A DNA stretch of 64,000 nucleotides from Aquimarina sp. ERC-38 (GTDB taxonomy: Bacteria > Bacteroidota > Bacteroidia > Flavobacteriales > Flavobacteriaceae), in the NCBI RefSeq assembly GCF_026222555.1, contig NZ_CP098511.1, positions 101,001 to 165,000 on the forward strand, given 5' to 3'. Below the pieces are notes generated by a model. It was not told the origin of the DNA and did no database searches. It saw only the letters and a list, made by a program, of their open reading frames with translations. The position numbers were made by a program, and so were the translations under genes. Below are positions 1 to 64,000 of this stretch, in pieces (the stretch's first letter is position 1; every line of letters starts with the position of its first letter).

Positions 1-138
1 GTAAGCTTCCAGGAAATCTTCTATGTATAAGGTAATCCTATATTTTTCAAATAATGTTTTAAAAGCCAGTTTAGAATTACGGTCAAAATCCCATAAGGTA
101 TGATCCAGATCAAAAAAGATATGTTTTATATTATTCAT
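1..138 (-). CDS. HAD family hydrolase (YjjG-like), 3' part cut by window edge
   Basis: Reading leftwards from an ATG at 138 gives 46 residues beginning MNNIKHIFFDLDHTLWDFDR, still open at the window edge. The DLDHT sequence is HAD motif I (DxDxT), whose first Asp is the phosphorylated nucleophile, and the DHTLWDF context is typical of YjjG-type pyrimidine nucleotidases. The start overlaps the end of the DUF7033 gene by 8 bases, so the two are probably co-transcribed. The HAD class is clear; the substrate cannot be judged from this fragment. Confidence 0.8.
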   Translation of the reverse strand, partial: MNNIKHIFFDLDHTLWDFDRNSKLAFKTLFEKYRITLYIEDFLEAY

Positions 139-1429
139 TGAGGTTCCAGATATAGGTTGCAATTTGTTTCCAATCCCGATTAGGGTTTTGTCCGTTTAAT
201 AACCCATTTGACAAAACTGGGATAAAGGTTCCTTCTACGGATTTTATATGATGAACCATGGTATCTATTTTAGCCATGATGTCTTTACTCGTTACTTCAC
301 CCTTAAAATTTTTGGGTGTTAGTGAAAACGGATAAATCTTTAAAGGAGTCTGTATTTCATAATCCAAATCGTAAAATAAAAAAGGCGTACAGGTACCTGC
401 CCTAAAACCCATATGTTTTGCATAACCCATGGAAAAATCTTCAAAAACTTCTAACTCGATAAACATCCGATAAACATCCGGTAAATTGATTTTAAAATAA
501 GAACAAATCACTTCCTGAACCGGGCGGTGAATAATACTTTCCAGACGACGTTTTTCTTTTTTTATAAGAGCAAGTTCGGTAATCGCATCCATAGAAACTT
601 TAGAACCTACCTGAAGATAGTCCGAAACGTGTTTGATTAAATTTTTATGTTTTTCATTATTAAACAAAATGTTCTTTTCATAATTTGAATAATCTCCCAA
701 ACTAAAAAAAATCGTTGCTTGTTTTTTCTTTATTTTTTGAAGTTCTATCAGAAAATTAAAAGTATCATAAGGATCTTCTTTTAAATTTAATAACACCTGG
801 AACCTGCTTAAGATATTACGAATCCGACCTTTAAATAAATCTTTTCCCACCCCGCCTAAGGTCCTGATTATTCCTTTTTGAGCATAAGCAAAAGTTTGCG
901 AAACTATAATGCTGGGTTTGATTGAAAATCGGTTGTGATGAAACTGAAGCTTTGGAAAATATTCTTTTAGAATTTCTTTAAATTTTTGCACCCAAAAATC
1001 TACAATGGGTATTTCCAAAAAATGGTAAGTGTAGGCGAGACTTTCTTCAGCTATAAATCGACCGTAAGCATCTTTTCTATGCGGAAAGTACTCCTCATAC
1101 CTGGATAATAAATAAAAGGTGCCGGCAAAAATATCAAAAGGTACCGCAGCGTCTTTATGAACTACCGGAAAGATACCTTTTATATGATCCCAATCCTTTA
1201 CGTCAACTTCAATCTCATTAAATCCCCGGTCAAACAATAAAGGGATACTTTGAAAATATAATTCTTTACCTAAAGGATGCTTTCCATAAGAAAACTTTGC
1301 CCCTTCAAAAGCTATAAACTCTTCAATCCTGGAGGTAAAACTAACAGGTATACCTAGCATTCTCTTACAAATATGCTTAAAAGTATATAAAATGCGAGGA
1401 GTTATTTTTTGAGTATGAACCAGGATCAT
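131..1429 (-). CDS. DUF7033 / polysaccharide deacetylase-like family protein
   Basis: The 432-residue product matches from memory the Bacteroidota proteins annotated as polysaccharide deacetylase family with an N-terminal DUF7033 domain. The recognisable block is around residues 96-125 (VPFDIFAGTFYLLSRYEEY, then HRKDAYGRF). No signal peptide is visible. The C-terminal half has the expected alpha/beta fold spacing, but I do not see the full NodB metal triad, so catalytic activity is unproven. It sits upstream of the HAD phosphatase gene (8-base overlap) and 21 bases downstream of radC, all on the minus strand. Family assignment is fairly sure; substrate unknown. Confidence 0.7.
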   Translation of the reverse strand: MILVHTQKITPRILYTFKHICKRMLGIPVSFTSRIEEFIAFEGAKFSYGKHPLGKELYFQSIPLLFDRGFNEIEVDVKDWDHIKGIFPVVHKDAAVPFDIFAGTFYLLSRYEEYFPHRKDAYGRFIAEESLAYTYHFLEIPIVDFWVQKFKEILKEYFPKLQFHHNRFSIKPSIIVSQTFAYAQKGIIRTLGGVGKDLFKGRIRNILSRFQVLLNLKEDPYDTFNFLIELQKIKKKQATIFFSLGDYSNYEKNILFNNEKHKNLIKHVSDYLQVGSKVSMDAITELALIKKEKRRLESIIHRPVQEVICSYFKINLPDVYRMFIELEVFEDFSMGYAKHMGFRAGTCTPFLFYDLDYEIQTPLKIYPFSLTPKNFKGEVTSKDIMAKIDTMVHHIKSVEGTFIPVLSNGLLNGQNPNRDWKQIATYIWNLNE

Positions 1430-1450
1430 AAAGTATAAAAAACCGAAAGC

Positions 1451-2155
1451 TTATAAGAGTTGACCATCTGCAAAGCTAAAATACGTTTTTTCAGTAACTA
1501 TCAAGTGATCCAGTAGTTTAATATCCAGATGTTGCCCCGCTGCTTTTATACGCTTGGTAAGCTCCTGATCAGACTGACTGGGTTTTAGAGATCCGCTGGG
1601 ATGGTTGTGTGCTAGCAGGATGGCCGTAGCGTCAAATTCCAGAGCTGCTTTAAAAACAACTTTAGGATCTACCAGGGTACCGGTTTTACCACCTATACTA
1701 ATTTGTTTCTTCTTCAGTACTTTATGGCTATTATTTAAATAGAGAATCCAAAACTCCTCATGTTCTAAGTCTGCAATTAAAGGTTGCATAATACGATAAG
1801 CGTCTTTACTACTAGATATCTTTTCAACCACCTCACTATGATCGTTATTTCTTCTTCTACCTAGTTCAAGGCCTGCAACAATAGTTATTGCTTTTGCTTC
1901 TCCGATGCCTCTAAAACCGGTTAATTGTTTTACTGATAGCTTTCCTAACTGATGTAATTTATTATCTACTGATAATAGAATACGCTGACTTAAACTTACC
2001 GCACTTTCTGTTTTTGAACCCGAGCCGATTAAAATAGCGACAAGCTCAGCATCTGTTAAAGCATTTTTACCTTTAACCAATAATTTTTCTCTTGGTCGAT
2101 CATTTTCATTCCACTCTCTTATTGAGAAAGATACTTTTTTAGTGTTATTTTCCAT
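1451..2155 (-). CDS. radC: RadC family JAB-domain protein
   Basis: 234 residues, normal for RadC. The N-terminal half has the UPF0758 helix-hairpin-helix region (LTGFRGIGEAKAITIVAGLELG, split over residues 79-99). The C-terminal JAB1/MPN-like metal site reads HNHPSG at 183-188 followed by S..D at 193-196, the JAMM signature. The E. coli RadC repair role has been questioned; in Bacteroidota the family is often on mobile DNA, but this copy sits in a housekeeping context. The ATG at 2155 fits the conserved N-terminus (IREWNENDRPREKLL). No obvious partner gene. Confidence 0.92.
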   Translation of the reverse strand: MENNTKKVSFSIREWNENDRPREKLLVKGKNALTDAELVAILIGSGSKTESAVSLSQRILLSVDNKLHQLGKLSVKQLTGFRGIGEAKAITIVAGLELGRRRNNDHSEVVEKISSSKDAYRIMQPLIADLEHEEFWILYLNNSHKVLKKKQISIGGKTGTLVDPKVVFKAALEFDATAILLAHNHPSGSLKPSQSDQELTKRIKAAGQHLDIKLLDHLIVTEKTYFSFADGQLL

Positions 2156-2289
2156 TACTACTTCTAATTATTTCCCGTAACCGGTTTGCATAATTACAAA
2201 CTATTTTACTCAAAACCAATATTTTATTATTTTCACTAAATCAAATGGTATTAGGAAAATCCTTAACCCATCTCTGAATTTAATTTATA

Positions 2290-2321
2290 TTTGTTTGAAA
2301 ATGAAAGTTTTACTATATTTG
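2290..2321 (+). promoter_or_regulatory. Bacteroidota-type promoter for the 148-residue secreted protein
   Basis: TTTG occurs at 2290-2293 and again at 2294-2297, with a perfect TATATTTG (TAnnTTTG class) at 2314-2321. The spacers are 20 and 16 bases, in the range accepted for the sigma-A-like factor of this phylum. The ATG follows about 50 bases later. Confidence 0.6.
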
Positions 2322-2371
2322 TCAAACCCAAATTAATATTTACAACTAATTAACTTATAAAAACACTATTT

Positions 2372-2818
2372 ATGAAAAGTATTCTTACCTGTGCACTTTT
2401 ACTTTTTTCAATGTATTTTTATGGACAAGATCAAAAGCGGATTGGCTTTTTAGACTTAGTAGGAAATCACATACAAGTTCCTAGAGGATGTGAGGCTTTA
2501 TCAGAATATGAACTACAAGCATGCGATGGCACCTCCATTAAGTGGGATTATTATAGTGAAGATATGCTGTCTGCTGTCTTTGATGCTACGATAAGTGCAT
2601 ACGGAGAAAGTGCAAAAACTAAAACCGAAGTGACCTTAACCTCTTTCGGCTCTCAGTTTACCGGATATAAATTTCAAACCGGTGAGACTTTTCAATACTT
2701 TCTAAAAGGAAAAATTGGTGATAGAGCCCTAATGTTTAATTTAGGTACTCCTATTAATATCAGTAGTAATAATGACTTAAACGGAATTTTAAGTATGGTG
2801 TTTGAAAAGGTAGGATAA
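2372..2818 (+). CDS. Small secreted protein of unknown function
   Basis: 148 residues. Residues 1-19 (MKSILTCALLLFSMYFYGQ) form a Sec signal peptide with a YGQ|D cleavage site, typical of this phylum, and no lipobox cysteine. The mature part contains two cysteines close together (EALSEYELQAC region, near residues 40 and 51) that could form a disulfide. I do not recognise a family. The gene stands alone, with its own promoter, between divergently placed radC and the DUF1569 gene. Likely periplasmic or surface exposed; function not inferred. Confidence 0.75.
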   Translation: MKSILTCALLLFSMYFYGQDQKRIGFLDLVGNHIQVPRGCEALSEYELQACDGTSIKWDYYSEDMLSAVFDATISAYGESAKTKTEVTLTSFGSQFTGYKFQTGETFQYFLKGKIGDRALMFNLGTPINISSNNDLNGILSMVFEKVG

Positions 2819-2943
2819 AAAGTAGTTGTTACCTACCATACTACTCTTTAATATAAAGTAACCATATTAGGTTCAAGGCGATATTTTGAATGAAATACTA
2901 TTGTCTTGACCAAGTTAATTCCGGTTAAACTTTGAAATTGTTG

Positions 2944-2951
2944 TATTTTTG
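2944..2951 (+). promoter_or_regulatory. Putative -7 element before the DUF1569 gene
   Basis: TATTTTTG matches TAnnTTTG and lies 21 bases before the ATG at 2973. No correctly spaced TTTG is seen upstream, so this is a half-supported promoter. Confidence 0.35.
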
Positions 2952-2972
2952 ATTTCATAAATGTAATATCTT

Positions 2973-3416
2973 ATGGAAACTTTATTTGATACTACTACCA
3001 AAGATACAATACAAAACCGCTTAGCAAATTTACATTCGGGTTCTCAAGCAAAATGGGGAAAGATGAGTGTAGGACAAATGTTGTTCCATTGCCAGCTCCC
3101 CTTAGAAATTGCTACCAGCGATAAGCATAGTAAATTAAAACCAAACTTTATTGCAAGATTACTCTTTAAAAAATCATTGTATAATGATCGGCTATGGCCG
3201 AAGAATTTACCTACCGCTCCCTCTTTAAAAGTAACTTCAGAGAAAGATTTTAAAACGGAAAGTACCAAGTTAGCTGAAAAAATAGCTGATTTTTACAGTA
3301 TGAAAGATCAGGATTCTTTTAAACCGCATCCGGTATTTGGAAAATTTACTCCTGAACAATGGGGTAAAATGCAATACAAGCACCTGGATCATCATTTTAG
3401 ACAATTCGGGGTTTAA
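2973..3416 (+). CDS. DUF1569 domain protein (DinB-like fold)
   Basis: 147 residues covering the whole DUF1569 domain. The features recalled for this family are WGKMSVGQMLFHCQ near residues 28-41, the central basic helix (RLLFKKSLYNDRLWPKN) and the C-terminal HPVFGKFTPEQWGKMQYKHLDHHFRQFG. The spaced histidines (HCQ, HPVFG, HLDHH) resemble the metal-binding histidines of DinB/YfiT hydrolases, so a metal-dependent transferase or hydrolase is plausible but not shown. No signal peptide, so cytoplasmic. Stand-alone gene, convergent with the M57 protease gene. Confidence 0.8.
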   Translation: METLFDTTTKDTIQNRLANLHSGSQAKWGKMSVGQMLFHCQLPLEIATSDKHSKLKPNFIARLLFKKSLYNDRLWPKNLPTAPSLKVTSEKDFKTESTKLAEKIADFYSMKDQDSFKPHPVFGKFTPEQWGKMQYKHLDHHFRQFGV

Positions 3417-3446
3417 ATCATATTGCGCAATTCGTAAACTAGGATC

Positions 3447-3491
3447 AAAAAATAAGGGGTTATTCTGTTTTAAGAATACCCCTTATTATTT
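3447..3491. terminator. Bidirectional terminator between convergent genes
   Basis: An imperfect stem (AATAAGGGGTTATTCT with AGAATACCCCTTATT, one bulged T) is flanked by A-rich sequence on the left and T-rich on the right. It would terminate the DUF1569 gene rightwards and the M57 protease gene leftwards. Confidence 0.75.
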
Positions 3492-3514
3492 AAATAAATT
3501 GTTTAAAACCTTAT

Positions 3515-4399
3515 TTATCTCCCACGATAAATCCTTCTCAGACCTCTTCGCTCATCATCCGTAAAATTAATAGGAGTAAATCTAGAATCACCGCAAGCCC
3601 TCATAACCGCGTTTAGTACACGTCCGGAACCGTTAGTACCAGGAACAGCAATTGCCCCAAGGAATCCAGGCCTTTCCGGTACATTAAATGGACGCGGACA
3701 ACCTTGTCTTAATCTCCAATCTGAATGCCTTAATCCTACGGCATGTCCTAGTTCATGGGTCATTAATCTTTCTAAATTTCGCGCAGTTCTAAATCCGACA
3801 TCTGGCCCAAAATTAATAAATGCACCTGGATTTCCGCTTCTAGGAAATGACGATATAGCAGCCGCACCTCGCGCTCCTGCTAGACCAGACGGATTATATA
3901 TGATATTAATATCAGCATTACCTGGCCCAGTAAAAAGCTGCATTCTAAAACCAAGGTTTAATTGGTTAAAATTTTGTACTGCTCTACGTAGTCCTTCTTG
4001 ATAAACAGGTGGTAAATTAAGCGGTCCTCCTCGTTGAAAATTAATCCTAAGGACACGCTGTCCTCTGGCAGGAATTCGTACTAGATTATTAGTTCGTACC
4101 ACTTTTTCTGAATTTGGGTCACTTTCTAGGGGGAGTACCGGCATATTCTTAAAATCATCTGTAGATAAAAATATATCTCCTGCTAACCAACCACTTTCAG
4201 ATTTACCATTTCCTCTGTCCAAAGTGATAGCTTCAATTCCACTGGAGGGGTTTACACCTAAATCCGCAAATTTTTGTTCAACCGCCTTTAAAGTTTCTGC
4301 ATTTTCAGCTACAGTTTCATTTCCTACTTCCTCTTCTTGACAAGAGTGAAATAATCCCATGACTATCATAGTCATGGTTACTAGTTTTAGAGTTTTCAT
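3515..4399 (-). CDS. M57-family zinc metalloprotease lipoprotein
   Basis: 294 residues. The N-terminus (MKTLKLVTMTMIVMGLFHSC) is a lipoprotein-type signal with Cys20 as the expected lipidated residue. The catalytic site is HELGHAVGLRHSD at residues 215-227, an extended HExxHxxGxxH zinc motif, as in the dual-action HEIGH / M57 (myxobacterial protease) peptidases. The region before it (FNQLNLGFRM...NADINIIYN) is the usual upstream strand of these enzymes. Likely an outer-membrane or periplasmic protease. The single gene is bounded downstream by a terminator, with a long AT-rich leader upstream. Substrate unknown. Confidence 0.85.
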   Translation of the reverse strand: MKTLKLVTMTMIVMGLFHSCQEEEVGNETVAENAETLKAVEQKFADLGVNPSSGIEAITLDRGNGKSESGWLAGDIFLSTDDFKNMPVLPLESDPNSEKVVRTNNLVRIPARGQRVLRINFQRGGPLNLPPVYQEGLRRAVQNFNQLNLGFRMQLFTGPGNADINIIYNPSGLAGARGAAAISSFPRSGNPGAFINFGPDVGFRTARNLERLMTHELGHAVGLRHSDWRLRQGCPRPFNVPERPGFLGAIAVPGTNGSGRVLNAVMRACGDSRFTPINFTDDERRGLRRIYRGR

Positions 4400-4520
4400 A
4401 TTAAAATAATTTATGTTATCTCAACAAACTAGTTAATAAATTGACATAAACCTAATATATTTTAGTTAAAACTATAGTATTCATAATAAATAATTTATTA
4501 ACCTTACTATAACAACTGTT

Positions 4521-5876
4521 TTACCTTAACCATTTTTCAATTTCATTAAAATTCAATCCTCCGTAATTACCACTACTCATTAGGAGCAATACGCAGTTGT
4601 GGTATGCATTTGTACTGACATAGGTCTTAAACAAAAAAGGGTCTGTATAAACTGATAAATCTTCTTTTTGAAAAGCTTTTCTAATATCATCTTCTGCGAT
4701 GGCATCTAACTGTTTAATCTTAACCGCTTCCGGAGAATAAAAAACTACCGCTTTATCCGCAGCATCTAAAGCCCCACGATATTCTTTTAAAAATTGAGGG
4801 GTTAAACTACTATAGGTATGAAGTTCCAAACAAGCAAGTAAGGTTTTATCCTTAAACTGTTCTTTTACCGCCTGAGTGGTTGCTTTTACTTTTGAAGGAC
4901 TATGGGCAAAATCTTTAAAAGCAATGGAATGTTCATTTTCTGCAATTTTTTCCAGGCGTTTGGAAGCACCTTTAAAACTACTGATGGCTTCATAGAATTC
5001 ATCTTCATTAATTCCCATATGCTGACAAATCCATTGAGCCCCCGAAAGGTTATTTAAATTATGTTTGCCAAAAATCTCAATAGGCATAGGCCCATCTGGT
5101 GTTTCTAGAAGAGTAGTTCCGTTTTCTATACGATATTTATGAGTTTGATATGGGAATTTACGAATAGGTTTTTCTAAGACTTCTACCATATTTTTAACCA
5201 CGGGATCTTCTTCATTATATACTAAAGCACCTCCGTTAACTATAGATTCCCCAAAGATTTTAAATTGTTCTACATAATTATCAAAAGTTGGAAAAACATT
5301 GATATGATCCCAGGCTATACCGCTAATCAAAGCTATATTAGGTTGGTAAAGATGAAATTTAGGTCTGCGGTCAATCGGAGAAGATAGATATTCATCTCCT
5401 TCCAGGATCATAAAATCATTTTCCTCGGTCAACTTTACCATTACTTCAAAACCTTCCAGTTGTGCCCCTACCATATAGTCCACATCTTTATGATGATATT
5501 GTAGTACATGAAGGATCATGCTGGTAATACTGGTTTTTCCATGAGACCCACCGATGACCACTCGGGTTTTGTTCTTCGACTGCTCGTATAAAAATTCCGG
5601 GTACGAATAGATGGTAAGGCCTAACTGTTGCGCTTTTACTAATTCCGGATTGTTTGCTTTGGCATGCATTCCCAGAATAACGGCATCTATATCACCCGTA
5701 ATCTTACTTTCAAACCATCCGAATTCTTGGGGTAATAAATGATAACGCTCCAACCTGGATTTTGAAGGTTCAAATATGGTATCATCGCTTCCGGTAACCT
5801 GATCTCCCTTTAAATGTAAAGCAATGGCGAGGTTGTGCATTGCACTACCTCCTATAGCTATAAAGTGTAATCTCAT
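4521..5876 (-). CDS. mpl: UDP-N-acetylmuramate:L-Ala-gamma-D-Glu-meso-DAP ligase
   Basis: 451 residues, the Mpl length. It ligates the recycled murein tripeptide to UDP-MurNAc, an ATP-dependent cytoplasmic step of peptidoglycan recycling. Visible are the N-terminal Rossmann start (HFIAIGGSAMHNLAIAL, 4-20), the Mur ligase P-loop GGSHGKTSITS (109-119), the central EGDEYLSS block and a C-terminal ligase domain (FKDFAHSPSKVKATTQAVKE). The opening GGSAMHNLA separates Mpl from MurC (GGIGMSGLA). It lies 43 bases downstream of rsgA on the same strand and may share its transcript. Confidence 0.93.
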   Translation of the reverse strand: MRLHFIAIGGSAMHNLAIALHLKGDQVTGSDDTIFEPSKSRLERYHLLPQEFGWFESKITGDIDAVILGMHAKANNPELVKAQQLGLTIYSYPEFLYEQSKNKTRVVIGGSHGKTSITSMILHVLQYHHKDVDYMVGAQLEGFEVMVKLTEENDFMILEGDEYLSSPIDRRPKFHLYQPNIALISGIAWDHINVFPTFDNYVEQFKIFGESIVNGGALVYNEEDPVVKNMVEVLEKPIRKFPYQTHKYRIENGTTLLETPDGPMPIEIFGKHNLNNLSGAQWICQHMGINEDEFYEAISSFKGASKRLEKIAENEHSIAFKDFAHSPSKVKATTQAVKEQFKDKTLLACLELHTYSSLTPQFLKEYRGALDAADKAVVFYSPEAVKIKQLDAIAEDDIRKAFQKEDLSVYTDPFLFKTYVSTNAYHNCVLLLMSSGNYGGLNFNEIEKWLR

Positions 5877-5919
5877 AGATGTAAATTGTAATTATAAAAC
5901 TTTATACTAGGAGAAAGTT

Positions 5920-6870
5920 TTATTCTATTTCATAATTGTTTTTTCGGTACGTATCTTCCTCTCCATCCAGAATTTGCAGGTAACTTTTATAACGGGATGC
6001 TGCTACCTGACCATTTTTTAACGCATCTTTTACCGCACACTTAGGTTCGTTTACATGCAGGCAATTATTAAACTTACAAGTCGATTTAAGGGCAAAAAAT
6101 TCCGGAAAATAGTCTCCGATTTCTTCTTTTTCCATATCCACTACCCCAAAACCTTTAATTCCGGGAGTATCAATAATCCGCGCGTTAAATGACAGGTCAT
6201 ACATCTCTGCAAACGTAGTAGTATGCTGTCCTTGCTGATGCTGATTGCTTATCTCGGCTGTTTTTATAGATAGTTCAGGAGCCAGGGTATTTACTAAAGT
6301 TGATTTTCCTACTCCGCTATGCCCGGAAAACATACAAACTTTTCCTTCCATTAGTGCAATTACCTGATCAATACCTACTTTATGTTTTGCCGAAATCTGT
6401 AAACAGGTATATCCGATGTTCTCGTATAACTTAATTAAATCTGTAATGGTATTCATTTCTTCTGAAGTATACGTATCTATTTTATTAAAAAGCAACACGG
6501 TTTTGATATCATAAGCTTCTGCAGTTACCAGAAACCGATCAATAAAAGAAGCAAAGGTAGGAGGGTTATTTAAGGTAATTACTAAAAAACAAATATCAAT
6601 ATTAGCAGCGATGATATGGGTCTGCTTGGATAAATTTACCGATTTACGGATAATATAGTTTTTACGGTCTTTAATTTCAGAAATTACCCCGGTTACTTTA
6701 TCGCTTTCTGTTTCTAATTCAAAAACCACCTTATCACCTACCGCCACCGGGTTAGTACTTTTAATACCTTGAAGCCGAAATTTACCTTTAATCCGGCATT
6801 CATACAGCATATGGTCTTCTCCTTTTACCAGGTACCAACTACCAGTAGATTTATACACGGTACCTATCAT
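5920..6870 (-). CDS. rsgA: Ribosome small subunit-dependent GTPase A
   Basis: 316 residues with the circularly permuted GTPase order: N-terminal OB fold, G4 NKID at 129-132, G1 GHSGVGKST at 183-191, then G3 DTPG at 234-237. The C-terminal zinc finger ligands are Cys265, Cys270, His272 and Cys278. RsgA checks late assembly of the 30S subunit. The ATG at 6870 gives the normal start (MIGTVYKSTGSWY). Followed by mpl; divergent from the secreted-protein gene at 6948. Confidence 0.97.
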   Translation of the reverse strand: MIGTVYKSTGSWYLVKGEDHMLYECRIKGKFRLQGIKSTNPVAVGDKVVFELETESDKVTGVISEIKDRKNYIIRKSVNLSKQTHIIAANIDICFLVITLNNPPTFASFIDRFLVTAEAYDIKTVLLFNKIDTYTSEEMNTITDLIKLYENIGYTCLQISAKHKVGIDQVIALMEGKVCMFSGHSGVGKSTLVNTLAPELSIKTAEISNQHQQGQHTTTFAEMYDLSFNARIIDTPGIKGFGVVDMEKEEIGDYFPEFFALKSTCKFNNCLHVNEPKCAVKDALKNGQVAASRYKSYLQILDGEEDTYRKNNYEIE

Positions 6871-6947
6871 ATACGGAATTTCAATTTTTTAACATTTTTT
6901 TAATAATTATTTTTATCTTTGCCCTTCATTTAAATAATTACTTACTT

Positions 6948-7601
6948 ATGAAGAGAATATTACTACTCGTTACATTTTATTTTGGAATTTTTACCTCTAT
7001 TATTGCCCAAACAAGTCTTTATGAAAATCCTGACTTTGATCAGATTGCTAAAGATCATAAAATTATTGCAATTTTACCATTTTCTACTACGGTAAAGTTG
7101 CGACCTAAACAAATGAAAAGTATGACTCCTGAACAGTTGAAAGATCTGGAACGAGGAGAAGCTGCTTCCATCCAACAAGCTATGTATTCTTGGTTTTTAA
7201 AAAGAAAAAAAAGAGGAAAACTTCAAAATCTTGAAATTCAACCTCCTAAAACAACTATGGCACTCTTATCAAAGAAAAGCATTGACTATAATTCTTTAAA
7301 AGAATATACCCCTCAGGAGATAGCTAATATATTAGAAGTAGATGCCGTGATAACTGGCGATTACAGAACTGATAAACCTATGTCTGAAGGAGCTTCTGTT
7401 GCTTTAGGCTTATTAATAGGATTCTGGGGAAGCACTAATAATGCTGTAATTAATATGAGTGTTCACAACGCAGCAGATGGTGTTTTACTATGGAATTATA
7501 ATAAAAAAGTTAGAGGAAGCCTTGGAAGTACCCCTGATGACCTTATTAATATTTTAATGAGAAAAGCATCCCGAAGATTAAGTTATACTAAAAACTCTTA
7601 A
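6948..7601 (+). CDS. Secreted protein of unknown function, CsgG/GNA1162-like layout
   Basis: 217 residues with a Sec signal (MKRILLLVTFYFGIFTSIIAQ, cleavage after IIAQ) and no lipobox. The mature N-terminus (DHKIIAILPFSTTVKLRP) followed by ILEVDAVITGDYRT resembles the opening of proteins that read 'IAVLPF ... L.ADAVI.G', the CsgG/GNA1162-type periplasmic fold. That likeness is only by eye. A glycine-rich apolar stretch (GASVALGLLIGFWG) lies near residue 150. A TATCTTTG -7-like box is at 6914-6921. Single gene ending at a strong terminator. Confidence 0.7.
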   Translation: MKRILLLVTFYFGIFTSIIAQTSLYENPDFDQIAKDHKIIAILPFSTTVKLRPKQMKSMTPEQLKDLERGEAASIQQAMYSWFLKRKKRGKLQNLEIQPPKTTMALLSKKSIDYNSLKEYTPQEIANILEVDAVITGDYRTDKPMSEGASVALGLLIGFWGSTNNAVINMSVHNAADGVLLWNYNKKVRGSLGSTPDDLINILMRKASRRLSYTKNS

Positions 7602-7620
7602 TAGAGGTTGCTCAGACTAA

Positions 7621-7655
7621 AAAAGCCGTTTCAATAAAATTTGAAACGGCTTTTT
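7621..7655. terminator. Strong bidirectional intrinsic terminator
   Basis: AGCCGTTTCAA / TTGAAACGGCT is a perfect 11-bp stem with a 6-base loop and A/T tracts on both sides. It serves the rightward gene ending at 7601 and the leftward aromatic operon ending at 7673. Confidence 0.92.
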
Positions 7656-7672
7656 ACGTCTTTTTTTTCTTA

Positions 7673-8761
7673 TTAAGCTTTAGCTACACTTACACTCTTC
7701 TGATGGTTGATAGATTCCTGATGGATAGCTTTATAAATCCTTAAAATAAATTCTTCGCTTAATCCATTTTCTTCTCCTTCCAGGATCATCCTGCCTAAAA
7801 TCTCGTTCCATCGCTTGGATTGCAAAATAGCCACATTTTGACTGGCTTTGATTTTACCAATCTCATCCGAAATTCGCATACGTTTTGCTAAAACTTCTAA
7901 TAGCTGATTATCAGCAATATCAATTTTTGCTCGTGATTCAGTTAAAGCACTTTGATAAGCTTCATCCTCTCCGACTTCTTTACGGATTTTCAAATCTTTC
8001 ATGATTTGCACCAATCGCTCCGGGGTAATTTGCTGTTTAGCATCACTCCAGGCATTATCCGGATCATAATGAGTTTCTACAATCAATCCGTCAAAATTAA
8101 GGTCTAATGCAGTTTGAGATAAATCAAATATCAATTCCCGGTTTCCGGCAATATGAGACGGGTCTAAGATTAAAGGCAAGTCCGGAAAACGGTTTTGCAA
8201 GTCTATCGGTATTTGCCATTCCGGTATATTTCTATATTTTGTTTTTTCATAGGTAGAAAAACCTCTGTGTATAACGCCCAGATTTTTTACATCACAAGTA
8301 TAAAAACGCTCTACCGCACCTAACCATAGGGATAAATCCGGATTGATTGGGTTTTTAATAAGTACCGGGTTATCAATACCTCGACAAGCTTCGGCGATAT
8401 CCTGAACGATAAATGGAGAAACGGTACTCCTGGCTCCAATCCACAATACATCCACTCCGTGTTTTAATGCTAATTCCACGTGATGCGGATTTGCAACTTC
8501 AGTAGCGATTTTTAGACCTGTTTCTTCTTTTGCTCGTTGTAACCATTTTAATCCTAAAGCTCCTACTCCTTCAAAGTTTCCCGGGCGGGTTCTGGGTTTC
8601 CAGATTCCTGCTCTTAATACGGTGGCGTCCGTATCTTTTAACTGATGTGCAATAGTGACTACCTGATCTTCGGTTTCTGCACTACAAGGTCCTGCTATTA
8701 CCAGCGGATGATCGAGGTTATAGGTATCCAGCCAGGTTCTTAGTTCTTTCTTATTTTCCAT
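7673..8761 (-). CDS. Bifunctional DAHP synthase / chorismate mutase
   Basis: 362 residues in two parts. Residues 1-260 are a class I-beta (KDSA-like) DAHP synthase: HPLVIAGPCSAE near the start, LRAGIWKPRTRPGNFEG, the LIKNPINPD block and ILDPSHIAGNRELI. Residues 265-350 are an AroQ-type chorismate mutase helix bundle (SRAKIDIADNQLLEVLAKRM ... KASQNVAILQSKRWNEIL). The fusion links the entry of the shikimate pathway (PEP + erythrose-4-P) to prephenate formation; the mutase part often senses prephenate for feedback. Last gene of the pheA-aminotransferase-tyrA operon, so it falls under the attenuator. Confidence 0.94.
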   Translation of the reverse strand: MENKKELRTWLDTYNLDHPLVIAGPCSAETEDQVVTIAHQLKDTDATVLRAGIWKPRTRPGNFEGVGALGLKWLQRAKEETGLKIATEVANPHHVELALKHGVDVLWIGARSTVSPFIVQDIAEACRGIDNPVLIKNPINPDLSLWLGAVERFYTCDVKNLGVIHRGFSTYEKTKYRNIPEWQIPIDLQNRFPDLPLILDPSHIAGNRELIFDLSQTALDLNFDGLIVETHYDPDNAWSDAKQQITPERLVQIMKDLKIRKEVGEDEAYQSALTESRAKIDIADNQLLEVLAKRMRISDEIGKIKASQNVAILQSKRWNEILGRMILEGEENGLSEEFILRIYKAIHQESINHQKSVSVAKA

Positions 8762-8797
8762 TTTTATTGATTATCCTAAGTTTTATATTTTCGTTTT

Positions 8798-9649
8798 TTA
8801 TCTATCAATTCCGTTTAAAATCGATTTAATTCTATTCGCTGCTTCCATTTCAGCATATACTTTTTCAAAATCGTCTTCTTCCAGTAACTTCTGAAACCAG
8901 GATAGGTTTGAAATATATTCTTTTAAAGTTTCCAACACATTTTCTTTATTATGTTCAAAAATAGGTGTCCACATCGCCGGCGAACTTTTTGCCAACCGAA
9001 CGGTTGAGGCAAAACCGCTTCCTGCCATATCAAAGATATCTTTTTCATTCTTTTCCTTTTCAATTACCGTCTTCCCTAACATAAATGAACTTATATGTGA
9101 TAGGTGAGAAACGTAGGCAATATGCTTATCGTGAGAAGCCGGATCCATATATCGAATTCGCATCCCTAATTTAGAAAAGATTTCCAATCCTTTTTCCTGT
9201 AACTTAAATGCTGTTTTTTCTACTTCGCATATGATATTAGTCTTATTTCTATACAGATTTGCTATCGCCGCTTTAGGCCCGGAAAATTCTGTTCCGGCTA
9301 TAGGATGTGCTGCTAAATAATTTCGACGCTTTTTATGATCATTTACTTTAGCACATAATTTTTGCTTGGTCGAACCTGCGTCAATAACCAGGCAGTCATC
9401 CGGAACCAAATCCAATACTCTAGGTAGAATGGTTAAGGTACTATTGACCGGAATGGTTATAATGACCACTTCGGCTTTATTAATATCTTCAAGAATAGCT
9501 TTATGATCAATAATTCCCAGTTCTAAAGCTTGTTGCAAATGAGAATTGTTCTGATCAATACCAAAGATTTCTGACTCTTTGAATGCTGACTTTATATCAA
9601 TAGCAAAGGAGCCGCCTATCAAACCTATTCCGATTATATAAACTTTCAT
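8798..9649 (-). CDS. tyrA: Prephenate dehydrogenase
   Basis: 283 residues. Rossmann NAD(P) site at the N-terminus (VYIIGIGLIGGSFAIDI, glycines at 7, 9 and 12-13). The TyrA blocks are present: DAGSTKQKL, AAHPIAGTEFSGP with the substrate-binding histidine, and SHLSHISSF. It oxidatively decarboxylates prephenate to 4-hydroxyphenylpyruvate for tyrosine synthesis. The start overlaps the aminotransferase stop by ATGA (9646-9649), indicating translational coupling. No ACT domain, so allosteric control is not evident here. Confidence 0.94.
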   Translation of the reverse strand: MKVYIIGIGLIGGSFAIDIKSAFKESEIFGIDQNNSHLQQALELGIIDHKAILEDINKAEVVIITIPVNSTLTILPRVLDLVPDDCLVIDAGSTKQKLCAKVNDHKKRRNYLAAHPIAGTEFSGPKAAIANLYRNKTNIICEVEKTAFKLQEKGLEIFSKLGMRIRYMDPASHDKHIAYVSHLSHISSFMLGKTVIEKEKNEKDIFDMAGSGFASTVRLAKSSPAMWTPIFEHNKENVLETLKEYISNLSWFQKLLEEDDFEKVYAEMEAANRIKSILNGIDR

Positions 9650-10815
9650 AAACTAACTTTATGATGTTGCAAGCGTTCTATTGCTTCTGCTATTTTTTCT
9701 TTAGAAACACATAAAGAAAACCGAATATATCCTTTTCCATTACTTCCAAAAATGGAACCCGGGGTAATAAATACATCATTTCTGTACAAGATGTTGTCGA
9801 TGAAAGAAACATCATCCGCATTATTTCCGGGTAATTTAGCCCAAACAAACATCCCCGTAGCATTTTTATCATAGCTGCAATTGAGTTGATCCGCGAGGTT
9901 CCATATATAGTTTCTACGCTCCTGATAGATAGTATTTATCTTATTGTACCAGGAAGCTGAACTTTGTAACGCAACAATTGCTCCTTTTTGCAAACCGTAA
10001 AACATACCGCTATCCATATTACTTTTTACCTTAAGTACTGCTTCAATTTTATCAGCACTTCCGGCTAACATCCCTACTCTCCATCCAGCCATATTAAAGG
10101 TTTTACTTAAGGAGTTTAGTTCAAGAGCTACCTTTTTTGCGTCGGGAATACTTAATATGCTTAAAGGCTGTTCGTTTAATACAAAACTGTATGGATTGTC
10201 ATGAACTAATAATATATGATGCTTAGTAGCAAAGTCAATTAATTGCTGAAACAATCCTTTAGAAGCCGGAGCTCCGGTGGGCATATTGGGATAATTTACC
10301 CACATTAACTTCACTCCGGATAAATCTTGCTTTTCTAAGGTTTTAAAATCCGGGTACCAGTTATTTTCTGCTTTTAGATCATAAAAAAGCGGTGAAGCCC
10401 CTACAAGATTAGTGATAGCTGCATAGGTCGGATATCCGGGATTCGGGATTAACACCTGGTCTCCTTCATTAAGATATGCCATAGAGATATGCATAATTCC
10501 CTCTTTGGAACCTATTAAAGGCAAAATCTCATTTACAGGATTTAAAGAGACTTCATATCTCTCCTGGTAAAAAGTAGCAAATGCTTCTCTAAGTTCCGGT
10601 AATCCCTGGTAACTCTGGTATTTATGTGCGCCAGGCATGGTAGCAGCCTGCTGGATTTCTTTAATTACCTGCACGGGTGGTTCTAAGTCCGGGCTACCGA
10701 TCGCCATATTGATAATCGATTTACCGGAAGCAGCCAGTTCTCGCACCTCCCGTAATTTTCTAGAGAAATAATATTCCTGGACGGTTTCTAATCTTTTAGC
10801 GGTTTGTACACTCAT
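9646..10815 (-). CDS. Aromatic/aspartate-type PLP aminotransferase
   Basis: 389 residues, fold-type I aminotransferase class I/II. The PLP-binding lysine is Lys238 in NSLSKTFNMAGWRVG, the NYPNMPTG motif is at 174-181 and the carboxylate-binding Arg is in YIRFSLC near the C-terminus. Its place between pheA and tyrA suggests it transaminates phenylpyruvate and 4-hydroxyphenylpyruvate (or prephenate). ATGA overlaps with both neighbours show a tightly coupled operon. LL-DAP aminotransferase-like enzymes have a similar sequence, so the substrate rests on context. Confidence 0.85.
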   Translation of the reverse strand: MSVQTAKRLETVQEYYFSRKLREVRELAASGKSIINMAIGSPDLEPPVQVIKEIQQAATMPGAHKYQSYQGLPELREAFATFYQERYEVSLNPVNEILPLIGSKEGIMHISMAYLNEGDQVLIPNPGYPTYAAITNLVGASPLFYDLKAENNWYPDFKTLEKQDLSGVKLMWVNYPNMPTGAPASKGLFQQLIDFATKHHILLVHDNPYSFVLNEQPLSILSIPDAKKVALELNSLSKTFNMAGWRVGMLAGSADKIEAVLKVKSNMDSGMFYGLQKGAIVALQSSASWYNKINTIYQERRNYIWNLADQLNCSYDKNATGMFVWAKLPGNNADDVSFIDNILYRNDVFITPGSIFGSNGKGYIRFSLCVSKEKIAEAIERLQHHKVSL

Positions 10816-11720
10816 CCGTTTTGATTTTTATATTCTCCTAAAATTTTTACGTCGTACGCCATAATATTGAGAATAGACATTGCTTTGCTAAACCCTTCGT
10901 AAGAATCAAAGGTGGTATCTATAAAAAAAGAATAGCGCCAGGGTTCATCGATAATGGGCAGGGATTGAATTTTAGTTAAATTTAAATTACAATCACTCAT
11001 CACATTAAGTACAGATGCCAGACTACCGCGTTTATGATCCGTATAAAATTTTATAGAAGCTTTATTTACTTCTGACTTAGGAATTTTTTTTGCGTTTTTT
11101 CCTTTTAAAATAAAAAAACGGGTGGCATTTGACTTAATAGTCTGAATTTCTTCAGCCAAAATGGAAAGGCCATAGATTCCGGCTGCACCTGCACCAGCTA
11201 CAGCGGCTATATTTCTTAATTGCTTTTCTTGTATTCGTTTTGCGACTTCTGCCGTATCCACATCTTCTACCAGTTTGATATGATCGTAATGGTTAAAAAA
11301 GTCTTTACATTGCAATAGTGCCATAGGGTGGGAATATACCTCTTTGATATCAGCAATTTTCTGATTGCCGAGAGCCATCAAACAATGGTGGATTGGTAGA
11401 AAATATTCGCCTACAATCTCTAGGTTATGTTCGTCAATATAAGCATAATTAGGTATGATGGAACCAGCAATGGAGTTCTCAATCGCCATGACTGCATCTG
11501 TACTTTTACCGGATTCCAGGCTCTTTACCAATTCCTGAAAAGACAGGCATTCATCAACCATTACCTCTTCTCCGAAGTATGCTTGAGCTACCTGATGATG
11601 GTAAGATCCTTTAATTCCCTGTATAGCTACGATAGTATCTATCACGTTACTTTGTTTAGAAGGCTTACTGCTTTTATAACTATATTCTTTTTTATCAATT
11701 ATGTTTGGTACTGTCTTCAT
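10812..11720 (-). CDS. pheA: Prephenate dehydratase
   Basis: The prephenate dehydratase domain runs from IVAIQGIKGSYHHQVA to SNATRFFILKG, including AVMAIENSIAGSI and the catalytic TR(F) motif. A C-terminal ACT domain follows (KFYTDHKRGSLASVLNVM ... NLTKIQSLPI), the usual phenylalanine feedback site. Converts prephenate to phenylpyruvate. I start it at the ATG at 11720, which has GGAAGG 5 bases upstream; an in-frame TTG at 11732 overlaps that site and is unlikely. The first 28 residues are a lysine/serine-rich extension beyond the usual family start. First structural gene of the operon. Confidence 0.93.
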   Translation of the reverse strand: MKTVPNIIDKKEYSYKSSKPSKQSNVIDTIVAIQGIKGSYHHQVAQAYFGEEVMVDECLSFQELVKSLESGKSTDAVMAIENSIAGSIIPNYAYIDEHNLEIVGEYFLPIHHCLMALGNQKIADIKEVYSHPMALLQCKDFFNHYDHIKLVEDVDTAEVAKRIQEKQLRNIAAVAGAGAAGIYGLSILAEEIQTIKSNATRFFILKGKNAKKIPKSEVNKASIKFYTDHKRGSLASVLNVMSDCNLNLTKIQSLPIIDEPWRYSFFIDTTFDSYEGFSKAMSILNIMAYDVKILGEYKNQNG

Positions 11721-11745
11721 AAAGCCTTCCAAAATTCATGGTATA

Positions 11746-11775
11746 AAAAAATCCCGATGTTTATCGGGATTTTTA
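11746..11775 (-). terminator. Attenuator: intrinsic terminator in the pheA leader
   Basis: On the minus strand ATCCCGAT-AAAC-ATCGGGAT forms a perfect 8-bp stem, extended by A/T pairs, followed at once by seven Ts. It lies 25 bases upstream of the pheA start and downstream of the leader peptide stop, so it would end transcription before the operon. Confidence 0.85.
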
Positions 11776-11830
11776 TGTATCATATTATAAGTATTACATA
11801 CTGACCCCGCTTTTACCTTTGTGGTAAAAG
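11765..11830 (-). promoter_or_regulatory. Alternative RNA pairings of the pheA attenuator
   Basis: Two further pairings are visible. The first is a pause-type hairpin, CTTTTACC (11823-11830) with GGTAAAAG (11810-11817), spanning the end of the Phe/Tyr codon run. The second is an antiterminator: CGGGGT-CAG-TATG (11797-11809) can pair with CATA-AAA-ATCCCG (11765-11777), 6 + 4 bp around a 3x3 loop, and it consumes the 5' arm of the terminator. A ribosome reaching the leader stop would cover the antiterminator strand; one stalled on the Phe codons would leave it free. Pairing seen by eye; no folding energy calculated. Confidence 0.7.
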
Positions 11831-11871
11831 AAGAAAAAATAAAATCGGTTCCAGAATACAATACTTTTCAT
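11794..11871 (-). CDS. Phe/Tyr-rich leader peptide of the aromatic operon
   Basis: A 25-codon reading frame with ATG at 11871 and TAA at 11796-11794. Residues 6-16 read FWNRFYFFFFY: nine aromatic residues of eleven (six Phe, two Tyr, one Trp). The stop lies just before the terminator hairpin that precedes pheA. This is the architecture of amino-acid-responsive attenuation leaders (pheA, pheST and trp leaders of enterobacteria). Too short for routine gene calling. Confidence 0.85.
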   Translation of the reverse strand: MKSIVFWNRFYFFFFYHKGKSGVSM

Positions 11872-11921
11872 TACTTCAATTTTCTGATGCTAAATTAGAA
11901 AAATAAATAGAAAGAAAGATA

Positions 11922-11950
11922 CGAATTTAAAATAATCAGTCTACATCAAA
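11922..11950 (-). promoter_or_regulatory. Promoter of the aromatic operon leader
   Basis: On the minus strand TTTG (11947-11950) is followed after 17 bases by TAAATTCG (11922-11929), one base off TAnnTTTG. Transcription would start near 11915, about 45 bases before the leader-peptide ATG. The rest of the 11872-12060 gap shows no other feature. Confidence 0.6.
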
Positions 11951-12060
11951 TATTATCATTAATAATCATGTCATTTTTAAAAATTATTAAAAAAATTGAT
12001 CAAATAGTTTTAAAATTATAAAGATATTTCAATACCACTATTACTAACAAACATTCGTAT

Positions 12061-13248
12061 TCAGATGATTTTTAAAGATTTACCTACGTTTATAAAAGCT
12101 TTTACTGCAAAATCAATTTGTTCCGGACTATGGGCGGCTGAAAGTTGCACTCTGATACGCGCTTTACCTTTAGGAACCACCGGATAAAAGAAGCCTATGA
12201 CATAAATACCTTCTGAGACTAATTTTGCAGCAAATTCCTGTGCCAGTTTGGCATCGTACAACATAATGGGTACGATAGGATGCTCCCCTGGGATGATATC
12301 AAAACCGGCTTCAGTCATCTTATTTCTAAATTGTTTGGTATTTGCTTCTAGTTTATCACGCAATTCCGTAGAACCGGATAAAATATTCAGTACTTTGATA
12401 GAAGCTCCTACAATGGAAGGGGCTAGCGTATTTGAAAATAGATAAGGCCTGGACTTTTGCCTTAGTATCTCCACTATTTCCTTTCGAGCAGCGGTAAATC
12501 CTCCGGAAGCTCCTCCCAAAGCTTTTCCATAGGTACCCGTTATAATATCCACTCTTCCCATTACATTACAATGCTCATGGGTACCCCGACCGGTTATACC
12601 CAAGAACCCGGTAGAATGGCAATCATCAACCATTACCATTGCTCCATAAGCGTCAGCCAGATCACAAATTTTATCCAGTTGAGCAATGGTGCCGTCCATA
12701 GAAAAGGAACCGTCAGTTACAATTAAGATACGCCGGGAGCCTTTTGCTGCAATTAATTGCTTTTCCAGATCAGCCATATTATTATGCTCGTAACGAAAAC
12801 GTTGCGCTTTACATAAACGAATTCCATCAATAATAGAAGCATGATTTAAAGCATCTGAAATAATAGCGTCTTCACTGGTAAGCAAAGGTTCAAAAACACC
12901 ACCGTTTGCATCAAAAGCCGCCGCATATAAGATACAATCTTCCATCCCAAGAAAATCTGCTGTCTTTTGCTCTAATTCCTTGTGTATATCCTGGGTACCA
13001 CAAATAAAGCGAACAGAGGACAACCCAAATCCATGACTGTCAATAGTGGCTTTGCTTGCCTGAATTACAGATGGGTCTGAAGAAAGCCCTAAGTAATTAT
13101 TTGCACAAAAATTAAGAAGGTTTTTAGTAGCCTCCGTATCAATTTCAGCTCCTTGTGGCGAAGTAATTTTTCTTTCTTTTTTATAAAGTCCTGCTTCTTT
13201 AATCGTATCCAACTCCTGGATTAATTGTTTTTTAACGCCGGTATACAT
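12061..13248 (-). CDS. kbl: Glycine C-acetyltransferase (2-amino-3-ketobutyrate CoA ligase)
   Basis: 395 residues, the Kbl length. Alpha-oxoamine synthase family: PLP lysine at 242 in [23 protein letters not shown] at 208-215, [11 protein letters not shown] at 46-56. It cleaves 2-amino-3-ketobutyrate with CoA to glycine and acetyl-CoA. The partner dehydrogenase gene lies 33 bases upstream, so the pair makes a threonine-to-glycine route. Confidence 0.95.
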
Positions 13249-13281
13249 ACAATTTGAATTTTTTATAAGTTGATATTAGTG

Positions 13282-14247
13282 CTAATCTAAGGTAGTTTTT
13301 GAAGTAAATTCTTTCTGTAACTCGGATAACATTACCGCTACCATTCTAGGTAAGTCATAGGCTGGTTTCCAATTCCAGTCCTCTTGGGCTTTTTTATCGT
13401 TAATGACCTGAGGCCACTGATCTGCAATTTGCTGACGGAAATCAGGCTGATAATTTATGTTGAAGTCAGGAATTTCCTTTTGAATAGCGGTTGCTAATGT
13501 TGCAGGCGTAAAACTAATGCCCGCCAGATTATAAGAGGTTCTTCGGGTTATTTTATCTTGAGGTGCTTCCATAATTTCTACAGTAGCTCGGATGGCATCA
13601 TCAATAAAAATCATGGGTAGTTTTGTATCTTCTGAAAGGTAACAGGTATACGCTCTATCCACTAATGCCCGATGAAAGATTTCTACTGCATAGTCCGTAG
13701 TACCACCGCTAGGCATCGATTGATATCCGATAACTCCCGGGTACCGTAAAGACCGTACATCCAGATTATATTTTTGATAATAATAATTGGCCCAGTTTTC
13801 ACCTGCTACTTTACTAATACCATAAACCGTGGAAGGAGTTAACGGAGTATCATTATCTGTATTTGTCCTATCGTATTCTCCACCATAAACCGCTATGGAA
13901 CTTGGATAGAACACCCGTTTCACCTTACTAATCCGGGCTACTTCCAGGATGTTTATAAGTGTTTTCATATTAAGTTCCCAGGCAACAATTGGTTTCTCTT
14001 CTCCTTTTGCTGACAGTATCGCTGCCATATGATATATATGAGTAATACCATGTTTTACGACTACCTCCAGAACGGCATGTTGATCGGTAGCATCTAATTT
14101 TTCATACTTACTTTCAATAAGAAACGGAGTCTCATGTAAATCCGAAGCGATTACCTGATCAAACCCATATCTATCTTGTAAATAACGTGTTAATACAACT
14201 CCCAACTGCCCTTTTGCTCCTACAATTAAAACCTTTGGTCTTTTCAT
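13282..14247 (-). CDS. tdh: L-threonine 3-dehydrogenase, SDR/epimerase type
   Basis: 321 residues, extended short-chain dehydrogenase. NAD site GAKGQLG at 11-17, active-site STVYGISKVAGE with the Tyr-x3-Lys pair, and the YPGVIGYQSMPSGGTTDYAVEIF segment typical of the UDP-galactose-epimerase-like threonine dehydrogenases. It oxidises threonine to 2-amino-3-ketobutyrate for Kbl, encoded immediately downstream. An Lrp/AsnC regulator gene is divergent 154 bases away and could control it. Confidence 0.93.
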   Translation of the reverse strand: MKRPKVLIVGAKGQLGVVLTRYLQDRYGFDQVIASDLHETPFLIESKYEKLDATDQHAVLEVVVKHGITHIYHMAAILSAKGEEKPIVAWELNMKTLINILEVARISKVKRVFYPSSIAVYGGEYDRTNTDNDTPLTPSTVYGISKVAGENWANYYYQKYNLDVRSLRYPGVIGYQSMPSGGTTDYAVEIFHRALVDRAYTCYLSEDTKLPMIFIDDAIRATVEIMEAPQDKITRRTSYNLAGISFTPATLATAIQKEIPDFNINYQPDFRQQIADQWPQVINDKKAQEDWNWKPAYDLPRMVAVMLSELQKEFTSKTTLD

Positions 14248-14401
14248 TTTATTTCCGTAATTATTACTTATAAAAGTAATAATTTATAGAATTATATATG
14301 CATAATCTTTGAAATGAGATAAAAATTACGGTTTTTTAAACCATACACCTTAAAAATTACTATTTTTATACTAATTAAGTGTTAAGAAGTATTACTCTTT
14401 T

Positions 14402-14863
14402 ATGGAAACCTTAGACGCTACTGACCTGGCTATTTTAAGAATTTTACAGGATAACTCAAAGATCACGACTAAAGAGATTGCCCGGGACATGAATTTGAGC
14501 ACCTCTCCTATTTACGATCGTATTCGAAGATTAGAAAAGTTAGGCTATATTGAAAAGTATGTAGCTATTTTAAACAAAAAATTGATTGACAGATCTGTCA
14601 CTACTATTTGCCAGGTTTCTATGAGATATCATAATGAAGCATTTATTGAAAAATTTGAAAAGCAAATAAAACAATTACAGGAAGTACAGGAATGTTATCA
14701 TATGGCCGGACAAGTAGATTTTATTCTAAAAATTCATACTAAAAACCTGGAAGAGTATCATGATTTTATAAAGTATAAATTGTCTACTATTGAAAATATA
14801 GGTGTTTTAAATAGTACTTTTGTACTAAAAGAAATAAAGCAAAGTTCTGCTTTTTATATTTAA
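14402..14863 (+). CDS. Lrp/AsnC family transcriptional regulator
   Basis: 153 residues. The N-terminal winged HTH (DLAILRILQDNSKITTKEIARDMNLSTSPIYDRIRRLEKLGYI, about 8-50) is followed by an AsnC-type ligand domain with the HMAGQVDFILKI strand (about 100-111). Such proteins sense amino acids. The divergent kbl-tdh operon and the aromatic operon beyond it are natural candidate targets, but that is inferred from position only. gldA follows 21 bases later on the same strand. Confidence 0.92.
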   Translation: METLDATDLAILRILQDNSKITTKEIARDMNLSTSPIYDRIRRLEKLGYIEKYVAILNKKLIDRSVTTICQVSMRYHNEAFIEKFEKQIKQLQEVQECYHMAGQVDFILKIHTKNLEEYHDFIKYKLSTIENIGVLNSTFVLKEIKQSSAFYI

Positions 14864-14884
14864 CTAATCTTCATTAAAATATCC

Positions 14885-15784
14885 ATGTCTATTTCCGTAC
14901 AGAATCTTAGCAAACATTATGGCGAGCAAAAAGCATTAGATGATGTTTCTTTTGAAATAAAAAAAGGAGAAATTGTTGGGTTTTTAGGTCCTAACGGAGC
15001 AGGTAAATCCACTCTAATGAAAATACTAACTACGTACCTGTTGCCGGATGAAGGAGTTGCAATGGTCAATGGCTTTAATGTTTTAGAAGATGAAAAAAGA
15101 GTACAACAGAGTGTAGGCTATTTACCGGAACATAATCCATTGTATGACGATATGTATGTAAAAGAATACTTGAGGTTTAACGCGGATCTACATAGTGTTA
15201 GTAAAGACAGTATTAATAATGTCATTAAAATTACCGGCTTAGCTCCGGAAGTCCATAAAAAAATAAAACAGTTGTCAAAAGGATATAAACAACGTGTCGG
15301 GCTTGCCTGTGCCTTAATACACGATCCTGAAGTCTTAATATTAGATGAACCTACGACCGGATTGGACCCTAATCAAATTATGGAAATACGAGAATTGATT
15401 AGAACGATCTCTACTTCAAAAACCATTTTTCTATCGACGCATATTATGCAGGAGGTAGAAGCCATTTGTGATCGGGTTATTATTATCAGTAAAGGAAACA
15501 TTGTGGTTGACCAGGAATTGGATGAATTACTAAACCAGGCAGAACAAATCGTATTGGTCGAATTTGATTACCGGGTAGATGAAGCTTTTCTTTTACAGTT
15601 ACCTCACGCAAAAAAGGCAACGAACACCTTTGGGTTTGCCTATGAAATCCATTTTAATACTACAAAAGACATGAGGTCGTTTGTATTTGATTTTGCTCAT
15701 GATAACCAACTTAAAATTGTTAACCTATCTCGAAAAAACAAAAACCTAGAAAGCTTGTTTCATGAAGTTACCGAAAACGCTTAA
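14885..15784 (+). CDS. gldA: Gliding motility-associated ABC transporter ATP-binding subunit
   Basis: 299 residues. Walker A GPNGAGKST at 35-43, signature LSKGYKQRVGLA, Walker B LILDEPTTGLDP and switch histidine FLSTHIM. The sequence closely follows Flavobacterium GldA from memory (LSKHYGEQKALDDVSFEIKKGEI; SVGYLPEHNPLYDDMYVKEYL), with its distinctive C-terminal domain. GldA works with GldF and GldG, which are not in this window, in the gliding machinery. It may be co-transcribed with the Lrp gene; convergent with the response regulator (13-base gap). Confidence 0.9.
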   Translation: MSISVQNLSKHYGEQKALDDVSFEIKKGEIVGFLGPNGAGKSTLMKILTTYLLPDEGVAMVNGFNVLEDEKRVQQSVGYLPEHNPLYDDMYVKEYLRFNADLHSVSKDSINNVIKITGLAPEVHKKIKQLSKGYKQRVGLACALIHDPEVLILDEPTTGLDPNQIMEIRELIRTISTSKTIFLSTHIMQEVEAICDRVIIISKGNIVVDQELDELLNQAEQIVLVEFDYRVDEAFLLQLPHAKKATNTFGFAYEIHFNTTKDMRSFVFDFAHDNQLKIVNLSRKNKNLESLFHEVTENA

Positions 15785-15797
15785 GGCTACGTATTAT

Positions 15798-16202
15798 TTA
15801 ACCTACTTGTTTAAAATCGTTAAGTACCGTTGTTAATTTTTCAATAGATATGGGTTTTACAATATAATCACTAACAATTTCGTAAGATTTTGCTTTTAAG
15901 GTATCAGCCGGATCTACTGAGGACGAAGCAATATACAGTACAATCTTCTTTTTACAAGGTATCTTAACGAACTGATCTAAAAATTGCCATCCGTCCAGTA
16001 CTGGCATATTAAGGTCTAATATAATCACATCTGGTAATGCATCTTCAGACATGATGATAGCTTTTAAATTGTCCAGGGCTTCCTGCCCGTTCCTAAACAC
16101 CATAATACTATCACAGAAATTAATAATTTCCATTACTTTTTTAACTCCGTATACAAAAATCGGATCATCATCAATAATACATGCTATATTAATCATCTTC
16201 AT
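15798..16202 (-). CDS. Single-domain response regulator (CheY-like)
   Basis: 134 residues, receiver domain only. Acidic pocket DDD at 11-13, phosphoacceptor Asp63 in VIILDLNMP, conserved Ser in YIASSS near 92-95 and Lys116 in YIVKPIS. With no output domain it would act by protein contacts or as a phosphate shuttle. The multi-PAS kinase gene lies upstream on the same strand, 345 bases away, and is the likely partner. Start ATG at 16202, or Met3 as an alternative. Confidence 0.92.
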   Translation of the reverse strand: MKMINIACIIDDDPIFVYGVKKVMEIINFCDSIMVFRNGQEALDNLKAIIMSEDALPDVIILDLNMPVLDGWQFLDQFVKIPCKKKIVLYIASSSVDPADTLKAKSYEIVSDYIVKPISIEKLTTVLNDFKQVG

Positions 16203-16546
16203 TCAATTACATTTAACTTTTTAGCTCTGGTGCATATGGCGAAAAATTGTCAATTCGAGTATTTCTTCGTTATAAAATGAAGAATACAGGGCTTGCCCTC
16301 AACTTAATTTAGAAGATAAAGTCCTTCGGTTTATCTCATCATAACATAGCTTTTTCGACTCAAATCTTTATCATATTCAGTTCTGTCAAAAGACTTAATA
16401 ATTCCACTAAGCATAGACGAGGTACACTTCTTCTTTTATTCGAAGTACTCGAACTTACGGATTTTATCGTATGTCTATCTACATGCACCATTATCGTTTT
16501 TTATCTAATTACCATAAGGTAATGACTTCTTGAAGCTTTTTCTAAA
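16203..16546 (-). other. 344-base gene-free stretch between kinase and regulator genes
   Basis: No ORF of note. One imperfect hairpin (GTATTTCTTC at 16259-16268 with GAAGAATAC at 16279-16287) lies in the leader of the response-regulator gene. No clear terminator after the kinase gene and no recognisable promoter were found. Confidence 0.4.
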
Positions 16547-19500
16547 TTATTCTATTAATTTTTTACTATTTTCATAACTCAACTTTACTTTAAAGATAGT
16601 TCCCTGACCGTAAATACTTTCTACTGCGATGGAACCACCCATTGCTTCCACCTGGTTTTTAGATATAAATAATCCAATTCCCCTGGCATCTTTATTATTA
16701 TGAAAGGTTTTATACATCCCAAAAATTCTTTGATGATGCATGTCCAAATCAATTCCAATCCCATTATCTTCCACTAAAATTTCTATTTGGTCTTTGTAAC
16801 AAACCGAACTTATATTAATGTAACTATTTCTTTCAGTTGACCTATATTTGATTCCATTTGTAATTAAATTTAAAAGAATACTATCCAGGTAAGCTGGTAC
16901 CCCAAGAATTCTAATATCTGCATCAATATCATACTTTATGGTTACCTGACCCTCCTGGGCTAGTGCCACTACGCTTCGCAATACCTTTTTAATTGTGTTC
17001 TGGAGATTAATACCTTCTAAATTATCTTTGATAGAAGTATTGATAAGCACTACTTCATTAAGATGTTTAATGGTTTCCGCCAGGTTTGAAGAAGCTTTCT
17101 TTAACATCTGGATAGGTTCACTTTTCGAAATTCCCATATTCTCCTGGATAAAAATATCCAATAGCATCTCAAAGTTACCGGAATGTGATTTTAGGTTATG
17201 AGAAACAATATGGGCAAAATTGCGTAAACGTTTGTTTTGGTCACTAGTTACACACAAAAGGGATTTTAATTCGGTTTCTGTTTCTTTTAGTTGAGAAATA
17301 TTAGTAATCACCGCTAGGTATCCGCTTACAATTTCATTTCTCTTCACTGAGGTTATGGTAAGCTGTACGTTAAGGTGTGTACCATCTTTAGTCACACATA
17401 TCCATTCACGGGTATCGTGGTCCAACTCCTTAGCCAGCGTGGTAAAGACTTCAAAATCTTTAATTGGATAGCCGAAACGTTCGGAAAGCTCACAACCCCT
17501 TTTCTCAATTTCTTCTGGTTTATAAAAATCAGGTAGAGATTTTAAATGAAGTACTTCTTCCTTAGCATATCCTAAAAGATTCTCCGCACCTTTATTAAAC
17601 ATAGTCACTTTACCATCATAATTGGTTTCTATAATACCTACCCTGCTACTTGCCTGTAAAACGCTTTCTAATCGCTGAACGGTTTGTTTTAGATCTTTTC
17701 TGGCAATAATCCTCGGGGTTACATCTACCACCTGTGCAATTAGTTTCAACGGAAAATTAAATTTATCACGAATTAAAGACATGGATAAAATCACGTGAAC
17801 CACCTGTCCTTTTTTATGCATAAATCGTTTCTCCATACTAAAGTAAGAGCGACGGCCGGTTAATAGCTCCTGTAATAGTAGTTGGTCTTCTTCATGATCA
17901 TCCGGATGTGTTAGATTTTTTAAGGTTAAGGTGTTAAGCTCCTGTATGGTATATCCAATGATACTACTTAGTGCCATATTAATCTCAAGCCATTTTCCTT
18001 TAATATCCAGGATAGCCATACCGATGGCTGCATGTTCAAAATTACCTCTGAAGGATTCTTCGCTAACCCTGAGTTGTTCAATTACTTCATTTTTTTCTGT
18101 AATATCATGTAACGCTACTACGGCTCCGGTTACTTTTCCTTCGGCATCAACAAGCTGTGCACCATTGGTACTTACTAACCTTTTCTTTCCGTTATTAGGA
18201 GTAAGTATAATTTCGTAATCTTTGAATTTACCTTTATGCAAAGCTTTTAATAGAGGAATTTCTTCTTCTTGTAAGGGGGTAACACCATCTTTTTGAAACA
18301 ATCCGTAATAATTAGGCCATTCTTCAACAGGTATGGTATTATTAGGTAGTCCAAACCAATTCTGGGTTACTGCGTTGAACATAGTCAGTTCTCCATGCTC
18401 GTTACAGGAAGCTAAACCTACGTTTATGGAATTTAGGATGGTTTCCTGGAACACTTGTTTTTCATAATTCTGTAGTTCCGTAATTTTACGATAGGTGATA
18501 TCTTCTGTTTGCATAATTAAACCACCTATCTCTTTTTGATCAGTATACCAGGGCCTGAGCTCCCATGATATCCATTGGTGACTACCATCTTTCCGAATAA
18601 ATTTATCTTCATCCTTCTTAAAACATTCTCCTTGTAATGCTCTACGATGATCTTCTTTCCAGCGATCCGGAATTTCCGGAAAAATTTCGTAATGTGTTTT
18701 ACCTAAAATTTCGGGTTCTTTGATTTTATAATCGTCTATCCATTTTTTAGAAACTGCCAGGTACCGCATATTTTTATCTAACAAAGCAATGGCACTGGGA
18801 GCTTGTTCAATAAAAGCCTTATTTTCTTCAATGGTTTTTTTACTTTCGGTTATTTCAAGAATAGACCCGATCATCCATTCCGGATTACCCGCTTCGTCCC
18901 AACTTATAATTTTACCTTTTTCGGCAACCCATATCCAGTCTCCGTTTTTATGACGCATTCGGATTTCACATTCGTAATGATCCGTAAATCCCTTGATATG
19001 CTGACTTTTTAAAATTCTGGTATATTCCAGATCTTTAGGGTGTAAAGCTTTATCTCTTATATTTTTATGAAAAGGTTGCAGTTCTAATAGGGTATATCCT
19101 AAAATATCCGCCCAATTCTCATTAATTATTAATTCCTGGGTTTTACAATTGATCTCCCAAATACCTAAATTTGTACTATCAATAACATGTTTATAGCGTT
19201 CGTTTTGCTTTTTCAGACTTAACTTCACCTTTTCAAAACTTGTAATATCCGTATGTGCTCCTATCATCCTGATTGGTTTTCCTTTTGAATTACGAATAGC
19301 AAGCCCTCTGCAACGGATCCAAACTGTATGTCCTAATCTATGTGTGTACCTTACGATCTGGTCATAAGGGTAGGTTGGATCTTGACAGTGTTTTACGAAA
19401 TTTTGAATAGCATTTTTAAGATCTTCATGGTTGATGATATTTTGCCAGGAAGAAGATTTATGTGGCATTTGATCGGGATCGTATCCTAATACCGTCCAAA

Positions 19501-19690
19501 AACGGGAACTCATCCATTCGTTTTCAGGATTGTCTAGGTCCCAAAACCATAATCCATCTAAAACAGCACCTTGGATAAAATCAAATATATTAGCATCTTT
19601 TTTGATTAAATCATAAAGCTCTTCTTTTAGATAATTATGCTCTTTAGCATCATGACTTAAAATATGAGTAGTTTTTTTCCTATAGATCAT
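16547..19690 (-). CDS. Multi-PAS sensor histidine kinase
   Basis: 1047 residues without a signal peptide or membrane segment, so cytoplasmic. About six PAS/PAC units are visible. Each ends in a PAC-like block (IRMIGAHTDIT, EWMIGSILEIT, GGLIMQTEDIT, VTGAVVALHDIT, LKLIAQVVDVT, SGYLAVITNIS) between residues 40 and 800. The kinase core has phospho-acceptor His831 in HIVSHNLKSH, N-box LLNLITNGIKY near 940, G1 DNGIGID and G2 RGIGLFIS. The H-box SHNLKSH is of the HWE/HisKA_2-adjacent type common in flavobacteria. Likely pairs with the CheY-like gene downstream. Ligands unknown. Confidence 0.9.
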   Translation of the reverse strand: MIYRKKTTHILSHDAKEHNYLKEELYDLIKKDANIFDFIQGAVLDGLWFWDLDNPENEWMSSRFWTVLGYDPDQMPHKSSSWQNIINHEDLKNAIQNFVKHCQDPTYPYDQIVRYTHRLGHTVWIRCRGLAIRNSKGKPIRMIGAHTDITSFEKVKLSLKKQNERYKHVIDSTNLGIWEINCKTQELIINENWADILGYTLLELQPFHKNIRDKALHPKDLEYTRILKSQHIKGFTDHYECEIRMRHKNGDWIWVAEKGKIISWDEAGNPEWMIGSILEITESKKTIEENKAFIEQAPSAIALLDKNMRYLAVSKKWIDDYKIKEPEILGKTHYEIFPEIPDRWKEDHRRALQGECFKKDEDKFIRKDGSHQWISWELRPWYTDQKEIGGLIMQTEDITYRKITELQNYEKQVFQETILNSINVGLASCNEHGELTMFNAVTQNWFGLPNNTIPVEEWPNYYGLFQKDGVTPLQEEEIPLLKALHKGKFKDYEIILTPNNGKKRLVSTNGAQLVDAEGKVTGAVVALHDITEKNEVIEQLRVSEESFRGNFEHAAIGMAILDIKGKWLEINMALSSIIGYTIQELNTLTLKNLTHPDDHEEDQLLLQELLTGRRSYFSMEKRFMHKKGQVVHVILSMSLIRDKFNFPLKLIAQVVDVTPRIIARKDLKQTVQRLESVLQASSRVGIIETNYDGKVTMFNKGAENLLGYAKEEVLHLKSLPDFYKPEEIEKRGCELSERFGYPIKDFEVFTTLAKELDHDTREWICVTKDGTHLNVQLTITSVKRNEIVSGYLAVITNISQLKETETELKSLLCVTSDQNKRLRNFAHIVSHNLKSHSGNFEMLLDIFIQENMGISKSEPIQMLKKASSNLAETIKHLNEVVLINTSIKDNLEGINLQNTIKKVLRSVVALAQEGQVTIKYDIDADIRILGVPAYLDSILLNLITNGIKYRSTERNSYINISSVCYKDQIEILVEDNGIGIDLDMHHQRIFGMYKTFHNNKDARGIGLFISKNQVEAMGGSIAVESIYGQGTIFKVKLSYENSKKLIE

Positions 19691-19910
19691 CTTTTAGTTA
19701 CTAGGTTAGAGGCTGTCAAATTTAACTTAAAATTAAGCATTTATAACTAAAACCTAGTTTATATAAAACATGATAAAATTACGTTCTAACCGTATGTCCT
19801 AAAATAAAATAATTAAATATAATTAACTTATTATCAACGTTTTATATTAATATAAAATCTTAAAAGGAATATATTTTAATATAATATTAACTAAAATAAA
19901 TTTTAAATAA

Positions 19911-19928
19911 AATGGGAAAACTCCCATT
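19911..19928 (-). terminator. Possible terminator after the DUF2807 gene
   Basis: AATGGGA-AAAC-TCCCATT (7-bp stem) followed on the minus strand by TTTATTTAAAATTT. It is short but well placed, 20 bases after the stop. Confidence 0.5.
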
Positions 19929-19947
19929 GTTTACTTAAAAAATTTAA

Positions 19948-20694
19948 CTATCTGAAGATAAGTCGACCTTTAAATGGGGTAGAAACCTTGATTACTTCTG
20001 GTCGATTAAGTGCAATAACATCACCTGTACTTAGAATTGCTCCGGTAACTAATTTCTGGGGATTAATAAAAAGTTTATTGGAACCTCTATGAAAGATTAC
20101 AACATCCTCTGCTACAAAATCTGAGGCATCTACCCTACCCGATCCTGAAGCTATATTTATTTTAAGGGTATTCGTTGTTCCTTTTATAAAGAAGGATCCA
20201 ATATTATTACCTGTGATCGTAGTTTGATTATTTTCTATGTTTAATATAAATTGACCCGTGATGTTCCCTTCTGTATTTTCAAAGAAATCTTCTGATAATA
20301 AATCCAAGTTCGCAAAGCGCAAAACTCCCTCTGATATAATATCGAATTGGGTTGCGCTCCTGATTTCTGAAATATTCACAGCAGTAACTGTAATTTTAGT
20401 CTGATTAAAAGCTCTTACCAGGTTACAATCATTATTGTTAGTCAGTATAAGTTGATCTCCTTCTACTACCGCACTAATTTCATTCAGTAGGTTATCCCCG
20501 GTTTCAATTAGTACAGAGGGTTCAACTCCTGGTTTTATAACCACTTCAATATTAGGGTTTACTAAAATTTTTTTAAAGTCACTAACTACTAATTCTTTTG
20601 AAACTTTTGATCCGGTCCTTTGTAAACAGTCGATTGTATTTTCTGTATCACAACTAATTACCATCACAACAAATAAAACAATTAATAGTCTCAT
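19948..20694 (-). CDS. DUF2807 (head GIN domain) lipoprotein
   Basis: 248 residues. The signal MRLLIVLFVVMVISC carries a lipobox with Cys15. The mature part is a repetitive beta-rich domain (FKKILVNPNIEVVIKPG ... LNEISAVVEGDQLILTNNN ... IRSATQFDIISEG ... LKINIASGSGRVDASDF) matching the putative auto-transporter adhesin, head GIN (DUF2807) family. Likely anchored at the outer membrane or cell surface. Its ATG overlaps the stop of the PagL-like gene (ATGA at 20691-20694), so the two are co-translated. Confidence 0.85.
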   Translation of the reverse strand: MRLLIVLFVVMVISCDTENTIDCLQRTGSKVSKELVVSDFKKILVNPNIEVVIKPGVEPSVLIETGDNLLNEISAVVEGDQLILTNNNDCNLVRAFNQTKITVTAVNISEIRSATQFDIISEGVLRFANLDLLSEDFFENTEGNITGQFILNIENNQTTITGNNIGSFFIKGTTNTLKINIASGSGRVDASDFVAEDVVIFHRGSNKLFINPQKLVTGAILSTGDVIALNRPEVIKVSTPFKGRLIFR

Positions 20695-21785
20695 AACTTA
20701 TATCCTATAGTAAATTCTACGGCCTCGGCTTTTGCGGCGTGAGATCGTACGGTAACAGAAGCATACCAATTATTACTAAAGTAATATCTTGCTCCTAACC
20801 TGTTATAAAACCGACCTTCAAAGTCAAATGGATAATATGCATAAAAACCCAATTGTGAAATTAACGACACCCGGTTTACCGTAAGTTCATGTCCTAAAAA
20901 TATACCTACTCTTTTTGAATCTTCATCTCCTGTTCCACTATCTGCAAACTCTGCATTTGCCCTAAACTCAATAAATCTTTTTAGGGCCTCGGATATAAAA
21001 AGCTCTGTTCCTGCAACTAGCGTGCTTTTTTTATTTATCTTTTTATCTACAAACCCTCCTATGGTATGGAATACGTATTGTCCGGAACCTATTACATCAG
21101 TTTCATTAACCCCTCCCCTATAAAAAAAACCAAATTTTAAAGGTTTGTTACTTTTTACTTCTCCTTTCTCTTTAGCTACATAATCCGGAAAATCTTCTTG
21201 AAAGGAATAGGTAACCCCCGTCTGAAAGGTAAGTGTGTTTGTACTCTTGTTAGGAGCTTTTACATTTGCATTAGAATAATGAATAATACCCAACCCGGCT
21301 TTCACTCCAAGGTTTTTCAAAATGTTTTTCTTTTCAAAATTTAAGAAAGCGATTGTAGAACTTAATAGGTGAGATCCATAAGCTACATTTCTAAAGTTGT
21401 TATCAATATCAAAAGGATTAGTTGTATAAGCGATACCTTGTCCTATTTTTAGGGTAAGATGCCTTTTCAAAAAATAGAAATTCCAATGAGCGTACAAACT
21501 ATAATTAGTTCCTAAACTTTGGTTCTTTAAATCCTGGTAGATCAAAGTAAAACCATAATCCGGGTAATTGTACAAACGTTGCCACTCTTTATTACCGAAA
21601 GTCCTTTGCTGTAAGGACAACATCATTCCTTCGGGATGATTTGTAATTAGATGAGATATATCCGGGTTATGTTTTAATATAGTCCCTTGAAAATAAGTGA
21701 TATCTGCATCAAAGTATTTTTTTTCATTTTGCGCGTGTAAACAAAATGAAAAACCTATCCATACAATAACTACCCACTTTTTCAT
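20691..21785 (-). CDS. Acyloxyacyl hydrolase / PagL-like lipid A deacylase
   Basis: I take the start at the ATG at 21785 (MKKWVVIVWIGFSFCLHAQ, a clear signal peptide) instead of the upstream in-frame ATG at 21827, giving 364 residues. The segment GIIHYSNANVKAPNKSTN (His169, Ser171 in the short form) matches the HxSNA...PN catalytic region of PagL outer-membrane lipid A 3-O-deacylases. The aromatic, alternating sequence ending YKL fits an outer-membrane beta-barrel. Longer than PagL itself, as usual for Bacteroidota acyloxyacyl hydrolases. Coupled to the DUF2807 lipoprotein gene. Confidence 0.82.
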   Translation of the reverse strand: MKKWVVIVWIGFSFCLHAQNEKKYFDADITYFQGTILKHNPDISHLITNHPEGMMLSLQQRTFGNKEWQRLYNYPDYGFTLIYQDLKNQSLGTNYSLYAHWNFYFLKRHLTLKIGQGIAYTTNPFDIDNNFRNVAYGSHLLSSTIAFLNFEKKNILKNLGVKAGLGIIHYSNANVKAPNKSTNTLTFQTGVTYSFQEDFPDYVAKEKGEVKSNKPLKFGFFYRGGVNETDVIGSGQYVFHTIGGFVDKKINKKSTLVAGTELFISEALKRFIEFRANAEFADSGTGDEDSKRVGIFLGHELTVNRVSLISQLGFYAYYPFDFEGRFYNRLGARYYFSNNWYASVTVRSHAAKAEAVEFTIGYKL

Positions 21786-21845
21786 TCCGGCAAATGTAGC
21801 ATAGTCCTTTGGGCTATCCAAGGGCAAAACGGCAAATTGCCAAAG

Positions 21846-22799
21846 CTAAAAAACTGCTTCTGCTATTTTTCTAATATTATCTGATTTACCCATGGAATAA
21901 TAGTGTAGAACCGGAACCCCGTATTCCATCAACTCTTTGGATTGTTGAATAGCAAATTCGATACCTACTTCACGCACTGCTGCATTATTATCACATTTTT
22001 CTACAGCATTAACCAATTCGTCCGGAATATCCAGGCGAAATACCTGAGGTAACAACTGAAGATGCTTTTTAACCGCAACGGGTTTGATTCCGGGTATAAT
22101 CGGAACGGTAATCCCTGCTTTTTTTGCAGCTTCTACAAAGGCAATATACTTTTGATTATCAAAAAACATTTGCGTAACTACATAGTCTGCACCCGCCTCT
22201 ACTTTATCTTTTAATTTCCTGATATCTGCATCCATTGATGGTGCTTCGAGGTGTTTTTCAGGATATCCGGCTACACCAATACAAAAATTTGATTTGTTGT
22301 CCGTTTCAATTACTTCATGCAGGTATTGTCCTTTATTCATATTTGCAATCTGTGCTACTAATTCATTTGCATAACAATGTCCCCCTTTAGTAGGTTTAAA
22401 GTATTTTTCTTCTTTCATAGCATCTCCTCGCAATGCCATTACGTTATCGATTCCCAGGTAATGGCAATCTACTAATAGATATTCAGTTTCTTCTTTAGTG
22501 AAACCACCACAAAGCACGTGAGGTATGGTATCTACGTCATATTTATGTTTGATAGAAGCGCAAATCCCAACCGTTCCCGGACGCATTCGGGTTAATTTTT
22601 TATCAAGTAACCCATCTTTATCTATATATATAAATTCTTCTCTTGACGTGGTCACATCAATAAAAGGAGGATTGAACTCCATTAACGGATCAATGTTGTT
22701 GTACAACTCTTGTATGCTTTTCCCTTTTTGAGGTGGAATTAATTCAAAAGAAAATAAAGTTTTTCCTTTTGCCTGTTCTATATGTTCTGTTACTTTCAT
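21846..22799 (-). CDS. metF: 5,10-methylenetetrahydrofolate reductase
   Basis: 317 residues, flavin-dependent TIM barrel. Key blocks: TLFSFELIPPQKG near 14-26 with the catalytic Glu, DVTTSREE, ALRGDAMKEE and GADYVVTQMFFDNQ. It reduces methylene-THF to methyl-THF, the methyl donor for MetH. It follows the metH genes on the same strand, separated by a DinB-like gene, and probably belongs to the SAM-riboswitch-led unit. Confidence 0.95.
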   Translation of the reverse strand: MKVTEHIEQAKGKTLFSFELIPPQKGKSIQELYNNIDPLMEFNPPFIDVTTSREEFIYIDKDGLLDKKLTRMRPGTVGICASIKHKYDVDTIPHVLCGGFTKEETEYLLVDCHYLGIDNVMALRGDAMKEEKYFKPTKGGHCYANELVAQIANMNKGQYLHEVIETDNKSNFCIGVAGYPEKHLEAPSMDADIRKLKDKVEAGADYVVTQMFFDNQKYIAFVEAAKKAGITVPIIPGIKPVAVKKHLQLLPQVFRLDIPDELVNAVEKCDNNAAVREVGIEFAIQQSKELMEYGVPVLHYYSMGKSDNIRKIAEAVF

Positions 22800-22840
22800 A
22801 AACTCCTTAAATACAGTACTTTTTAATTATTTGATTTGAG

Positions 22841-23320
22841 CTATAACGAAACTTTCGCTTGTTTATATATTAAGTTAATTTGTCCTAAATGATAAATATC
22901 ATGAGGAACAATACCTTGAATCATATATTCATTAGAATAGTTCTCCCCACTAGCTTCTTCTGAAAGCCATAAATATGTTTTATCTTGTAATAACTCACAA
23001 AGCTGTTTTTGAGATTCCATAAGTTCACTCATAACCAATTGCTTGTCATCATCTGTATTGACAACTACCCCTTTAAGCCAATCCTGCTCCGAATTCATTT
23101 CAATACTGAATGCCTCGTTGCCTTGTAATTTTTCGATAACAAAACCCCGCCAATCTATCATATGTAGGACCAGTTCTAAAATGGAATGAGAAATATTGTT
23201 CAATTTAACATTCCAAAAACTATATGGAATATTTTCTAATGAACTCCATACGGAGGTTCCAAACCAGGGTTTTCCGTTAAAATGTTCTTCTAATTGTTTG
23301 ATATAACTTTCTATATTCAT
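22841..23320 (-). CDS. DinB superfamily protein
   Basis: 159 residues forming a DinB-like four-helix bundle. His in LELVLHMIDWRGFV, and the C-terminal MIQGIVPHDIYHLGQINLIYKQ with a HDxxHxxQ metal motif. Members act as metal-dependent thiol transferases or hydrolases, but many have no known role. It lies between metH and metF on the same strand. A small GGACTT-A-AAGTCC palindrome (23332-23344) sits 12 bases before its start. Confidence 0.85.
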   Translation of the reverse strand: MNIESYIKQLEEHFNGKPWFGTSVWSSLENIPYSFWNVKLNNISHSILELVLHMIDWRGFVIEKLQGNEAFSIEMNSEQDWLKGVVVNTDDDKQLVMSELMESQKQLCELLQDKTYLWLSEEASGENYSNEYMIQGIVPHDIYHLGQINLIYKQAKVSL

Positions 23321-23448
23321 TTTTCTATCCCGGACTTAAAGTCCCAGTTTTTAGTCCATTTATGATATCCTTTCTAGAGATCTTTTTCTTTAACACTAAC
23401 CTTATTAAATCTTAAAAGCTGTATTTAACTATTTAAACTTTATAAAGT

Positions 23449-26229
23449 TTAATCCAAAATATTAGGGTTTAACCATTTCCGAGCGTATTCAAATTCGATT
23501 TCTTTCCGTTTTGCAAAATCAGCTACCTGGTCTTCTTTAATTTTACCCAGTCCAAAATACCTTGCTTCCGGATTGGCAAAATAATACCCAGAAACAGATG
23601 CAGCCGGCCACATAGCCAGGCTTTCTGTTAATTCTACCCCGATATTTTCTTTCACCTTTAGTAATTCCCAAATAGTTAATTTCTCTAAATGATCAGGACA
23701 AGCAGGATATCCAGGGGCAGGTCGAATTCCTTTATAAGATTCTTTAATTAAATCATCGTTACTCAAATCTTCATTATTGGCATAACCCCAATCTTCTTTT
23801 CGAACCCTTTTATGTAAATATTCAGCAAAAGCTTCGGCTAAACGGTCTGCTAATGCTTTTATCATAATGGAGTTATAGTCATCCAGGTCTTTTTCAAACT
23901 GCTCTGCAAGTTCTTTAGTACCAAAACCTGTAGTTACACAAAAACAGCCTATGTAATCTTGAATTCCACTTTCTTTAGGAGCGACAAAATCGGCTAATGC
24001 GAAATTGGGTTTACCTGCATGCTTTTTTAATTGTTGCCGAAGCGTTCTGAAAATAAAAGTATCATTTTGTGCTTCGTCTTTACTTTGTTGTTTTGTATCC
24101 GAAGTACCACTTGAATGTATTACTTCAATATCGTCATCATCAATAGTATTGGCTTCAAATAATCCAAAAATAGCTTTGGCTCCCAATAGTTGTTCATCCA
24201 GTACTTTCTTTAATAATTCTTGTGCATCCTTAAATAACGAAGTTGCTTGTTCCCCAACTACTTCATCCGTTAAAATGGCAGGATACTTTCCATGTAAATC
24301 CCAGGATCGGAAAAAAGGTGTCCAGTCGATAAATGGAGCTAACTTTTTTAAATCAAAATCTTCTAGTATTTGAATACCCAAAGTATTTGGTTTTGAAATT
24401 TCTGAAGATTGCCAATCAATCTGGTATTTATTAGTACGAGCGGCCGCTATACTCAGATATTCTTTCTTTTTAGTTCGCTTTAAGAAACCTTCTCTAAAAA
24501 CGGAATAATCTGCTTTAAGATCCCCAACGTATTTTTCATTTATCTTTTTATTTAGCAGGTCTCCAACTACGGTCACAGCCCTTGAAGCATCGTTTACATG
24601 AACCACTGCATTTTTATATTGCGGGTCGATTTTAACTGCGGTATGTGCTTTGGATGTAGTGGCCCCTCCGATTAGCAACGGAACTTTAAAGTTTTTACGT
24701 TCCATTTCTTTAGCTAAATACACCATTTCATCTAAAGATGGAGTAATTAAACCACTTAATCCGATAATATCAACCTGTTCGTCAATAGCGGTTTGGATAA
24801 TTTTTTCGGGAGGTACCATGACCCCTAAGTCCACAATTTCATAATTATTACATCCCAACACAACGGAAACGATATTTTTCCCAATATCATGCACGTCTCC
24901 TTTTACCGTTGCCATAAGAACTTTTCCAGCCCCCTTTCCTTCTTCTTCACCAATCGGAAGGGGATTTTTCAATTTCTCTTCTTCTATATAAGGTAATAAG
25001 TATGCCACGGCTTTTTTCATTACCCTCGCTGACTTTACTACTTGGGGCAAGAACATTTTACCGGATCCAAACAAATCTCCGACTACATTCATTCCCGTCA
25101 TTAAGTTCCCTTCGATCACCTCAATAGGTTTATCCGCTTTTTGTCGAGCTTCTTCAACATCTTCAGTGATATACTGATCAATCCCTTTTACCAGGGCACG
25201 GGTAATTCTGTCTTGTAAAGGTTCTTCCCTCCAGGAAAGATCTACTACCCTTTCTTTTGCAGTTCCTTTAACCGATTCGGCAAGATCCAACAAACGCTCA
25301 GTGGCATCTTCTCTTCGGTTTAGAATAACATCTTCAACGTGTTCCAGTAAATCTTTGGGTATATCATCATAAACCTCAAGCATGGCAGGGTTTACAATCC
25401 CCATATTCATTCCTGCTTTAATAGCGTGAAATAAAAAGACGGAATGCATAGCCTCACGCACTACATTATTCCCCCTAAAAGAAAAGGAAACATTACTCAC
25501 TCCACCACTGACACTACAATGTGGCAGGTTTTGACGAACCCATCGAGTGGCTTCGATAAAATCAATCGCATTTAGCTTATGTTCTTCCATTCCGGTAGCC
25601 ACCGGAAAAATATTAAGGTCAAAAATGATATCCTCCGGTGGAAAGTTTAACTGATTTACCAGAATATCATAAGACCTTTTTGAAATTTCGAGACGTCGTT
25701 CGTAGTTATCAGCTTGCCCTACTTCGTCAAATGCCATAACGATAACCGCTGCTCCGTATCGTTTGATAGCTTTAGCATGTTTGATAAATTCTTCTTCGCC
25801 TTCTTTTAGACTAATAGAATTTACCACGCATTTTCCCTGTACTACCTGAAGGCCAGCCTCAATAATTTCCCATTTTGAACTATCAATCATGATAGGTACA
25901 CGGGCAATATCCGGTTCAGCCATGATAAGGTTTAAAAAACGAACCATCGCTTCTTTACCATCAATCAGGCCATCGTCCATATTGATATCAATGACCTGTG
26001 CTCCTCCTTCTACCTGATGACGGGCAATATCTAGAGCTTCATCAAACTGTTCTTCTTTTACTAAACGTAAAAATTTACGTGATCCGGCTACATTTGTACG
26101 TTCTCCAACATTGATGAAATTTGTCTCAGGCGTCACGATCATTGGCTCCAAGCCAGAGAGCTTAAGGTATCTTTTAGTTGATGGGTTCTGGTTGTCCGTT
26201 GATAGTAATGTCGATTTACCTGCCATCAT
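23449..26229 (-). CDS. metH: Methionine synthase, folate/cobalamin/activation part
   Basis: 926 residues, equal to the C-terminal three-quarters of E. coli MetH. Order: pterin-binding barrel ([16 protein letters not shown] to about 290), cap helices, B12 domain with [15 protein letters not shown] (lower-ligand His) and the SGLITPS loop, and the AdoMet activation domain ([22 protein letters not shown], then [11 protein letters not shown]). It lacks the homocysteine/zinc barrel, which is encoded separately at 26597-27601. Start overlaps the four-helix gene by ATGA. A natural two-subunit arrangement is likely, not a frameshift, because each part has its own start. Confidence 0.95.
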
Positions 26230-26585
26230 AATTTTTGCTTTTTATAATAGTTCATAAATCCATTTAGCAGTTTTTTACAAATTGTGATCTGTTCATCTGT
26301 AATTTTATGTTCTTTATAATCTATATAATTCAGATCTAAAGTCAGGTATAATTGGGTTTCTAATTCATACAGAGAACCTCTTGCAATATGTAAAAATTGA
26401 AGAGTATCTTTTGAGGTTCTTCTTACACAACCTTCAGCTATATTAGAAGGTATAGAGATAGCACTTCTCCTCATCTGGCTGGTTAAACCAAACTGTTCTT
26501 CTTTAGGAAATTTTCCTGTGAGTTCGTAGATAGTAGTCACTATTCTTCGCGATTGTTTCCATACATCCAAATCTATATATTCCAT
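26226..26585 (-). CDS. Four helix bundle protein (23S rRNA-intervening-sequence family)
   Basis: 119 residues. The conserved stretches [27 protein letters not shown] and [18 protein letters not shown] are diagnostic of the S23/IVP-type four-helix-bundle family. It sits between the two metH genes, 11 bases after the homocysteine-methyltransferase gene and overlapping the next by 4 bases, so it is co-translated with metH. The family is found inside 23S rRNA intervening sequences and scattered in Bacteroidota genomes; its function is unknown. A related bundle (Avd) serves diversity-generating retroelements, but no reverse transcriptase is present. Confidence 0.93.
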
Positions 26586-26596
26586 AAGTCCAAAAA

Positions 26597-27601
26597 CTAT
26601 AAACTATCAACTAATAGCTGTCGTGGTTTATAATTCTTTGCTAGATCTGCGATTGCCTTAATATGTTCAGGCGTGGTTCCGCAACAACCACCGATAATAT
26701 TGATTAATCCTTTATCCAAATATTCTTTAATCTGAGACGCCATTTCTTCCGGAGATTCATCATATTCTCCGAAGGCATTGGGCAATCCTGCATTAGGGTG
26801 CGCCGAAACTCCAAAGGCAGTTTTTTTGGACAATACTTCTAGATGCGGGGTAAGCTGATTTGCTCCCAAAGCGCAATTAAATCCTACCGTTAACATAGGA
26901 ATATGTGAAATAGAAATTAAAAAAGCTTCGGCAGTTTGTCCGGATAATGTTCTCCCACTAGCATCTGTAATCGTTCCGCTTACCATGATAGGAACGTCTA
27001 TATTTCGTTCGTCTTTTACCTCTTCTATCGCAAAAAGAGCTGCTTTTGCATTTAACGTATCAAATACGGTTTCTACTAATAATATATCTACGCCTCCATC
27101 AAGTAAGGCTTCCACTTGTTGTTTATAAGCAATTCGTAATTCGTCAAAAGTTACCGCTCTGTATCCGGGATCATTTACATCAGGTGACATACTTGCCGTT
27201 CTATTGGTAGGACCTATTGAACCTGCTACAAAGCGTGGTTTATTTGGTTCTTTTTTTGTAAACTCATCTGCTACTTCTTTGGCAATTTTAGCAGACTGGT
27301 AATTTAAATCATATACGATATCCTGCATTCCGTAATCCTCCATGGCAATGGTAGTTCCTGAAAAGGTATTTGTCTCAGCGATATCGGCGCCTGCTTCAAA
27401 ATAAAATCTATGAATTTCTTTGATCGCTTCGGGTTGCGTAATGCTTAATAAATCATTATTTCCCTGAAGTGGTTGTTCCCAATCCTTAAACTGGGTTCCC
27501 CGGTAATCTTCTTCAGAAAATTTATGTCGCTGAATCATAGTACCCATCGCACCATCTAGTATTAGGATTCGCTCTTCTAATATTTTTTTTATGTCTTTCA
27601 T
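26597..27601 (-). CDS. metH: Methionine synthase, homocysteine S-methyltransferase part
   Basis: 334 residues from the ATG at 27601 (a GTG two codons upstream is the alternative). This is the N-terminal zinc/homocysteine barrel of Met[16 protein letters not shown] near the start, TVGFNCALG with the first zinc Cys, and [11 protein letters not shown] with the other two. It supplies homocysteine activation for the cobalamin subunit encoded two genes downstream. First gene after the SAM-I riboswitch. Confidence 0.94.
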
Positions 27602-27624
27602 TTTCACTTATTAAACCTCTATTT

Positions 27625-27665
27625 AGCAATGATGAGATTCCGATCTTCATCGGAATGACATTGCT
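27625..27665. repeat. REP-like palindrome in the metH leader
   Basis: Nested inverted repeats: AGCAATG (27625-27631) with CATTGCT (27659-27665), and inside them ATTCCGAT (27637-27644) with ATCGGAAT (27649-27656). The core (GATTCC ... GGAATGACA) resembles the dispersed GTCATTCC/GGAATC palindromes of many bacterial genomes. It ends 23 bases upstream of the metH start, so it may also affect translation. Confidence 0.6.
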
Positions 27666-27730
27666 ATAATGACAATTATAATATAATATCAAGAAATTTG
27701 TGGAAAAGATAGCCTTAGCTATAGGTTTTC

Positions 27731-27937
27731 GTTATCTAGTCCCGTTGTACAGGATAGAATGTAGCACCTTCTCTATCTAAAAAAAATTAAGAAAATCTAA
27801 ACTGAAAAGGTCCTGCTTAAAGCGGGACTAATTCAACTTACAACTTTAAGAACCAAAAAGTAGTTTTTAAAATTGAGTTTCATCTAGAGGGTTGCTAAGG
27901 TTTCACAGGGTCTATTCCCTCCGCCTTTCTTGATAAC
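27731..27937 (-). promoter_or_regulatory. SAM-I (S-box) riboswitch before metH
   Basis: Minus-strand RNA opens GTTATCAAGAAAGG-CGGAGGGA, continues GACCCTGTGAAACCTTAGCAACC, and closes AAGGTGCTACATTCTATCC then GATAAC. These are the P1, kink-turn, P2 and J3/4 blocks of SAM-I. P1 is GTTATC (27932-27937) with GATAAC (27731-27736). The P3 arm is unusually long (roughly 27785-27885). A short ATAGC-TAAG-GCTAT hairpin followed by CTTTT (27709-27722) may be part of the expression platform. A TTTG upstream fits a promoter but its -7 box is weak. It should turn the metH operon down when SAM is high. Confidence 0.92.
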
Positions 27938-28094
27938 ATTAATATGTATATGAACTGTACGCTATGTACTTTTAAAACTAAATGCAAAGAACGGGCATAA
28001 CAGTCTTTTTTGCAAGGAAAAATTATAAAAGATCACTTGCCAAAATAGTGTCACTCTATAATCATATTTCTGTCTTTATGAAAAAACAGAAAAT

Positions 28095-28517
28095 ATGCAA
28101 AACACTACAACGAACTGGCTTAAACGTTATTGGAAATGGATAGTTCCTATGATTTTTCTACTACTATGTATCATTATATTCTTTGTAGTTTCTCAAAATG
28201 CTCCACTACGTTACGGAAGTGTTTACTTACAACCACAACTCACCGAAAATGCCCGTCTAATCGCTAATAAAAATAAGGAAGTACAAACTATGTTCGGGAC
28301 TTTAGCTAAACCTAATTTTCTAAATTTTATACAGGGAGAAGTATTTTATAGTAAAGATTATCAAAGAGTTGCTGTTTCCGTTAAATTAATAGGTAAAAAG
28401 AAAAATGGAATTCTTGATTATTGGGCACGTAATATTGGAAACAAATGGGAGTATGATTCTGTTGCCGTAAGGATTAAAAAACCTGAAAAGGTTAGGATTG
28501 TTGTTTTTAGGAAATAA
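28095..28517 (+). CDS. Membrane-anchored protein, probable Coa1 family
   Basis: 140 residues. One N-terminal membrane segment (WKWIVPMIFLLLCIIIFFVV, about 14-33) and a C-terminal domain ending WEYDSVAVRIKKPEKVRIVVF. Bacteroidota proteins with this layout are annotated as cytochrome c oxidase assembly factor Coa1 family (Tim21-like fold), and I recall the WxYDSIxVRI ending from them. No respiratory genes are nearby, so a role in oxidase assembly is not supported by context. Single gene, divergent from the riboswitch. Confidence 0.65.
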   Translation: MQNTTTNWLKRYWKWIVPMIFLLLCIIIFFVVSQNAPLRYGSVYLQPQLTENARLIANKNKEVQTMFGTLAKPNFLNFIQGEVFYSKDYQRVAVSVKLIGKKKNGILDYWARNIGNKWEYDSVAVRIKKPEKVRIVVFRK

Positions 28518-28543
28518 AAGTATTAGAGTTATCACTTTACTGT

Positions 28544-29146
28544 TTAAGTCATCTGATCTAATATGGAAGAAATTTTATTTTTTAAATAATTAGGAATTAT
28601 ACTAGTTGACACTAAATTATTTTTGACTAAAGTAAAAATGTGTTCTGGTATTGAATTATAATTACTAGTATCAAAGAAGCTAACTTTATCAAAAAAATTC
28701 CAAAATTTATTGATATTGATAAAGCCTAACTCATATCTCTTTTCAATTTCTTCATCCGGAACAAAATGCCCTCCATTTTCATATCTAATTCGAACTCTTT
28801 CTTTAGCTTTAGTAATTGAATCAAGAGAAAAATAGATAATTTCTAAATGGTAATTATATTGCTTAAATTTTTTAGGCCAATAAAGAGGTGTAGAATCGAA
28901 ATTAGTTTCATAGCAAAAATTATTTCTATTCTCAATAGCTTTGTAAATGGATAGTTCTAAATTTTCTCTGGCGAGATTTTGAGCCATAACGTCGATAAAG
29001 TCCGTAGGTATTAGCCTATTATAAATATTCTTATAAACAAGGTCATAATCGTAAGGCTTTATATTTTGATCAGTGAACGCATTTGAGAACGACGATTTTC
29101 CAGACCCATTACAACCTGCAACTACAATTAGTCTAGGTTGGCGCAT
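28544..29146 (-). CDS. Zeta-toxin-like P-loop kinase
   Basis: 200 residues. Walker A GCNGSGKSS at 11-19 after a beta strand (LIVVA), a YETNFDS block near 85-90, and SLDSITKAKERVRIRYENGGHFVPDEEIEKRY (about 130-161), the basic lid seen in zeta toxin/UDP-sugar kinase-like proteins (R...GGH.V). The start lies inside the end of a 55-residue gene (14-base overlap), the usual arrangement of small toxin-antitoxin operons. It could equally be a general ABC-type ATPase of unknown role; toxicity is inferred. Confidence 0.75.
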   Translation of the reverse strand: MRQPRLIVVAGCNGSGKSSFSNAFTDQNIKPYDYDLVYKNIYNRLIPTDFIDVMAQNLARENLELSIYKAIENRNNFCYETNFDSTPLYWPKKFKQYNYHLEIIYFSLDSITKAKERVRIRYENGGHFVPDEEIEKRYELGFININKFWNFFDKVSFFDTSNYNSIPEHIFTLVKNNLVSTSIIPNYLKNKISSILDQMT

Positions 29147-29300
29147 TAAATTGAGGACTACTTTTCGGTTTCAACGTCAATAAACCTTTTGAAGCTTTGT
29201 CTTCGTAATTTCTAATTTCTTTAGAAACTTGTGGTAGTAATTCTGTGAACTTTTTATTAAGTTCATTTAAATAAACAGATAAATTCTCCTTAGTATCCAT
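29133..29300 (-). CDS. Small 55-residue protein paired with the zeta-like kinase
   Basis: ATG at 29300, TAG at 29135-29133, with a strong AAGGAG just inside the start. The sequence begins MDTKENLSVYLNELNKKFTE and is charged, helical and coiled in character, ending SSPQFNAPT. It overlaps the kinase start by 14 bases, so the two are translationally coupled. Position and size suit an epsilon-like antitoxin, but there is no recognisable similarity to epsilon. Function inferred only from context. Confidence 0.6.
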   Translation of the reverse strand: MDTKENLSVYLNELNKKFTELLPQVSKEIRNYEDKASKGLLTLKPKSSPQFNAPT

Positions 29301-29359
29301 ATCATAAAGATAATATAAAATTAAAAACTATCAAAGAAATTACCCTTCATGTAGCTTTA

Positions 29360-29680
29360 CTAAGATTCCGGCGCCAACTCAACCTCTAATCCATCCAAAT
29401 TAGGAGTAATGGAGATTTGACATCCTAAACGACTGTTGTCTTCTACATAAAAAGCTTCAGCTAACATTAGGTCTTCGTCCTGCCCCATTTCAGGAAGTTC
29501 GTGATCTGATAAAATATAACATTGACAAGAGGCACACATCGCCATTCCGCCGCAAGTTCCTTCAACCGGTAATTCATAAGCTTTACAAACTTCCATTAAG
29601 TTCATAGCCATATCCGTTGGCGCCTGGACTTCGTGAATTTCACCTTCTCTATCTTTTATTTTTATAGTAATGTCAGACAT
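29360..29680 (-). CDS. [2Fe-2S] ferredoxin
   Basis: 106 residues of the adrenodoxin/ISC-type ferredoxin fold. Cluster ligands are Cys43, Cys49, Cys52 and Cys87 (CGGMAMCASC then LGC); Cys54 is extra. Small soluble electron carrier. The nearby ferredoxin-NADP reductase and siroheme sulfite reductase (30950-35630) make it a plausible electron donor for sulfite reduction, though it has its own promoter. A general ISC or P450 role cannot be excluded. Confidence 0.93.
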   Translation of the reverse strand: MSDITIKIKDREGEIHEVQAPTDMAMNLMEVCKAYELPVEGTCGGMAMCASCQCYILSDHELPEMGQDEDLMLAEAFYVEDNSRLGCQISITPNLDGLEVELAPES

Positions 29681-29699
29681 ATGTTTAAATTCAATACCA

Positions 29700-29707
29700 C
29701 AAATATA
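29700..29707 (-). promoter_or_regulatory. Putative -7 element of the ferredoxin gene
   Basis: TATATTTG on the minus strand, a perfect TAnnTTTG, 19 bases before the ATG. No clear TTTG at the right distance upstream. Confidence 0.45.
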
Positions 29708-30220
29708 CTTAAAGACTTTATTTATTTCTGCTGTTTTTATATCATAATTCAGAAGTAAGAAAGGCTTATAATGATTTTCAAAATAAAATAATACAAATAA
29801 AAAATCACCTTTATCAGTAATGAAAAGTCATTTAGTCAAACTGATAAAAGTTAACTTTTAGTTAAATAAAGTCATGACATCAAACGCTGCATTTAAGATT
29901 TTTTGATAAAAAAATAATATCTTAGATTATTAAATTGAGGAAGTCTAACCTACAAAAAGTTAAATTTTCTTGCTACAAAAACTCATCTAATAAGCGGAAA
30001 TAAACGAAAAAAAATAGTTATCGTCATAGTTTTTATATTTTAAAACGGTTATATAACTTCATATTAACTTCCCTTTATAAATCTGGTAAATATTGAAATC
30101 ACATAAATTCATGTTAATAATTTCAACTTTTTATAAAAAACATATAATGGAATTTTACACCTACATACGATAAGGTTATCTTTTTACGTTTTCTATACTT
30201 AACAACTTAAATATCACATA
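29708..30220. other. 513-base AT-rich gene-free stretch
   Basis: No coding frame or RNA gene recognised. The only structure seen is a TTATCAGT ... ACTGATAA inverted repeat near 29816-29868 with a long loop, of doubtful meaning. The promoter of the lipoprotein gene at 30221 must lie here, but no convincing TAnnTTTG is visible. Confidence 0.4.
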
Positions 30221-30739
30221 ATGAAAACTTTAAAAAATTTAGCACTTTTAATTTTAGTATTAGTAATTTCTATTTCTTGTCAAAAGGAGACAGTTGTTGA
30301 AAGTCCAGTAAGCGAAAAAACAGAGACTTTAAATCCTATTCACCCCTTAAGCATTACAGAATTTAAATCTACAATTACACAACCGATTCTAGAAGGTGAT
30401 TGGAAATTAGAATTTATTTATGATTCGGAGAACCGTAAATGGAATTCAGCCGTAACAGTAGATCGCGATTTCTTTCCGGCACCTTTTATAAATGGTACGC
30501 AAGTACTAAGAGTAGCATCTCCTGAAGTTACACTAAGCAGACCACTTTTAGGTGAGTTAACTGACATTATCAAATTTGACATTGAAGTAACCTCCAACAA
30601 TTCTATATTAGTTGGTGATCAGGATAATAGTTTCAATTTTAAAGTTTATTCTTTTTATAATGGAAAAGCCTTATTAATAGTTGGTGTTGATGAAGAAGGC
30701 AACAGAGTAAGCAGATACCACTGGTTTGTAAAACAATAA
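30221..30739 (+). CDS. Lipoprotein of unknown function
   Basis: 172 residues. Signal MKTLKNLALLILVLVISISC with Cys20 as lipobox cysteine, then an acidic linker and a compact beta-rich domain starting around FKSTITQPILEGDWKLEFIY. The 'GDWKLEFIYDSE' opening recalls lipocalin-like lipoproteins, but I cannot place it in a family. Single gene ending at a good terminator. Confidence 0.75.
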   Translation: MKTLKNLALLILVLVISISCQKETVVESPVSEKTETLNPIHPLSITEFKSTITQPILEGDWKLEFIYDSENRKWNSAVTVDRDFFPAPFINGTQVLRVASPEVTLSRPLLGELTDIIKFDIEVTSNNSILVGDQDNSFNFKVYSFYNGKALLIVGVDEEGNRVSRYHWFVKQ

Positions 30740-30780
30740 AAAAATCCGGAAAACTGATTCTAAACAAATAGAAATTAAAA

Positions 30781-30829
30781 TGACGGTTATGAATAGTACT
30801 TTCTACTATCTATAACCGTCACTTTTTTA
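30781..30829 (+). terminator. Terminator of the 172-residue lipoprotein gene
   Basis: TGACGGTTAT..TAGTA pairs with TACTA..ATAACCGTCA, a long stem with one internal mismatch, followed by CTTTTTT. Confidence 0.85.
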
Positions 30830-30870
30830 ACTCCTTATTTTCTAAGTTTTTAGAATTTAACTTTGTATTA

Positions 30871-30930
30871 GAAAAAAGACCCCAAAGGTTTTAGATTCTA
30901 ACATATCATTAGAACAAGCCTCTGGGGTCT
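30871..30930 (-). terminator. Terminator of the sulfate assimilation operon
   Basis: AAGACCCCAAAGG (left) pairs with CCTCTGGGGTCTT (right), with a secondary TTCTAA/TTAGAA pairing inside. On the minus strand the stem is followed by six Ts. It lies 20 bases after the last gene of the operon. Confidence 0.85.
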
Positions 30931-30949
30931 TGTTGTAGACTTTTATTAC

Positions 30950-32005
30950 TTAAATAATAGCTTTTACTACTTCTTTTTTGGCTTCTTTTTTAGATCCGTC
31001 AAATCCTTCTATACCTCCTACCGTTGTATATTTCATCACATACTTTTTATCCGGGAAAATACGTTGGTACGCACTTTGACACATAATTGCAGCTTCGTGG
31101 AAACCAGAAAGGATTAATTTTAATTTCCCTTTATAGGTATTCACATCACCAATTGCATAAATTCCGGGGATATTAGTTTGATAATCATACGAATTATTAA
31201 CTTTAATCGCATTTTTTTCAATCTCTAATCCCCAATCTCCGATAGGTCCTAATTTTGGGGATAATCCGAATAACGGAATAAAATAATCTGTATCCACATG
31301 AATATCTCCGTCTTTTTTATGTTTGATTCCTACGCCGGTTACAAAGTCATCACCTTTAATTTCTTTTACTTCAGCTTCTGTAATTAAATTTACTTTGCCT
31401 AGTTTGGTAAGTTCTCCTACTCTTTCTACAGAATCCAAGGCACCTCTGAACTCATTCCGACGATGTACTAAAGTTACTTCACTAGCTACATCGGCCAGAA
31501 AGATAGTCCAGTCCAAAGCTGAATCCCCACCTCCGGCGATTACTACTTTTTTATCCCGGTATACCTCAGGATCCCGGATAATATATGCTACACCTTTGTC
31601 TTCAAAATTCGCAATATTAGGAATAGGTGGTTTACGAGGCTCAAAAGACCCGAGTCCTCCTGCAATTGCTACAACGGGTGCATTATGTTTTGTTCCTCTG
31701 TTTGTAGTTACTACAAAAGAGTCATCTTCTAACCTTTCAATAGTCTCTGCTCTTTCTCCTAGTGTAAAACCAGGTTCAAAGGGTTTGATTTGTTCCATTA
31801 AATTATCAACCAAATCTCCTGCTAGTATTTCGGGAAAGCCTGGAATATCATAAATTGGCTTTTTTGGGTATATCTCAGAACACTGACCACCGGGTTGTGG
31901 TAGAGCATCAATCAGATGTGTTTTTAACTTTAATAATCCTGCTTCAAAAACAGTAAATAATCCAGTGGGGCCTGCCCCGATAATTAAAATATCAGTCTTG
32001 ATCAT
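30950..32005 (-). CDS. Ferredoxin-NADP reductase, thioredoxin-reductase-like
   Basis: 351 residues from the ATG at 32005 (an upstream TTG is less likely). FAD site IIGAGPTGLFTVFEAG at the N-terminus, NADPH site VVIAGGGDSALDWTIFLADVA in the middle and C-terminal GIYAIGDVNTYKGKLKLILSGFHEAA. No redox-active CxxC, which separates it from thioredoxin reductase and fits the YumC/type 2 ferredoxin-NADP reductases. Last gene of the cys operon, overlapping the siroheme gene by 14 bases. It likely delivers electrons through ferredoxin to the sulfite reductase. Confidence 0.88.
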   Translation of the reverse strand: MIKTDILIIGAGPTGLFTVFEAGLLKLKTHLIDALPQPGGQCSEIYPKKPIYDIPGFPEILAGDLVDNLMEQIKPFEPGFTLGERAETIERLEDDSFVVTTNRGTKHNAPVVAIAGGLGSFEPRKPPIPNIANFEDKGVAYIIRDPEVYRDKKVVIAGGGDSALDWTIFLADVASEVTLVHRRNEFRGALDSVERVGELTKLGKVNLITEAEVKEIKGDDFVTGVGIKHKKDGDIHVDTDYFIPLFGLSPKLGPIGDWGLEIEKNAIKVNNSYDYQTNIPGIYAIGDVNTYKGKLKLILSGFHEAAIMCQSAYQRIFPDKKYVMKYTTVGGIEGFDGSKKEAKKEVVKAII

Positions 32006-32600
32006 TTGCAACTTCTTTTTTTCCTATTAATCCTTTGGTGAATTCATTAAGCGTTTCCACTTTTTCCTCAAAATCACCTTTTATTGTTTTTCTATATTCA
32101 TTTAAATTCTTCACCAAATCATCAATATTTTCAGGAATTACTTCCTCAAAAAACTGACGTAATCGTTTAGCAGTGGTGGGCGACTGTCCATTTGTCGAAA
32201 TAGCCACTTTTACATTACCCTTTGTTACAATCCCTCCCATATAAAAATCACAATAAGGTGGATTGTCAGCAACGTTTACCAACTTGGCCTGCGCACGGCA
32301 ATCCTTCCAAACCTGTACATTTACCTCAGGAATGTCAGTAGTTGCCACTACCATATGTCTTCCCGTTAAGTATCGCTCATGATACGTATCAGCAACCATC
32401 GTTACACAATACTTTTTTGCCAAAGCAACCGTAGCTTCTCTAAACATGGGAGCTACCATAGTAACTTTAGCATCCGGACTTGATTTGGTTAAAAAATGAA
32501 GTTTTTCCTCGGCTACATTTCCTCCTCCAACGATAAGAACGTTTAGGTTTTTAACCTTTAAAAAAACCGGGTATAAATTATTCCTATCTTCCACCTTCAT
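31992..32600 (-). CDS. Precorrin-2 dehydrogenase / sirohydrochlorin ferrochelatase
   Basis: 202 residues, Met8/CysG N-terminal type. NAD site NVLIVGGGNVAEEKLHFL at 19-36, and AISTNGQSPTTAKRLRQFFEE, the conserved CysG-B helix with the catalytic region. It oxidises precorrin-2 and inserts iron to make siroheme. Encoded 6 bases downstream of cobA, so the two gene products complete siroheme synthesis for the adjacent sulfite reductase. Confidence 0.93.
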   Translation of the reverse strand: MKVEDRNNLYPVFLKVKNLNVLIVGGGNVAEEKLHFLTKSSPDAKVTMVAPMFREATVALAKKYCVTMVADTYHERYLTGRHMVVATTDIPEVNVQVWKDCRAQAKLVNVADNPPYCDFYMGGIVTKGNVKVAISTNGQSPTTAKRLRQFFEEVIPENIDDLVKNLNEYRKTIKGDFEEKVETLNEFTKGLIGKKEVANDQD

Positions 32601-32606
32601 TAATAC

Positions 32607-33446
32607 CTAAACCCTCAGAGTATGATTTTCTTTTTTTACTTCTTTACAAATAGAAGTCAATTCAACCTTTTTATTTACCACTTCTCCGATTACAATAATT
32701 GCCGGAGAAGCTAGTTTTTTATCTTTAACAATTTTTTCAATAGTACCGATTGTCCCGTATCCACATCGCTCATTTTCCCGGGTTCCGTTTTGTATGATAG
32801 CAACTGGAATATTTTCTTTATTTTCAGCGGTAAAAATACTTACTATTTCAGATAACTTACTCATTCCCATTAATATAACTACCGTAGCATTTGACTTTGC
32901 CGCCTGGTATACATCTTTAGAAAGCTTATGAGCTTTGGTCGTACCAGTAATCACCCAAAAACTTTCGGCGGCACCTCGTTTTGTCACTGGAATCCCTTGA
33001 TAGGCCGGAACCGCCATGGCAGATGAAATTCCAGGTACTACTGCTGTTTTTATTCCAAACTGTCTGGCATAATCTATTTCTTCTGCACCGCGACCAAATA
33101 AAAACGGGTCACCACCTTTTAAGCGTACCACGTGACCATGGCTTTTAGCCCGACTTACTATTAACTCGTTAATTTGTTCCTGTTGGTACGCATAACATCC
33201 TTTACGCTTGCCAACAAAAATTTTCTCAGCACCTTTAGCATATTCTAATAAACATTCGTTAATTAACGCATCATATAATACTACATCAGCTGATTCTAAA
33301 GCTTTAATTGCTTTTAATGTAATTAAATCAGGATCTCCAGGGCCCGCTCCAACTACCGTTAAGAGCCTCCTACTTCTGTCTTCCTCTCGTTCCTCGTCGG
33401 AGACAATATGGGGAACGTTTGATTCTTTATCATTTTGCTTAATCAT
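32607..33446 (-). CDS. cobA: Uroporphyrinogen-III C-methyltransferase
   Basis: 279 residues. SAM-dependent tetrapyrrole methylase core: LTVVGAGPGDPDLITLKAIKAL, VVRLKGGDPFLFGRGAEE, VVPGISSAMAVPAYQGIPVTKRG and the C-terminal PAIIVIGEVV. It bis-methylates uroporphyrinogen III to precorrin-2. The first 25 residues are a charged extension outside the domain. Lies directly before the ferrochelatase gene and 93 bases after the sulfite reductase gene. Confidence 0.95.
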   Translation of the reverse strand: MIKQNDKESNVPHIVSDEEREEDRSRRLLTVVGAGPGDPDLITLKAIKALESADVVLYDALINECLLEYAKGAEKIFVGKRKGCYAYQQEQINELIVSRAKSHGHVVRLKGGDPFLFGRGAEEIDYARQFGIKTAVVPGISSAMAVPAYQGIPVTKRGAAESFWVITGTTKAHKLSKDVYQAAKSNATVVILMGMSKLSEIVSIFTAENKENIPVAIIQNGTRENERCGYGTIGTIEKIVKDKKLASPAIIVIGEVVNKKVELTSICKEVKKENHTLRV

Positions 33447-33539
33447 ATCATAATTTTAAACGTTGATAGTCTCCTATCAAAATCTTAAGATACTGTTAAT
33501 GTCTTTGGGAAACAAAATACTAGGTACAGATAACATATT

Positions 33540-35630
33540 TTATACCTTTTCTACTTCTAAAGTCCTAAATTTTTGAACTTTTGCTAAAAAACTTTGTGCT
33601 ATCTTAATATAATCCAAAGCAAAATCTTTAGTTGGAGCATTCTTCTTTATTTCATAGACTAAATTTGAAAATCCACCTTCTACTTCAATTTTTCCGCTCT
33701 GAACAAATACCTCGTCAAATTGGCTAATAATACCAGCATGCGTATTTGTTTTTTTATTTTCAGCTAATAACAATGCTTTTGCAGAATTAACTAAGGAACT
33801 GTATGCATGATAAATAGCGTCAGAATACACCTCGTTTTCGAAAGAAACCTTTGCATTATCAATTTTTTCTTCACTTTCTAAAAATAAGGTAGCAATTAAA
33901 TCAATAACCACTCCCGCACACTCTCCGACTCCTATTGCCTTTACATATTCTTCATTAGTTCCCCAATCGATAAAATCTTCCTGGGTCAAATTATCCACAC
34001 TTGAAAGGTCTGTTAGCATCTCGTAAAAATACATTTGTTCTTTCTCCTGGTAATAGGCTACAAATGTTTTACCATTGGCATTAGCTTCAAAATCATCTAA
34101 AATTCTACGTAATGCTTCCGGGCCTCTCCTACTTGGTATTTTTACTACTTTATCTGCAAAACGACCTTCTCCATTACCTAAATTTCCACCTCCTAGTAAA
34201 ACCTGTAAAGCAGGGGCTACTAATTTATCTTTGGTACGAACGGACATTCCCTGAAAACCAATATTTGCCATATTGTGTTGTCCGCAAGCGTTCATACATC
34301 CGCTGATTTTAATAACCAAATCTTCTTTTTCAAGATACTGCGGATATTCGGTTTTTATAATTCTTTCTAATTCTTCGGCAATACCTGTACTGCTGGCAAT
34401 ACCTAAATTACAAGTATCTGTTCCGGGACAAGCGGTAATATCAACAGCCCTGTTATATCCGGCTTCTACAAATCCCAGTTTTTCTAACTGTTGGTAGAAA
34501 AATGGCAGTTGACTTTCTTTTACAAAAGGAATTAAAATATTTTGACGAAGGGATAGACGTATTTCGCCAGCAGCGTAGTTCTCCACCAAATCTGCCAGTA
34601 ATCTTGCTTTATCTGTATAAAAATCACCTAATAACACTTTAATCCCAATGGCAACGTAGCCTTCTTGTTTTTGAGGAATCACATTGGTAGATTTCCAAAG
34701 GTCAAAGGCCTTTTGGTCTTTTATTTCTACATTTGGTGCTTCCAAAGAAACCGGTACTGAAGTTTTGTAAGCTTCTGCATTAATTACTACCGTTTTTTGG
34801 GCAATTGCTTTTTGTTCGGCTTCCAATAATTCTTTAAAAGCTTCTAATCCAATATCTTTTACCAAGAACTTCATTCGAGCTTTAGCCCGGCTTTTTCGTT
34901 CGCCATAACGATCAAATATCCGCAAAACCCCTTCCATTAAAGGAATGATTTTATCCGATGGTAAAAAATCATACAACTCGTCTGCATGCCTAGGTTGTGA
35001 ACCTAATCCTCCGGCTAACATTACCTTAAACCCTCGAACTCCGTTTTCGATTTTGGCAATAAAACCTAAATCATGCATATAGGATAACCCGGTATCTTCT
35101 TCGGTTCCTGAAAAGGAAACTTTAAATTTACGTCCCATTTCCTGACAGATTGGATTTCGTAAAAAGAATTTGTATAAGGCATCTGCATACGGCGATACAT
35201 CAAAAGGTTCTTTAGGATCAATCCCCGCAGTTTCTGAAGCCGTTACATTTCGCACTGTATTTCCACAAGCTTCTCGTAAAGTGACATCATCTTTCTCAAG
35301 TTCTGCCCAAAGCTCAGGAGTCCGGTTTAAATCCACATAATGGATCTGGATATCCTGACGTGTGGTAATGTGTAAACGTCCCCTGGAATATTCATCCGAA
35401 ACATTACATATTCTTCGTAATTGATTACTTAACACCTTACCATACGGCAGTTTGATACGAATCATCTGCACTCCTTCCTGACGCTGTCCGTAAACCCCGC
35501 GGGCTAATCGTAAGCTACGAAACTTCTCTTCATCAATCTTTCCTTTGTGAAATTGTTCGATTTTATTAGCTAATTCAATAATATCTTTCTGAACAATCGG
35601 ATTTTCTATTTCGGTTCTAAAACTTTGCAT
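33540..35630 (-). CDS. Siroheme sulfite/nitrite reductase with C-terminal HEPN-like domain
   Basis: 696 residues. Residues 1-550 are a ferredoxin-type nitrite/sulfite reductase: two ferrodoxin-like half-domains, and the 4Fe-4S/siroheme cysteines CPGTDTC (C-x5-C) and GCMNAC (C-x3-C). The operon context (cysHDN, siroheme genes, FNR) points to sulfite. Residues from about 560 form an extra helical domain (NAKVSFENEVYSDAIYHAYSSLVNSAKALLLAENK ... DYIKIAQSFLAKVQKF) resembling a HEPN bundle; the RNase motif Rx4-6H is absent. The same fusion is, from memory, usual in flavobacterial cys operons, but its role is unknown. Confidence 0.88.
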   Translation of the reverse strand: MQSFRTEIENPIVQKDIIELANKIEQFHKGKIDEEKFRSLRLARGVYGQRQEGVQMIRIKLPYGKVLSNQLRRICNVSDEYSRGRLHITTRQDIQIHYVDLNRTPELWAELEKDDVTLREACGNTVRNVTASETAGIDPKEPFDVSPYADALYKFFLRNPICQEMGRKFKVSFSGTEEDTGLSYMHDLGFIAKIENGVRGFKVMLAGGLGSQPRHADELYDFLPSDKIIPLMEGVLRIFDRYGERKSRAKARMKFLVKDIGLEAFKELLEAEQKAIAQKTVVINAEAYKTSVPVSLEAPNVEIKDQKAFDLWKSTNVIPQKQEGYVAIGIKVLLGDFYTDKARLLADLVENYAAGEIRLSLRQNILIPFVKESQLPFFYQQLEKLGFVEAGYNRAVDITACPGTDTCNLGIASSTGIAEELERIIKTEYPQYLEKEDLVIKISGCMNACGQHNMANIGFQGMSVRTKDKLVAPALQVLLGGGNLGNGEGRFADKVVKIPSRRGPEALRRILDDFEANANGKTFVAYYQEKEQMYFYEMLTDLSSVDNLTQEDFIDWGTNEEYVKAIGVGECAGVVIDLIATLFLESEEKIDNAKVSFENEVYSDAIYHAYSSLVNSAKALLLAENKKTNTHAGIISQFDEVFVQSGKIEVEGGFSNLVYEIKKNAPTKDFALDYIKIAQSFLAKVQKFRTLEVEKV

Positions 35631-35635
35631 ATTCT

Positions 35636-35668
35636 AAGCCCCCTAACCCCCACCGGGGGAACTCTTAC
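35636..35668. repeat. GC-rich palindromic repeat (CCCCCTAACCCCC type)
   Basis: GCCCCCTAACCCCCACC then GGGGGAACT: an imperfect inverted repeat just upstream of the sulfite reductase ATG. Related copies are at 35754-35784, 38151-38178 and 42486-42513. Confidence 0.6.
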
Positions 35669-35753
35669 TCGGGCGGGTTAAGAGTTTTGTTGTTTTACTT
35701 TAATAATATTTTTATAGCAAAATATCTTTGATTTCAAATCTAGGATAATCACA

Positions 35754-35784
35754 GGAAATTCCCCTTTTGGGGGCTAGGGGGCTA
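35754..35784. repeat. GC-rich palindromic repeat overlapping the cysN stop
   Basis: Opposite orientation to the copy at 35636: TTCCCCTTTTGGGGGCTAGGGGGC. It supplies the last two codons and stop of cysN (CCC-TAG). The two copies bracket the 143-base cysN to sulfite reductase gap. Confidence 0.6.
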
Positions 35785-37024
35785 TAAACCCAACTCCTGC
35801 GGTATTATTTGTTTGCGGATCGATTAAAATAAAAGATCCGGATGCTTTATTTTCTTTATAGCTATCTACTGCCAAAGGTTTGCTTAATTGTATCTGAACC
35901 TCTCCGATTTCATTTAAGCTAAGTGTATTGGCTTCTTTATCTTCTCCGGAAAAATCAGTTGCTATAATACCACTGATACTTTTAATTTTTGCCAGTACTC
36001 GACTACTACCGCTTTGTACCAAATAATTGGTTCCGGGAATTAAATTTTTACTATCCATCCAACAAATCTTTGCCGTCAACTGTTTTTCGACTCTTGGTTT
36101 CTCCGAAGATTTTACGATCATATCACCACGACTTACATTCACATCATCTTCAAGGGTGATTGTGCAGGAACTTCCCCTGCCGGCAGTTTCAAATTTTTGA
36201 TCAAAAAAGAAAATCTCTTTTACTTTTGAAGTAGTTAAACTAGGCAATACGGTTACTTCATCCCCTACAGAAAGATCTCCACCGTATAATTTACCAGCGT
36301 ATCCTCTAAAATCGTGAAACTCCGCTTGTTTTGGACGAATTACGGTTTGTACCGGAAAGCGTGCTTCTGATTTTTCATATAAATCTTGAGCATCTAACTC
36401 TTCTAAGTGTTCTAATAAGGTTTGTCCTTTATACCAGGGCGTATTTTCGGAAGCATCAACTACGTTATCACCTTGTAATGCACTTACCGGAATAAAAGTA
36501 ACATGTTGTTCTTTATATTCACTTTTGGCAATTAATTTTTCAAAATCAACTTTTATTGCATTGAATTTCTTTTCTGAGAAGTCTACCAAATCCATTTTAT
36601 TAATGGCAACAATCACATCTTTTACCCTTAATAAATTATTAATAAAGAAGTGACGGTAGGTTTGCTCGATTACTCCTTTTCGGGCATCAACCAGAATAAT
36701 TGAAGCCTGTGAGGTAGAAGCCCCGGTTACCATATTTCGGGTATATTCAATATGTCCGGGAGTATCTGCAATAATGTAACTTTTTCTTTTAGTCGAAAAG
36801 TAAATATGCGCTACATCAATGGTAATACCTTGTTCACGTTCTGCCACTAGTCCGTCAGTGGCTAATGAAAAATCAAGGTAGTCAAAGCCATTGGCTTTAC
36901 TCCTGGTTTCAATGGCTTCTAATTTATCCGTAGTAAGTGATTTTGTATCGTAAAGGATACGTCCGATCAAGGTACTTTTACCATCATCTACACTTCCTGC
37001 TGTTGCTATTTTTAGTACTTCCAT
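35774..37024 (-). CDS. cysN: Sulfate adenylyltransferase subunit 1 (GTPase)
   Basis: 416 residues, EF-Tu-like. G1 GSVDDGKST at 10-18, DVAHIYF, G3 DTPGH, G4 NKMD, followed by two beta-barrel domains. It drives ATP sulfurylase with CysD, converting sulfate to APS. Length shows CysN only, with no fused CysC APS kinase. The last residues (IAP*) are encoded by a GC-rich repeat. The 157 bases between it and cysD hold only AT-rich, TTAGTTGTTAGT-type simple sequence. Confidence 0.95.
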   Translation of the reverse strand: MEVLKIATAGSVDDGKSTLIGRILYDTKSLTTDKLEAIETRSKANGFDYLDFSLATDGLVAEREQGITIDVAHIYFSTKRKSYIIADTPGHIEYTRNMVTGASTSQASIILVDARKGVIEQTYRHFFINNLLRVKDVIVAINKMDLVDFSEKKFNAIKVDFEKLIAKSEYKEQHVTFIPVSALQGDNVVDASENTPWYKGQTLLEHLEELDAQDLYEKSEARFPVQTVIRPKQAEFHDFRGYAGKLYGGDLSVGDEVTVLPSLTTSKVKEIFFFDQKFETAGRGSSCTITLEDDVNVSRGDMIVKSSEKPRVEKQLTAKICWMDSKNLIPGTNYLVQSGSSRVLAKIKSISGIIATDFSGEDKEANTLSLNEIGEVQIQLSKPLAVDSYKENKASGSFILIDPQTNNTAGVGFIAP

Positions 37025-37181
37025 TCTTTTGTTAATAGTTGTTAGTTGTTAGTCAATTGTTGCTAACATGACTATAATTTTTCAACCAATCACTTTATTT
37101 ACTTAACTAATCTTTAAAATTCAATTTTTAGATCGCTGATTTCTGAATACTATCACCTAAAAACTATCAGCTGACAACTAA

Positions 37182-38120
37182 TTAAAAATACCCCTGTTGT
37201 TTTCGTTTTTCCATAGCGGCTTCGGATCTTTTATCGTCGATTCTAGCCCCTCTTTCTGAGATTGTTGATTCTCTGATTTCTGCTACTACCTTATCAATGG
37301 TAATTGCATCAGATAGTACGGCAGCAGTACAAGACATATCTCCTACCGTTCTAAATCGAACCAGGCGTTCTTCTACCAACTCATCTTTATCTCTAAAAAC
37401 GACATTATCCTCAGCAGACCAGATCATCCCGTCTCTTACAAAGGTTTTACGCTTGTGTGCAAAGTAGATAGAAGGAATCTCAATATTTTCTTTTTCTATG
37501 TAACTCCAAACATCCAATTCTGTCCAGTTACTGATCGGAAACACCCGAACGTTTTGCCCTAAATCTATCTTACCGTTTAAATGATCAAACAATTCCGGAC
37601 GCTGATTTTTTTCATCCCATTGCCCAAAGTCATCCCGAACTGAAAAAATACGTTCTTTTGCTCTTGCTTTTTCTTCGTCCCGACGAGCCCCACCAATAGC
37701 TGCATCAAATTTGAATTCTTCTAATGCATCCAGAAGGGTCGTGGTTTGCAGGCTGTTTCTACTGGCATATCTTCCGGTTTCTTCCATTACTTTCCCCTGG
37801 TCAATGGAGTCCTGCACGTTACGAACAATCAATTCTACCCCTAACTCTTTTACCAGGCGATCTCTGAACTCAATAGTTTCCGGAAAGTTATGACCTGTAT
37901 CTATATGTAATAAAGGAAATGGAATTTTACCCGGATAAAACGCTTTTTGAGCCAATCGCACCAGGGTAATAGAATCTTTTCCACCTGAAAATAATAGAAC
38001 CGGCTTTTCAAATTGTGCAACCACTTCCCTAAAAATATAAATAGCTTCACTTTCTAAAGGGTTCACCGTTAACTTTCTTGCTTTCACAATTTGCTTTTTA
38101 TTTCTTTCTAGTACTTCCAT
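37182..38120 (-). CDS. cysD: Sulfate adenylyltransferase subunit 2
   Basis: 312 residues, PP-loop ATP pyrophosphatase family: LLFSGGKDSITLVRLA (SGGKDS), LLHIDTGHNFPETIEFRD, GGARRDEEKARAKER, WTELDVWSYI and the terminal KRKQQGYF. Forms the ATP sulfurylase complex with CysN. Co-transcribed with cysH (60-base gap that holds a short GC-rich repeat). Confidence 0.96.
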   Translation of the reverse strand: MEVLERNKKQIVKARKLTVNPLESEAIYIFREVVAQFEKPVLLFSGGKDSITLVRLAQKAFYPGKIPFPLLHIDTGHNFPETIEFRDRLVKELGVELIVRNVQDSIDQGKVMEETGRYASRNSLQTTTLLDALEEFKFDAAIGGARRDEEKARAKERIFSVRDDFGQWDEKNQRPELFDHLNGKIDLGQNVRVFPISNWTELDVWSYIEKENIEIPSIYFAHKRKTFVRDGMIWSAEDNVVFRDKDELVEERLVRFRTVGDMSCTAAVLSDAITIDKVVAEIRESTISERGARIDDKRSEAAMEKRKQQGYF

Positions 38121-38150
38121 TTAATTTTTAAATTAATTACGAGAGAGTAA

Positions 38151-38178
38151 CATCCCCCTACCCTCTCAAAAGGGAAAT
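38151..38178. repeat. Degenerate GC-rich repeat between cysH and cysD
   Basis: ATCCCCCTACCCTCTCAAAAGGGAAAT: a weaker copy of the CCCCCTAACCCCC...GGGGGAA palindrome. Confidence 0.45.
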
Positions 38179-38180
38179 TA

Positions 38181-38807
38181 CTAACTTGTATGTAATCCGC
38201 ATTCCCTGTTTCCTAATACTTTGGTTGGGTCAAAATATTTAAATTCATTAGGTAATTTGTTTTCTTTTAAATAAACATCTAAATCCGTATCGCTATAATA
38301 GTAAAACGGGCTTACTTTTAACACCCCGTCACTTCCCATACTTAAAATATCTAAAGAATCCCGTAGCGCCGTTTGCCCTTTTCTTAAATTTGTAAACCAG
38401 ACATCAGGTTTAAAGTCATTCATTGCCCTTTTAAAAGGCTCCAACTTCACCTGTTCTGTAAATATTTTATGCTTTGGATCCTCTATATCCGGAATTCCCA
38501 TAACCACATCTCTATGAGCCGTAGTTTGTGCAGGAACGTACAGTTTTATATTTAGACCTAGTAGTCCAATAACTTCTTCGGCATGTCGATAGGTATTAGG
38601 AGTGTTGTAACCGGAGTCACACCAGATTACCGGAATATCTTTTTTAGCTTGAGAAGTAACTTGTAAAATAGCTGCTTCGTAAGGCCTGAAATTAGTAGTT
38701 ACTACAGGATTTTTTGCTTTGCTTATTACCCACTGTACAATTTCTAAAGGCGTTTTTTCTTTTAGTTCTTTATTTAAACTTACTATTTCTTCTTTAGTAA
38801 AACTCAT
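38181..38807 (-). CDS. cysH: Phosphoadenylyl-sulfate (or adenylyl-sulfate) reductase
   Basis: 208 residues, PP-loop family: TTNFRPYEAAILQVTSQ, IPVIWCDSGYNTPNTYRHAEE, WFTNLRKGQTALRD and the catalytic C-terminal RECGLHTS. The paired Cys-Cys/Cys-x2-Cys ligands of the 4Fe-4S APS reductases are absent, which fits a PAPS-type enzyme. No APS kinase gene is present here, so the real substrate is open. Directly downstream of the DUF2061 gene (2-base gap). Confidence 0.92.
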   Translation of the reverse strand: MSFTKEEIVSLNKELKEKTPLEIVQWVISKAKNPVVTTNFRPYEAAILQVTSQAKKDIPVIWCDSGYNTPNTYRHAEEVIGLLGLNIKLYVPAQTTAHRDVVMGIPDIEDPKHKIFTEQVKLEPFKRAMNDFKPDVWFTNLRKGQTALRDSLDILSMGSDGVLKVSPFYYYSDTDLDVYLKENKLPNEFKYFDPTKVLGNRECGLHTS

Positions 38808-38809
38808 AT

Positions 38810-39061
38810 TTATTTACCCCATTTAATTTTATTCCAAATTCGCTCGTGAAAAAAGTATAAAATCATCTTAGTTACGAAGTCAACCGAGGCAATAGAAGTA
38901 GCCAGAACTAATTCTCCGGTTAATATATATGACACTATTAAAGTATCTAACGTACCAATCACTCGCCAACTGATTGCTTTTGCAATACTACGTATAGGAC
39001 TTTCTGAAGTTTTATCATCTTCATAAGTGGTTTTGGTCGAAGCTACTTTATCTAAAATCAT
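38810..39061 (-). CDS. DUF2061 small membrane protein
   Basis: 83 residues. Core SPIRSIAKAISWRVIGTLDTLIVSYILTGEL with two short hydrophobic segments and the end FFHERIWNKIKWGK match DUF2061. The family is repeatedly found next to cys genes in Bacteroidota and proteobacteria. First gene of the sulfate operon, 2 bases before cysH. Role unknown; a link to sulfate uptake or sulfur control is inferred from neighbourhood. Confidence 0.9.
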   Translation of the reverse strand: MILDKVASTKTTYEDDKTSESPIRSIAKAISWRVIGTLDTLIVSYILTGELVLATSIASVDFVTKMILYFFHERIWNKIKWGK

Positions 39062-39094
39062 ACAATTGAAAATACACTTTCAAAATCTATTACC

Positions 39095-39195
39095 CTACCA
39101 AAGTAGTAGAGTATGATACAAACATACTTCTTTTTATTTGTATGAGTCCTTTTAAACCCGTAAATCTTACGATTTACAAACACTTTTACGATTTA
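39095..39195. promoter_or_regulatory. Candidate operators upstream of the sulfate operon
   Basis: CTAC-CAAA-GTAG (39095-39106) lies 34 bases before the first cys gene. GTAAATC-TTAC-GATTTAC (39160-39177) is a perfect 7-bp inverted repeat, and its TTACGATTTA half recurs at 39186-39195. No regulator gene is adjacent. The remainder of the 316-base divergent region is AT-rich. Confidence 0.35.
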
Positions 39196-39346
39196 TTCAA
39201 AGATTACCCTATTAACTTAGTAGATTAATAAAAACTAACATCTTCTCTTTTAATGTACTATTCTAATTTAACTAATGAAATATATAAGCAACATACCTTT
39301 CATCGAAAAAATATGCTTTTTATCTGTTTAATTACTAAATTGATTG

Positions 39347-39354
39347 TACCTTTG
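39347..39354 (+). promoter_or_regulatory. Putative -7 element of the 176-residue lipoprotein gene
   Basis: TACCTTTG fits TAnnTTTG and lies 23 bases before the ATG. No clear TTTG 17-20 bases upstream. Confidence 0.4.
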
Positions 39355-39377
39355 TGTAGTAATAAGCCCCTAATACT

Positions 39378-39908
39378 ATGAGAACATATTACTTTATTTC
39401 AATTTTATTAATTTTCTTAGCTTGTAGTGCTTGTCAAAAAGATGAGGATACTTCTATTATAGAAGATCAAATATCCCTATTAGGCACTTGGAAGCTAACA
39501 GAACTATCAGTTAAAGACGGAATAATTTCTTCTACTATTCTGGATGAAACCTTTACTATAGGTTATACTTCAAAAGGTAAAGATTTTAATTACGAACTTA
39601 TAGTTGCAGAAAATCCGAATAAAGTCGAAGGTAAGGGAAGTTATACTTCGGTTACTACTACCACTGCTTTAGGAAAAACAGAAACCTATGAGGAAAAGGT
39701 AACTGATTTTATTATAAACGGAAATTGGAAACTTAAGAATAATCAATTACTTATCACTTCTCAAGAACAAACGATTGTCGGTGATATTTTAGAATTTACA
39801 GATGACCATATTATCATACAGCAAGTAATAGATGACAGGGTAGAAGATTCCGTTTTAGGTACAGAAGCTATTACCCAAGGGACTCTTACTTATCGCTTGG
39901 AACGTTAA
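39378..39908 (+). CDS. Lipocalin-like lipoprotein
   Basis: 176 residues. Signal MRTYYFISILLIFLACSAC with the lipid cysteine at 16 or 19. The mature part opens LLGTWKLTELSVKDG and continues in alternating strands (YELIVAENPNKVEGKGSYTSV ... VTDFIINGNWKLKNNQLLITS ... ILEFTDDHIIIQQ), the pattern of the lipocalin-like (lipocalin_4/DUF5004-like) lipoproteins of Bacteroidota. Ligand unknown. Single gene, divergent from the sulfate operon and convergent with the metZ-type gene. Confidence 0.78.
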   Translation: MRTYYFISILLIFLACSACQKDEDTSIIEDQISLLGTWKLTELSVKDGIISSTILDETFTIGYTSKGKDFNYELIVAENPNKVEGKGSYTSVTTTTALGKTETYEEKVTDFIINGNWKLKNNQLLITSQEQTIVGDILEFTDDHIIIQQVIDDRVEDSVLGTEAITQGTLTYRLER

Positions 39909-39947
39909 CATCCGAAAAGAATATATTAGGATTTTAAAATTAGACAC

Positions 39948-41129
39948 CTATATTCCGGTCAAAGCCTGATCCACATCTTTTATTATATCTTCCACATATT
40001 CTAAACCTACGGAACAGCGTACCATTCCGTCCGTAATTCCTACGGCTTCTTTATCCTCTGCGGCTAACTTGCTATGAGTAGTAGATGCAGGATGGGTTAC
40101 AATGGTTCTTGTATCTCCCAGATTTGCTGATAAGGAACACATTTCAATACTATCAAAGAATTTTTTTCCAGCATCTACTCCTCCTTTTACTTCAAAAGCT
40201 ACAATAGAACCTCCCAACTTCATTTGTTTTTTTGCAACTTCATAACGTGGATGAGATGGCAAAAACGGATATTTTACCCAATTTACTTTAGAATGGATTT
40301 CTAAAAATTCGGCTAATTTTAAGGCATTTTCACAATGGCGATCTGCTCTTACTGCAAGGGTTTCTAAGCTTTTTGAAAGCACCCAGGCATTAAAAGGGGA
40401 CATGGCGGGACCCGTAACACGGGAGAATAAATAAATTTCCCTGATTAAATCTGCTGTACCTACCGTTACACCACCTAATACCCTTCCTTGTCCATCGATT
40501 AATTTGGTGGCAGAATGTATTACTAAATCAGCACCAAATTTAATTGGATTTTGTAGGTAAGGCGTTGCAAAACAATTATCCACAACAAATAAGATTCCGT
40601 GTTTTTTGGCTACTTTACTTATCTTTTCTAAATCCAATACATCTACCCCCGGGTTTGTTGGGGTTTCCACATAAATCAACTTTGTATTCGGCTGAATGAG
40701 TTCTTCCAGTTTCTCTTCTTCGGTTGTAGTAAAATAGGTAGTATTGATATTCCACTTCGGAAAATACTTGGTAAACAACGCATGTGTAGCTCCAAATACA
40801 GAACGACAGGATACGATATGATCTCCGGCATTTAATAATGCTGCAAAGGTAGAATATACCGCAGCCATTCCGGTAGCAAAAGCAAACCCGTCTTCTGCGC
40901 CTTCTAAGGCACACATTTTAGTAATAAATTCACTGGTGTTTGGGTTGCTATACCTGCTATAAAGGTCTCGTTGCTTTTCTTCGGCAAAAGCAGCCCGCAT
41001 TTCTTCGGAGTCTTCAAATACAAATCCCGAAGTTAAATAAAGGGGCGTGGAATGTTCTGAAAACTTGGTACGATCTGTCTGAATTCGTACTGCTTCAGTT
41101 TCAAAATGCTTATTTTTTTGGTTTTTCAT
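39948..41129 (-). CDS. metZ: O-succinyl/acetylhomoserine sulfhydrylase-type enzyme
   Basis: 393 residues, Cys/Met-metabolism PLP family. Blocks: YSRYSNPNTSEF, ALEGAEDGFAFATGMAAVYSTFAAL, ETPTNPGVDVLDL, the PLP lysine in IHSATKLIDGQGRVLGG and TRTIVTHPASTTHSKL. Most like MetZ sulfhydrylases; cystathionine gamma-synthase or gamma-lyase cannot be excluded. A second, longer paralogue (46654-47940) is in the same block. Follows the HepT gene by 32 bases. Confidence 0.85.
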   Translation of the reverse strand: MKNQKNKHFETEAVRIQTDRTKFSEHSTPLYLTSGFVFEDSEEMRAAFAEEKQRDLYSRYSNPNTSEFITKMCALEGAEDGFAFATGMAAVYSTFAALLNAGDHIVSCRSVFGATHALFTKYFPKWNINTTYFTTTEEEKLEELIQPNTKLIYVETPTNPGVDVLDLEKISKVAKKHGILFVVDNCFATPYLQNPIKFGADLVIHSATKLIDGQGRVLGGVTVGTADLIREIYLFSRVTGPAMSPFNAWVLSKSLETLAVRADRHCENALKLAEFLEIHSKVNWVKYPFLPSHPRYEVAKKQMKLGGSIVAFEVKGGVDAGKKFFDSIEMCSLSANLGDTRTIVTHPASTTHSKLAAEDKEAVGITDGMVRCSVGLEYVEDIIKDVDQALTGI

Positions 41130-41161
41130 GGGTTCTAGTAAACAACTATATTTTTTAGGAT

Positions 41162-41503
41162 TTAACTATTCTTACGTAAATCCTTAATTTCATCTTTTAA
41201 AATAGGAATATCTTTTATAGCAATACTCCATAAAATCGCACTATCAATATTGTCATATTCATGTGCTAAAATATTTCGTAAAGAAATAATTCTTTTAGAA
41301 TTAGAAATAATAATTTGATCATTTACCGCTAAAAGTTTTTTGAGGGCTTCTCCAATAATTTCTAAAACACGTTCTAATGATCTTACTCCTAAAAAATCTT
41401 CCTTAAATAAAGTATAATTATGGGTATATCTTTCCTGAATCTTTTCTACTTCTTGAATTAAAGATTCTAAATCCAGAATATACTTTAGCTCCTTAGGCTG
41501 CAT
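41162..41503 (-). CDS. HepT-like ribonuclease toxin (DUF86)
   Basis: 113 residues, HEPN fold. It carries the HepT signature Rx4HxY as Arg76, His81 and Tyr83 (RNILAHEY), typical of active RNases of this family. The start overlaps the MntA-like gene by 11 bases. In characterised pairs the MntA partner AMPylates the tyrosine of this motif and silences the toxin. Lies between OsmC and the metZ-type gene within a metabolic block. Confidence 0.88.
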   Translation of the reverse strand: MQPKELKYILDLESLIQEVEKIQERYTHNYTLFKEDFLGVRSLERVLEIIGEALKKLLAVNDQIIISNSKRIISLRNILAHEYDNIDSAILWSIAIKDIPILKDEIKDLRKNS

Positions 41504-41807
41504 ATAGTGAAATCATAGTTTCTTCCAATTCTTTTTTAAAAATTTTATTCTTTAAAGAGGATAGTGTGACTACGTCAACAGGTTTTTTTAGAAGTTCTTC
41601 CAAATCTTCTATAAAATTAAAATAATAATCAGCCATCTCTACCACCGGAATTTTAAAATCAAAAATCACTGCAAAATCAATATCGCTTTTTTGAGGATTA
41701 AATGTTGTATCGCTTAAGGCTGATCCAAAAACATTACACTGTACAACTTTATGTTTTTTACATAGTAATTCAATTTGTTCCTTATTCTGTTTAAGTAGAT
41801 TAATCAT
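41493..41807 (-). CDS. MntA-like minimal nucleotidyltransferase antitoxin
   Basis: 104 residues. The nucleotidyltransferase motif is Gly28-Ser29 followed by Asp42-Ile-Asp44 (VFGSALSD ... SDIDFAVIF); the spacing between GS and DxD is 12 residues. Partner of the HepT-like gene downstream. Its ATG overlaps the DUF433 stop (ATGA at 41804-41807), so all three are one transcript. Confidence 0.88.
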   Translation of the reverse strand: MINLLKQNKEQIELLCKKHKVVQCNVFGSALSDTTFNPQKSDIDFAVIFDFKIPVVEMADYYFNFIEDLEELLKKPVDVVTLSSLKNKIFKKELEETMISLYAA

Positions 41808-42016
41808 ATTCTTTTGATTATTTTAGTTGCAAAAGAAAAACAGACTGCGATATCTTCTCTTTCAAGAAATGGATAACTTTCCAAAACTTCCTCCACTGAA
41901 TCTCCATTGCTTATAAAATCCAAAATTGTTTCTACTGTAATTCTCAAGCTTCTAATAGTAGGTCTTCCGTTACATAAATCCGCATCCAAAGTGATTCGAT
42001 CCGACAGATATTCCAT
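41804..42016 (-). CDS. DUF433 family protein
   Basis: 70 residues, nearly the whole DUF433 domain: DRITLDADLCNGRPTIRSLRITVETILDFISNGDSVEEVLESYPFLEREDI, split here by two helices predicted as HTH. DUF433 proteins are antitoxin-like and normally precede a PIN-like DUF5615 toxin. Here the partner is instead MntA-HepT, coupled by a 4-base overlap. Confidence 0.88.
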   Translation of the reverse strand: MEYLSDRITLDADLCNGRPTIRSLRITVETILDFISNGDSVEEVLESYPFLEREDIAVCFSFATKIIKRI

Positions 42017-42052
42017 AATCCAAGTTTTATACTAAAATACAAAGTTTTAGTG

Positions 42053-42478
42053 CTATACTTTTTTATTATTAACTACTACCTTATATTCAATTGTTGCCGT
42101 AGGTTCTAATGTTTTAGAAACCGAACAATATTTTTCAAAGGATAATTGTGCTGCTCGTTTTGCTTTTTCCGGTTGGATATCCCCTTCTAGAAAAACAGTT
42201 ACTTCTATAGTTTTAAACGGAGTAGCATCTTCTATTTTTTCCCGAATTCCGTTCACCGATACTTTATAATCCGTAATCTCCTGACGTTGTTTTTTTAATA
42301 TGGAAATAATATCAATCGAGCTACATCCGGCAACCCCCATTAATACATATTCCATCGGACTGGGTGCCAAGTCATGTCCGCCAACAGCTGCTTTGCTATC
42401 AATATAGGATATGTGTCCTCTTTCATTTTTTAATTCAAAATGAAAGTCATTATCAATTCTATTTAATTCTATTTTCAT
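42053..42478 (-). CDS. OsmC family protein
   Basis: 141 residues. OsmC fold with LAPSPMEYVLMGVAGCSSIDIISILKKQR, where the Cys of AGCS is the usual peroxidatic cysteine, and the C-terminal AQLSFEKYCSVSKTLEPTATIEYKV with the second Cys. Likely a thiol peroxidase for organic hydroperoxides or a sulfur-handling OsmC-like protein. Same strand as the methionine genes, 36 bases upstream of the DUF433 gene. Confidence 0.9.
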   Translation of the reverse strand: MKIELNRIDNDFHFELKNERGHISYIDSKAAVGGHDLAPSPMEYVLMGVAGCSSIDIISILKKQRQEITDYKVSVNGIREKIEDATPFKTIEVTVFLEGDIQPEKAKRAAQLSFEKYCSVSKTLEPTATIEYKVVVNNKKV

Positions 42479-42485
42479 TTTTTTT

Positions 42486-42513
42486 CCAGCCTCCCTACCC
42501 CAAAGGGGGAACT
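42486..42513. repeat. GC-rich palindromic repeat
   Basis: CAGCCTCCCTACCCCAAAGGGGGAACT: fourth copy of the CCCTACCCC...GGGGGAA palindrome, just upstream of the OsmC start. Confidence 0.5.
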
Positions 42514-42835
42514 CAATTACTGCTGTTTGTGAGTTATTTAAAATTAATGTGTATATGTATAGCTAAATCAACATAAAATAATAGGATTCTTCATATAAAA
42601 AACTTGATTCTCTGTGTTAAAAAGCCTCGTCTTAGCTAAGGCTAAGCCTATGTTTTCGCCTTGATCTTCAACTTTTTTCTTTATAAATCTTCTATGCCAT
42701 TCTATATTTATTTAGCTATATATGTTTTCGTAATACAATAATATCATTTTCTGATAACTAAGTCGTTTAAATAAATACTATGCAGTTGATAAAAAATTAA
42801 TTTCTATACAAACTTGCTAGTTCTGCCACTAAGAG
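42514..42835. other. 322-base gene-free stretch
   Basis: AT-rich. One small perfect hairpin CTTAGC-TAAG-GCTAAG lies near 42632-42647, in the minus direction followed by no T run. No promoter or coding frame recognised. Confidence 0.35.
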
Positions 42836-45247
42836 CTAGGGAGCCGCAATTCTTAAAATATCCCCAAAAACCCCTCTTGCCGTAACAGCCGCACCCGCTC
42901 CTGCACCTTGAATAATAACGGGCTGGTCTCCATAAGATTCGGTATAAATTTCAAAGATAGAATCAGACCCTTTTACCTGACCTAGCGAACCGGTACTAGG
43001 AACTGAAACTAATTTTACGTCCAAAATTCCTTTTTCCTGAGATAAATCCCCGTGTAAATCACCTATATATCGTAAAACATGATCTGGTTCTTGTGCTGCT
43101 TTTAATTTTTGATAAGTTTTATCTAGTTCTTTTAATTTTCCTAAAAACTGCTGACGATCTCCTTCTCTTAAATTTTCAGGTATCAGGTTATGGATGTTTA
43201 CATCTTCAAATTCATTTGCCAAATCCAACTCGCGAGCCAATATCAATAGCTTTCTACCTACATCATTTCCACAAAGGTCTTCCCTAGGGTCTGGTTCAGT
43301 AAACCCTTGATCAATTGCTTCTTGTAGTACTTCACTAAAGGGTCTATCTTCCGTAGAAAATGTGTTAAAAAGATAACTCAAAGACCCGGAAAATACGCCT
43401 TTTATCCTGGTAATATTTTCACCGGATAAATGTAGTAATTTAATAGTATCAATTAGCGGAAGCCCTGCTCCTACATTCGTTTCGTACAAATACTGCTTTT
43501 GATTATTACTTAATACCTGACGTAATTCTTTATAAAAGTCAAAGCTTAATGTGTTTGCAATTTTATTTGAAGAAACCAAGTCGAAACCTTTTTCTACTAA
43601 TTTAACGTAATTATCTGTAAAATCCGTACTTGCCGTATTATCAATAGCAATCAAATTTTCCAGGTGATGTTCCTCTGCAAACTTAATAATATCTTCTACA
43701 GTATACGCTTTACCTGAATCTTCCATCTCATTTTTCCAGTTGGTCTCCAAACCTTTAGCATTCGTAATTACTTTCCTGGAATTGGCTACGGCAAAAACCG
43801 TAAGATCTATTTTTTTTCGTTTCCGGATGTCTTCCTTGGACTTTAAAATTTGTTTAATCAAGGTACCTCCTACCAGCCCGTGTCCGAAGATAGCAATATT
43901 GATTTTTTTATCAATTCCAAAAATCTCTCCGTGAATTACATGCAATGCTTTATTAAGCTGTTCTTTTTTGACAACCAGGCTTATATTTTTTCCGGTCACC
44001 GTATTATTAAACAGAATAGGAACTATTTGATTTTTAATTAAGGCATTATAAGGTTTATGAAAAGTACTCAAATCTTGCCCTATGATAGAAATCACAGATA
44101 CGTTACGCTCGATTGTAATGGTACTTACATCTTTATTGTAAAAATCCGCTTCAAATTCTTCTTCAAGGGCTTGTTTAGCATCTCTAGCCTGACTTGCACT
44201 GACCACTAATCCAATCCCTCTTTCTGAAGAACCTTGCGAAATAATACTTACACTCACATTTTTATAAGCCAGTGCTTTAAAAATCCGCGCATCTATTCCA
44301 GCTTTGCCTAATAATCCCCGACCTTCTAAATTTAAAAGAGATACATCTTTTAACACAGAAAGCGATTTGATCCCTTTATTATCCGAAGTAGAAGTTATTA
44401 AAGTACCTTTTCCTTCTCGATTAAAAGTATTTAGTATTCGCAACGGAATTTCCTTTTCGATCAGAGGAATAATTGTTTTAGCGTGTAAGATTGTTGCCCC
44501 AAAATAGGCCAATTCATTAGCTTCGTTAAAAGATAATCGGTCAATCTTCTTTGCATCTGCAATTAAATCCGGATCCGCAGTATAAATACCATCTACATGC
44601 GTATAGTTCTGTAATTCTTCTGCATCCAGGTAATTTGCTAATAAAGCTGCGGTATAATTACTACCATTTCTACCTAGCGTAGTGGTTTCACTAAGTTGGT
44701 TAGAAGCTATAAAACCGGTAACCACATTGACTGTTGTGCCATTGTATTTTTCAAAATGCCTTCGCACATTTTCTTTAGATATGTTATCGATAGGTTGTGC
44801 TTCGCCAAACTGATCGTCCGTAATAATAAGTTCCCTACTATCTGTAAAATGAGCATTAACTCCGATCTCCTTTAGTTTTTCTACCAGTATCTTCCCAGAA
44901 ATGACTTCTCCCTGGGATAAAATCTGATCTTTAATCTTTTTGCTATAATTACCTAATAGAAAAACCCCTTCGTAGAGTTTATTTAATATGGTAAATTCCT
45001 TCTCTACATATTCACGGTTACTGTCTGATACCTGACTTGTTTTAAAAACTTCAAAAGCCTCCTGATAATCATCATGATTTACGGCTTTAGTCAAAATGTT
45101 TTCTAATTGATCTGTTGCCTTACCACGGGCAGAAATAACTACCGCCAGTGATTCTCCTTGATCCACTTTATCTTTTATAATACTTATTACCTGCCGTATT
45201 CCTTTTTCGCCAGCAAGTGATTTTCCTCCGAATTTTAATATTTTCAT
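42836..45247 (-). CDS. Bifunctional aspartate kinase / homoserine dehydrogenase
   Basis: 803 residues, the ThrA/MetL length. Kinase domain starts MKILKFGGKSLAGEKG with TLGRNGSNYTAALLANYL. Two ACT modules lie in the middle (VSLLNLEGRGLLGKAGI; ISIIGQDLST equivalent). The homoserine dehydrogenase opens NIAIFGHGLVGGTLIKQIL and contains GAGLPLIDTIKLL, FSGSLSYLFNTF and the end GAGAGAAVTARGVFGD. It sits with met genes and no thrB or thrC follows, so it may be the methionine-branch isozyme (MetL-like). A MITE-like element separates it from metX. Confidence 0.94.
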   Translation of the reverse strand: MKILKFGGKSLAGEKGIRQVISIIKDKVDQGESLAVVISARGKATDQLENILTKAVNHDDYQEAFEVFKTSQVSDSNREYVEKEFTILNKLYEGVFLLGNYSKKIKDQILSQGEVISGKILVEKLKEIGVNAHFTDSRELIITDDQFGEAQPIDNISKENVRRHFEKYNGTTVNVVTGFIASNQLSETTTLGRNGSNYTAALLANYLDAEELQNYTHVDGIYTADPDLIADAKKIDRLSFNEANELAYFGATILHAKTIIPLIEKEIPLRILNTFNREGKGTLITSTSDNKGIKSLSVLKDVSLLNLEGRGLLGKAGIDARIFKALAYKNVSVSIISQGSSERGIGLVVSASQARDAKQALEEEFEADFYNKDVSTITIERNVSVISIIGQDLSTFHKPYNALIKNQIVPILFNNTVTGKNISLVVKKEQLNKALHVIHGEIFGIDKKINIAIFGHGLVGGTLIKQILKSKEDIRKRKKIDLTVFAVANSRKVITNAKGLETNWKNEMEDSGKAYTVEDIIKFAEEHHLENLIAIDNTASTDFTDNYVKLVEKGFDLVSSNKIANTLSFDFYKELRQVLSNNQKQYLYETNVGAGLPLIDTIKLLHLSGENITRIKGVFSGSLSYLFNTFSTEDRPFSEVLQEAIDQGFTEPDPREDLCGNDVGRKLLILARELDLANEFEDVNIHNLIPENLREGDRQQFLGKLKELDKTYQKLKAAQEPDHVLRYIGDLHGDLSQEKGILDVKLVSVPSTGSLGQVKGSDSIFEIYTESYGDQPVIIQGAGAGAAVTARGVFGDILRIAAP

Positions 45248-45321
45248 ATGTCCCTACCTTCCAAAATTATATATAAAAGGCATTTATTTGTAATCATTAC
45301 TAATTTTTGGTATGTAAATTA

Positions 45322-45501
45322 TTAGTGTCCGGTATAAATTCAAAATCGCTATCGCTTCTAGAACCAAGACTAATTAATGTTATAGGATTATTCACTTTAA
45401 AAAATTATTTTTAAAAAAGTAGCCAATAACTATTTTTGAGTTTGGAATCATCTTATTTTACGATGCTCTCTAAACTTTTATTTATTTTAACCAGACATTA
45501 A
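45322..45501 (-). mobile_element. MITE-like element, copy 3
   Basis: Left end ATTAGTGTCCGGTATAAA, right end (inverted) TTAATGTCTGGTTAAA. About 180 bp with no ORF, inserted between metX and the aspartokinase gene. Its inside matches the reverse complement of the copies at 49925 and 52738, for example CGCTATCGCTTCTAGAACCA and GATTATTCAC. Shorter than the other two and missing a central hairpin. Confidence 0.7.
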
Positions 45502-45594
45502 TATATTTAATTTAGCAATTCGTTATTGTAACAGTTGAGTTTCTTCATTTTTCTTAAACCTTCATGTGTTTTACTAAAAAAACACCTTGAATTA

Positions 45595-46572
45595 TCATCT
45601 AATCTCGTTTTTAAAGATAGGATCTAGTATTTTCTCCAACTGTTCAAATTCAATTAAAAAAGCATCATGCCCATGTACTGATGCTATGATATGATGCGAG
45701 ACATTATTTTTCACCTTTGTCAATCTATAAAAGGTTTCCGTATCTTCTTTTGCTGTGAAAAATATATCAGAATCCACACTTATTAGATGTATATTTGACC
45801 TTATATTTTTCACTACTTCTTCAAAGGTTTCTCCCCTAGAAGTAATATCAATATTTGCCAGTATATGGTTTAAAGTTTTATATGCCGATAAGGTAAATCT
45901 CTCTTTTAATTTTTTACCGTGATGCAGTAACCAACTCTCGACATTGTACACCCCCCAGTCTTCGTTAAAACTGCGATTAAATTTGATCTTAAAAGATTCA
46001 GGTGATCGGTAAAATAACATAGCATGTAAGCGAGCATCATGTACCGGGTTTTTTGAATTTAAAAGAATCTGTTCTTGTACCAGGCAATTTGCTTTTAACC
46101 AGTCAGTAGATTTCCAATCTGCAGCTACAGGTATGAGGTGTTCAATGAGGCTAGGGTTAAGTACGGCCAGTTCCCAGGCAATTCCCCCGCCCACGGACCC
46201 TCCTATTGTAGCAAATATTTTTTGAATCTCTAATTGTTTTATCACTTGATTAAAAATTTTTGCTACATCCCGGGCTGTAAAAGACTGGTAATCCTGTATC
46301 AGGTTTTCTTCAATGCCGTCATAACCATTTCCGGGTATATTAAAGGCAAGTATTGTATAATCTTTAGTATTGATGCACTTTCCTTCCCCAATAAGCCCCT
46401 TCCACCAACCTTGTTCTCCACAAACAGTCGAATTTCCGGTTAGGGCATGATTAACTAAGACTACGGGGGCGGTATATAAATCTTTGCCAAACAATTCGTA
46501 GGTTACGACGATTTGATCGAGCTCTTTTCCTTTTATTGTTTTATAGTTTTCTATCGAAACCTTTTGGAGCAT
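45595..46572 (-). CDS. metX: Homoserine O-acetyltransferase-like alpha/beta hydrolase
   Basis: 325 residues from the ATG at 46572 (an upstream in-frame TTG at 46599 is less likely). Alpha/beta-hydrolase fold of the MetX type: NHALTGNS oxyanion region, ILAFNIPGNGYDG, and the nucleophile Ser in IGGSVGGGIAWELA. The C-terminal HGHDAFLIEFEQL carries the catalytic His and a preceding Asp (SVDSDIFFTA). Acetylates homoserine with acetyl-CoA. Slightly shorter than proteobacterial MetX. Lies 81 bases downstream of the sulfhydrylase gene. Confidence 0.88.
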   Translation of the reverse strand: MLQKVSIENYKTIKGKELDQIVVTYELFGKDLYTAPVVLVNHALTGNSTVCGEQGWWKGLIGEGKCINTKDYTILAFNIPGNGYDGIEENLIQDYQSFTARDVAKIFNQVIKQLEIQKIFATIGGSVGGGIAWELAVLNPSLIEHLIPVAADWKSTDWLKANCLVQEQILLNSKNPVHDARLHAMLFYRSPESFKIKFNRSFNEDWGVYNVESWLLHHGKKLKERFTLSAYKTLNHILANIDITSRGETFEEVVKNIRSNIHLISVDSDIFFTAKEDTETFYRLTKVKNNVSHHIIASVHGHDAFLIEFEQLEKILDPIFKNEIR

Positions 46573-46653
46573 AATATGTATCTTCAAAGTTGATGACAAC
46601 TTTAGCTATCTAAACTTACCGGTATTTACCTTATTATCAAATTACTTCCTGAA

Positions 46654-47940
46654 TTACGCAGTTACCGTAACTTTTTTAAAGGTTGCTTTTAAATCTGCTT
46701 TTAAATCTTCAATATTTTCTAAACCTACGGAAAGCCTAATTAAATCCTTAGTTACTCCGGTAGCAGCTTGTTGTTCTTCATTTAACTGTTGATGTGTGGT
46801 ACTGGAAGGGTGGATAATCAAAGATTTAGAATCTCCAATATTAGCTAGTAACGAAAATAACTTAGATTCGTTCGCAACTGTTTTTGCTGATTCGTATCCC
46901 CCTTTTACTCCAAAAGTGATGATTCCACTTTGTCCTTTTGGTAAATATTCTTTAGCTAAAGTATAGTAGGTATCTTCTTTTAAACCCGGATATTTTACCC
47001 AGGCAACTTCTTCTTGTTCTTGCAACCATTTTGCTAAAGCCAATGCATTTTCACTATGTTTATACATCCGGATTTCTAAGGTTTCTAGTCCCTGCAAAAT
47101 CTGAAATGCATTAAACGGACTTAAAGCTGCCCCATGATCTCGTAACCCTTCTACCCTCACTTTGGCAATAAAAGCAGCAGGCCCTAGGGCATCATGATAG
47201 ACTAGGCCATGATATCCTTTAGAAGGCTCGGTAAATTCTGGAAATTTTCCGTTTGACCAGTCAAAAGTACCAGCATCGATAATAGCACCTCCTAGTGAAG
47301 TCCCGTTACCATTAATATATTTAGTCAAAGAATGAATAACAATATTCGCCCCGTATTTAATTGGGTTTAGCAAAGCTGGAGTAGCGACTGTATTATCTAC
47401 TATAAAGGGTATCTTAATCGCTTTGGCTTCGGCTGAAATTGCTTTTAGGTCCAGTACATCTAACTTTGGGTTACCTAGAGATTCTACAAAGAATACCCGT
47501 GTGTTCTCTTGAATGGCATCTTTAAAATTTTGCGGATCGGACGGATCTACGAATGTGGTGGTAATCCCAAACCTGGGTAGGGTAACATTCAATAAATTAT
47601 AAGTACCTCCGTACAGGCTACTAGAAGCTATGATGTGATCGCCTGTTTTTAATAAAGTGAGTAAAGCCGTATTAATAGCAGCGGTGCCTGAAGCGGTAAC
47701 TACACAGGCAATTCCTCCTTCTAAGGCAGCTAACCTCTGTTCTAAGATATCATTTGTAGGATTATTAAGTCGGGTATAGATATAACCAGGTTGCGACAAA
47801 TTAAACAGATTGGCAGCATGGTCAGAATCGTTAAATACATACGAACTGGTCTGATAAATAGGAACGGCTCTTGTTCCCCCGTTTATAGTTACATCATGAC
47901 CCGCATGTAATGCATTAGTTGCAAATTTTTGTGTACTCAT
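46654..47940 (-). CDS. metY: O-acetylhomoserine sulfhydrylase
   Basis: 428 residues, the longer OAH-sulfhydrylase class. FATNALHAGHD start, PIYQTSSYVFNDSDHAANLF, ALEGGIACVVTASGTAAI, the PLP lysine in IHSLTKYINGNGTSLGG and SLIIHPSSTTHQQL. Combines O-acetylhomoserine with sulfide to give homocysteine, joining the sulfate operon output to MetH. First gene after the second SAM-I riboswitch. Confidence 0.95.
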   Translation of the reverse strand: MSTQKFATNALHAGHDVTINGGTRAVPIYQTSSYVFNDSDHAANLFNLSQPGYIYTRLNNPTNDILEQRLAALEGGIACVVTASGTAAINTALLTLLKTGDHIIASSSLYGGTYNLLNVTLPRFGITTTFVDPSDPQNFKDAIQENTRVFFVESLGNPKLDVLDLKAISAEAKAIKIPFIVDNTVATPALLNPIKYGANIVIHSLTKYINGNGTSLGGAIIDAGTFDWSNGKFPEFTEPSKGYHGLVYHDALGPAAFIAKVRVEGLRDHGAALSPFNAFQILQGLETLEIRMYKHSENALALAKWLQEQEEVAWVKYPGLKEDTYYTLAKEYLPKGQSGIITFGVKGGYESAKTVANESKLFSLLANIGDSKSLIIHPSSTTHQQLNEEQQAATGVTKDLIRLSVGLENIEDLKADLKATFKKVTVTA

Positions 47941-48124
47941 ATCTTTTTACTTTTCTCTTCTTCCTGTATCTCCAGGAGGATCATTTAAAATTTAAGGCAG
48001 AAACAAAGCATGCCTTTTTCAATCGCTCATACAGAATTCTACATGTACCTTATTAGATACAGATTTATAAAAAATTAAAAAGAAAGGAGTTTAATAAATA
48101 CCCGGACACAGGTATGAATCATGT

Positions 48125-48242
48125 GTTATCTATTTCGCAAATGCGAATAGAATGTAGCACCTTCTCTTAAAGAACCTTTAAGTTTTATTAAAAGGGTTGC
48201 TAAGGTTTCATTGGGTCTATTCCCTCCACCTTTCTTGATAAC
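48125..48242 (-). promoter_or_regulatory. SAM-I (S-box) riboswitch before metY
   Basis: Minus-strand RNA: GTTATCAAGAAAGGTGGAGG, GACCCAATGAAACCTTAGCAAC, a compact P3, AAGGTGCTACATTCTATTCG and P4 CTATTCGC/GCGAATAG, closed by GATAAC. P1 is GTTATC (48237-48242) with GATAAC (48125-48130). A TACATTTT -7-like box is at 48248-48255. The 184 bases between aptamer and start hold only a weak ATACC/GGTAT hairpin as possible terminator. The 281 bases on the metK side show no second riboswitch. Confidence 0.93.
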
Positions 48243-48523
48243 GTTTTAAAATGTATAAGAAACTTGATGCGAAATTAATAATTATTTTGAAACTGTCATA
48301 GTTTTCTTAAAAAAACCTATTAGGCTTTGCAAAGCTTATGTGAATACTTACATTTGCCTCCTAATTTTGGGAAAGATTTGACTGATTGCAACCCAAAGGA
48401 TTATGAGATTCAATAACTATTCTAATTTGATAATCCTAAAATGCTAAAACAGTTTAGTACGTCGATGTATTGACTTTCAGGCAGGCACTGTAATCTTCAA
48501 TTTTCCTTTACAACTTAATAAAC

Positions 48524-49783
48524 ATGGCATATTTATTTACTTCAGAAAGTGTTTCTGAAGGACACCCGGATAAAGTTGCAGATCAGATCAGTGATGCATT
48601 ACTGGATAATTTTCTTGCTTTCGACCCTGAATCCAAAGTGGCTTGTGAAACTTTAGTAACCACCGGACAAGTAGTACTAGCCGGCGAGGTTAAATCTAAA
48701 ACCTACCTGGACGTGCAACATATTGCTCGGGAAGTTATAAATGAAATCGGATATACAAAAGGTGCTTACCAGTTTAGTGGGGATTCTTGTGGTGTTATTT
48801 CTCTAATCCATGAACAGTCTCAGGATATTAATCAAGGAGTAGATCGCGAAACTAAAGAAGAGCAAGGTGCCGGTGACCAGGGAATGATGTTTGGGTATGC
48901 TACTAAAGAAACTGCGAATTACATGCCATTAGCTCTTGATATAGCGCATAAAATGTTACAAGAGTTGGCTGCTTTAAGAAGAGAAGGCAAAGAAATTGCT
49001 TATTTACGACCGGATGCTAAAAGCCAAGTGACTATTGAATACAGCGATGATAATGTACCTCAAAAAATAGTGGCTATTGTGGTATCTACCCAGCATGATG
49101 ATTTTGATAGTGATGATGAGGTAATGCTTACTAAAATTAAAGAGGATATTATTTCTATTCTGATCCCCAGGGTAATCGCTAAACTACCAGAACATATTGG
49201 CGGATTATTTAATGATGATATTACCTATCATATCAATCCTACCGGAAAGTTTGTGATTGGCGGTCCACATGGAGATACGGGATTAACTGGTCGGAAGATC
49301 ATTGTAGATACTTACGGAGGAAAAGGAGCTCATGGGGGCGGTGCTTTTTCTGGTAAAGATCCAAGTAAAGTAGATCGATCTGCGGCCTATGCTTCCCGAC
49401 ATATTGCGAAAAACCTGGTGGCAGCCGGAGTGGCTAATGAAATTCTGGTACAGGTATCTTATGCTATCGGAGTAGTAGAACCCACATCCATTTTTGTAGA
49501 TACCTATGGGACCAGTAATGTTGACTTGACTGATGGCGAAATTGCTAATAAAGTAGCTGCCATTTTTGATATGCGACCGGCAGCCATCGAGTCGCGATTA
49601 AAATTGCGAAATCCTATTTATAAAGAAACCGCTGCTTACGGACATATGGGGAAGGAATCAAAAGTGATTACCAAAGTTTTTGAAAGTCCGTATTCCGGTA
49701 AAGTAGAAAAAGAAGTTGAATTATTTACCTGGGAAAAACTTGATTTTGTAGATAAAGTAAAGGATGCATTCGGTTTAGATTAG
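48524..49783 (+). CDS. metK: S-adenosylmethionine synthetase
   Basis: 419 residues. [16 protein letters not shown] at 14-29, the hexapeptide-type [26 protein letters not shown] and [18 protein letters not shown]. Makes SAM from methionine and ATP. Divergent from the riboswitch-controlled metY operon. It has no riboswitch of its own in the 281 bases upstream. Ends at a strong terminator. Confidence 0.98.
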
Positions 49784-49872
49784 TTCTTAGGTAATCATCA
49801 GGCTTGATTTTAAAATACTAAAATCTGTCTTTTAAAACCTAAAATTATTATCAAGAACTGGTCATTTAAAGC

Positions 49873-49912
49873 AAAAAAGGGGATTTTGAATATTCAAAAC
49901 CCCTTTTTTTTT
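49873..49912 (+). terminator. Terminator of metK
   Basis: AAAAGGGGATTTTGAA pairs with TTCAAAACCCCTTTT (one bulge), followed by a long run of Ts. Confidence 0.9.
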
Positions 49913-49924
49913 GATTATTAGCGA

Positions 49925-50143
49925 TTAGCGTCCGGTTAAAATAAATAAAAGTTTATAAAGTATAATAAAATAAGGTGACTCCAAATTTTAAAGTATTCGG
50001 AGGTTGCTCTTTTTACTTTTTCAAGAGTAATTTATTTTTTTATCGTGAATAATCTTATAATATTGATTTTCAATATTATAATGATTAGTCTTGACTCTTG
50101 GTTCTAGAAGCGATAGCGATCTTGAATCTTTACCAGACACTAA
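49925..50143 (+). mobile_element. MITE-like element, copy 1 (longest)
   Basis: About 219 bp with ends TTAGCGTCCGGTTAAA and (inverted) TTAGTGTCTGGTAAAG. It contains a perfect 12-bp stem TTATAATATTGA / TCAATATTATAA (50055-50081) that the other copies have lost, and GGTTCTAGAAGCGATAGCGA near the right end. No ORF. Lies between the convergent metK and DUF302 genes. Confidence 0.72.
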
Positions 50144-50160
50144 TATTTTATAAAATTAAT

Positions 50161-51084
50161 CTACAACCCAGCCGCAGCATTTGATAGATTGTTCAATGCA
50201 CCAGTAATGGTAGCTAGAGTATCGTCATTATCTGTAATACCATGTCTTTTTACTAAATAAGCTGGATCGTTGTATGAAATTTTTACATTTCCATCAGCAT
50301 CTTCCCAAACTAAAAATTTCTGTGGTAAATCAATCCCTGTAGATTGTGAGTTTTGCATTAAAGGAGTACCTAGATTAGGATTTCCGAATATAATTAAGCG
50401 GGTCGGATTTAATTCTTCTCCAATACTTTCAGCATTTGCCTGATGATCTAAGGTTGCTACCAGTCTTAAATTTTCATTTCCTTCTATGGCACCTACCAGT
50501 GTATTATAAGTATCTTCAAAAGAATTTGTGCTTTCTTTCGTAATAATACCTTCACCTACTTCAATCGTATCAGCATCATTTGATACTACTACTCCATTAC
50601 TTATAAGCGTAGCAAAATTATTTAAAGCCCCATTAATAGCTTCTAGTTGCGGAAGATCCTGCAAACCATGTCTTGCTTGTAAATAAGCAACATTGTTAAA
50701 ACCTACCCTCACACTATCTTGGGCATCTTCCCATAAAAATAATTTTTGAGGCAAGTCTAAACCTACTAATTGGTTTGCCTGCATTAAAGCAGTGCCTAGC
50801 ATTGGGTTTCCAAAAATAAAAACTTTGGTATTTCGTAACTCCTTCCCTACAGAAGATGCATTATTTCTATGATTTACAGCTGCTAAAACCGAAACAGGTT
50901 CTGCTGATTCCAGTGCCTGAGATATGGCTAAATCTGCTACAAAGAAGCTTTGATTAGAAGGAGCAAAGGTCAAACCTGGCACCACGATTGGTTCCGGAGT
51001 AGGATCAGGATCTGTTGAATCATCTTCTTTACAAGAAATTATAAATACTAAAGAAAGTACTATTAAATTCAAAGTTGTTTTCAT
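50161..51084 (-). CDS. Lipoprotein with two DUF302 domains
   Basis: 307 residues. Signal MKTTLNLIVLSLVFIISC with Cys18 as lipobox. Two tandem DUF302 domains, about 45-165 and 185-300, each carrying the same core: VFIFGNPMLGTALMQ...GLDLPQKLFLWED...VAYLQARHGL and LIIFGNPNLGTPLMQ...GIDLPQKFLVWED...PAYLVKRHGI. A D/P-rich linker (STDPDPTPEPIV) follows the lipid anchor. Likely periplasmic or surface; DUF302 function is unknown. Single gene next to a MITE-like element. Confidence 0.88.
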   Translation of the reverse strand: MKTTLNLIVLSLVFIISCKEDDSTDPDPTPEPIVVPGLTFAPSNQSFFVADLAISQALESAEPVSVLAAVNHRNNASSVGKELRNTKVFIFGNPMLGTALMQANQLVGLDLPQKLFLWEDAQDSVRVGFNNVAYLQARHGLQDLPQLEAINGALNNFATLISNGVVVSNDADTIEVGEGIITKESTNSFEDTYNTLVGAIEGNENLRLVATLDHQANAESIGEELNPTRLIIFGNPNLGTPLMQNSQSTGIDLPQKFLVWEDADGNVKISYNDPAYLVKRHGITDNDDTLATITGALNNLSNAAAGL

Positions 51085-51277
51085 AATAAGTAATTGATTT
51101 GTTAAAGTGAAATATTATCTAAGTCGTTATAATTTAAAAAATACTACAAACTTGACTATACTATTTTACTGTTTCTCTAATAATTAACGTTTATTAAGAA
51201 GGCTTTAACTACAATTTGCCGATTTATCAATCAAAGCTTCTTCATTCTTCGGTACATTTTGTATTTTACCATAGTTT

Positions 51278-52063
51278 ATGAGAATACTTCTTTTACTTGT
51301 CCTTTTAATTTTATCTGAAACCACTTCTTTTTCTCAAGATGTACTTACAAAAATTAATTCTACAGAAATAGCAACGGAGCACTTTGTAGGAGTAGATAAC
51401 TTTTCAGCTTTATATACTGTTAACCAAAATATTTTATACAAAAAATGGAATGCCCAAACCTGGCAGTTTGGCGATTATACGTTAGGAACACTTTCAAAAG
51501 TATCTATAACTAATCCTTTAAAAATTTTGCTTTTTTATCAAAATTTAAATACGATTGTAATTCTTGATAAATATTTAAATGAAATTAATCGAATAGATTT
51601 CAATACCACTACCAATTTTAAAAACCCAGCTTTTGTATCACAGGCAAATGATCAGAGTATTTGGCTTTTTGATAACAATACGCAGCAACTGGAAATTTTT
51701 GATTTAGATACGGAAGAAACCCTCTTTACTACCTTACCTATCAAAGGTATTCCTATGGATGAAAGCTGTAATTTCAATTATTGTTGGCTTCTAACAGAAC
51801 ATAAAATTTTACAATTTAATATCTACGGAAATTTACTTACTGAAATGCTTAATGATCATTTTGAAAATATACATGCTTATAAAAAAGGAATTATACTCAA
51901 AAAGGAAAATAATCTATACCACTGGTCTCCAAAAACTAACCAGTTTGTATCTCTAGGGCTTCCTGAAATTCTTATTGAAGATTTTTCTGTTACTGGTGAA
52001 ATACTTTATATTTACTCAGCAGGCATACTTCATTCTTATAACTTGCCTCAAATACTAAATTAA
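51278..52063 (+). CDS. Secreted or periplasmic beta-rich protein of unknown function
   Basis: 261 residues with a Sec signal (MRILLLLVLLILSETTSFSQ). The mature part has repeating strand-turn units (ILYKKWNAQTWQFGDYTLG; SIWLFDNNTQQLEIFDLDTEET; GIILKKENNLYHWSPKTNQF) that suggest a small beta-propeller-like fold. Not assigned to a family. It ends 6 bases before the deoxynucleoside kinase gene, so the two are probably co-transcribed, though a functional link is not evident. Confidence 0.75.
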   Translation: MRILLLLVLLILSETTSFSQDVLTKINSTEIATEHFVGVDNFSALYTVNQNILYKKWNAQTWQFGDYTLGTLSKVSITNPLKILLFYQNLNTIVILDKYLNEINRIDFNTTTNFKNPAFVSQANDQSIWLFDNNTQQLEIFDLDTEETLFTTLPIKGIPMDESCNFNYCWLLTEHKILQFNIYGNLLTEMLNDHFENIHAYKKGIILKKENNLYHWSPKTNQFVSLGLPEILIEDFSVTGEILYIYSAGILHSYNLPQILN

Positions 52064-52069
52064 TCAACT

Positions 52070-52684
52070 ATGCACGTAGCTATTGCCGGAAATATAGGCG
52101 CAGGCAAAACCACTTTAACCAAATTACTAGCAAAACATTACCGATGGGAACCTCAATTTGAAGATGTTTTGGAAAACCCATATCTGGAAGATTTTTATAA
52201 TAAAATGGAGCGTTGGTCTTTTAACCTTCAAATTTATTTTTTAAACAGTCGTTTCCGACAAATATTAGAAATTCGGGAAAGTGGAAAAGACATCATCCAG
52301 GATCGAACCATCTACGAAGATGCTTATATTTTTGCTCCCAACTTACATGCAATGGGTTTGATGACCAACCGGGATTTTGAAAACTACCGTTCCTTATTTG
52401 ACCTTATGGAAAGTGTCGTAGAAGGACCTGAACTAATGATTTACCTGCGCAGTAGTATTCCTAACCTAGTTGGTCAGATACATAAAAGAGGAAGGGACTA
52501 TGAAAACACCATTAGTATTGATTACTTAAGTCGGTTAAACGAACGTTATGAAGCCTGGGTACATAGTTATGATAAAGGGAACTTACTTATTGTTGATGTG
52601 GATAAACTTAACTTTGTAGACAATCCGGAGGATTTGGGAGAAATCATAAACCGTATTGATGCGGAACTCAATGGTTTATTTTAG
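52070..52684 (+). CDS. Deoxynucleoside kinase
   Basis: 204 residues, dNK/dGK-dCK family. P-loop AIAGNIGAGKTTLTK near 4-18, FEDVLENPYLEDFY, the DRTIYEDAYIFA motif with catalytic Asp-Arg, and LRSSIPNLVGQIHKRGRDYE. Phosphorylates deoxynucleosides for salvage; which base cannot be told. Convergent with waaA, with a MITE-like element between them. Confidence 0.93.
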   Translation: MHVAIAGNIGAGKTTLTKLLAKHYRWEPQFEDVLENPYLEDFYNKMERWSFNLQIYFLNSRFRQILEIRESGKDIIQDRTIYEDAYIFAPNLHAMGLMTNRDFENYRSLFDLMESVVEGPELMIYLRSSIPNLVGQIHKRGRDYENTISIDYLSRLNERYEAWVHSYDKGNLLIVDVDKLNFVDNPEDLGEIINRIDAELNGLF

Positions 52685-52737
52685 CAAAATTAAAATCTTT
52701 GATTTTAATTGTAATTAATTTTAGTTTTTTATGTATG

Positions 52738-52940
52738 AGTGTCCGGTTAACATAAAAAAAATTTAAAAAGCATATCAAAACAAGGTGATCTTAAACTTTA
52801 AAGTATTTAGAGGTTGGTTTTTACTTTTTTGGTAGTGTAAATTAAACTCTGTCTGAGTTATTTTTTTTATCCATTTCAATATTGTAATAATTAGTCTTTA
52901 TTCTTGAACCGACAGCGATCTTGATTCTTTACCAAACATT
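52738..52940 (+). mobile_element. MITE-like element, copy 2
   Basis: About 203 bp in the same orientation as copy 1. Left end AGTGTCCGGTTAACAT, right end (inverted) AATGTTTGGTAAAGAA. Shared blocks with copy 1 include ACTTTAAAGTATTTAGAGGT, CAATATTGTAATAATTAGTC and AGCGATCTTGA. Ends at the waaA stop codon. Confidence 0.7.
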
Positions 52941-54221
52941 TCAGGTTTTTATATTTACATCAGCTATATAATTCATAATTATTGAAGTAGCTCCTGTATT
53001 ACTATTTACAAAATGCCCGGCAATCATTCCGGTTTGGTTTCTAAATTTAACGTCAATTGTCAATTTTTTAATTATTTCCATAAACTCTTCCGCTGTAGTA
53101 ACAGAAAACAATCCCCCTAATTTCCGAAGTTGTTTAGCTTCATGGAATTTCTCAAAGTTTTTTCCAATGATGATAGGAATCCCGAAAGTTGCAGGTTCTA
53201 AAATGTTATGTAATCCTGCCGTACCCATTCCTCCTCCTACATACGCTATATCTGCATAATAATAAGCTTTGGATAAATATCCAATGGTATCTAAAATAAA
53301 CACTTTATAATCCTTTAATTGCTCAAGATTGGTTTGTTCGGAATACGTAATAGTAGGTATTTGAATTGTATTTTTTATACGTTGGATAGTCTCCGGTTTA
53401 ATTTCGTGAGGAGCAATAATAAAACAAATATTTTCAGAAGTACGGTTTATGGTGTTCATAAAAATTACTTCGTCTTCTTTCCATGAACTTCCGATAACTA
53501 TACAAAATCGATTGTTAACAAATTTTTCCAAAAAATCCACTTTATTATTCATTTCAAGTTGTAATGCCACCCGGTCAAAACGGGTATCTCCCACATGTAT
53601 GACTTGCGTAACGTTATTAGCAAGCAACATATCCTTAGATTCTATATCCTGGGTAAAAATATGAGTGGCTTTGGATAAACTATCTTTTAAAAACCCACCA
53701 TATTTTTTGAAGTAGATATGATCTTTTCTAAAAACCGCAGAAATTAAAAGAATAGGAATTTTTCTTGTTTTTAAAACTGAAAAATAGTTTGGCCAGACTT
53801 CGTACTTAACAAAAACGGCGATCTCTGGCTTAACTAAGTTAATAAATCGTTTTGCATTCTTTTTTGTATCAATAGGCAGGTAAGCTATATGATCCGCCAG
53901 TTTACTATTCTTTTTAGCTTCATATCCGGACGGCGAAAAAAAGGTGATTATTACAAAGGAATTAGTATATTTTTTTTTGATCGCCTGAATAACAGGTACC
54001 GCCTGTTCATATTCTCCTAAAGATGCACAATGAAACCAAAAAACCGGTTTGGAAATCGGAAATATAGTCTGTAGGGTTGAAAATACTTCTTTTCTTCCAT
54101 TTGCAAAAAGCTTTAACTTCTGAGAAAACAACCCGATGAACGGAAGTAATAACTGAAAAATAGTACTAAATAAGGAATATAAACTGCGCAAAAAATGATT
54201 CTTTATAATGTAAAAATACAT
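52941..54221 (-). CDS. waaA: 3-deoxy-D-manno-octulosonic acid transferase
   Basis: 426 residues, GT30 family. N-terminal membrane-associated helix, then PVFWFHCASLGEYEQAVPVI with the acceptor-side Glu, VKYEVWPNYF, FRKDHIYFKKYGGF, and the C-terminal donor site VGGGMGTAGLHNILEPATFGIPIIIG. Adds Kdo to lipid IVA at the inner membrane. Convergent with the dNK gene and divergent from the DegT gene. Confidence 0.94.
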   Translation of the reverse strand: MYFYIIKNHFLRSLYSLFSTIFQLLLPFIGLFSQKLKLFANGRKEVFSTLQTIFPISKPVFWFHCASLGEYEQAVPVIQAIKKKYTNSFVIITFFSPSGYEAKKNSKLADHIAYLPIDTKKNAKRFINLVKPEIAVFVKYEVWPNYFSVLKTRKIPILLISAVFRKDHIYFKKYGGFLKDSLSKATHIFTQDIESKDMLLANNVTQVIHVGDTRFDRVALQLEMNNKVDFLEKFVNNRFCIVIGSSWKEDEVIFMNTINRTSENICFIIAPHEIKPETIQRIKNTIQIPTITYSEQTNLEQLKDYKVFILDTIGYLSKAYYYADIAYVGGGMGTAGLHNILEPATFGIPIIIGKNFEKFHEAKQLRKLGGLFSVTTAEEFMEIIKKLTIDVKFRNQTGMIAGHFVNSNTGATSIIMNYIADVNIKT

Positions 54222-54375
54222 TTCCCTTTTTAAAGAAACTATTGAAGTGATTTAAAACTTTTTTTGATTAATTGCTAAATAATTCCTGGATTAAATAGAG
54301 TATAAGCACTTTTTCACTTACTTTTTATAGCTTGTATCACCTATTTTGTACCTTCGTTTTTCAGACATATATGCT

Positions 54376-55548
54376 ATGAAGAAGATACAAATGGTTGATC
54401 TAAAAGGTCAGTATGAAAAAATTAAAGATCAGGTTCAACAGGGGTTTGATAATGTTTTATCTTCTACGGCATTTATCAACGGACCTGAAGTTCACACTTT
54501 TCAATCCGAGCTTGAAGAATATTTAGGTGTAAAACATGTTATTCCTTGTGCAAATGGTACGGATGCCTTACAAATTGCCATGATGGGACTTGGTTTACAA
54601 CCCGGAGATGAAGTGATTACCGCAGATTTTACTTTTGCCGCTACAGTTGAAGTAATTGCACTATTGCAACTCACCCCGGTATTAGTCGACGTACTTCCGG
54701 ATACCTTTAATATTGACCCGGATGCTATTGAAAAAGCTATTACTCCTAAAACCAAAGCTATTGTACCCGTACATTTATTCGGGCAAATTGCAGATATGGA
54801 TCGCATTATGGAAATTGCTGAAAAACATCAACTCTTTGTGATTGAAGACAATGCACAAGGTATCGGGTCAAGTTATCAGGTTAATAGTGAAACAAGGCAA
54901 AAAACCGGAACCATAGGACATGTGGGTTCTACGTCGTTTTTTCCTTCAAAAAACTTGGGTTGTTACGGAGATGGCGGTGCTATTTTTACAAATGATGACG
55001 AATTAGCACATACCATACGAGGCATTGTTAATCATGGAATGTATACCCGGTATCATCATGATGTAGTAGGTGTCAATTCAAGGTTGGATTCATTACAAGC
55101 TACGGTACTTCGGGTAAAATTACCACATTTAGATAGCTATAATCAAACCAGAAGACAGGTAGCCAACCAATATACAACCGCCTTTAAAGGTTATGAAGCA
55201 ATTATCACCCCTTATATCGTCGGAAATAAATGTGATACAAATCATAAAACCACTTGCAAAACCTGCGATTGTCACGTATTTCATCAGTATACCTTACAAG
55301 TTAAAAATATAGACCGGGATCAATTGGTTGAGTATTTAAACAACCATGATATTCCCTGTGGAGTATATTACCCAATCCCTCTTCACAAACAAAAAGCTTA
55401 TCAAGACGAACGTTACCAAGAAAAAGATTTTACAATTACTAATCAATTAGTTACTAATGTAATCTCTTTACCTATGCATACAGAGTTAGATAACGATCAG
55501 ATTGAATTTATTACTAGTAAAGTAATTGAGTTTATTGAGGGTAAGTAA
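54376..55548 (+). CDS. DegT/DnrJ/EryC1/StrS aminotransferase
   Basis: 390 residues from the ATG at 54376 (MKKIQMVDLKGQYEKIKDQV), preferred over the in-frame ATG at 54346 because the family starts here. PLP sugar aminotransferase: PCANGTDALQIAMMGLGL, DFTFAATVEVI, EDNAQGIGSS and the PLP lysine in TSFFPSKNLGCYGDGGA. A cysteine-rich loop (KCDTNHKTTCKTCDC) precedes HVFHQYTLQV and is longer than usual. Likely makes an amino sugar for surface polysaccharide; next to waaA. Confidence 0.9.
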   Translation: MKKIQMVDLKGQYEKIKDQVQQGFDNVLSSTAFINGPEVHTFQSELEEYLGVKHVIPCANGTDALQIAMMGLGLQPGDEVITADFTFAATVEVIALLQLTPVLVDVLPDTFNIDPDAIEKAITPKTKAIVPVHLFGQIADMDRIMEIAEKHQLFVIEDNAQGIGSSYQVNSETRQKTGTIGHVGSTSFFPSKNLGCYGDGGAIFTNDDELAHTIRGIVNHGMYTRYHHDVVGVNSRLDSLQATVLRVKLPHLDSYNQTRRQVANQYTTAFKGYEAIITPYIVGNKCDTNHKTTCKTCDCHVFHQYTLQVKNIDRDQLVEYLNNHDIPCGVYYPIPLHKQKAYQDERYQEKDFTITNQLVTNVISLPMHTELDNDQIEFITSKVIEFIEGK

Positions 55549-55574
55549 ATATTTATTACTGGAAATTCTATATA

Positions 55575-55757
55575 ATGAAAGATAGGGAAAAAGAGCTAGC
55601 TGAACAGCGTAAGAAAATTATTAAAGGCTTAGAACTAGCATATCAAAAGTTAATCGAATTTAAAAAAAGTAAAAATTCGCCTTTGGTAATATCCAAAGAT
55701 GGAAAAGTTATAAAGCTGGATCCATTTAAAGCTAAACCTACGGTTAAATACAAATAA
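55575..55757 (+). CDS. Small protein of unknown function
   Basis: 60 residues: a charged N-terminal helix (MKDREKELAEQRKKIIKGLE) and a short strand-rich tail (SPLVISKDGKVIKLDPFKAK). The sequence is typical of short conserved flavobacterial proteins I have seen without function; low sequence complexity argues for some caution. It follows the DegT gene by 26 bases on the same strand and precedes the iterated sites. Confidence 0.6.
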   Translation: MKDREKELAEQRKKIIKGLELAYQKLIEFKKSKNSPLVISKDGKVIKLDPFKAKPTVKYK

Positions 55758-55826
55758 CATAGTCTATTAACTAACAATCTTTTAAACTCTAACAAACTAT
55801 AATAATAAAACAAAACATGATTAAAA

Positions 55827-55919
55827 GCGATCGTATTCACTTTTAATTATATTTTTTGGTGATCGTATTCACTTTTCATTATGTTTATTAGTGATCGTAT
55901 TCACTTTTCACTATATTTG
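55827..55919 (+). promoter_or_regulatory. Three 32-bp-spaced GTGA-N6-TCAC-type sites and promoter
   Basis: GCGATCGTATTCAC at 55827-55840, then GTGATCGTATTCAC at 55859-55872 and 55891-55904: spacing exactly 32 each. The two right-hand copies read GTGA-N6-TCAC, a dyad like the CRP/FNR class core. Each is followed by TTTT and an AT-rich TATaTTT segment; the last is a perfect TATATTTG at 55912-55919, only 7 bases before the ATG at 55927. Confidence 0.65.
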
Positions 55920-55926
55920 AAGTATA

Positions 55927-57057
55927 ATGATACGACGTTTACTTTCTAATAGAATAGATAGAAAAATAGGTTCCGGTAAAGCTATTATGATTATCGGACC
56001 TCGCCAAGTAGGAAAAACTACTTTAATTAAAGAAAAATTAAAAGATCAGAATGTTTTATTTCTTGATGGTGATGATCCTACTATTCGAAAAATATTAGAT
56101 ACCATTAATACAGAGAACCTACGTAACCTGATAGGTAACTACAAAACAATTTTTATAGATGAAGCACAACGAATCAATCAAATTGGTTTAACCTTAAAAA
56201 TAATTACGGATCAATTTAAAGATGTTCAATTGTGGATAAGTGGATCTTCCTCTTTTACCCTTTCACATCAGTTGAATGAACCACTAACCGGACGAAAGTG
56301 GGAATATGAAATGCTTCCCATTTGTTGGGAAGAATTTGAAAATCATTTTGGCTATGTAAAAGCAGAACAAACTTTAGACCATCGTTTACTTTATGGTTTT
56401 TATCCGGATGTAATTAATAATCCAGGCGATGAAGTTGAAGTTTTAAAAAATTTAGTGAATAGTTACCTATATCGGGATATACTTTCTTACGCTGAAATCA
56501 GAAAGCCAGAAATTTTAGAAAAACTAGTGCAAGCACTAGCCTTACAAATTGGAAGTGAAGTTAACTACAACGAGCTTTCTCAAACGGTAGGTATTGATAA
56601 AAATACGGTGCAAAGATACATTGACATACTTGAAAAAGGGTATGTAATCTTCAAGCTTTCCAGTTTTAGTTCTAACCTTAGAAATGAAATAAAGAAGAAT
56701 AAAAAAATCTACTTCTACGATAACGGTATTAGAAATATGGTGATTGGAAATTTTACTGATATTTCTTCAAGAAAAGATAAAGGTGCATTATGGGAAAACT
56801 TTCTGATTTCCGAAAGAATAAAACAAAATACTTATAAACTTACCCTTGCCAAACCTTATTTTTGGAGAACTAGTCAACAACAAGAGGTAGATTACGTAGA
56901 AGAAGTTAGCCAACAAATTTACGGGTATGAATTTAAATGGAATCCTAAGAAAAAAGGAAAACTTCCTAAAACATTTTTGAACGCTTACAATGCAAAAAGC
57001 CATATTATAAATAGAGAAAACTTTAGGAATTTTGTTACGATCAAGCAGTGGTCATGA
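55927..57057 (+). CDS. AAA ATPase with DUF4143 domain
   Basis: 376 residues. Walker A IGPRQVGKTTLIKE at 22-35, Walker B IFIDEAQRI near 79-87, sensor-like LWISGSSSFTLS, then a winged-helix region (NYNELSQTVGIDKNTVQRYIDIL) and the C-terminal DUF4143 nuclease-like fold (FWRTSQQQEVDYVEE). Widespread accessory ATPases of unknown function, sometimes mobile or linked to toxin-like operons. Preceded by iterated operator-like repeats; convergent with folP (2-base gap). Confidence 0.92.
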   Translation: MIRRLLSNRIDRKIGSGKAIMIIGPRQVGKTTLIKEKLKDQNVLFLDGDDPTIRKILDTINTENLRNLIGNYKTIFIDEAQRINQIGLTLKIITDQFKDVQLWISGSSSFTLSHQLNEPLTGRKWEYEMLPICWEEFENHFGYVKAEQTLDHRLLYGFYPDVINNPGDEVEVLKNLVNSYLYRDILSYAEIRKPEILEKLVQALALQIGSEVNYNELSQTVGIDKNTVQRYIDILEKGYVIFKLSSFSSNLRNEIKKNKKIYFYDNGIRNMVIGNFTDISSRKDKGALWENFLISERIKQNTYKLTLAKPYFWRTSQQQEVDYVEEVSQQIYGYEFKWNPKKKGKLPKTFLNAYNAKSHIINRENFRNFVTIKQWS

Positions 57058-57059
57058 TT

Positions 57060-57884
57060 TTATAAACCTAATTCTTCCACCAACTTTATACATTCTACCG
57101 CTTCCTTTACATCATGCACCCGTAAAATCGAAACTCCGTTCTGTAAAGCTACGGTATTTAGCACAGTAGTTCCGTTTAAAGCTTCTTTAGCAGTAGTTCC
57201 CAGAGTTTTGTAAATCATAGATTTTCGGGAAACGCCTGCTAATATCGGAACATTTTGAAATTTAAATAATTCCAGTTTTTGCAAGAGTTCGAAGTTTTGT
57301 TTTATACTTTTAGCAAACCCAAAACCAGGATCAATAATTACATCATTGATTCCGTAATGCCTCGCTACTGCAATACGTTCCGAAAAATAAAACTGAATTT
57401 CTCTAACCATATCCTCATATTGATTCAGGTCTTTCATGGTTTGCGGAGTTCCCTTCATATGCATCATAACATAAGGCACTTGTAATTTTCCTATAGTAGC
57501 TATCATTTCGTCATCTAACATTCCTGCCGAAATATCGTTGATCATAGCTGCACCACATGTAATACCTTCTTTAGCAATAGTACTTCTGAACGTATCTATA
57601 GAAATTAAAATTTCCGGAAATTCCGAGCATAAAAGTTTTATAATAGGCAATAATCGCTTTTTCTCTTCTTCTTCTGAAATGTGATCTGCTCCGGGACGTG
57701 AAGAATACGCGCCTATATCAATAAAAGTAGCACCTTCAGTTAGCATTTTTTCTACTTGAACTAGTACTCCTTTTTCATCCTTATACTTCCCCCCGTCATA
57801 AAATGAGTCCGGAGTAAGATTTAAAATACCCATTACTTTAGGCGTGGATATATCAATTAATGAACCTTTACAGTTGATGGTCAT
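57060..57884 (-). CDS. folP: Dihydropteroate synthase
   Basis: 274 residues. VMGILNLTPDSFYDGG near the start, FIDIGAYSSRPGA, SIDTFRSTIA, INDISAG, VIIDPGFGFAKSIKQNFELL and VSRKSMI. Condenses p-aminobenzoate with dihydropterin pyrophosphate in folate synthesis. Lies 25 bases downstream of the isochorismatase-like gene on the same strand. Confidence 0.96.
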   Translation of the reverse strand: MTINCKGSLIDISTPKVMGILNLTPDSFYDGGKYKDEKGVLVQVEKMLTEGATFIDIGAYSSRPGADHISEEEEKKRLLPIIKLLCSEFPEILISIDTFRSTIAKEGITCGAAMINDISAGMLDDEMIATIGKLQVPYVMMHMKGTPQTMKDLNQYEDMVREIQFYFSERIAVARHYGINDVIIDPGFGFAKSIKQNFELLQKLELFKFQNVPILAGVSRKSMIYKTLGTTAKEALNGTTVLNTVALQNGVSILRVHDVKEAVECIKLVEELGL

Positions 57885-57909
57885 TAGAATTTTTTAATTA
57901 AAATTTCAA

Positions 57910-58491
57910 TTATACAATTTCGTTAAATGTATTTACGATTTCATTACATGCTTTGACTTTTACTTCTCCTTTTGTAGGTATCATATTTTCCCAAACCCAA
58001 TTATAATGATCAATAACCTGCTTTGCTTTTAGTTTGGGACGATCGGCAGTAGTATGGGCGTCAGAGATGACAGTAATTTTATAATCTTTAGTTAAGGCAG
58101 ATTGAACGGTAGACGCTACGCAAAAGTCAGTAGCACAACCTGTGATGTAAAGCTCTTCAATTGCTGCTGATCCAAGATATTTCAGCAGATTTGAACGATA
58201 AAAAATATCATTTACATATTTATCTAGCAAATAATCTGTACTTTCAATCTTTAATTCTTTAAGAATTTGCCAATCCCAATTACCTTTTTCAAAAGTCCCA
58301 CTACCAGTACCATCATGCTGTACATAGATAACCTTTCCATTTAGACTTCGAAATAAATTGGCTAATCTATTGATTCGGTTGATTACACCTTTGTCATCGT
58401 ACCTTGGAGTTTCAGAAGTAAAAGATCCTTGCTGCATATCGATAATGATCAAAGCACTTTTCGACAAATCATAATTTAATGCACCTTCCAT
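57910..58491 (-). CDS. Isochorismatase-like cysteine hydrolase
   Basis: 193 residues. Catalytic triad Asp in LIIIDMQQGSF near 15-20, Lys in the ESTDYLLDKYVND block and Cys in YITGCATDFCVASTVQSAL, matching the nicotinamidase/isochorismatase superfamily. Substrate not determined. Possibly co-transcribed with folP; divergent from the DUF1599 gene (50-base gap). Confidence 0.9.
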   Translation of the reverse strand: MEGALNYDLSKSALIIIDMQQGSFTSETPRYDDKGVINRINRLANLFRSLNGKVIYVQHDGTGSGTFEKGNWDWQILKELKIESTDYLLDKYVNDIFYRSNLLKYLGSAAIEELYITGCATDFCVASTVQSALTKDYKITVISDAHTTADRPKLKAKQVIDHYNWVWENMIPTKGEVKVKACNEIVNTFNEIV

Positions 58492-58541
58492 TTTAATAAT
58501 TCCTATATTAACGCGAAATTTACATAAAATTAGGATGGTTT

Positions 58542-59081
58542 ATGCAAAATACTTCGGCACAATATGATGCTGTACTTAACAAATGCAGGGCATTATTTTC
58601 AAAAAAAATGAAAGACTACGGCAGTGCCTGGAGAATTTTAAGATTGCCTTCATTGACCGATCAGATTTTTATAAAAGCACAGCGCATTCGCAGTTTGCAA
58701 AAGAACGAAGTACAGAAAATAAATGAAGGAGAAGCTTCTGAATTTATAGGCATTATCAACTACAGTATTATGGCGTTAATCCAGATGGAAAAAGGTATTT
58801 CCGACCAACCTGACCTTACTACTGAAGAAGCATTGACTCTTTATGATAAACATAGTCAACTTACTAAAAAACTAATGCTTGATAAAAATCACGATTACGG
58901 AGAAGCATGGCGCGACATGAGGGTAAGTTCGCTTACTGATTTAATTTTACAGAAGCTCTTACGGGTCAAACAAATTGAAGACAATAAAGGGAAAACGATT
59001 GTAAGTGAAGGTATAGACGCTAATTATCAAGACATAATTAATTACGCTATTTTTGCCCTAATTCATTTACAAATAGATTAA
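58542..59081 (+). CDS. DUF1599 protein
   Basis: 179 residues with two repeats of the same motif: KKMKDYGSAWRILRLPSLTDQIFIKAQRIR and, in the second half, DKNHDYGEAWRDMRVSSLTDLILQKLLRVK (each split across helices). This is the two-fold DUF1599 (nucleotide-modification-associated) domain. Common next to folP and DoxX genes in Bacteroidota. Function unknown. 10 bases before the DoxX gene. Confidence 0.9.
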   Translation: MQNTSAQYDAVLNKCRALFSKKMKDYGSAWRILRLPSLTDQIFIKAQRIRSLQKNEVQKINEGEASEFIGIINYSIMALIQMEKGISDQPDLTTEEALTLYDKHSQLTKKLMLDKNHDYGEAWRDMRVSSLTDLILQKLLRVKQIEDNKGKTIVSEGIDANYQDIINYAIFALIHLQID

Positions 59082-59091
59082 AATAATATAC

Positions 59092-60192
59092 ATGAAAGCA
59101 TTGGTAGGTTTTTCAAGAATCTTTGTAGGAATTCTTTTTATATTTTCAGGATTTGTAAAATTGAATGACCCTTTAGGTTTCTCCTATAAATTACAAGAAT
59201 ATTTCTCAGAAGGGGTACTTAACCTAGAGTTTTTAATTCCTATGGCATTATTAATTGCCGTTTTTCTAGTAATTTTTGAAATTCTGGTTGGGATAACATT
59301 GTTATTAGGGTATTTACCAAAATTCACGGTTTGGGCATTACTCTTAATGATTGTATTCTTCACCTTCCTTACTTTTTACTCAGCCTATTTTAACAAAGTA
59401 ACAGATTGTGGCTGTTTTGGAGATGCAATACCTTTAACCCCTTGGGAATCTTTTACTAAGGATATTATTCTCTTAGTACTTATCTTAATTTTATTTTTTA
59501 ACCAAAAATACATTACCCCAATATTAAACCCCGCCTCTCATAAGTGGGTGGTATTTGCAGCCTTTACCGCCTGTCTTGGATTTGCATATTATGTTTTAAT
59601 GCATCTACCAGCCATAGATTTCCGAGCTTATAAAATCGGCACAAATATCACCGAAGGAATGCAGGTACCTGATAATGCAGAAAAGGCGGAGTTTGCTTAC
59701 CATTGGAAATTTAATGTAAATGGAAATGAGAAAATTATTACTACAGAAGGTGAATATCCAAGTGTAGATGGTAAATTTATAAACGTAGAAACAGAAACAA
59801 TTAAAGAAGGCTATATACCCCCGATTCATGACTTTGCCATTGAACGAAATGGTGAAGACTTTACTTCGGCTTTTTTAGCCAAAGAAAAATTAATAGTTGT
59901 TGTAATGTACAATCTTTCTAAAAGCGAAGCCGAAGGACTGGATGCTATCAAAAATGCTACGGATAATGCTTTAAAAAATGGTTATGAAGTAATCGGTCTA
60001 ACTGCTTCTGGAGAAAATGATGTTGCTAAAATCAAACAGAAATACAATTTACAATTTGAAGTTTATAACACTGATGAAACCGCATTAAAAACAATTATAC
60101 GATCTAACCCCGGAATCTTAATTTTACACAAAGGAACCATAAAAGACAAACTTCATTGGAATGATGCTAACATAAATTTTGAAAACTACTAG
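59092..60192 (+). CDS. BT_3928-type DoxX/MauE membrane protein
   Basis: 366 residues. Four to five membrane helices in the first 190 residues (GFSRIFVGILFIFSGFVKLND; LIPMALLIAVFLVIFEILVG; VWALLLMIVFFTFLTFYSAY; IILLVLILILFF) with DCGCFGD between helices, as in MauE/DoxX redox proteins. The C-terminal 170 residues look like a periplasmic thioredoxin-like domain (KEKLIVVVMYNLSKSEAEGL ... ILILHKGTIKDKLHWNDANI) without a CxxC. Same operon as DUF1599 and the ABC permease. Confidence 0.88.
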   Translation: MKALVGFSRIFVGILFIFSGFVKLNDPLGFSYKLQEYFSEGVLNLEFLIPMALLIAVFLVIFEILVGITLLLGYLPKFTVWALLLMIVFFTFLTFYSAYFNKVTDCGCFGDAIPLTPWESFTKDIILLVLILILFFNQKYITPILNPASHKWVVFAAFTACLGFAYYVLMHLPAIDFRAYKIGTNITEGMQVPDNAEKAEFAYHWKFNVNGNEKIITTEGEYPSVDGKFINVETETIKEGYIPPIHDFAIERNGEDFTSAFLAKEKLIVVVMYNLSKSEAEGLDAIKNATDNALKNGYEVIGLTASGENDVAKIKQKYNLQFEVYNTDETALKTIIRSNPGILILHKGTIKDKLHWNDANINFENY

Positions 60193-60203
60193 TTCCTTAA
60201 TAT

Positions 60204-61274
60204 ATGTTGAAAATTTTTCAAACAGTAAGTTACGCACTATTAACTTTATTCGGGGTGATTACTGTTATTTTTCTTTTATTCACCATTTTACCCGGAGATC
60301 CTGCTCAGATGATGTTAGGTCAAAATGAAAGTAAAGAACAAATCGCAATTGTCAATAAAAAGTACGGGTTTGATCAACCCTTATCTACACAATATGCATG
60401 GTATTTAAATGATTTGTCACCACTTTCTTTCCATTCGACTAATAAAGATCATTTTACTTTTTTCAGCGAAGAAAAATATAACGGTGTTAAGTTCTTTAAC
60501 TTAGGTACAACCCAGGTAGTTTTAAAGTATCCGTACTTAAGGGAATCTTTTCAAAAAAATGGAAAACAAGTAATTGAAGTGATTAGCGAAACTCTTCCTA
60601 ATACCATATTGCTAGCAATAAGTGCCATTAGTATTGCGATGCTATTAGGAATTCTTATGGGTATTATTAGTGCTTTATATAAAAACACATGGATTGATAG
60701 GACTCTACAAATTATAAGTACTATTGGAATGAGCGTACCCTCATTTTTTAGTTCGATCCTTTTTGCTTGGGTTTTTGGTTTTATACTTCATAAATACACT
60801 CATCTTAATATGACTGGTAGCCTTTATGAAGTTGATGATTTTGGCAATGGAAGTTATATTCAACTAAAAAATTTAATGCTACCTGCTATAGTCTTAGGGA
60901 TTCGTCCGCTAGCCGTAGTTACTCAATTAATGCGAAATTCATTACTTGAAGTGCTAAGTCAAGATTATATTCGAACCGCAAGAGCAAAAGGCCTTTCTCC
61001 GTTCCAGGTGATCTGGAAACATGCCATAAAAAATTCTTTAAATCCTGTAATCACTGCTATTTCCGGATGGTTTGCTTCTATGCTAGCCGGGGCAGTATTT
61101 GTAGAATATATCTTTGGGTGGAATGGTATAGGAAAAGAGATTGTTGATGCTTTAAACACCTCTGACCTTCCAATTATTATGGGAGCTGTTATTGTTATAG
61201 CATCTCTATTTATTTTGATCAACATCAGCGTAGATTTAATATATCGTTTATTAGATCCACGAATCCGGGTGTAA
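60204..61274 (+). CDS. DppB/OppB-type ABC transporter permease
   Basis: 356 residues. N-terminal helix ending FTILPGDPAQMMLGQN (the DppB family signature), six membrane segments, and the EAA loop RTARAKGLSPFQVIWKHAIKNSLNPVIT followed by VEYIFGWNGIGKEIVDAL. Contains a roughly 70-residue periplasmic insertion after the first helix. A typical peptide/nickel transporter also needs a DppC-like permease, ATPases and a binding protein; none is adjacent. Follows the DoxX gene by 11 bases. Confidence 0.9.
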   Translation: MLKIFQTVSYALLTLFGVITVIFLLFTILPGDPAQMMLGQNESKEQIAIVNKKYGFDQPLSTQYAWYLNDLSPLSFHSTNKDHFTFFSEEKYNGVKFFNLGTTQVVLKYPYLRESFQKNGKQVIEVISETLPNTILLAISAISIAMLLGILMGIISALYKNTWIDRTLQIISTIGMSVPSFFSSILFAWVFGFILHKYTHLNMTGSLYEVDDFGNGSYIQLKNLMLPAIVLGIRPLAVVTQLMRNSLLEVLSQDYIRTARAKGLSPFQVIWKHAIKNSLNPVITAISGWFASMLAGAVFVEYIFGWNGIGKEIVDALNTSDLPIIMGAVIVIASLFILINISVDLIYRLLDPRIRV

Positions 61275-61412
61275 TTTTAATAGATTGACTATTGTTTATT
61301 TGCTGATAAGGGATAGATAAATTAATATCTTTAAGAGTAGAACAAATTAGGGATAGCATTCATCCAACAGTATGGTTTAAAGTATCTTTCGCTCCTATAA
61401 ATTAATAGTTAA

Positions 61413-62492
61413 ATGAAAACTTTCCATTGCAGCAATTGCGATAATCCGGTTTATTTTGAAAACACTTTTTGTGAAAAATGTCACTACAATATTGGATATG
61501 ACGTAATTCAAAATGAGATGTTATCCTTCGATCAAAATATTCAAAGATGGAAGGCTAAAACTGGAGAATATAAAACATATCATTATTGTCAAAATCAACA
61601 ATTAAATGTCTGTAATTGGCTAATTCCGGAAGAAGCTACTGAAAATTATTGTAAAGCTTGTAGCCTCAATCGAACTATCCCGGATATTTCAGATAAAAGT
61701 CAAAAAGCGAATTGGTATTTGCTAGAACAAGGAAAACATCGTTTAATATACCAATTATTGAGGCTTAATTTACCTGTAGAAAGTAAGCTTGAACAACCTA
61801 ACAACGGACTTTGTTTTGATTTTTTATCAAACCAGAATATTACGGATTCAGATCAAAAAGTAATGACCGGTCATGCTGAAGGGGTAATAACTATTACCCT
61901 AAGTGAAGCAGATACCGTACAAAGAGAAAAATTACGGGAACAACTTAACGAGCCTTATCGAACCATCATTGGTCATTTTCGTCATGAGGTAGGTCATTAT
62001 TACTGGGAACGAATCATAGTATCTAATCAAGAATTACTAGAACAATTTCGAAATCTTTTTGGAGATGAACGAAGTTCATATGCGGATGCTTTAGATACAC
62101 ACTATAAAAATGGAGCACCTTCTAATTGGGATCAAAACTTTATAAGTAGTTATGCTTCCGCGCATCCTTGGGAAGATTGGGCAGAAACTTGGGCACATTA
62201 CCTCCACTTTATGGATACGCTAGAAACTGCTTTTTATACAAATATTCAAATAGGAACTGACACCAACCATACAACAAATGCTAAGACAAAACCTATATTT
62301 AATCCGTATAAAGAAAAGGATTTTGATGTAATCCTTGATACTTGTATTCCGCTTTATATTGGTCTAAATAACTTAAATCGTTCTATGGGGATAAAAGACA
62401 TCTACCCTTTTGTAGTAAATATTACGGTAGTTCAAAAGTTAAAATACATCCATCAGATAGTTCGTTTTAATATGATGTACATCCCTAAATAG
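61413..62492 (+). CDS. Zinc-ribbon putative metallopeptidase, 3' end altered by IS
   Basis: 359 residues. Zinc ribbon at the N-terminus (Cys6, Cys9, Cys20, Cys23) and a second cysteine set (Cys59, Cys67, Cys80, Cys83). Then HEVGHYYW with His191, Glu192, His195 as a zincin site, and a downstream DWAETWAHYLHFMD. Matches the 'putative zinc-binding metallopeptidase' family with zinc-ribbon. The final codons (from 62476) and stop lie inside the terminal repeat of the IS3 element. Without the IS the frame would read ...NMK-stop, so little function is probably lost. Confidence 0.85.
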   Translation: MKTFHCSNCDNPVYFENTFCEKCHYNIGYDVIQNEMLSFDQNIQRWKAKTGEYKTYHYCQNQQLNVCNWLIPEEATENYCKACSLNRTIPDISDKSQKANWYLLEQGKHRLIYQLLRLNLPVESKLEQPNNGLCFDFLSNQNITDSDQKVMTGHAEGVITITLSEADTVQREKLREQLNEPYRTIIGHFRHEVGHYYWERIIVSNQELLEQFRNLFGDERSSYADALDTHYKNGAPSNWDQNFISSYASAHPWEDWAETWAHYLHFMDTLETAFYTNIQIGTDTNHTTNAKTKPIFNPYKEKDFDVILDTCIPLYIGLNNLNRSMGIKDIYPFVVNITVVQKLKYIHQIVRFNMMYIPK

Positions 62493-62510
62493 TGTTGACC
62501 GCTTTTAGGT

Positions 62511-63353
62511 TTATATTTCATTGTTAAAAATAGTTATTGTTTTCCTTTGATCTTTGTTTATTGAAGGAAAGTTTTCTTCAAACTGGACTGGCGTTTTCTT
62601 ATCGATGTTGTTATGTGTCCTTACATGGTTGTAATGGTTGACAGCTTGCTTCATTCTTTTCTTTAGTTGATCAAAGGTTTTAATCTCCCAGTAGTCAAGA
62701 TAATCCCTTTTGATAGTCCTGTTGATACGTTCTGCATAAGCGTTATCTTGGGCAGATTGTGCCATACTGATCCTACAGTCATGTTGTTCTAAAAGCTTGA
62801 TATAGGCTTTGTAGATATATTGACCGCCCCTATCGGAGTGATGTACCTTTGGTGGTTTATGGTCCTTTAGTGCCATTTGTAAAGCTTTTAGGTTAGCCGT
62901 AGCACGCATATGGTCCGATAGGCAGTAACCTACAATTTTCTTTGTATAAACGTCAATGATAAAGACTGCATAATAATGCTTCCCACAAATAAGAATGTAA
63001 GTAATATCACTTTGCCAAATTACTGACGGTGCAGCTACTTCCATCCCTTTAATTAAATTAGGGTAATACACCTTAGCGGCAATAGTCGTCCTTTTATAGT
63101 TCTTCTTGATCTTGAGCCTATAGCCCAATAACATCATAGTTTCTACAAACCTGTCCCTACCAATAAAATTAGGTTGTAGTATATCGTACATCTTTTCTAC
63201 CCCACAACCCGGAAAGTCTTTGCGCAACTCATCTACCTCTACTACTAAGCCCTCAATCTTCCGATCAAAGACTTCTTGGCGCTTAGCGTATTGGTGTACG
63301 GCTTGTTTGCTAATACCTACAACGTTATATAGCTTATTTAATGAATAACCCAT
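62511..63353 (-). CDS. IS3-family transposase OrfB (DDE integrase)
   Basis: 280 residues. N-terminal helical HTH_21 region (DELRKDFPGCGVEKMYDIL), then the rve integrase core with WQSDITYI (first Asp), HSDRGGQY (second Asp) and NAYAERINRTIKRDYL (Glu). Starts on the A of the orfA stop (TAATG), suggesting coupled translation instead of, or besides, the usual -1 frameshift. Full-length for OrfB. Confidence 0.95.
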   Translation of the reverse strand: MGYSLNKLYNVVGISKQAVHQYAKRQEVFDRKIEGLVVEVDELRKDFPGCGVEKMYDILQPNFIGRDRFVETMMLLGYRLKIKKNYKRTTIAAKVYYPNLIKGMEVAAPSVIWQSDITYILICGKHYYAVFIIDVYTKKIVGYCLSDHMRATANLKALQMALKDHKPPKVHHSDRGGQYIYKAYIKLLEQHDCRISMAQSAQDNAYAERINRTIKRDYLDYWEIKTFDQLKKRMKQAVNHYNHVRTHNNIDKKTPVQFEENFPSINKDQRKTITIFNNEI

Positions 63354-63748
63354 TACTTGCTGATGCTTTTGGAACCACCTAATTGTGGGGTGTTGAAGTT
63401 TTTTTTAATATCGATGTTAAGTTCATCTTTGGCTATCTCCACCACCTTCTCCAGATAGTCAATCTTGATTTGTTTACGCCCCAGGGCAGCTTCCAACTCT
63501 TTAACCTTTTTCTCTAATTCTTTTAACTTCTCCGAACTACTGTGTTTCATCTCTACAACTCTTGATCCATGCTCGTTAAAGGTAGAATATTTATAAATCC
63601 ATTTGTAGATATTTGAGCGGGATATCTTATGTATCCGCTCCAATTGTGGGACACTGAACTTACCCGATTCAAAGTCACTGACCAATTGTTTTTTAAAATC
63701 CTCAGAATATTTTCTTCTCTTCTGAATACTCTTTAAATTTGCTCTCAT
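63353..63748 (-). CDS. IS3-family transposase OrfA (HTH)
   Basis: 131 residues. HTH near the N-terminus (YSEDFKKQLVSDFESGKFSVPQLERIHKISRSNIYKWI, in two helices) and a leucine-zipper-like coiled coil at 70-110 (LKELEKKVKELEAALGRKQ). Provides DNA binding for OrfB. Ends NTPQLGGSKSISK before TAATG. Confidence 0.93.
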   Translation of the reverse strand: MRANLKSIQKRRKYSEDFKKQLVSDFESGKFSVPQLERIHKISRSNIYKWIYKYSTFNEHGSRVVEMKHSSSEKLKELEKKVKELEAALGRKQIKIDYLEKVVEIAKDELNIDIKKNFNTPQLGGSKSISK

Positions 63749-63797
63749 ATATTAATCACTTTATTTAAAAGTGGTCAACCTATAGCAGGGATGTACA

Positions 63798-64000
63798 TGA
63801 AGTAGGAAGTACAAAGTATGAGGTATTAAGTACAAAGTGAGAAGTACAAAGTATTTTATATGCTAGAAGATGATAATTTTGTTCAATAGTTATAAATTTT
63901 TCTATTCTAAACTCATTTTTTGGAAGAGTATAGTGAAGGTATGAATCACTAAGTATTAAGTACAATGGGAACGCAATAGAAACGTGATTGTTAATTTGAC
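63798..64000. repeat. Degenerate AAGTACAAAGT repeats at window end
   Basis: AAGTACAAAGT occurs at 63807-63817, 63828-63838 and 63842-63852, and TATTAAGTACAA again at 63954-63965. No coding sequence recognised. This simple-sequence type is common between genes in Bacteroidota. Confidence 0.55.

Follow-up and report, generated by a model that had tools for sequence, protein, structure and literature searches.

The pheA gene of Aquimarina sp. ERC-38 is very probably preceded by a classical four-segment ribosome-mediated transcription attenuator of the phe/trp type. The genome is represented by a single contig of 4.43 Mb, and the candidate attenuator is located on the minus strand of the window, the whole analyzed stretch of 64,000 nt (Table 1). 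Direct support from the sequence and its comparison with other genomes is provided by the leader peptide, the terminator, three alternative helices, the joint variation of the 2:3 and 1:2 pairings, the spacing between the aromatic run and strand 2, and the operon content; from these we infer translation of the leader, stalling of the ribosome, termination and antitermination in the cell, and the tRNAs that are sensed. All elements listed in the original prediction, which proposed a complete leader-peptide attenuator upstream of pheA, were found.

According to the proposed mechanism, RNA polymerase would synthesize the leader RNA, and a ribosome would translate the peptide of 25 codons. When aromatic aminoacyl-tRNAs are plentiful, the ribosome would reach the stop codon and cover segment 2, allowing the 3:4 terminator to form and ending transcription before pheA. 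When tRNA for Phe or Tyr, possibly also Trp, is uncharged, the ribosome would stall on the aromatic run, blocking the pairing of segment 1 and stopping just short of segment 2; the 2:3 helix would then form, the terminator would not form in time, and the genes for prephenate dehydratase, the aminotransferase, prephenate dehydrogenase and DAHP synthase would be transcribed. In the absence of a ribosome, the 1:2 helix would form first, favoring termination.

Table 1. Coordinates in the window of the elements of the pheA leader and of the downstream genes.
Feature	Position	Strand	Basis
Promoter proposed in the original prediction, TTTG-N17-TAAATTCG	11922..11950	minus	present; unconserved in aligned Aquimarina
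-7-like box TAATTTAG, likely leader promoter	11890..11897	minus	conserved TANNTTAG and alignment
Leader peptide ORF MKSIVFWNRFYFFFFYHKGKSGVSM-stop, 25 codons and stop	11794..11871	minus	frame read in the window
Segment 1, upstream (5') arm of protector stem 1:2	11851..11866	minus	MFE fold; 1:2 pairs better within genomes than after swapping
Control-codon run FWNRFYFFFFY, 9 aromatic residues in 11	11824..11856	minus	translation
Inner hairpin CTTTTACC-ACAAA-GGTAAAAG within the 1:2 arm, possible pause hairpin	11810..11830	minus	fold
Segment 2, antiterminator strand CGGGGTCAGTATG, final leader codons	11797..11809	minus	masked folds; cross-clade variation
Portion of segment 2 pairing with segment 1, TCAGTATGTAATACTT	11789..11804	minus	fold; swap test
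Segment 3 CATAAAAATCCCGAT, 5' terminator arm that also pairs with segment 2	11763..11777	minus	fold; comparison
Segment 4 and U-tract ATCGGGATTTTTTT, intrinsic terminator with segment 3	11745..11758	minus	fold
pheA, prephenate dehydratase	10812..11720	minus	PF00800
Class I/II aminotransferase	9646..10815	minus	PF00155
tyrA, prephenate dehydrogenase	8798..9649	minus	NF006307 above cut-off
DAHP synthase fused to chorismate mutase type II	7673..8761	minus	PF00793 and PF01817

Leader Peptide and Operon Content

The predicted frame of 25 codons with nine aromatic residues in eleven was confirmed at 11871-11794 of the minus strand, and the composition given for its run, namely, six Phe, two Tyr and one Trp, is correct. 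The window contains 1,509 ORFs of 8-60 codons, and none of the others is as aromatic as the leader, which has nine aromatic residues in eleven against seven in the runner-up. When upstream regions were shuffled, at least eight in eleven appeared in 0.2% of 3,180. The leader stop codon (11796-11794) adjoins the antiterminator strand, in agreement with the original prediction.

Profile matches also bore out the predicted operon containing pheA, tyrA and DAHP synthase. Of the 80 named loci considered, the best of 585, 78 keep the order pheA-aminotransferase-tyrA-DAHP synthase, and the remaining two show pheA-aminotransferase-tyrA within the sequence examined.

Conservation of the Leader

A match to pheA was found in 174 genomes, including 130 of the family sample, that of Aquimarina sp. 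ERC-38 among them, and 44 further genomes of Aquimarina; no match at the threshold was detected in 19 of 149 family genomes. After exclusion of G035 and G048, in which the match is too close to the contig start, and of 13 Aquimarina genomes, 159 genomes were analyzed, of which 128, including that of Aquimarina sp. ERC-38, come from the family sample and 31 are additional Aquimarina. An aromatic-rich leader, taken as an ORF with at least six aromatic residues in eleven and mostly having eight or nine, is present upstream of pheA in 156 of the 159 genomes, including Aquimarina sp. ERC-38, while L092, L124 and L147 contain pheA with no aromatic-rich frame upstream. Repeated short GC-rich hairpins were observed upstream of pheA in L092, and repeated sequence in L147. 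Checked against loss in relatives, both conserved elements of the prediction stand: the aromatic run is kept in these 156 genomes, and the 2:3 antiterminator pairing varies together with the terminator across clades. All of the best 80 of 585 named loci, a set that partly overlaps with the 159 genomes and so is not independent of them, contain a leader with at least seven aromatic residues and a hairpin below -8 kcal/mol.

Outside Flavobacteriaceae, the best 30 loci of 102 phylum matches and 27 matches of 99 class genomes were considered, representing 37 different genomes; L205 has no upstream sequence, which leaves 36 testable. The leader and hairpin were found in 20 of these, with L209 and L211 being weak cases, and no leader was found in the other 16. 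The genomes with leaders belong to the same class, with the addition of G206 and G256, which are assigned only to the same phylum, while in five other genomes of the phylum (L183-L187, among the 30 best of 102 phylum matches) the leader is absent. Enterobacterial-type attenuation would be the usual arrangement of the aromatic operon in Flavobacteriaceae, a large environmental family, and would extend to other orders.

Segments and Pairings of the Leader RNA

Folding and comparison indicate an intrinsic terminator between the leader ORF and pheA. Its hairpin (11772..11749) has a perfect stem of 10 bp, or 12 bp in the fold that uses Us of the tail, and is followed by seven Ts (11751..11745). The perfect stem and the T7 tract of the original prediction are thus present, but the hairpin cannot be called a G/C one, as only four of the ten pairs are G-C. 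A simple terminator scan found none in 11600-12100 by its rule, for which the tail after the 10-bp stem, TTTTATAC, is short.

The mutually exclusive pairing of 11797-11809 with 11765-11777, also predicted earlier, is present, with 10 of 13 positions paired (six pairs, a 3x3 internal loop and four pairs). An element that had not been noticed earlier is the 1:2 stem, which in the MFE fold pairs 11866-11851 with 11804-11789, bringing together the beginning and the end of the peptide. The consensus fold of Aquimarina also contains an inner hairpin at the same position as 11810..11830.

The fold of the leader RNA has z = -4.6, with none of 200 shuffles as good. A structured 5' leader would also be expected if a small molecule or tRNA (riboswitch, T-box) or an RNA-binding protein controlled the terminator and the peptide were incidental. 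This explanation is extremely unlikely: no Rfam family reached the gathering score at this locus or in 20 related loci, and what is conserved is a reading frame at a distance from strand 2 on the scale of a ribosome. The same Rfam result led to the rejection of a known riboswitch or T-box.

Joint Variation of the Alternative Helices

The 2:3 pairing scored 17.4 within genomes compared with 13.7 when strand 3 was taken from another genome (sd 0.22; maximum of 10,000 permutations 14.5; n = 150). Without Aquimarina (n = 118), the own-genome score was 17.3 compared with 14.1 after permutation, with a maximum of 15.0, and in 21 loci bearing a leader it was 17.05 against 14.4, with a maximum of 16.6 in 5,000 permutations. 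The 1:2 pairing outside Aquimarina (n = 118) scored 18.6 in own genomes and 15.3 in permuted ones, with a maximum of 16.5 in 5,000, while within Aquimarina (n = 32) the score of 19.6, against a mean of 18.4, does no more than match the highest of 5,000 permutations. Because the permutations take no account of relatedness, none of these values is a probability.

Strand 3 occurs in several forms, which strands 2 and 4 follow. In the 146 of 150 genomes tabulated, the combinations of strands 2, 3 and 4 include GGGAT/ATCCC/GGGAT (31 genomes), GGGAC/GTCCC/GGGAC (19), GAGAC/GTCTC/GAGAC (13) and AGGAC/GTCCT/AGGAC (4); the four further genomes yielded no strand-3 core. The statistics of pairing and geometry omit nine of the 159 genomes, namely, L092, L124 and L147, which have no leader, L062, L133, L137 and L148, in which a wrong hairpin was picked automatically while the expected one is visible, and L012 and L074, in which the hairpin was overextended. 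The predicted mutually exclusive antiterminator is backed by this joint variation across clades.

Within one clade of 41 sequences, the paired percentage of 2:3 was reached by 500 of 500 shuffles and that of 1:2 plus 3:4 by 27 of 500; covariation within a clade is low in power, since the pairs hardly vary. The helices are paired in 96-98% of cells in this clade compared with 18-56% when slid. At alignment columns 108/125, 22 of the 41 sequences keep a G-U pair in the terminator (3:4), where every one of the 41 has A-U as the antiterminator (2:3) pair, as though the balance had been shifted in favor of read-through.

The recurrent Asn of the run is encoded by AAC in 119 of 140 cases, compared with 27% AAC in pheA. 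This preference fits the place of Asn in segment 1 (AACGGT with ACTGTT), as pairing of the RNA would favor. The core of the peptide is itself strongly conserved, as would be expected if the peptide acted directly, by nascent-chain arrest or as a small protein, and the terminator were the plain end of a separate small gene. Such a role is very unlikely, because the C-terminus varies by clade (SKIGIAM, NETLYV, RGTGLL) along with the pairing of strands 2 and 3, and the choice of Asn codon follows RNA pairing; on these grounds a function at the peptide level was rejected.

Position of the Control Codons and Ribosome-Mask Folding

Measured in 150 genomes from the point at which the last aromatic codon begins, the distance to strand 2 has a median of 14 nt (IQR 12-14, sd 1.7), while distances involving the stop codon have sd of 4.7 to 5.8, and that from strand 2 to the terminator has sd of 3.4. 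The spacing of 14 nt between run and strand 2 is what would be required by a ribosome with its leading edge some 14-15 nt in front of the A-site. The same median of 14 nt, with a range of 7-37, was obtained for 21 loci selected because they carry a leader, of which 20 are from outside the family; here the first best window of 11 residues was used as the end of the run, a definition that falls one or two codons short in 49 of 150 genomes, with sd then of 2.2.

The logic of the original prediction, in which a ribosome finishing the peptide masks the antiterminator strand and a stalled one frees it, was reproduced by masked folding as a predicted switch. The ribosome was placed codon by codon on a transcript ending in the terminator loop, with its edge assumed to lie at 15 nt. 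With the A-site on the run, segment 3 is sequestered at a median of 0.75-0.77 in 150 genomes; the value is 0.59 at the last aromatic codon, then 0.24, 0.09 and 0.07 at the next three codons, and 0.06 with the ribosome at the stop codon. In the model, the antiterminator disappears once the ribosome moves beyond the last aromatic codon; with the edge set at 12 or 18 nt, the switch shifts by one codon. When the spacer was shuffled, mean sequestration of segment 3 was 0.39 compared with 0.74. In Aquimarina sp. ERC-38 the values are 0.59 on the run, below the median of 0.76, and 0.07 at the stop codon; these and the stop-codon value of 0.06 also rest on the first-best-window end of the run. In the model, the control codons are placed so that a stalled ribosome would leave strand 2 free.

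Without a ribosome, and as long as segment 3 has yet to be transcribed, pairing of segment 2 with the peptide segment is predicted at a median of 0.75, exceeding 0.5 in 98% of 150 genomes. Once segment 3 is made, the 2:3 helix competes (median 0.64; 0.52 in Aquimarina sp. ERC-38), and the ribosome-free default is therefore not clear-cut at equilibrium. The folding model indicates that the 1:2 protector helix is present and is energetically not decisive once segment 3 exists; the likely order is that 1:2 forms first, followed by the terminator. With the whole terminator transcribed, it is the more stable fold in Aquimarina sp. ERC-38 even with the ribosome on the run, so that antitermination must be kinetic. 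The attenuator would imply that ribosomes track RNA polymerase closely in these bacteria, which is directly testable.

Amino Acids Probably Sensed

Phe and Tyr are present in all 150 modeled runs (means of 5.0 and 2.8), and Trp in 110 of them. Compared with pheA, the runs are enriched in Phe (47% vs 4.6%), Tyr (27% vs 3.1%) and Trp (6.9% vs 0.4%). The presence of Phe and Tyr in all runs and their enrichment over pheA make sensing of these two amino acids likely and that of Trp possible. Mixed aromatic sensing is plausible; the Trp codon can, in addition, take part in the 1:2 stem.

There is a considerable chance, short of even, that the attenuator is real and senses Phe and Tyr only, the Trp codon (TGG, which can fall in segment 1) serving RNA pairing. 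Consistent with this, Trp, despite its presence in 110 runs, is found among the three final codons in one run of 150, these codons otherwise encoding Phe or Tyr with one Asn; TGG is part of the 1:2 stem CTGGAACGGT in L003 and L004; and a separate leader with WWW precedes trpE. A role for Trp is favored by its enrichment, at least as great as that of Phe and Tyr, although counting Trp in the choice of the run favors Trp. The DAHP synthase of the operon also serves Trp, and a ribosome at early positions of the run gives the antiterminator in the model.

The wider reading, a three-input sensor turning the operon on when any of Phe, Tyr or Trp is short, within an old Bacteroidota set of Phe/Tyr/Trp, His and Trp attenuators, has nearly an even chance of being correct. 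If true, it would imply tight coupling of transcription and translation in Bacteroidota, a phylum where translation of most genes involves no Shine-Dalgarno sequence, and the leading edge of the ribosome, at about 14 nt, would be readable from evolution. The pheA leader also suggests itself as a natural reporter for aromatic amino acid starvation.

Candidate Promoter of the Leader Transcript

Of 156 leaders, 125 have the motif TANNTTAG at most 50 nt from their ATG, compared with 4.6% of base shuffles, and in 83 TTG is present 18 nt upstream of this box. The box resembles the sigma-A -7 box of F. psychrophilum, for which a published study gives the consensus TAnnTTTG (PMC9723704). The sequence TTTG-N17-TAAATTCG, from which a promoter had been proposed, does occur at 11950-11922, but none of the other 31 Aquimarina in the alignment shows it there. 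As a conserved promoter it was rejected, the shared box being TANNTTAG instead; by sequence comparison, the earlier assignment is probably wrong or at least unconserved. No TTG is present at the conserved 18-nt spacing from TAATTTAG in Aquimarina sp. ERC-38, and either promoter may therefore serve there.

Comparison with Known Attenuators

The enterobacterial pheL-pheA attenuator is represented by a Phe-rich leader peptide, the helices 1:2, 2:3 and 3:4, an intrinsic terminator and pheA downstream. The leader described here shares the peptide, helices, terminator and downstream pheA with this system (RF01859 Phe_leader), but belongs to a different phylum, has a run mixing Phe, Tyr and Trp, and precedes an operon that also contains tyrA, the aminotransferase and DAHP synthase. 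The RF01859 model scored 25 bits here, compared with a gathering score of 55 (E 0.059), and reached the gathering score in none of 20 relatives, so that assignment to this family was rejected. The same logic operates, with different codons and operons, in the attenuators of trp and his leaders (RF00513 and relatives); the pheA leader obtained 15 bits with the RF00513 model, whose gathering score is 41. The pheA leader represents an RNA family outside the coverage of Rfam 15.

In F. psychrophilum, the available part of the study of Guerin et al. (2021) reports a structured 5' element upstream of pheA and strong clues for leader-peptide attenuation before amino acid biosynthesis operons, with the pheA and hisG elements occurring in other genera of Flavobacteriaceae and having no Rfam hit (PMC9723704). 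This element concerns the same gene and the same family as the leader described here, which removes much of the surprise. Relative to that portion of the account, whose supplement may hold more, the peptide, the alternative pairing, the geometry and the phylogenetic range are added (PMC9723704). No closer description was found among the matches listed (titles and abstract openings), a set that covers few subscription journals, and a fuller one may exist. In a Bacteroides thetaiotaomicron map, sORFs reminiscent of leader peptides are mentioned (PMC7366714).

Leaders of Other Biosynthetic Operons

Upstream of hisG in Aquimarina sp. ERC-38 (C1:3642733-3643197), a His leader MNFIFLHHHHFYGIVQAR containing HHHH was found with a strong hairpin and T-tract; it ends 340 nt upstream of the hisG match, and its terminator is AAACCCGTTTGAG...AAACGGGTTT. 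The His-leader terminator, including the start of the loop, is unusually conserved. Upstream of trpE (C1:2404430-2404867), there is a leader ending in IWWWSFEIQNS, also with a strong hairpin and T-tract, and the Trp-leader terminator AAGGCTTGTC...GACAAGCCTT is highly conserved. In the family, His leaders precede hisG in all 30 loci read of 37 matches, and Trp leaders precede trpE in 28 of 30 loci read of 43 matches. With crude gene starts, a short ORF rich in Ile, Leu and Val was found upstream of ilvD in Aquimarina sp. ERC-38, where a strong terminator was not found, and nothing leader-like was detected upstream of two thrA-like genes.

Matches to SAM riboswitches were also observed. A SAM riboswitch (48123-48244, minus strand) and a SAM-II match (48362-48457, plus strand) are divergent and about 120 nt apart, so that two classes of SAM aptamer lie side by side; the SAM-II match is barely above the gathering score (44.8 vs 44). 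Another SAM riboswitch match (27729-27939, minus strand) spans 211 nt on a model of 108 positions and probably contains a long insertion.
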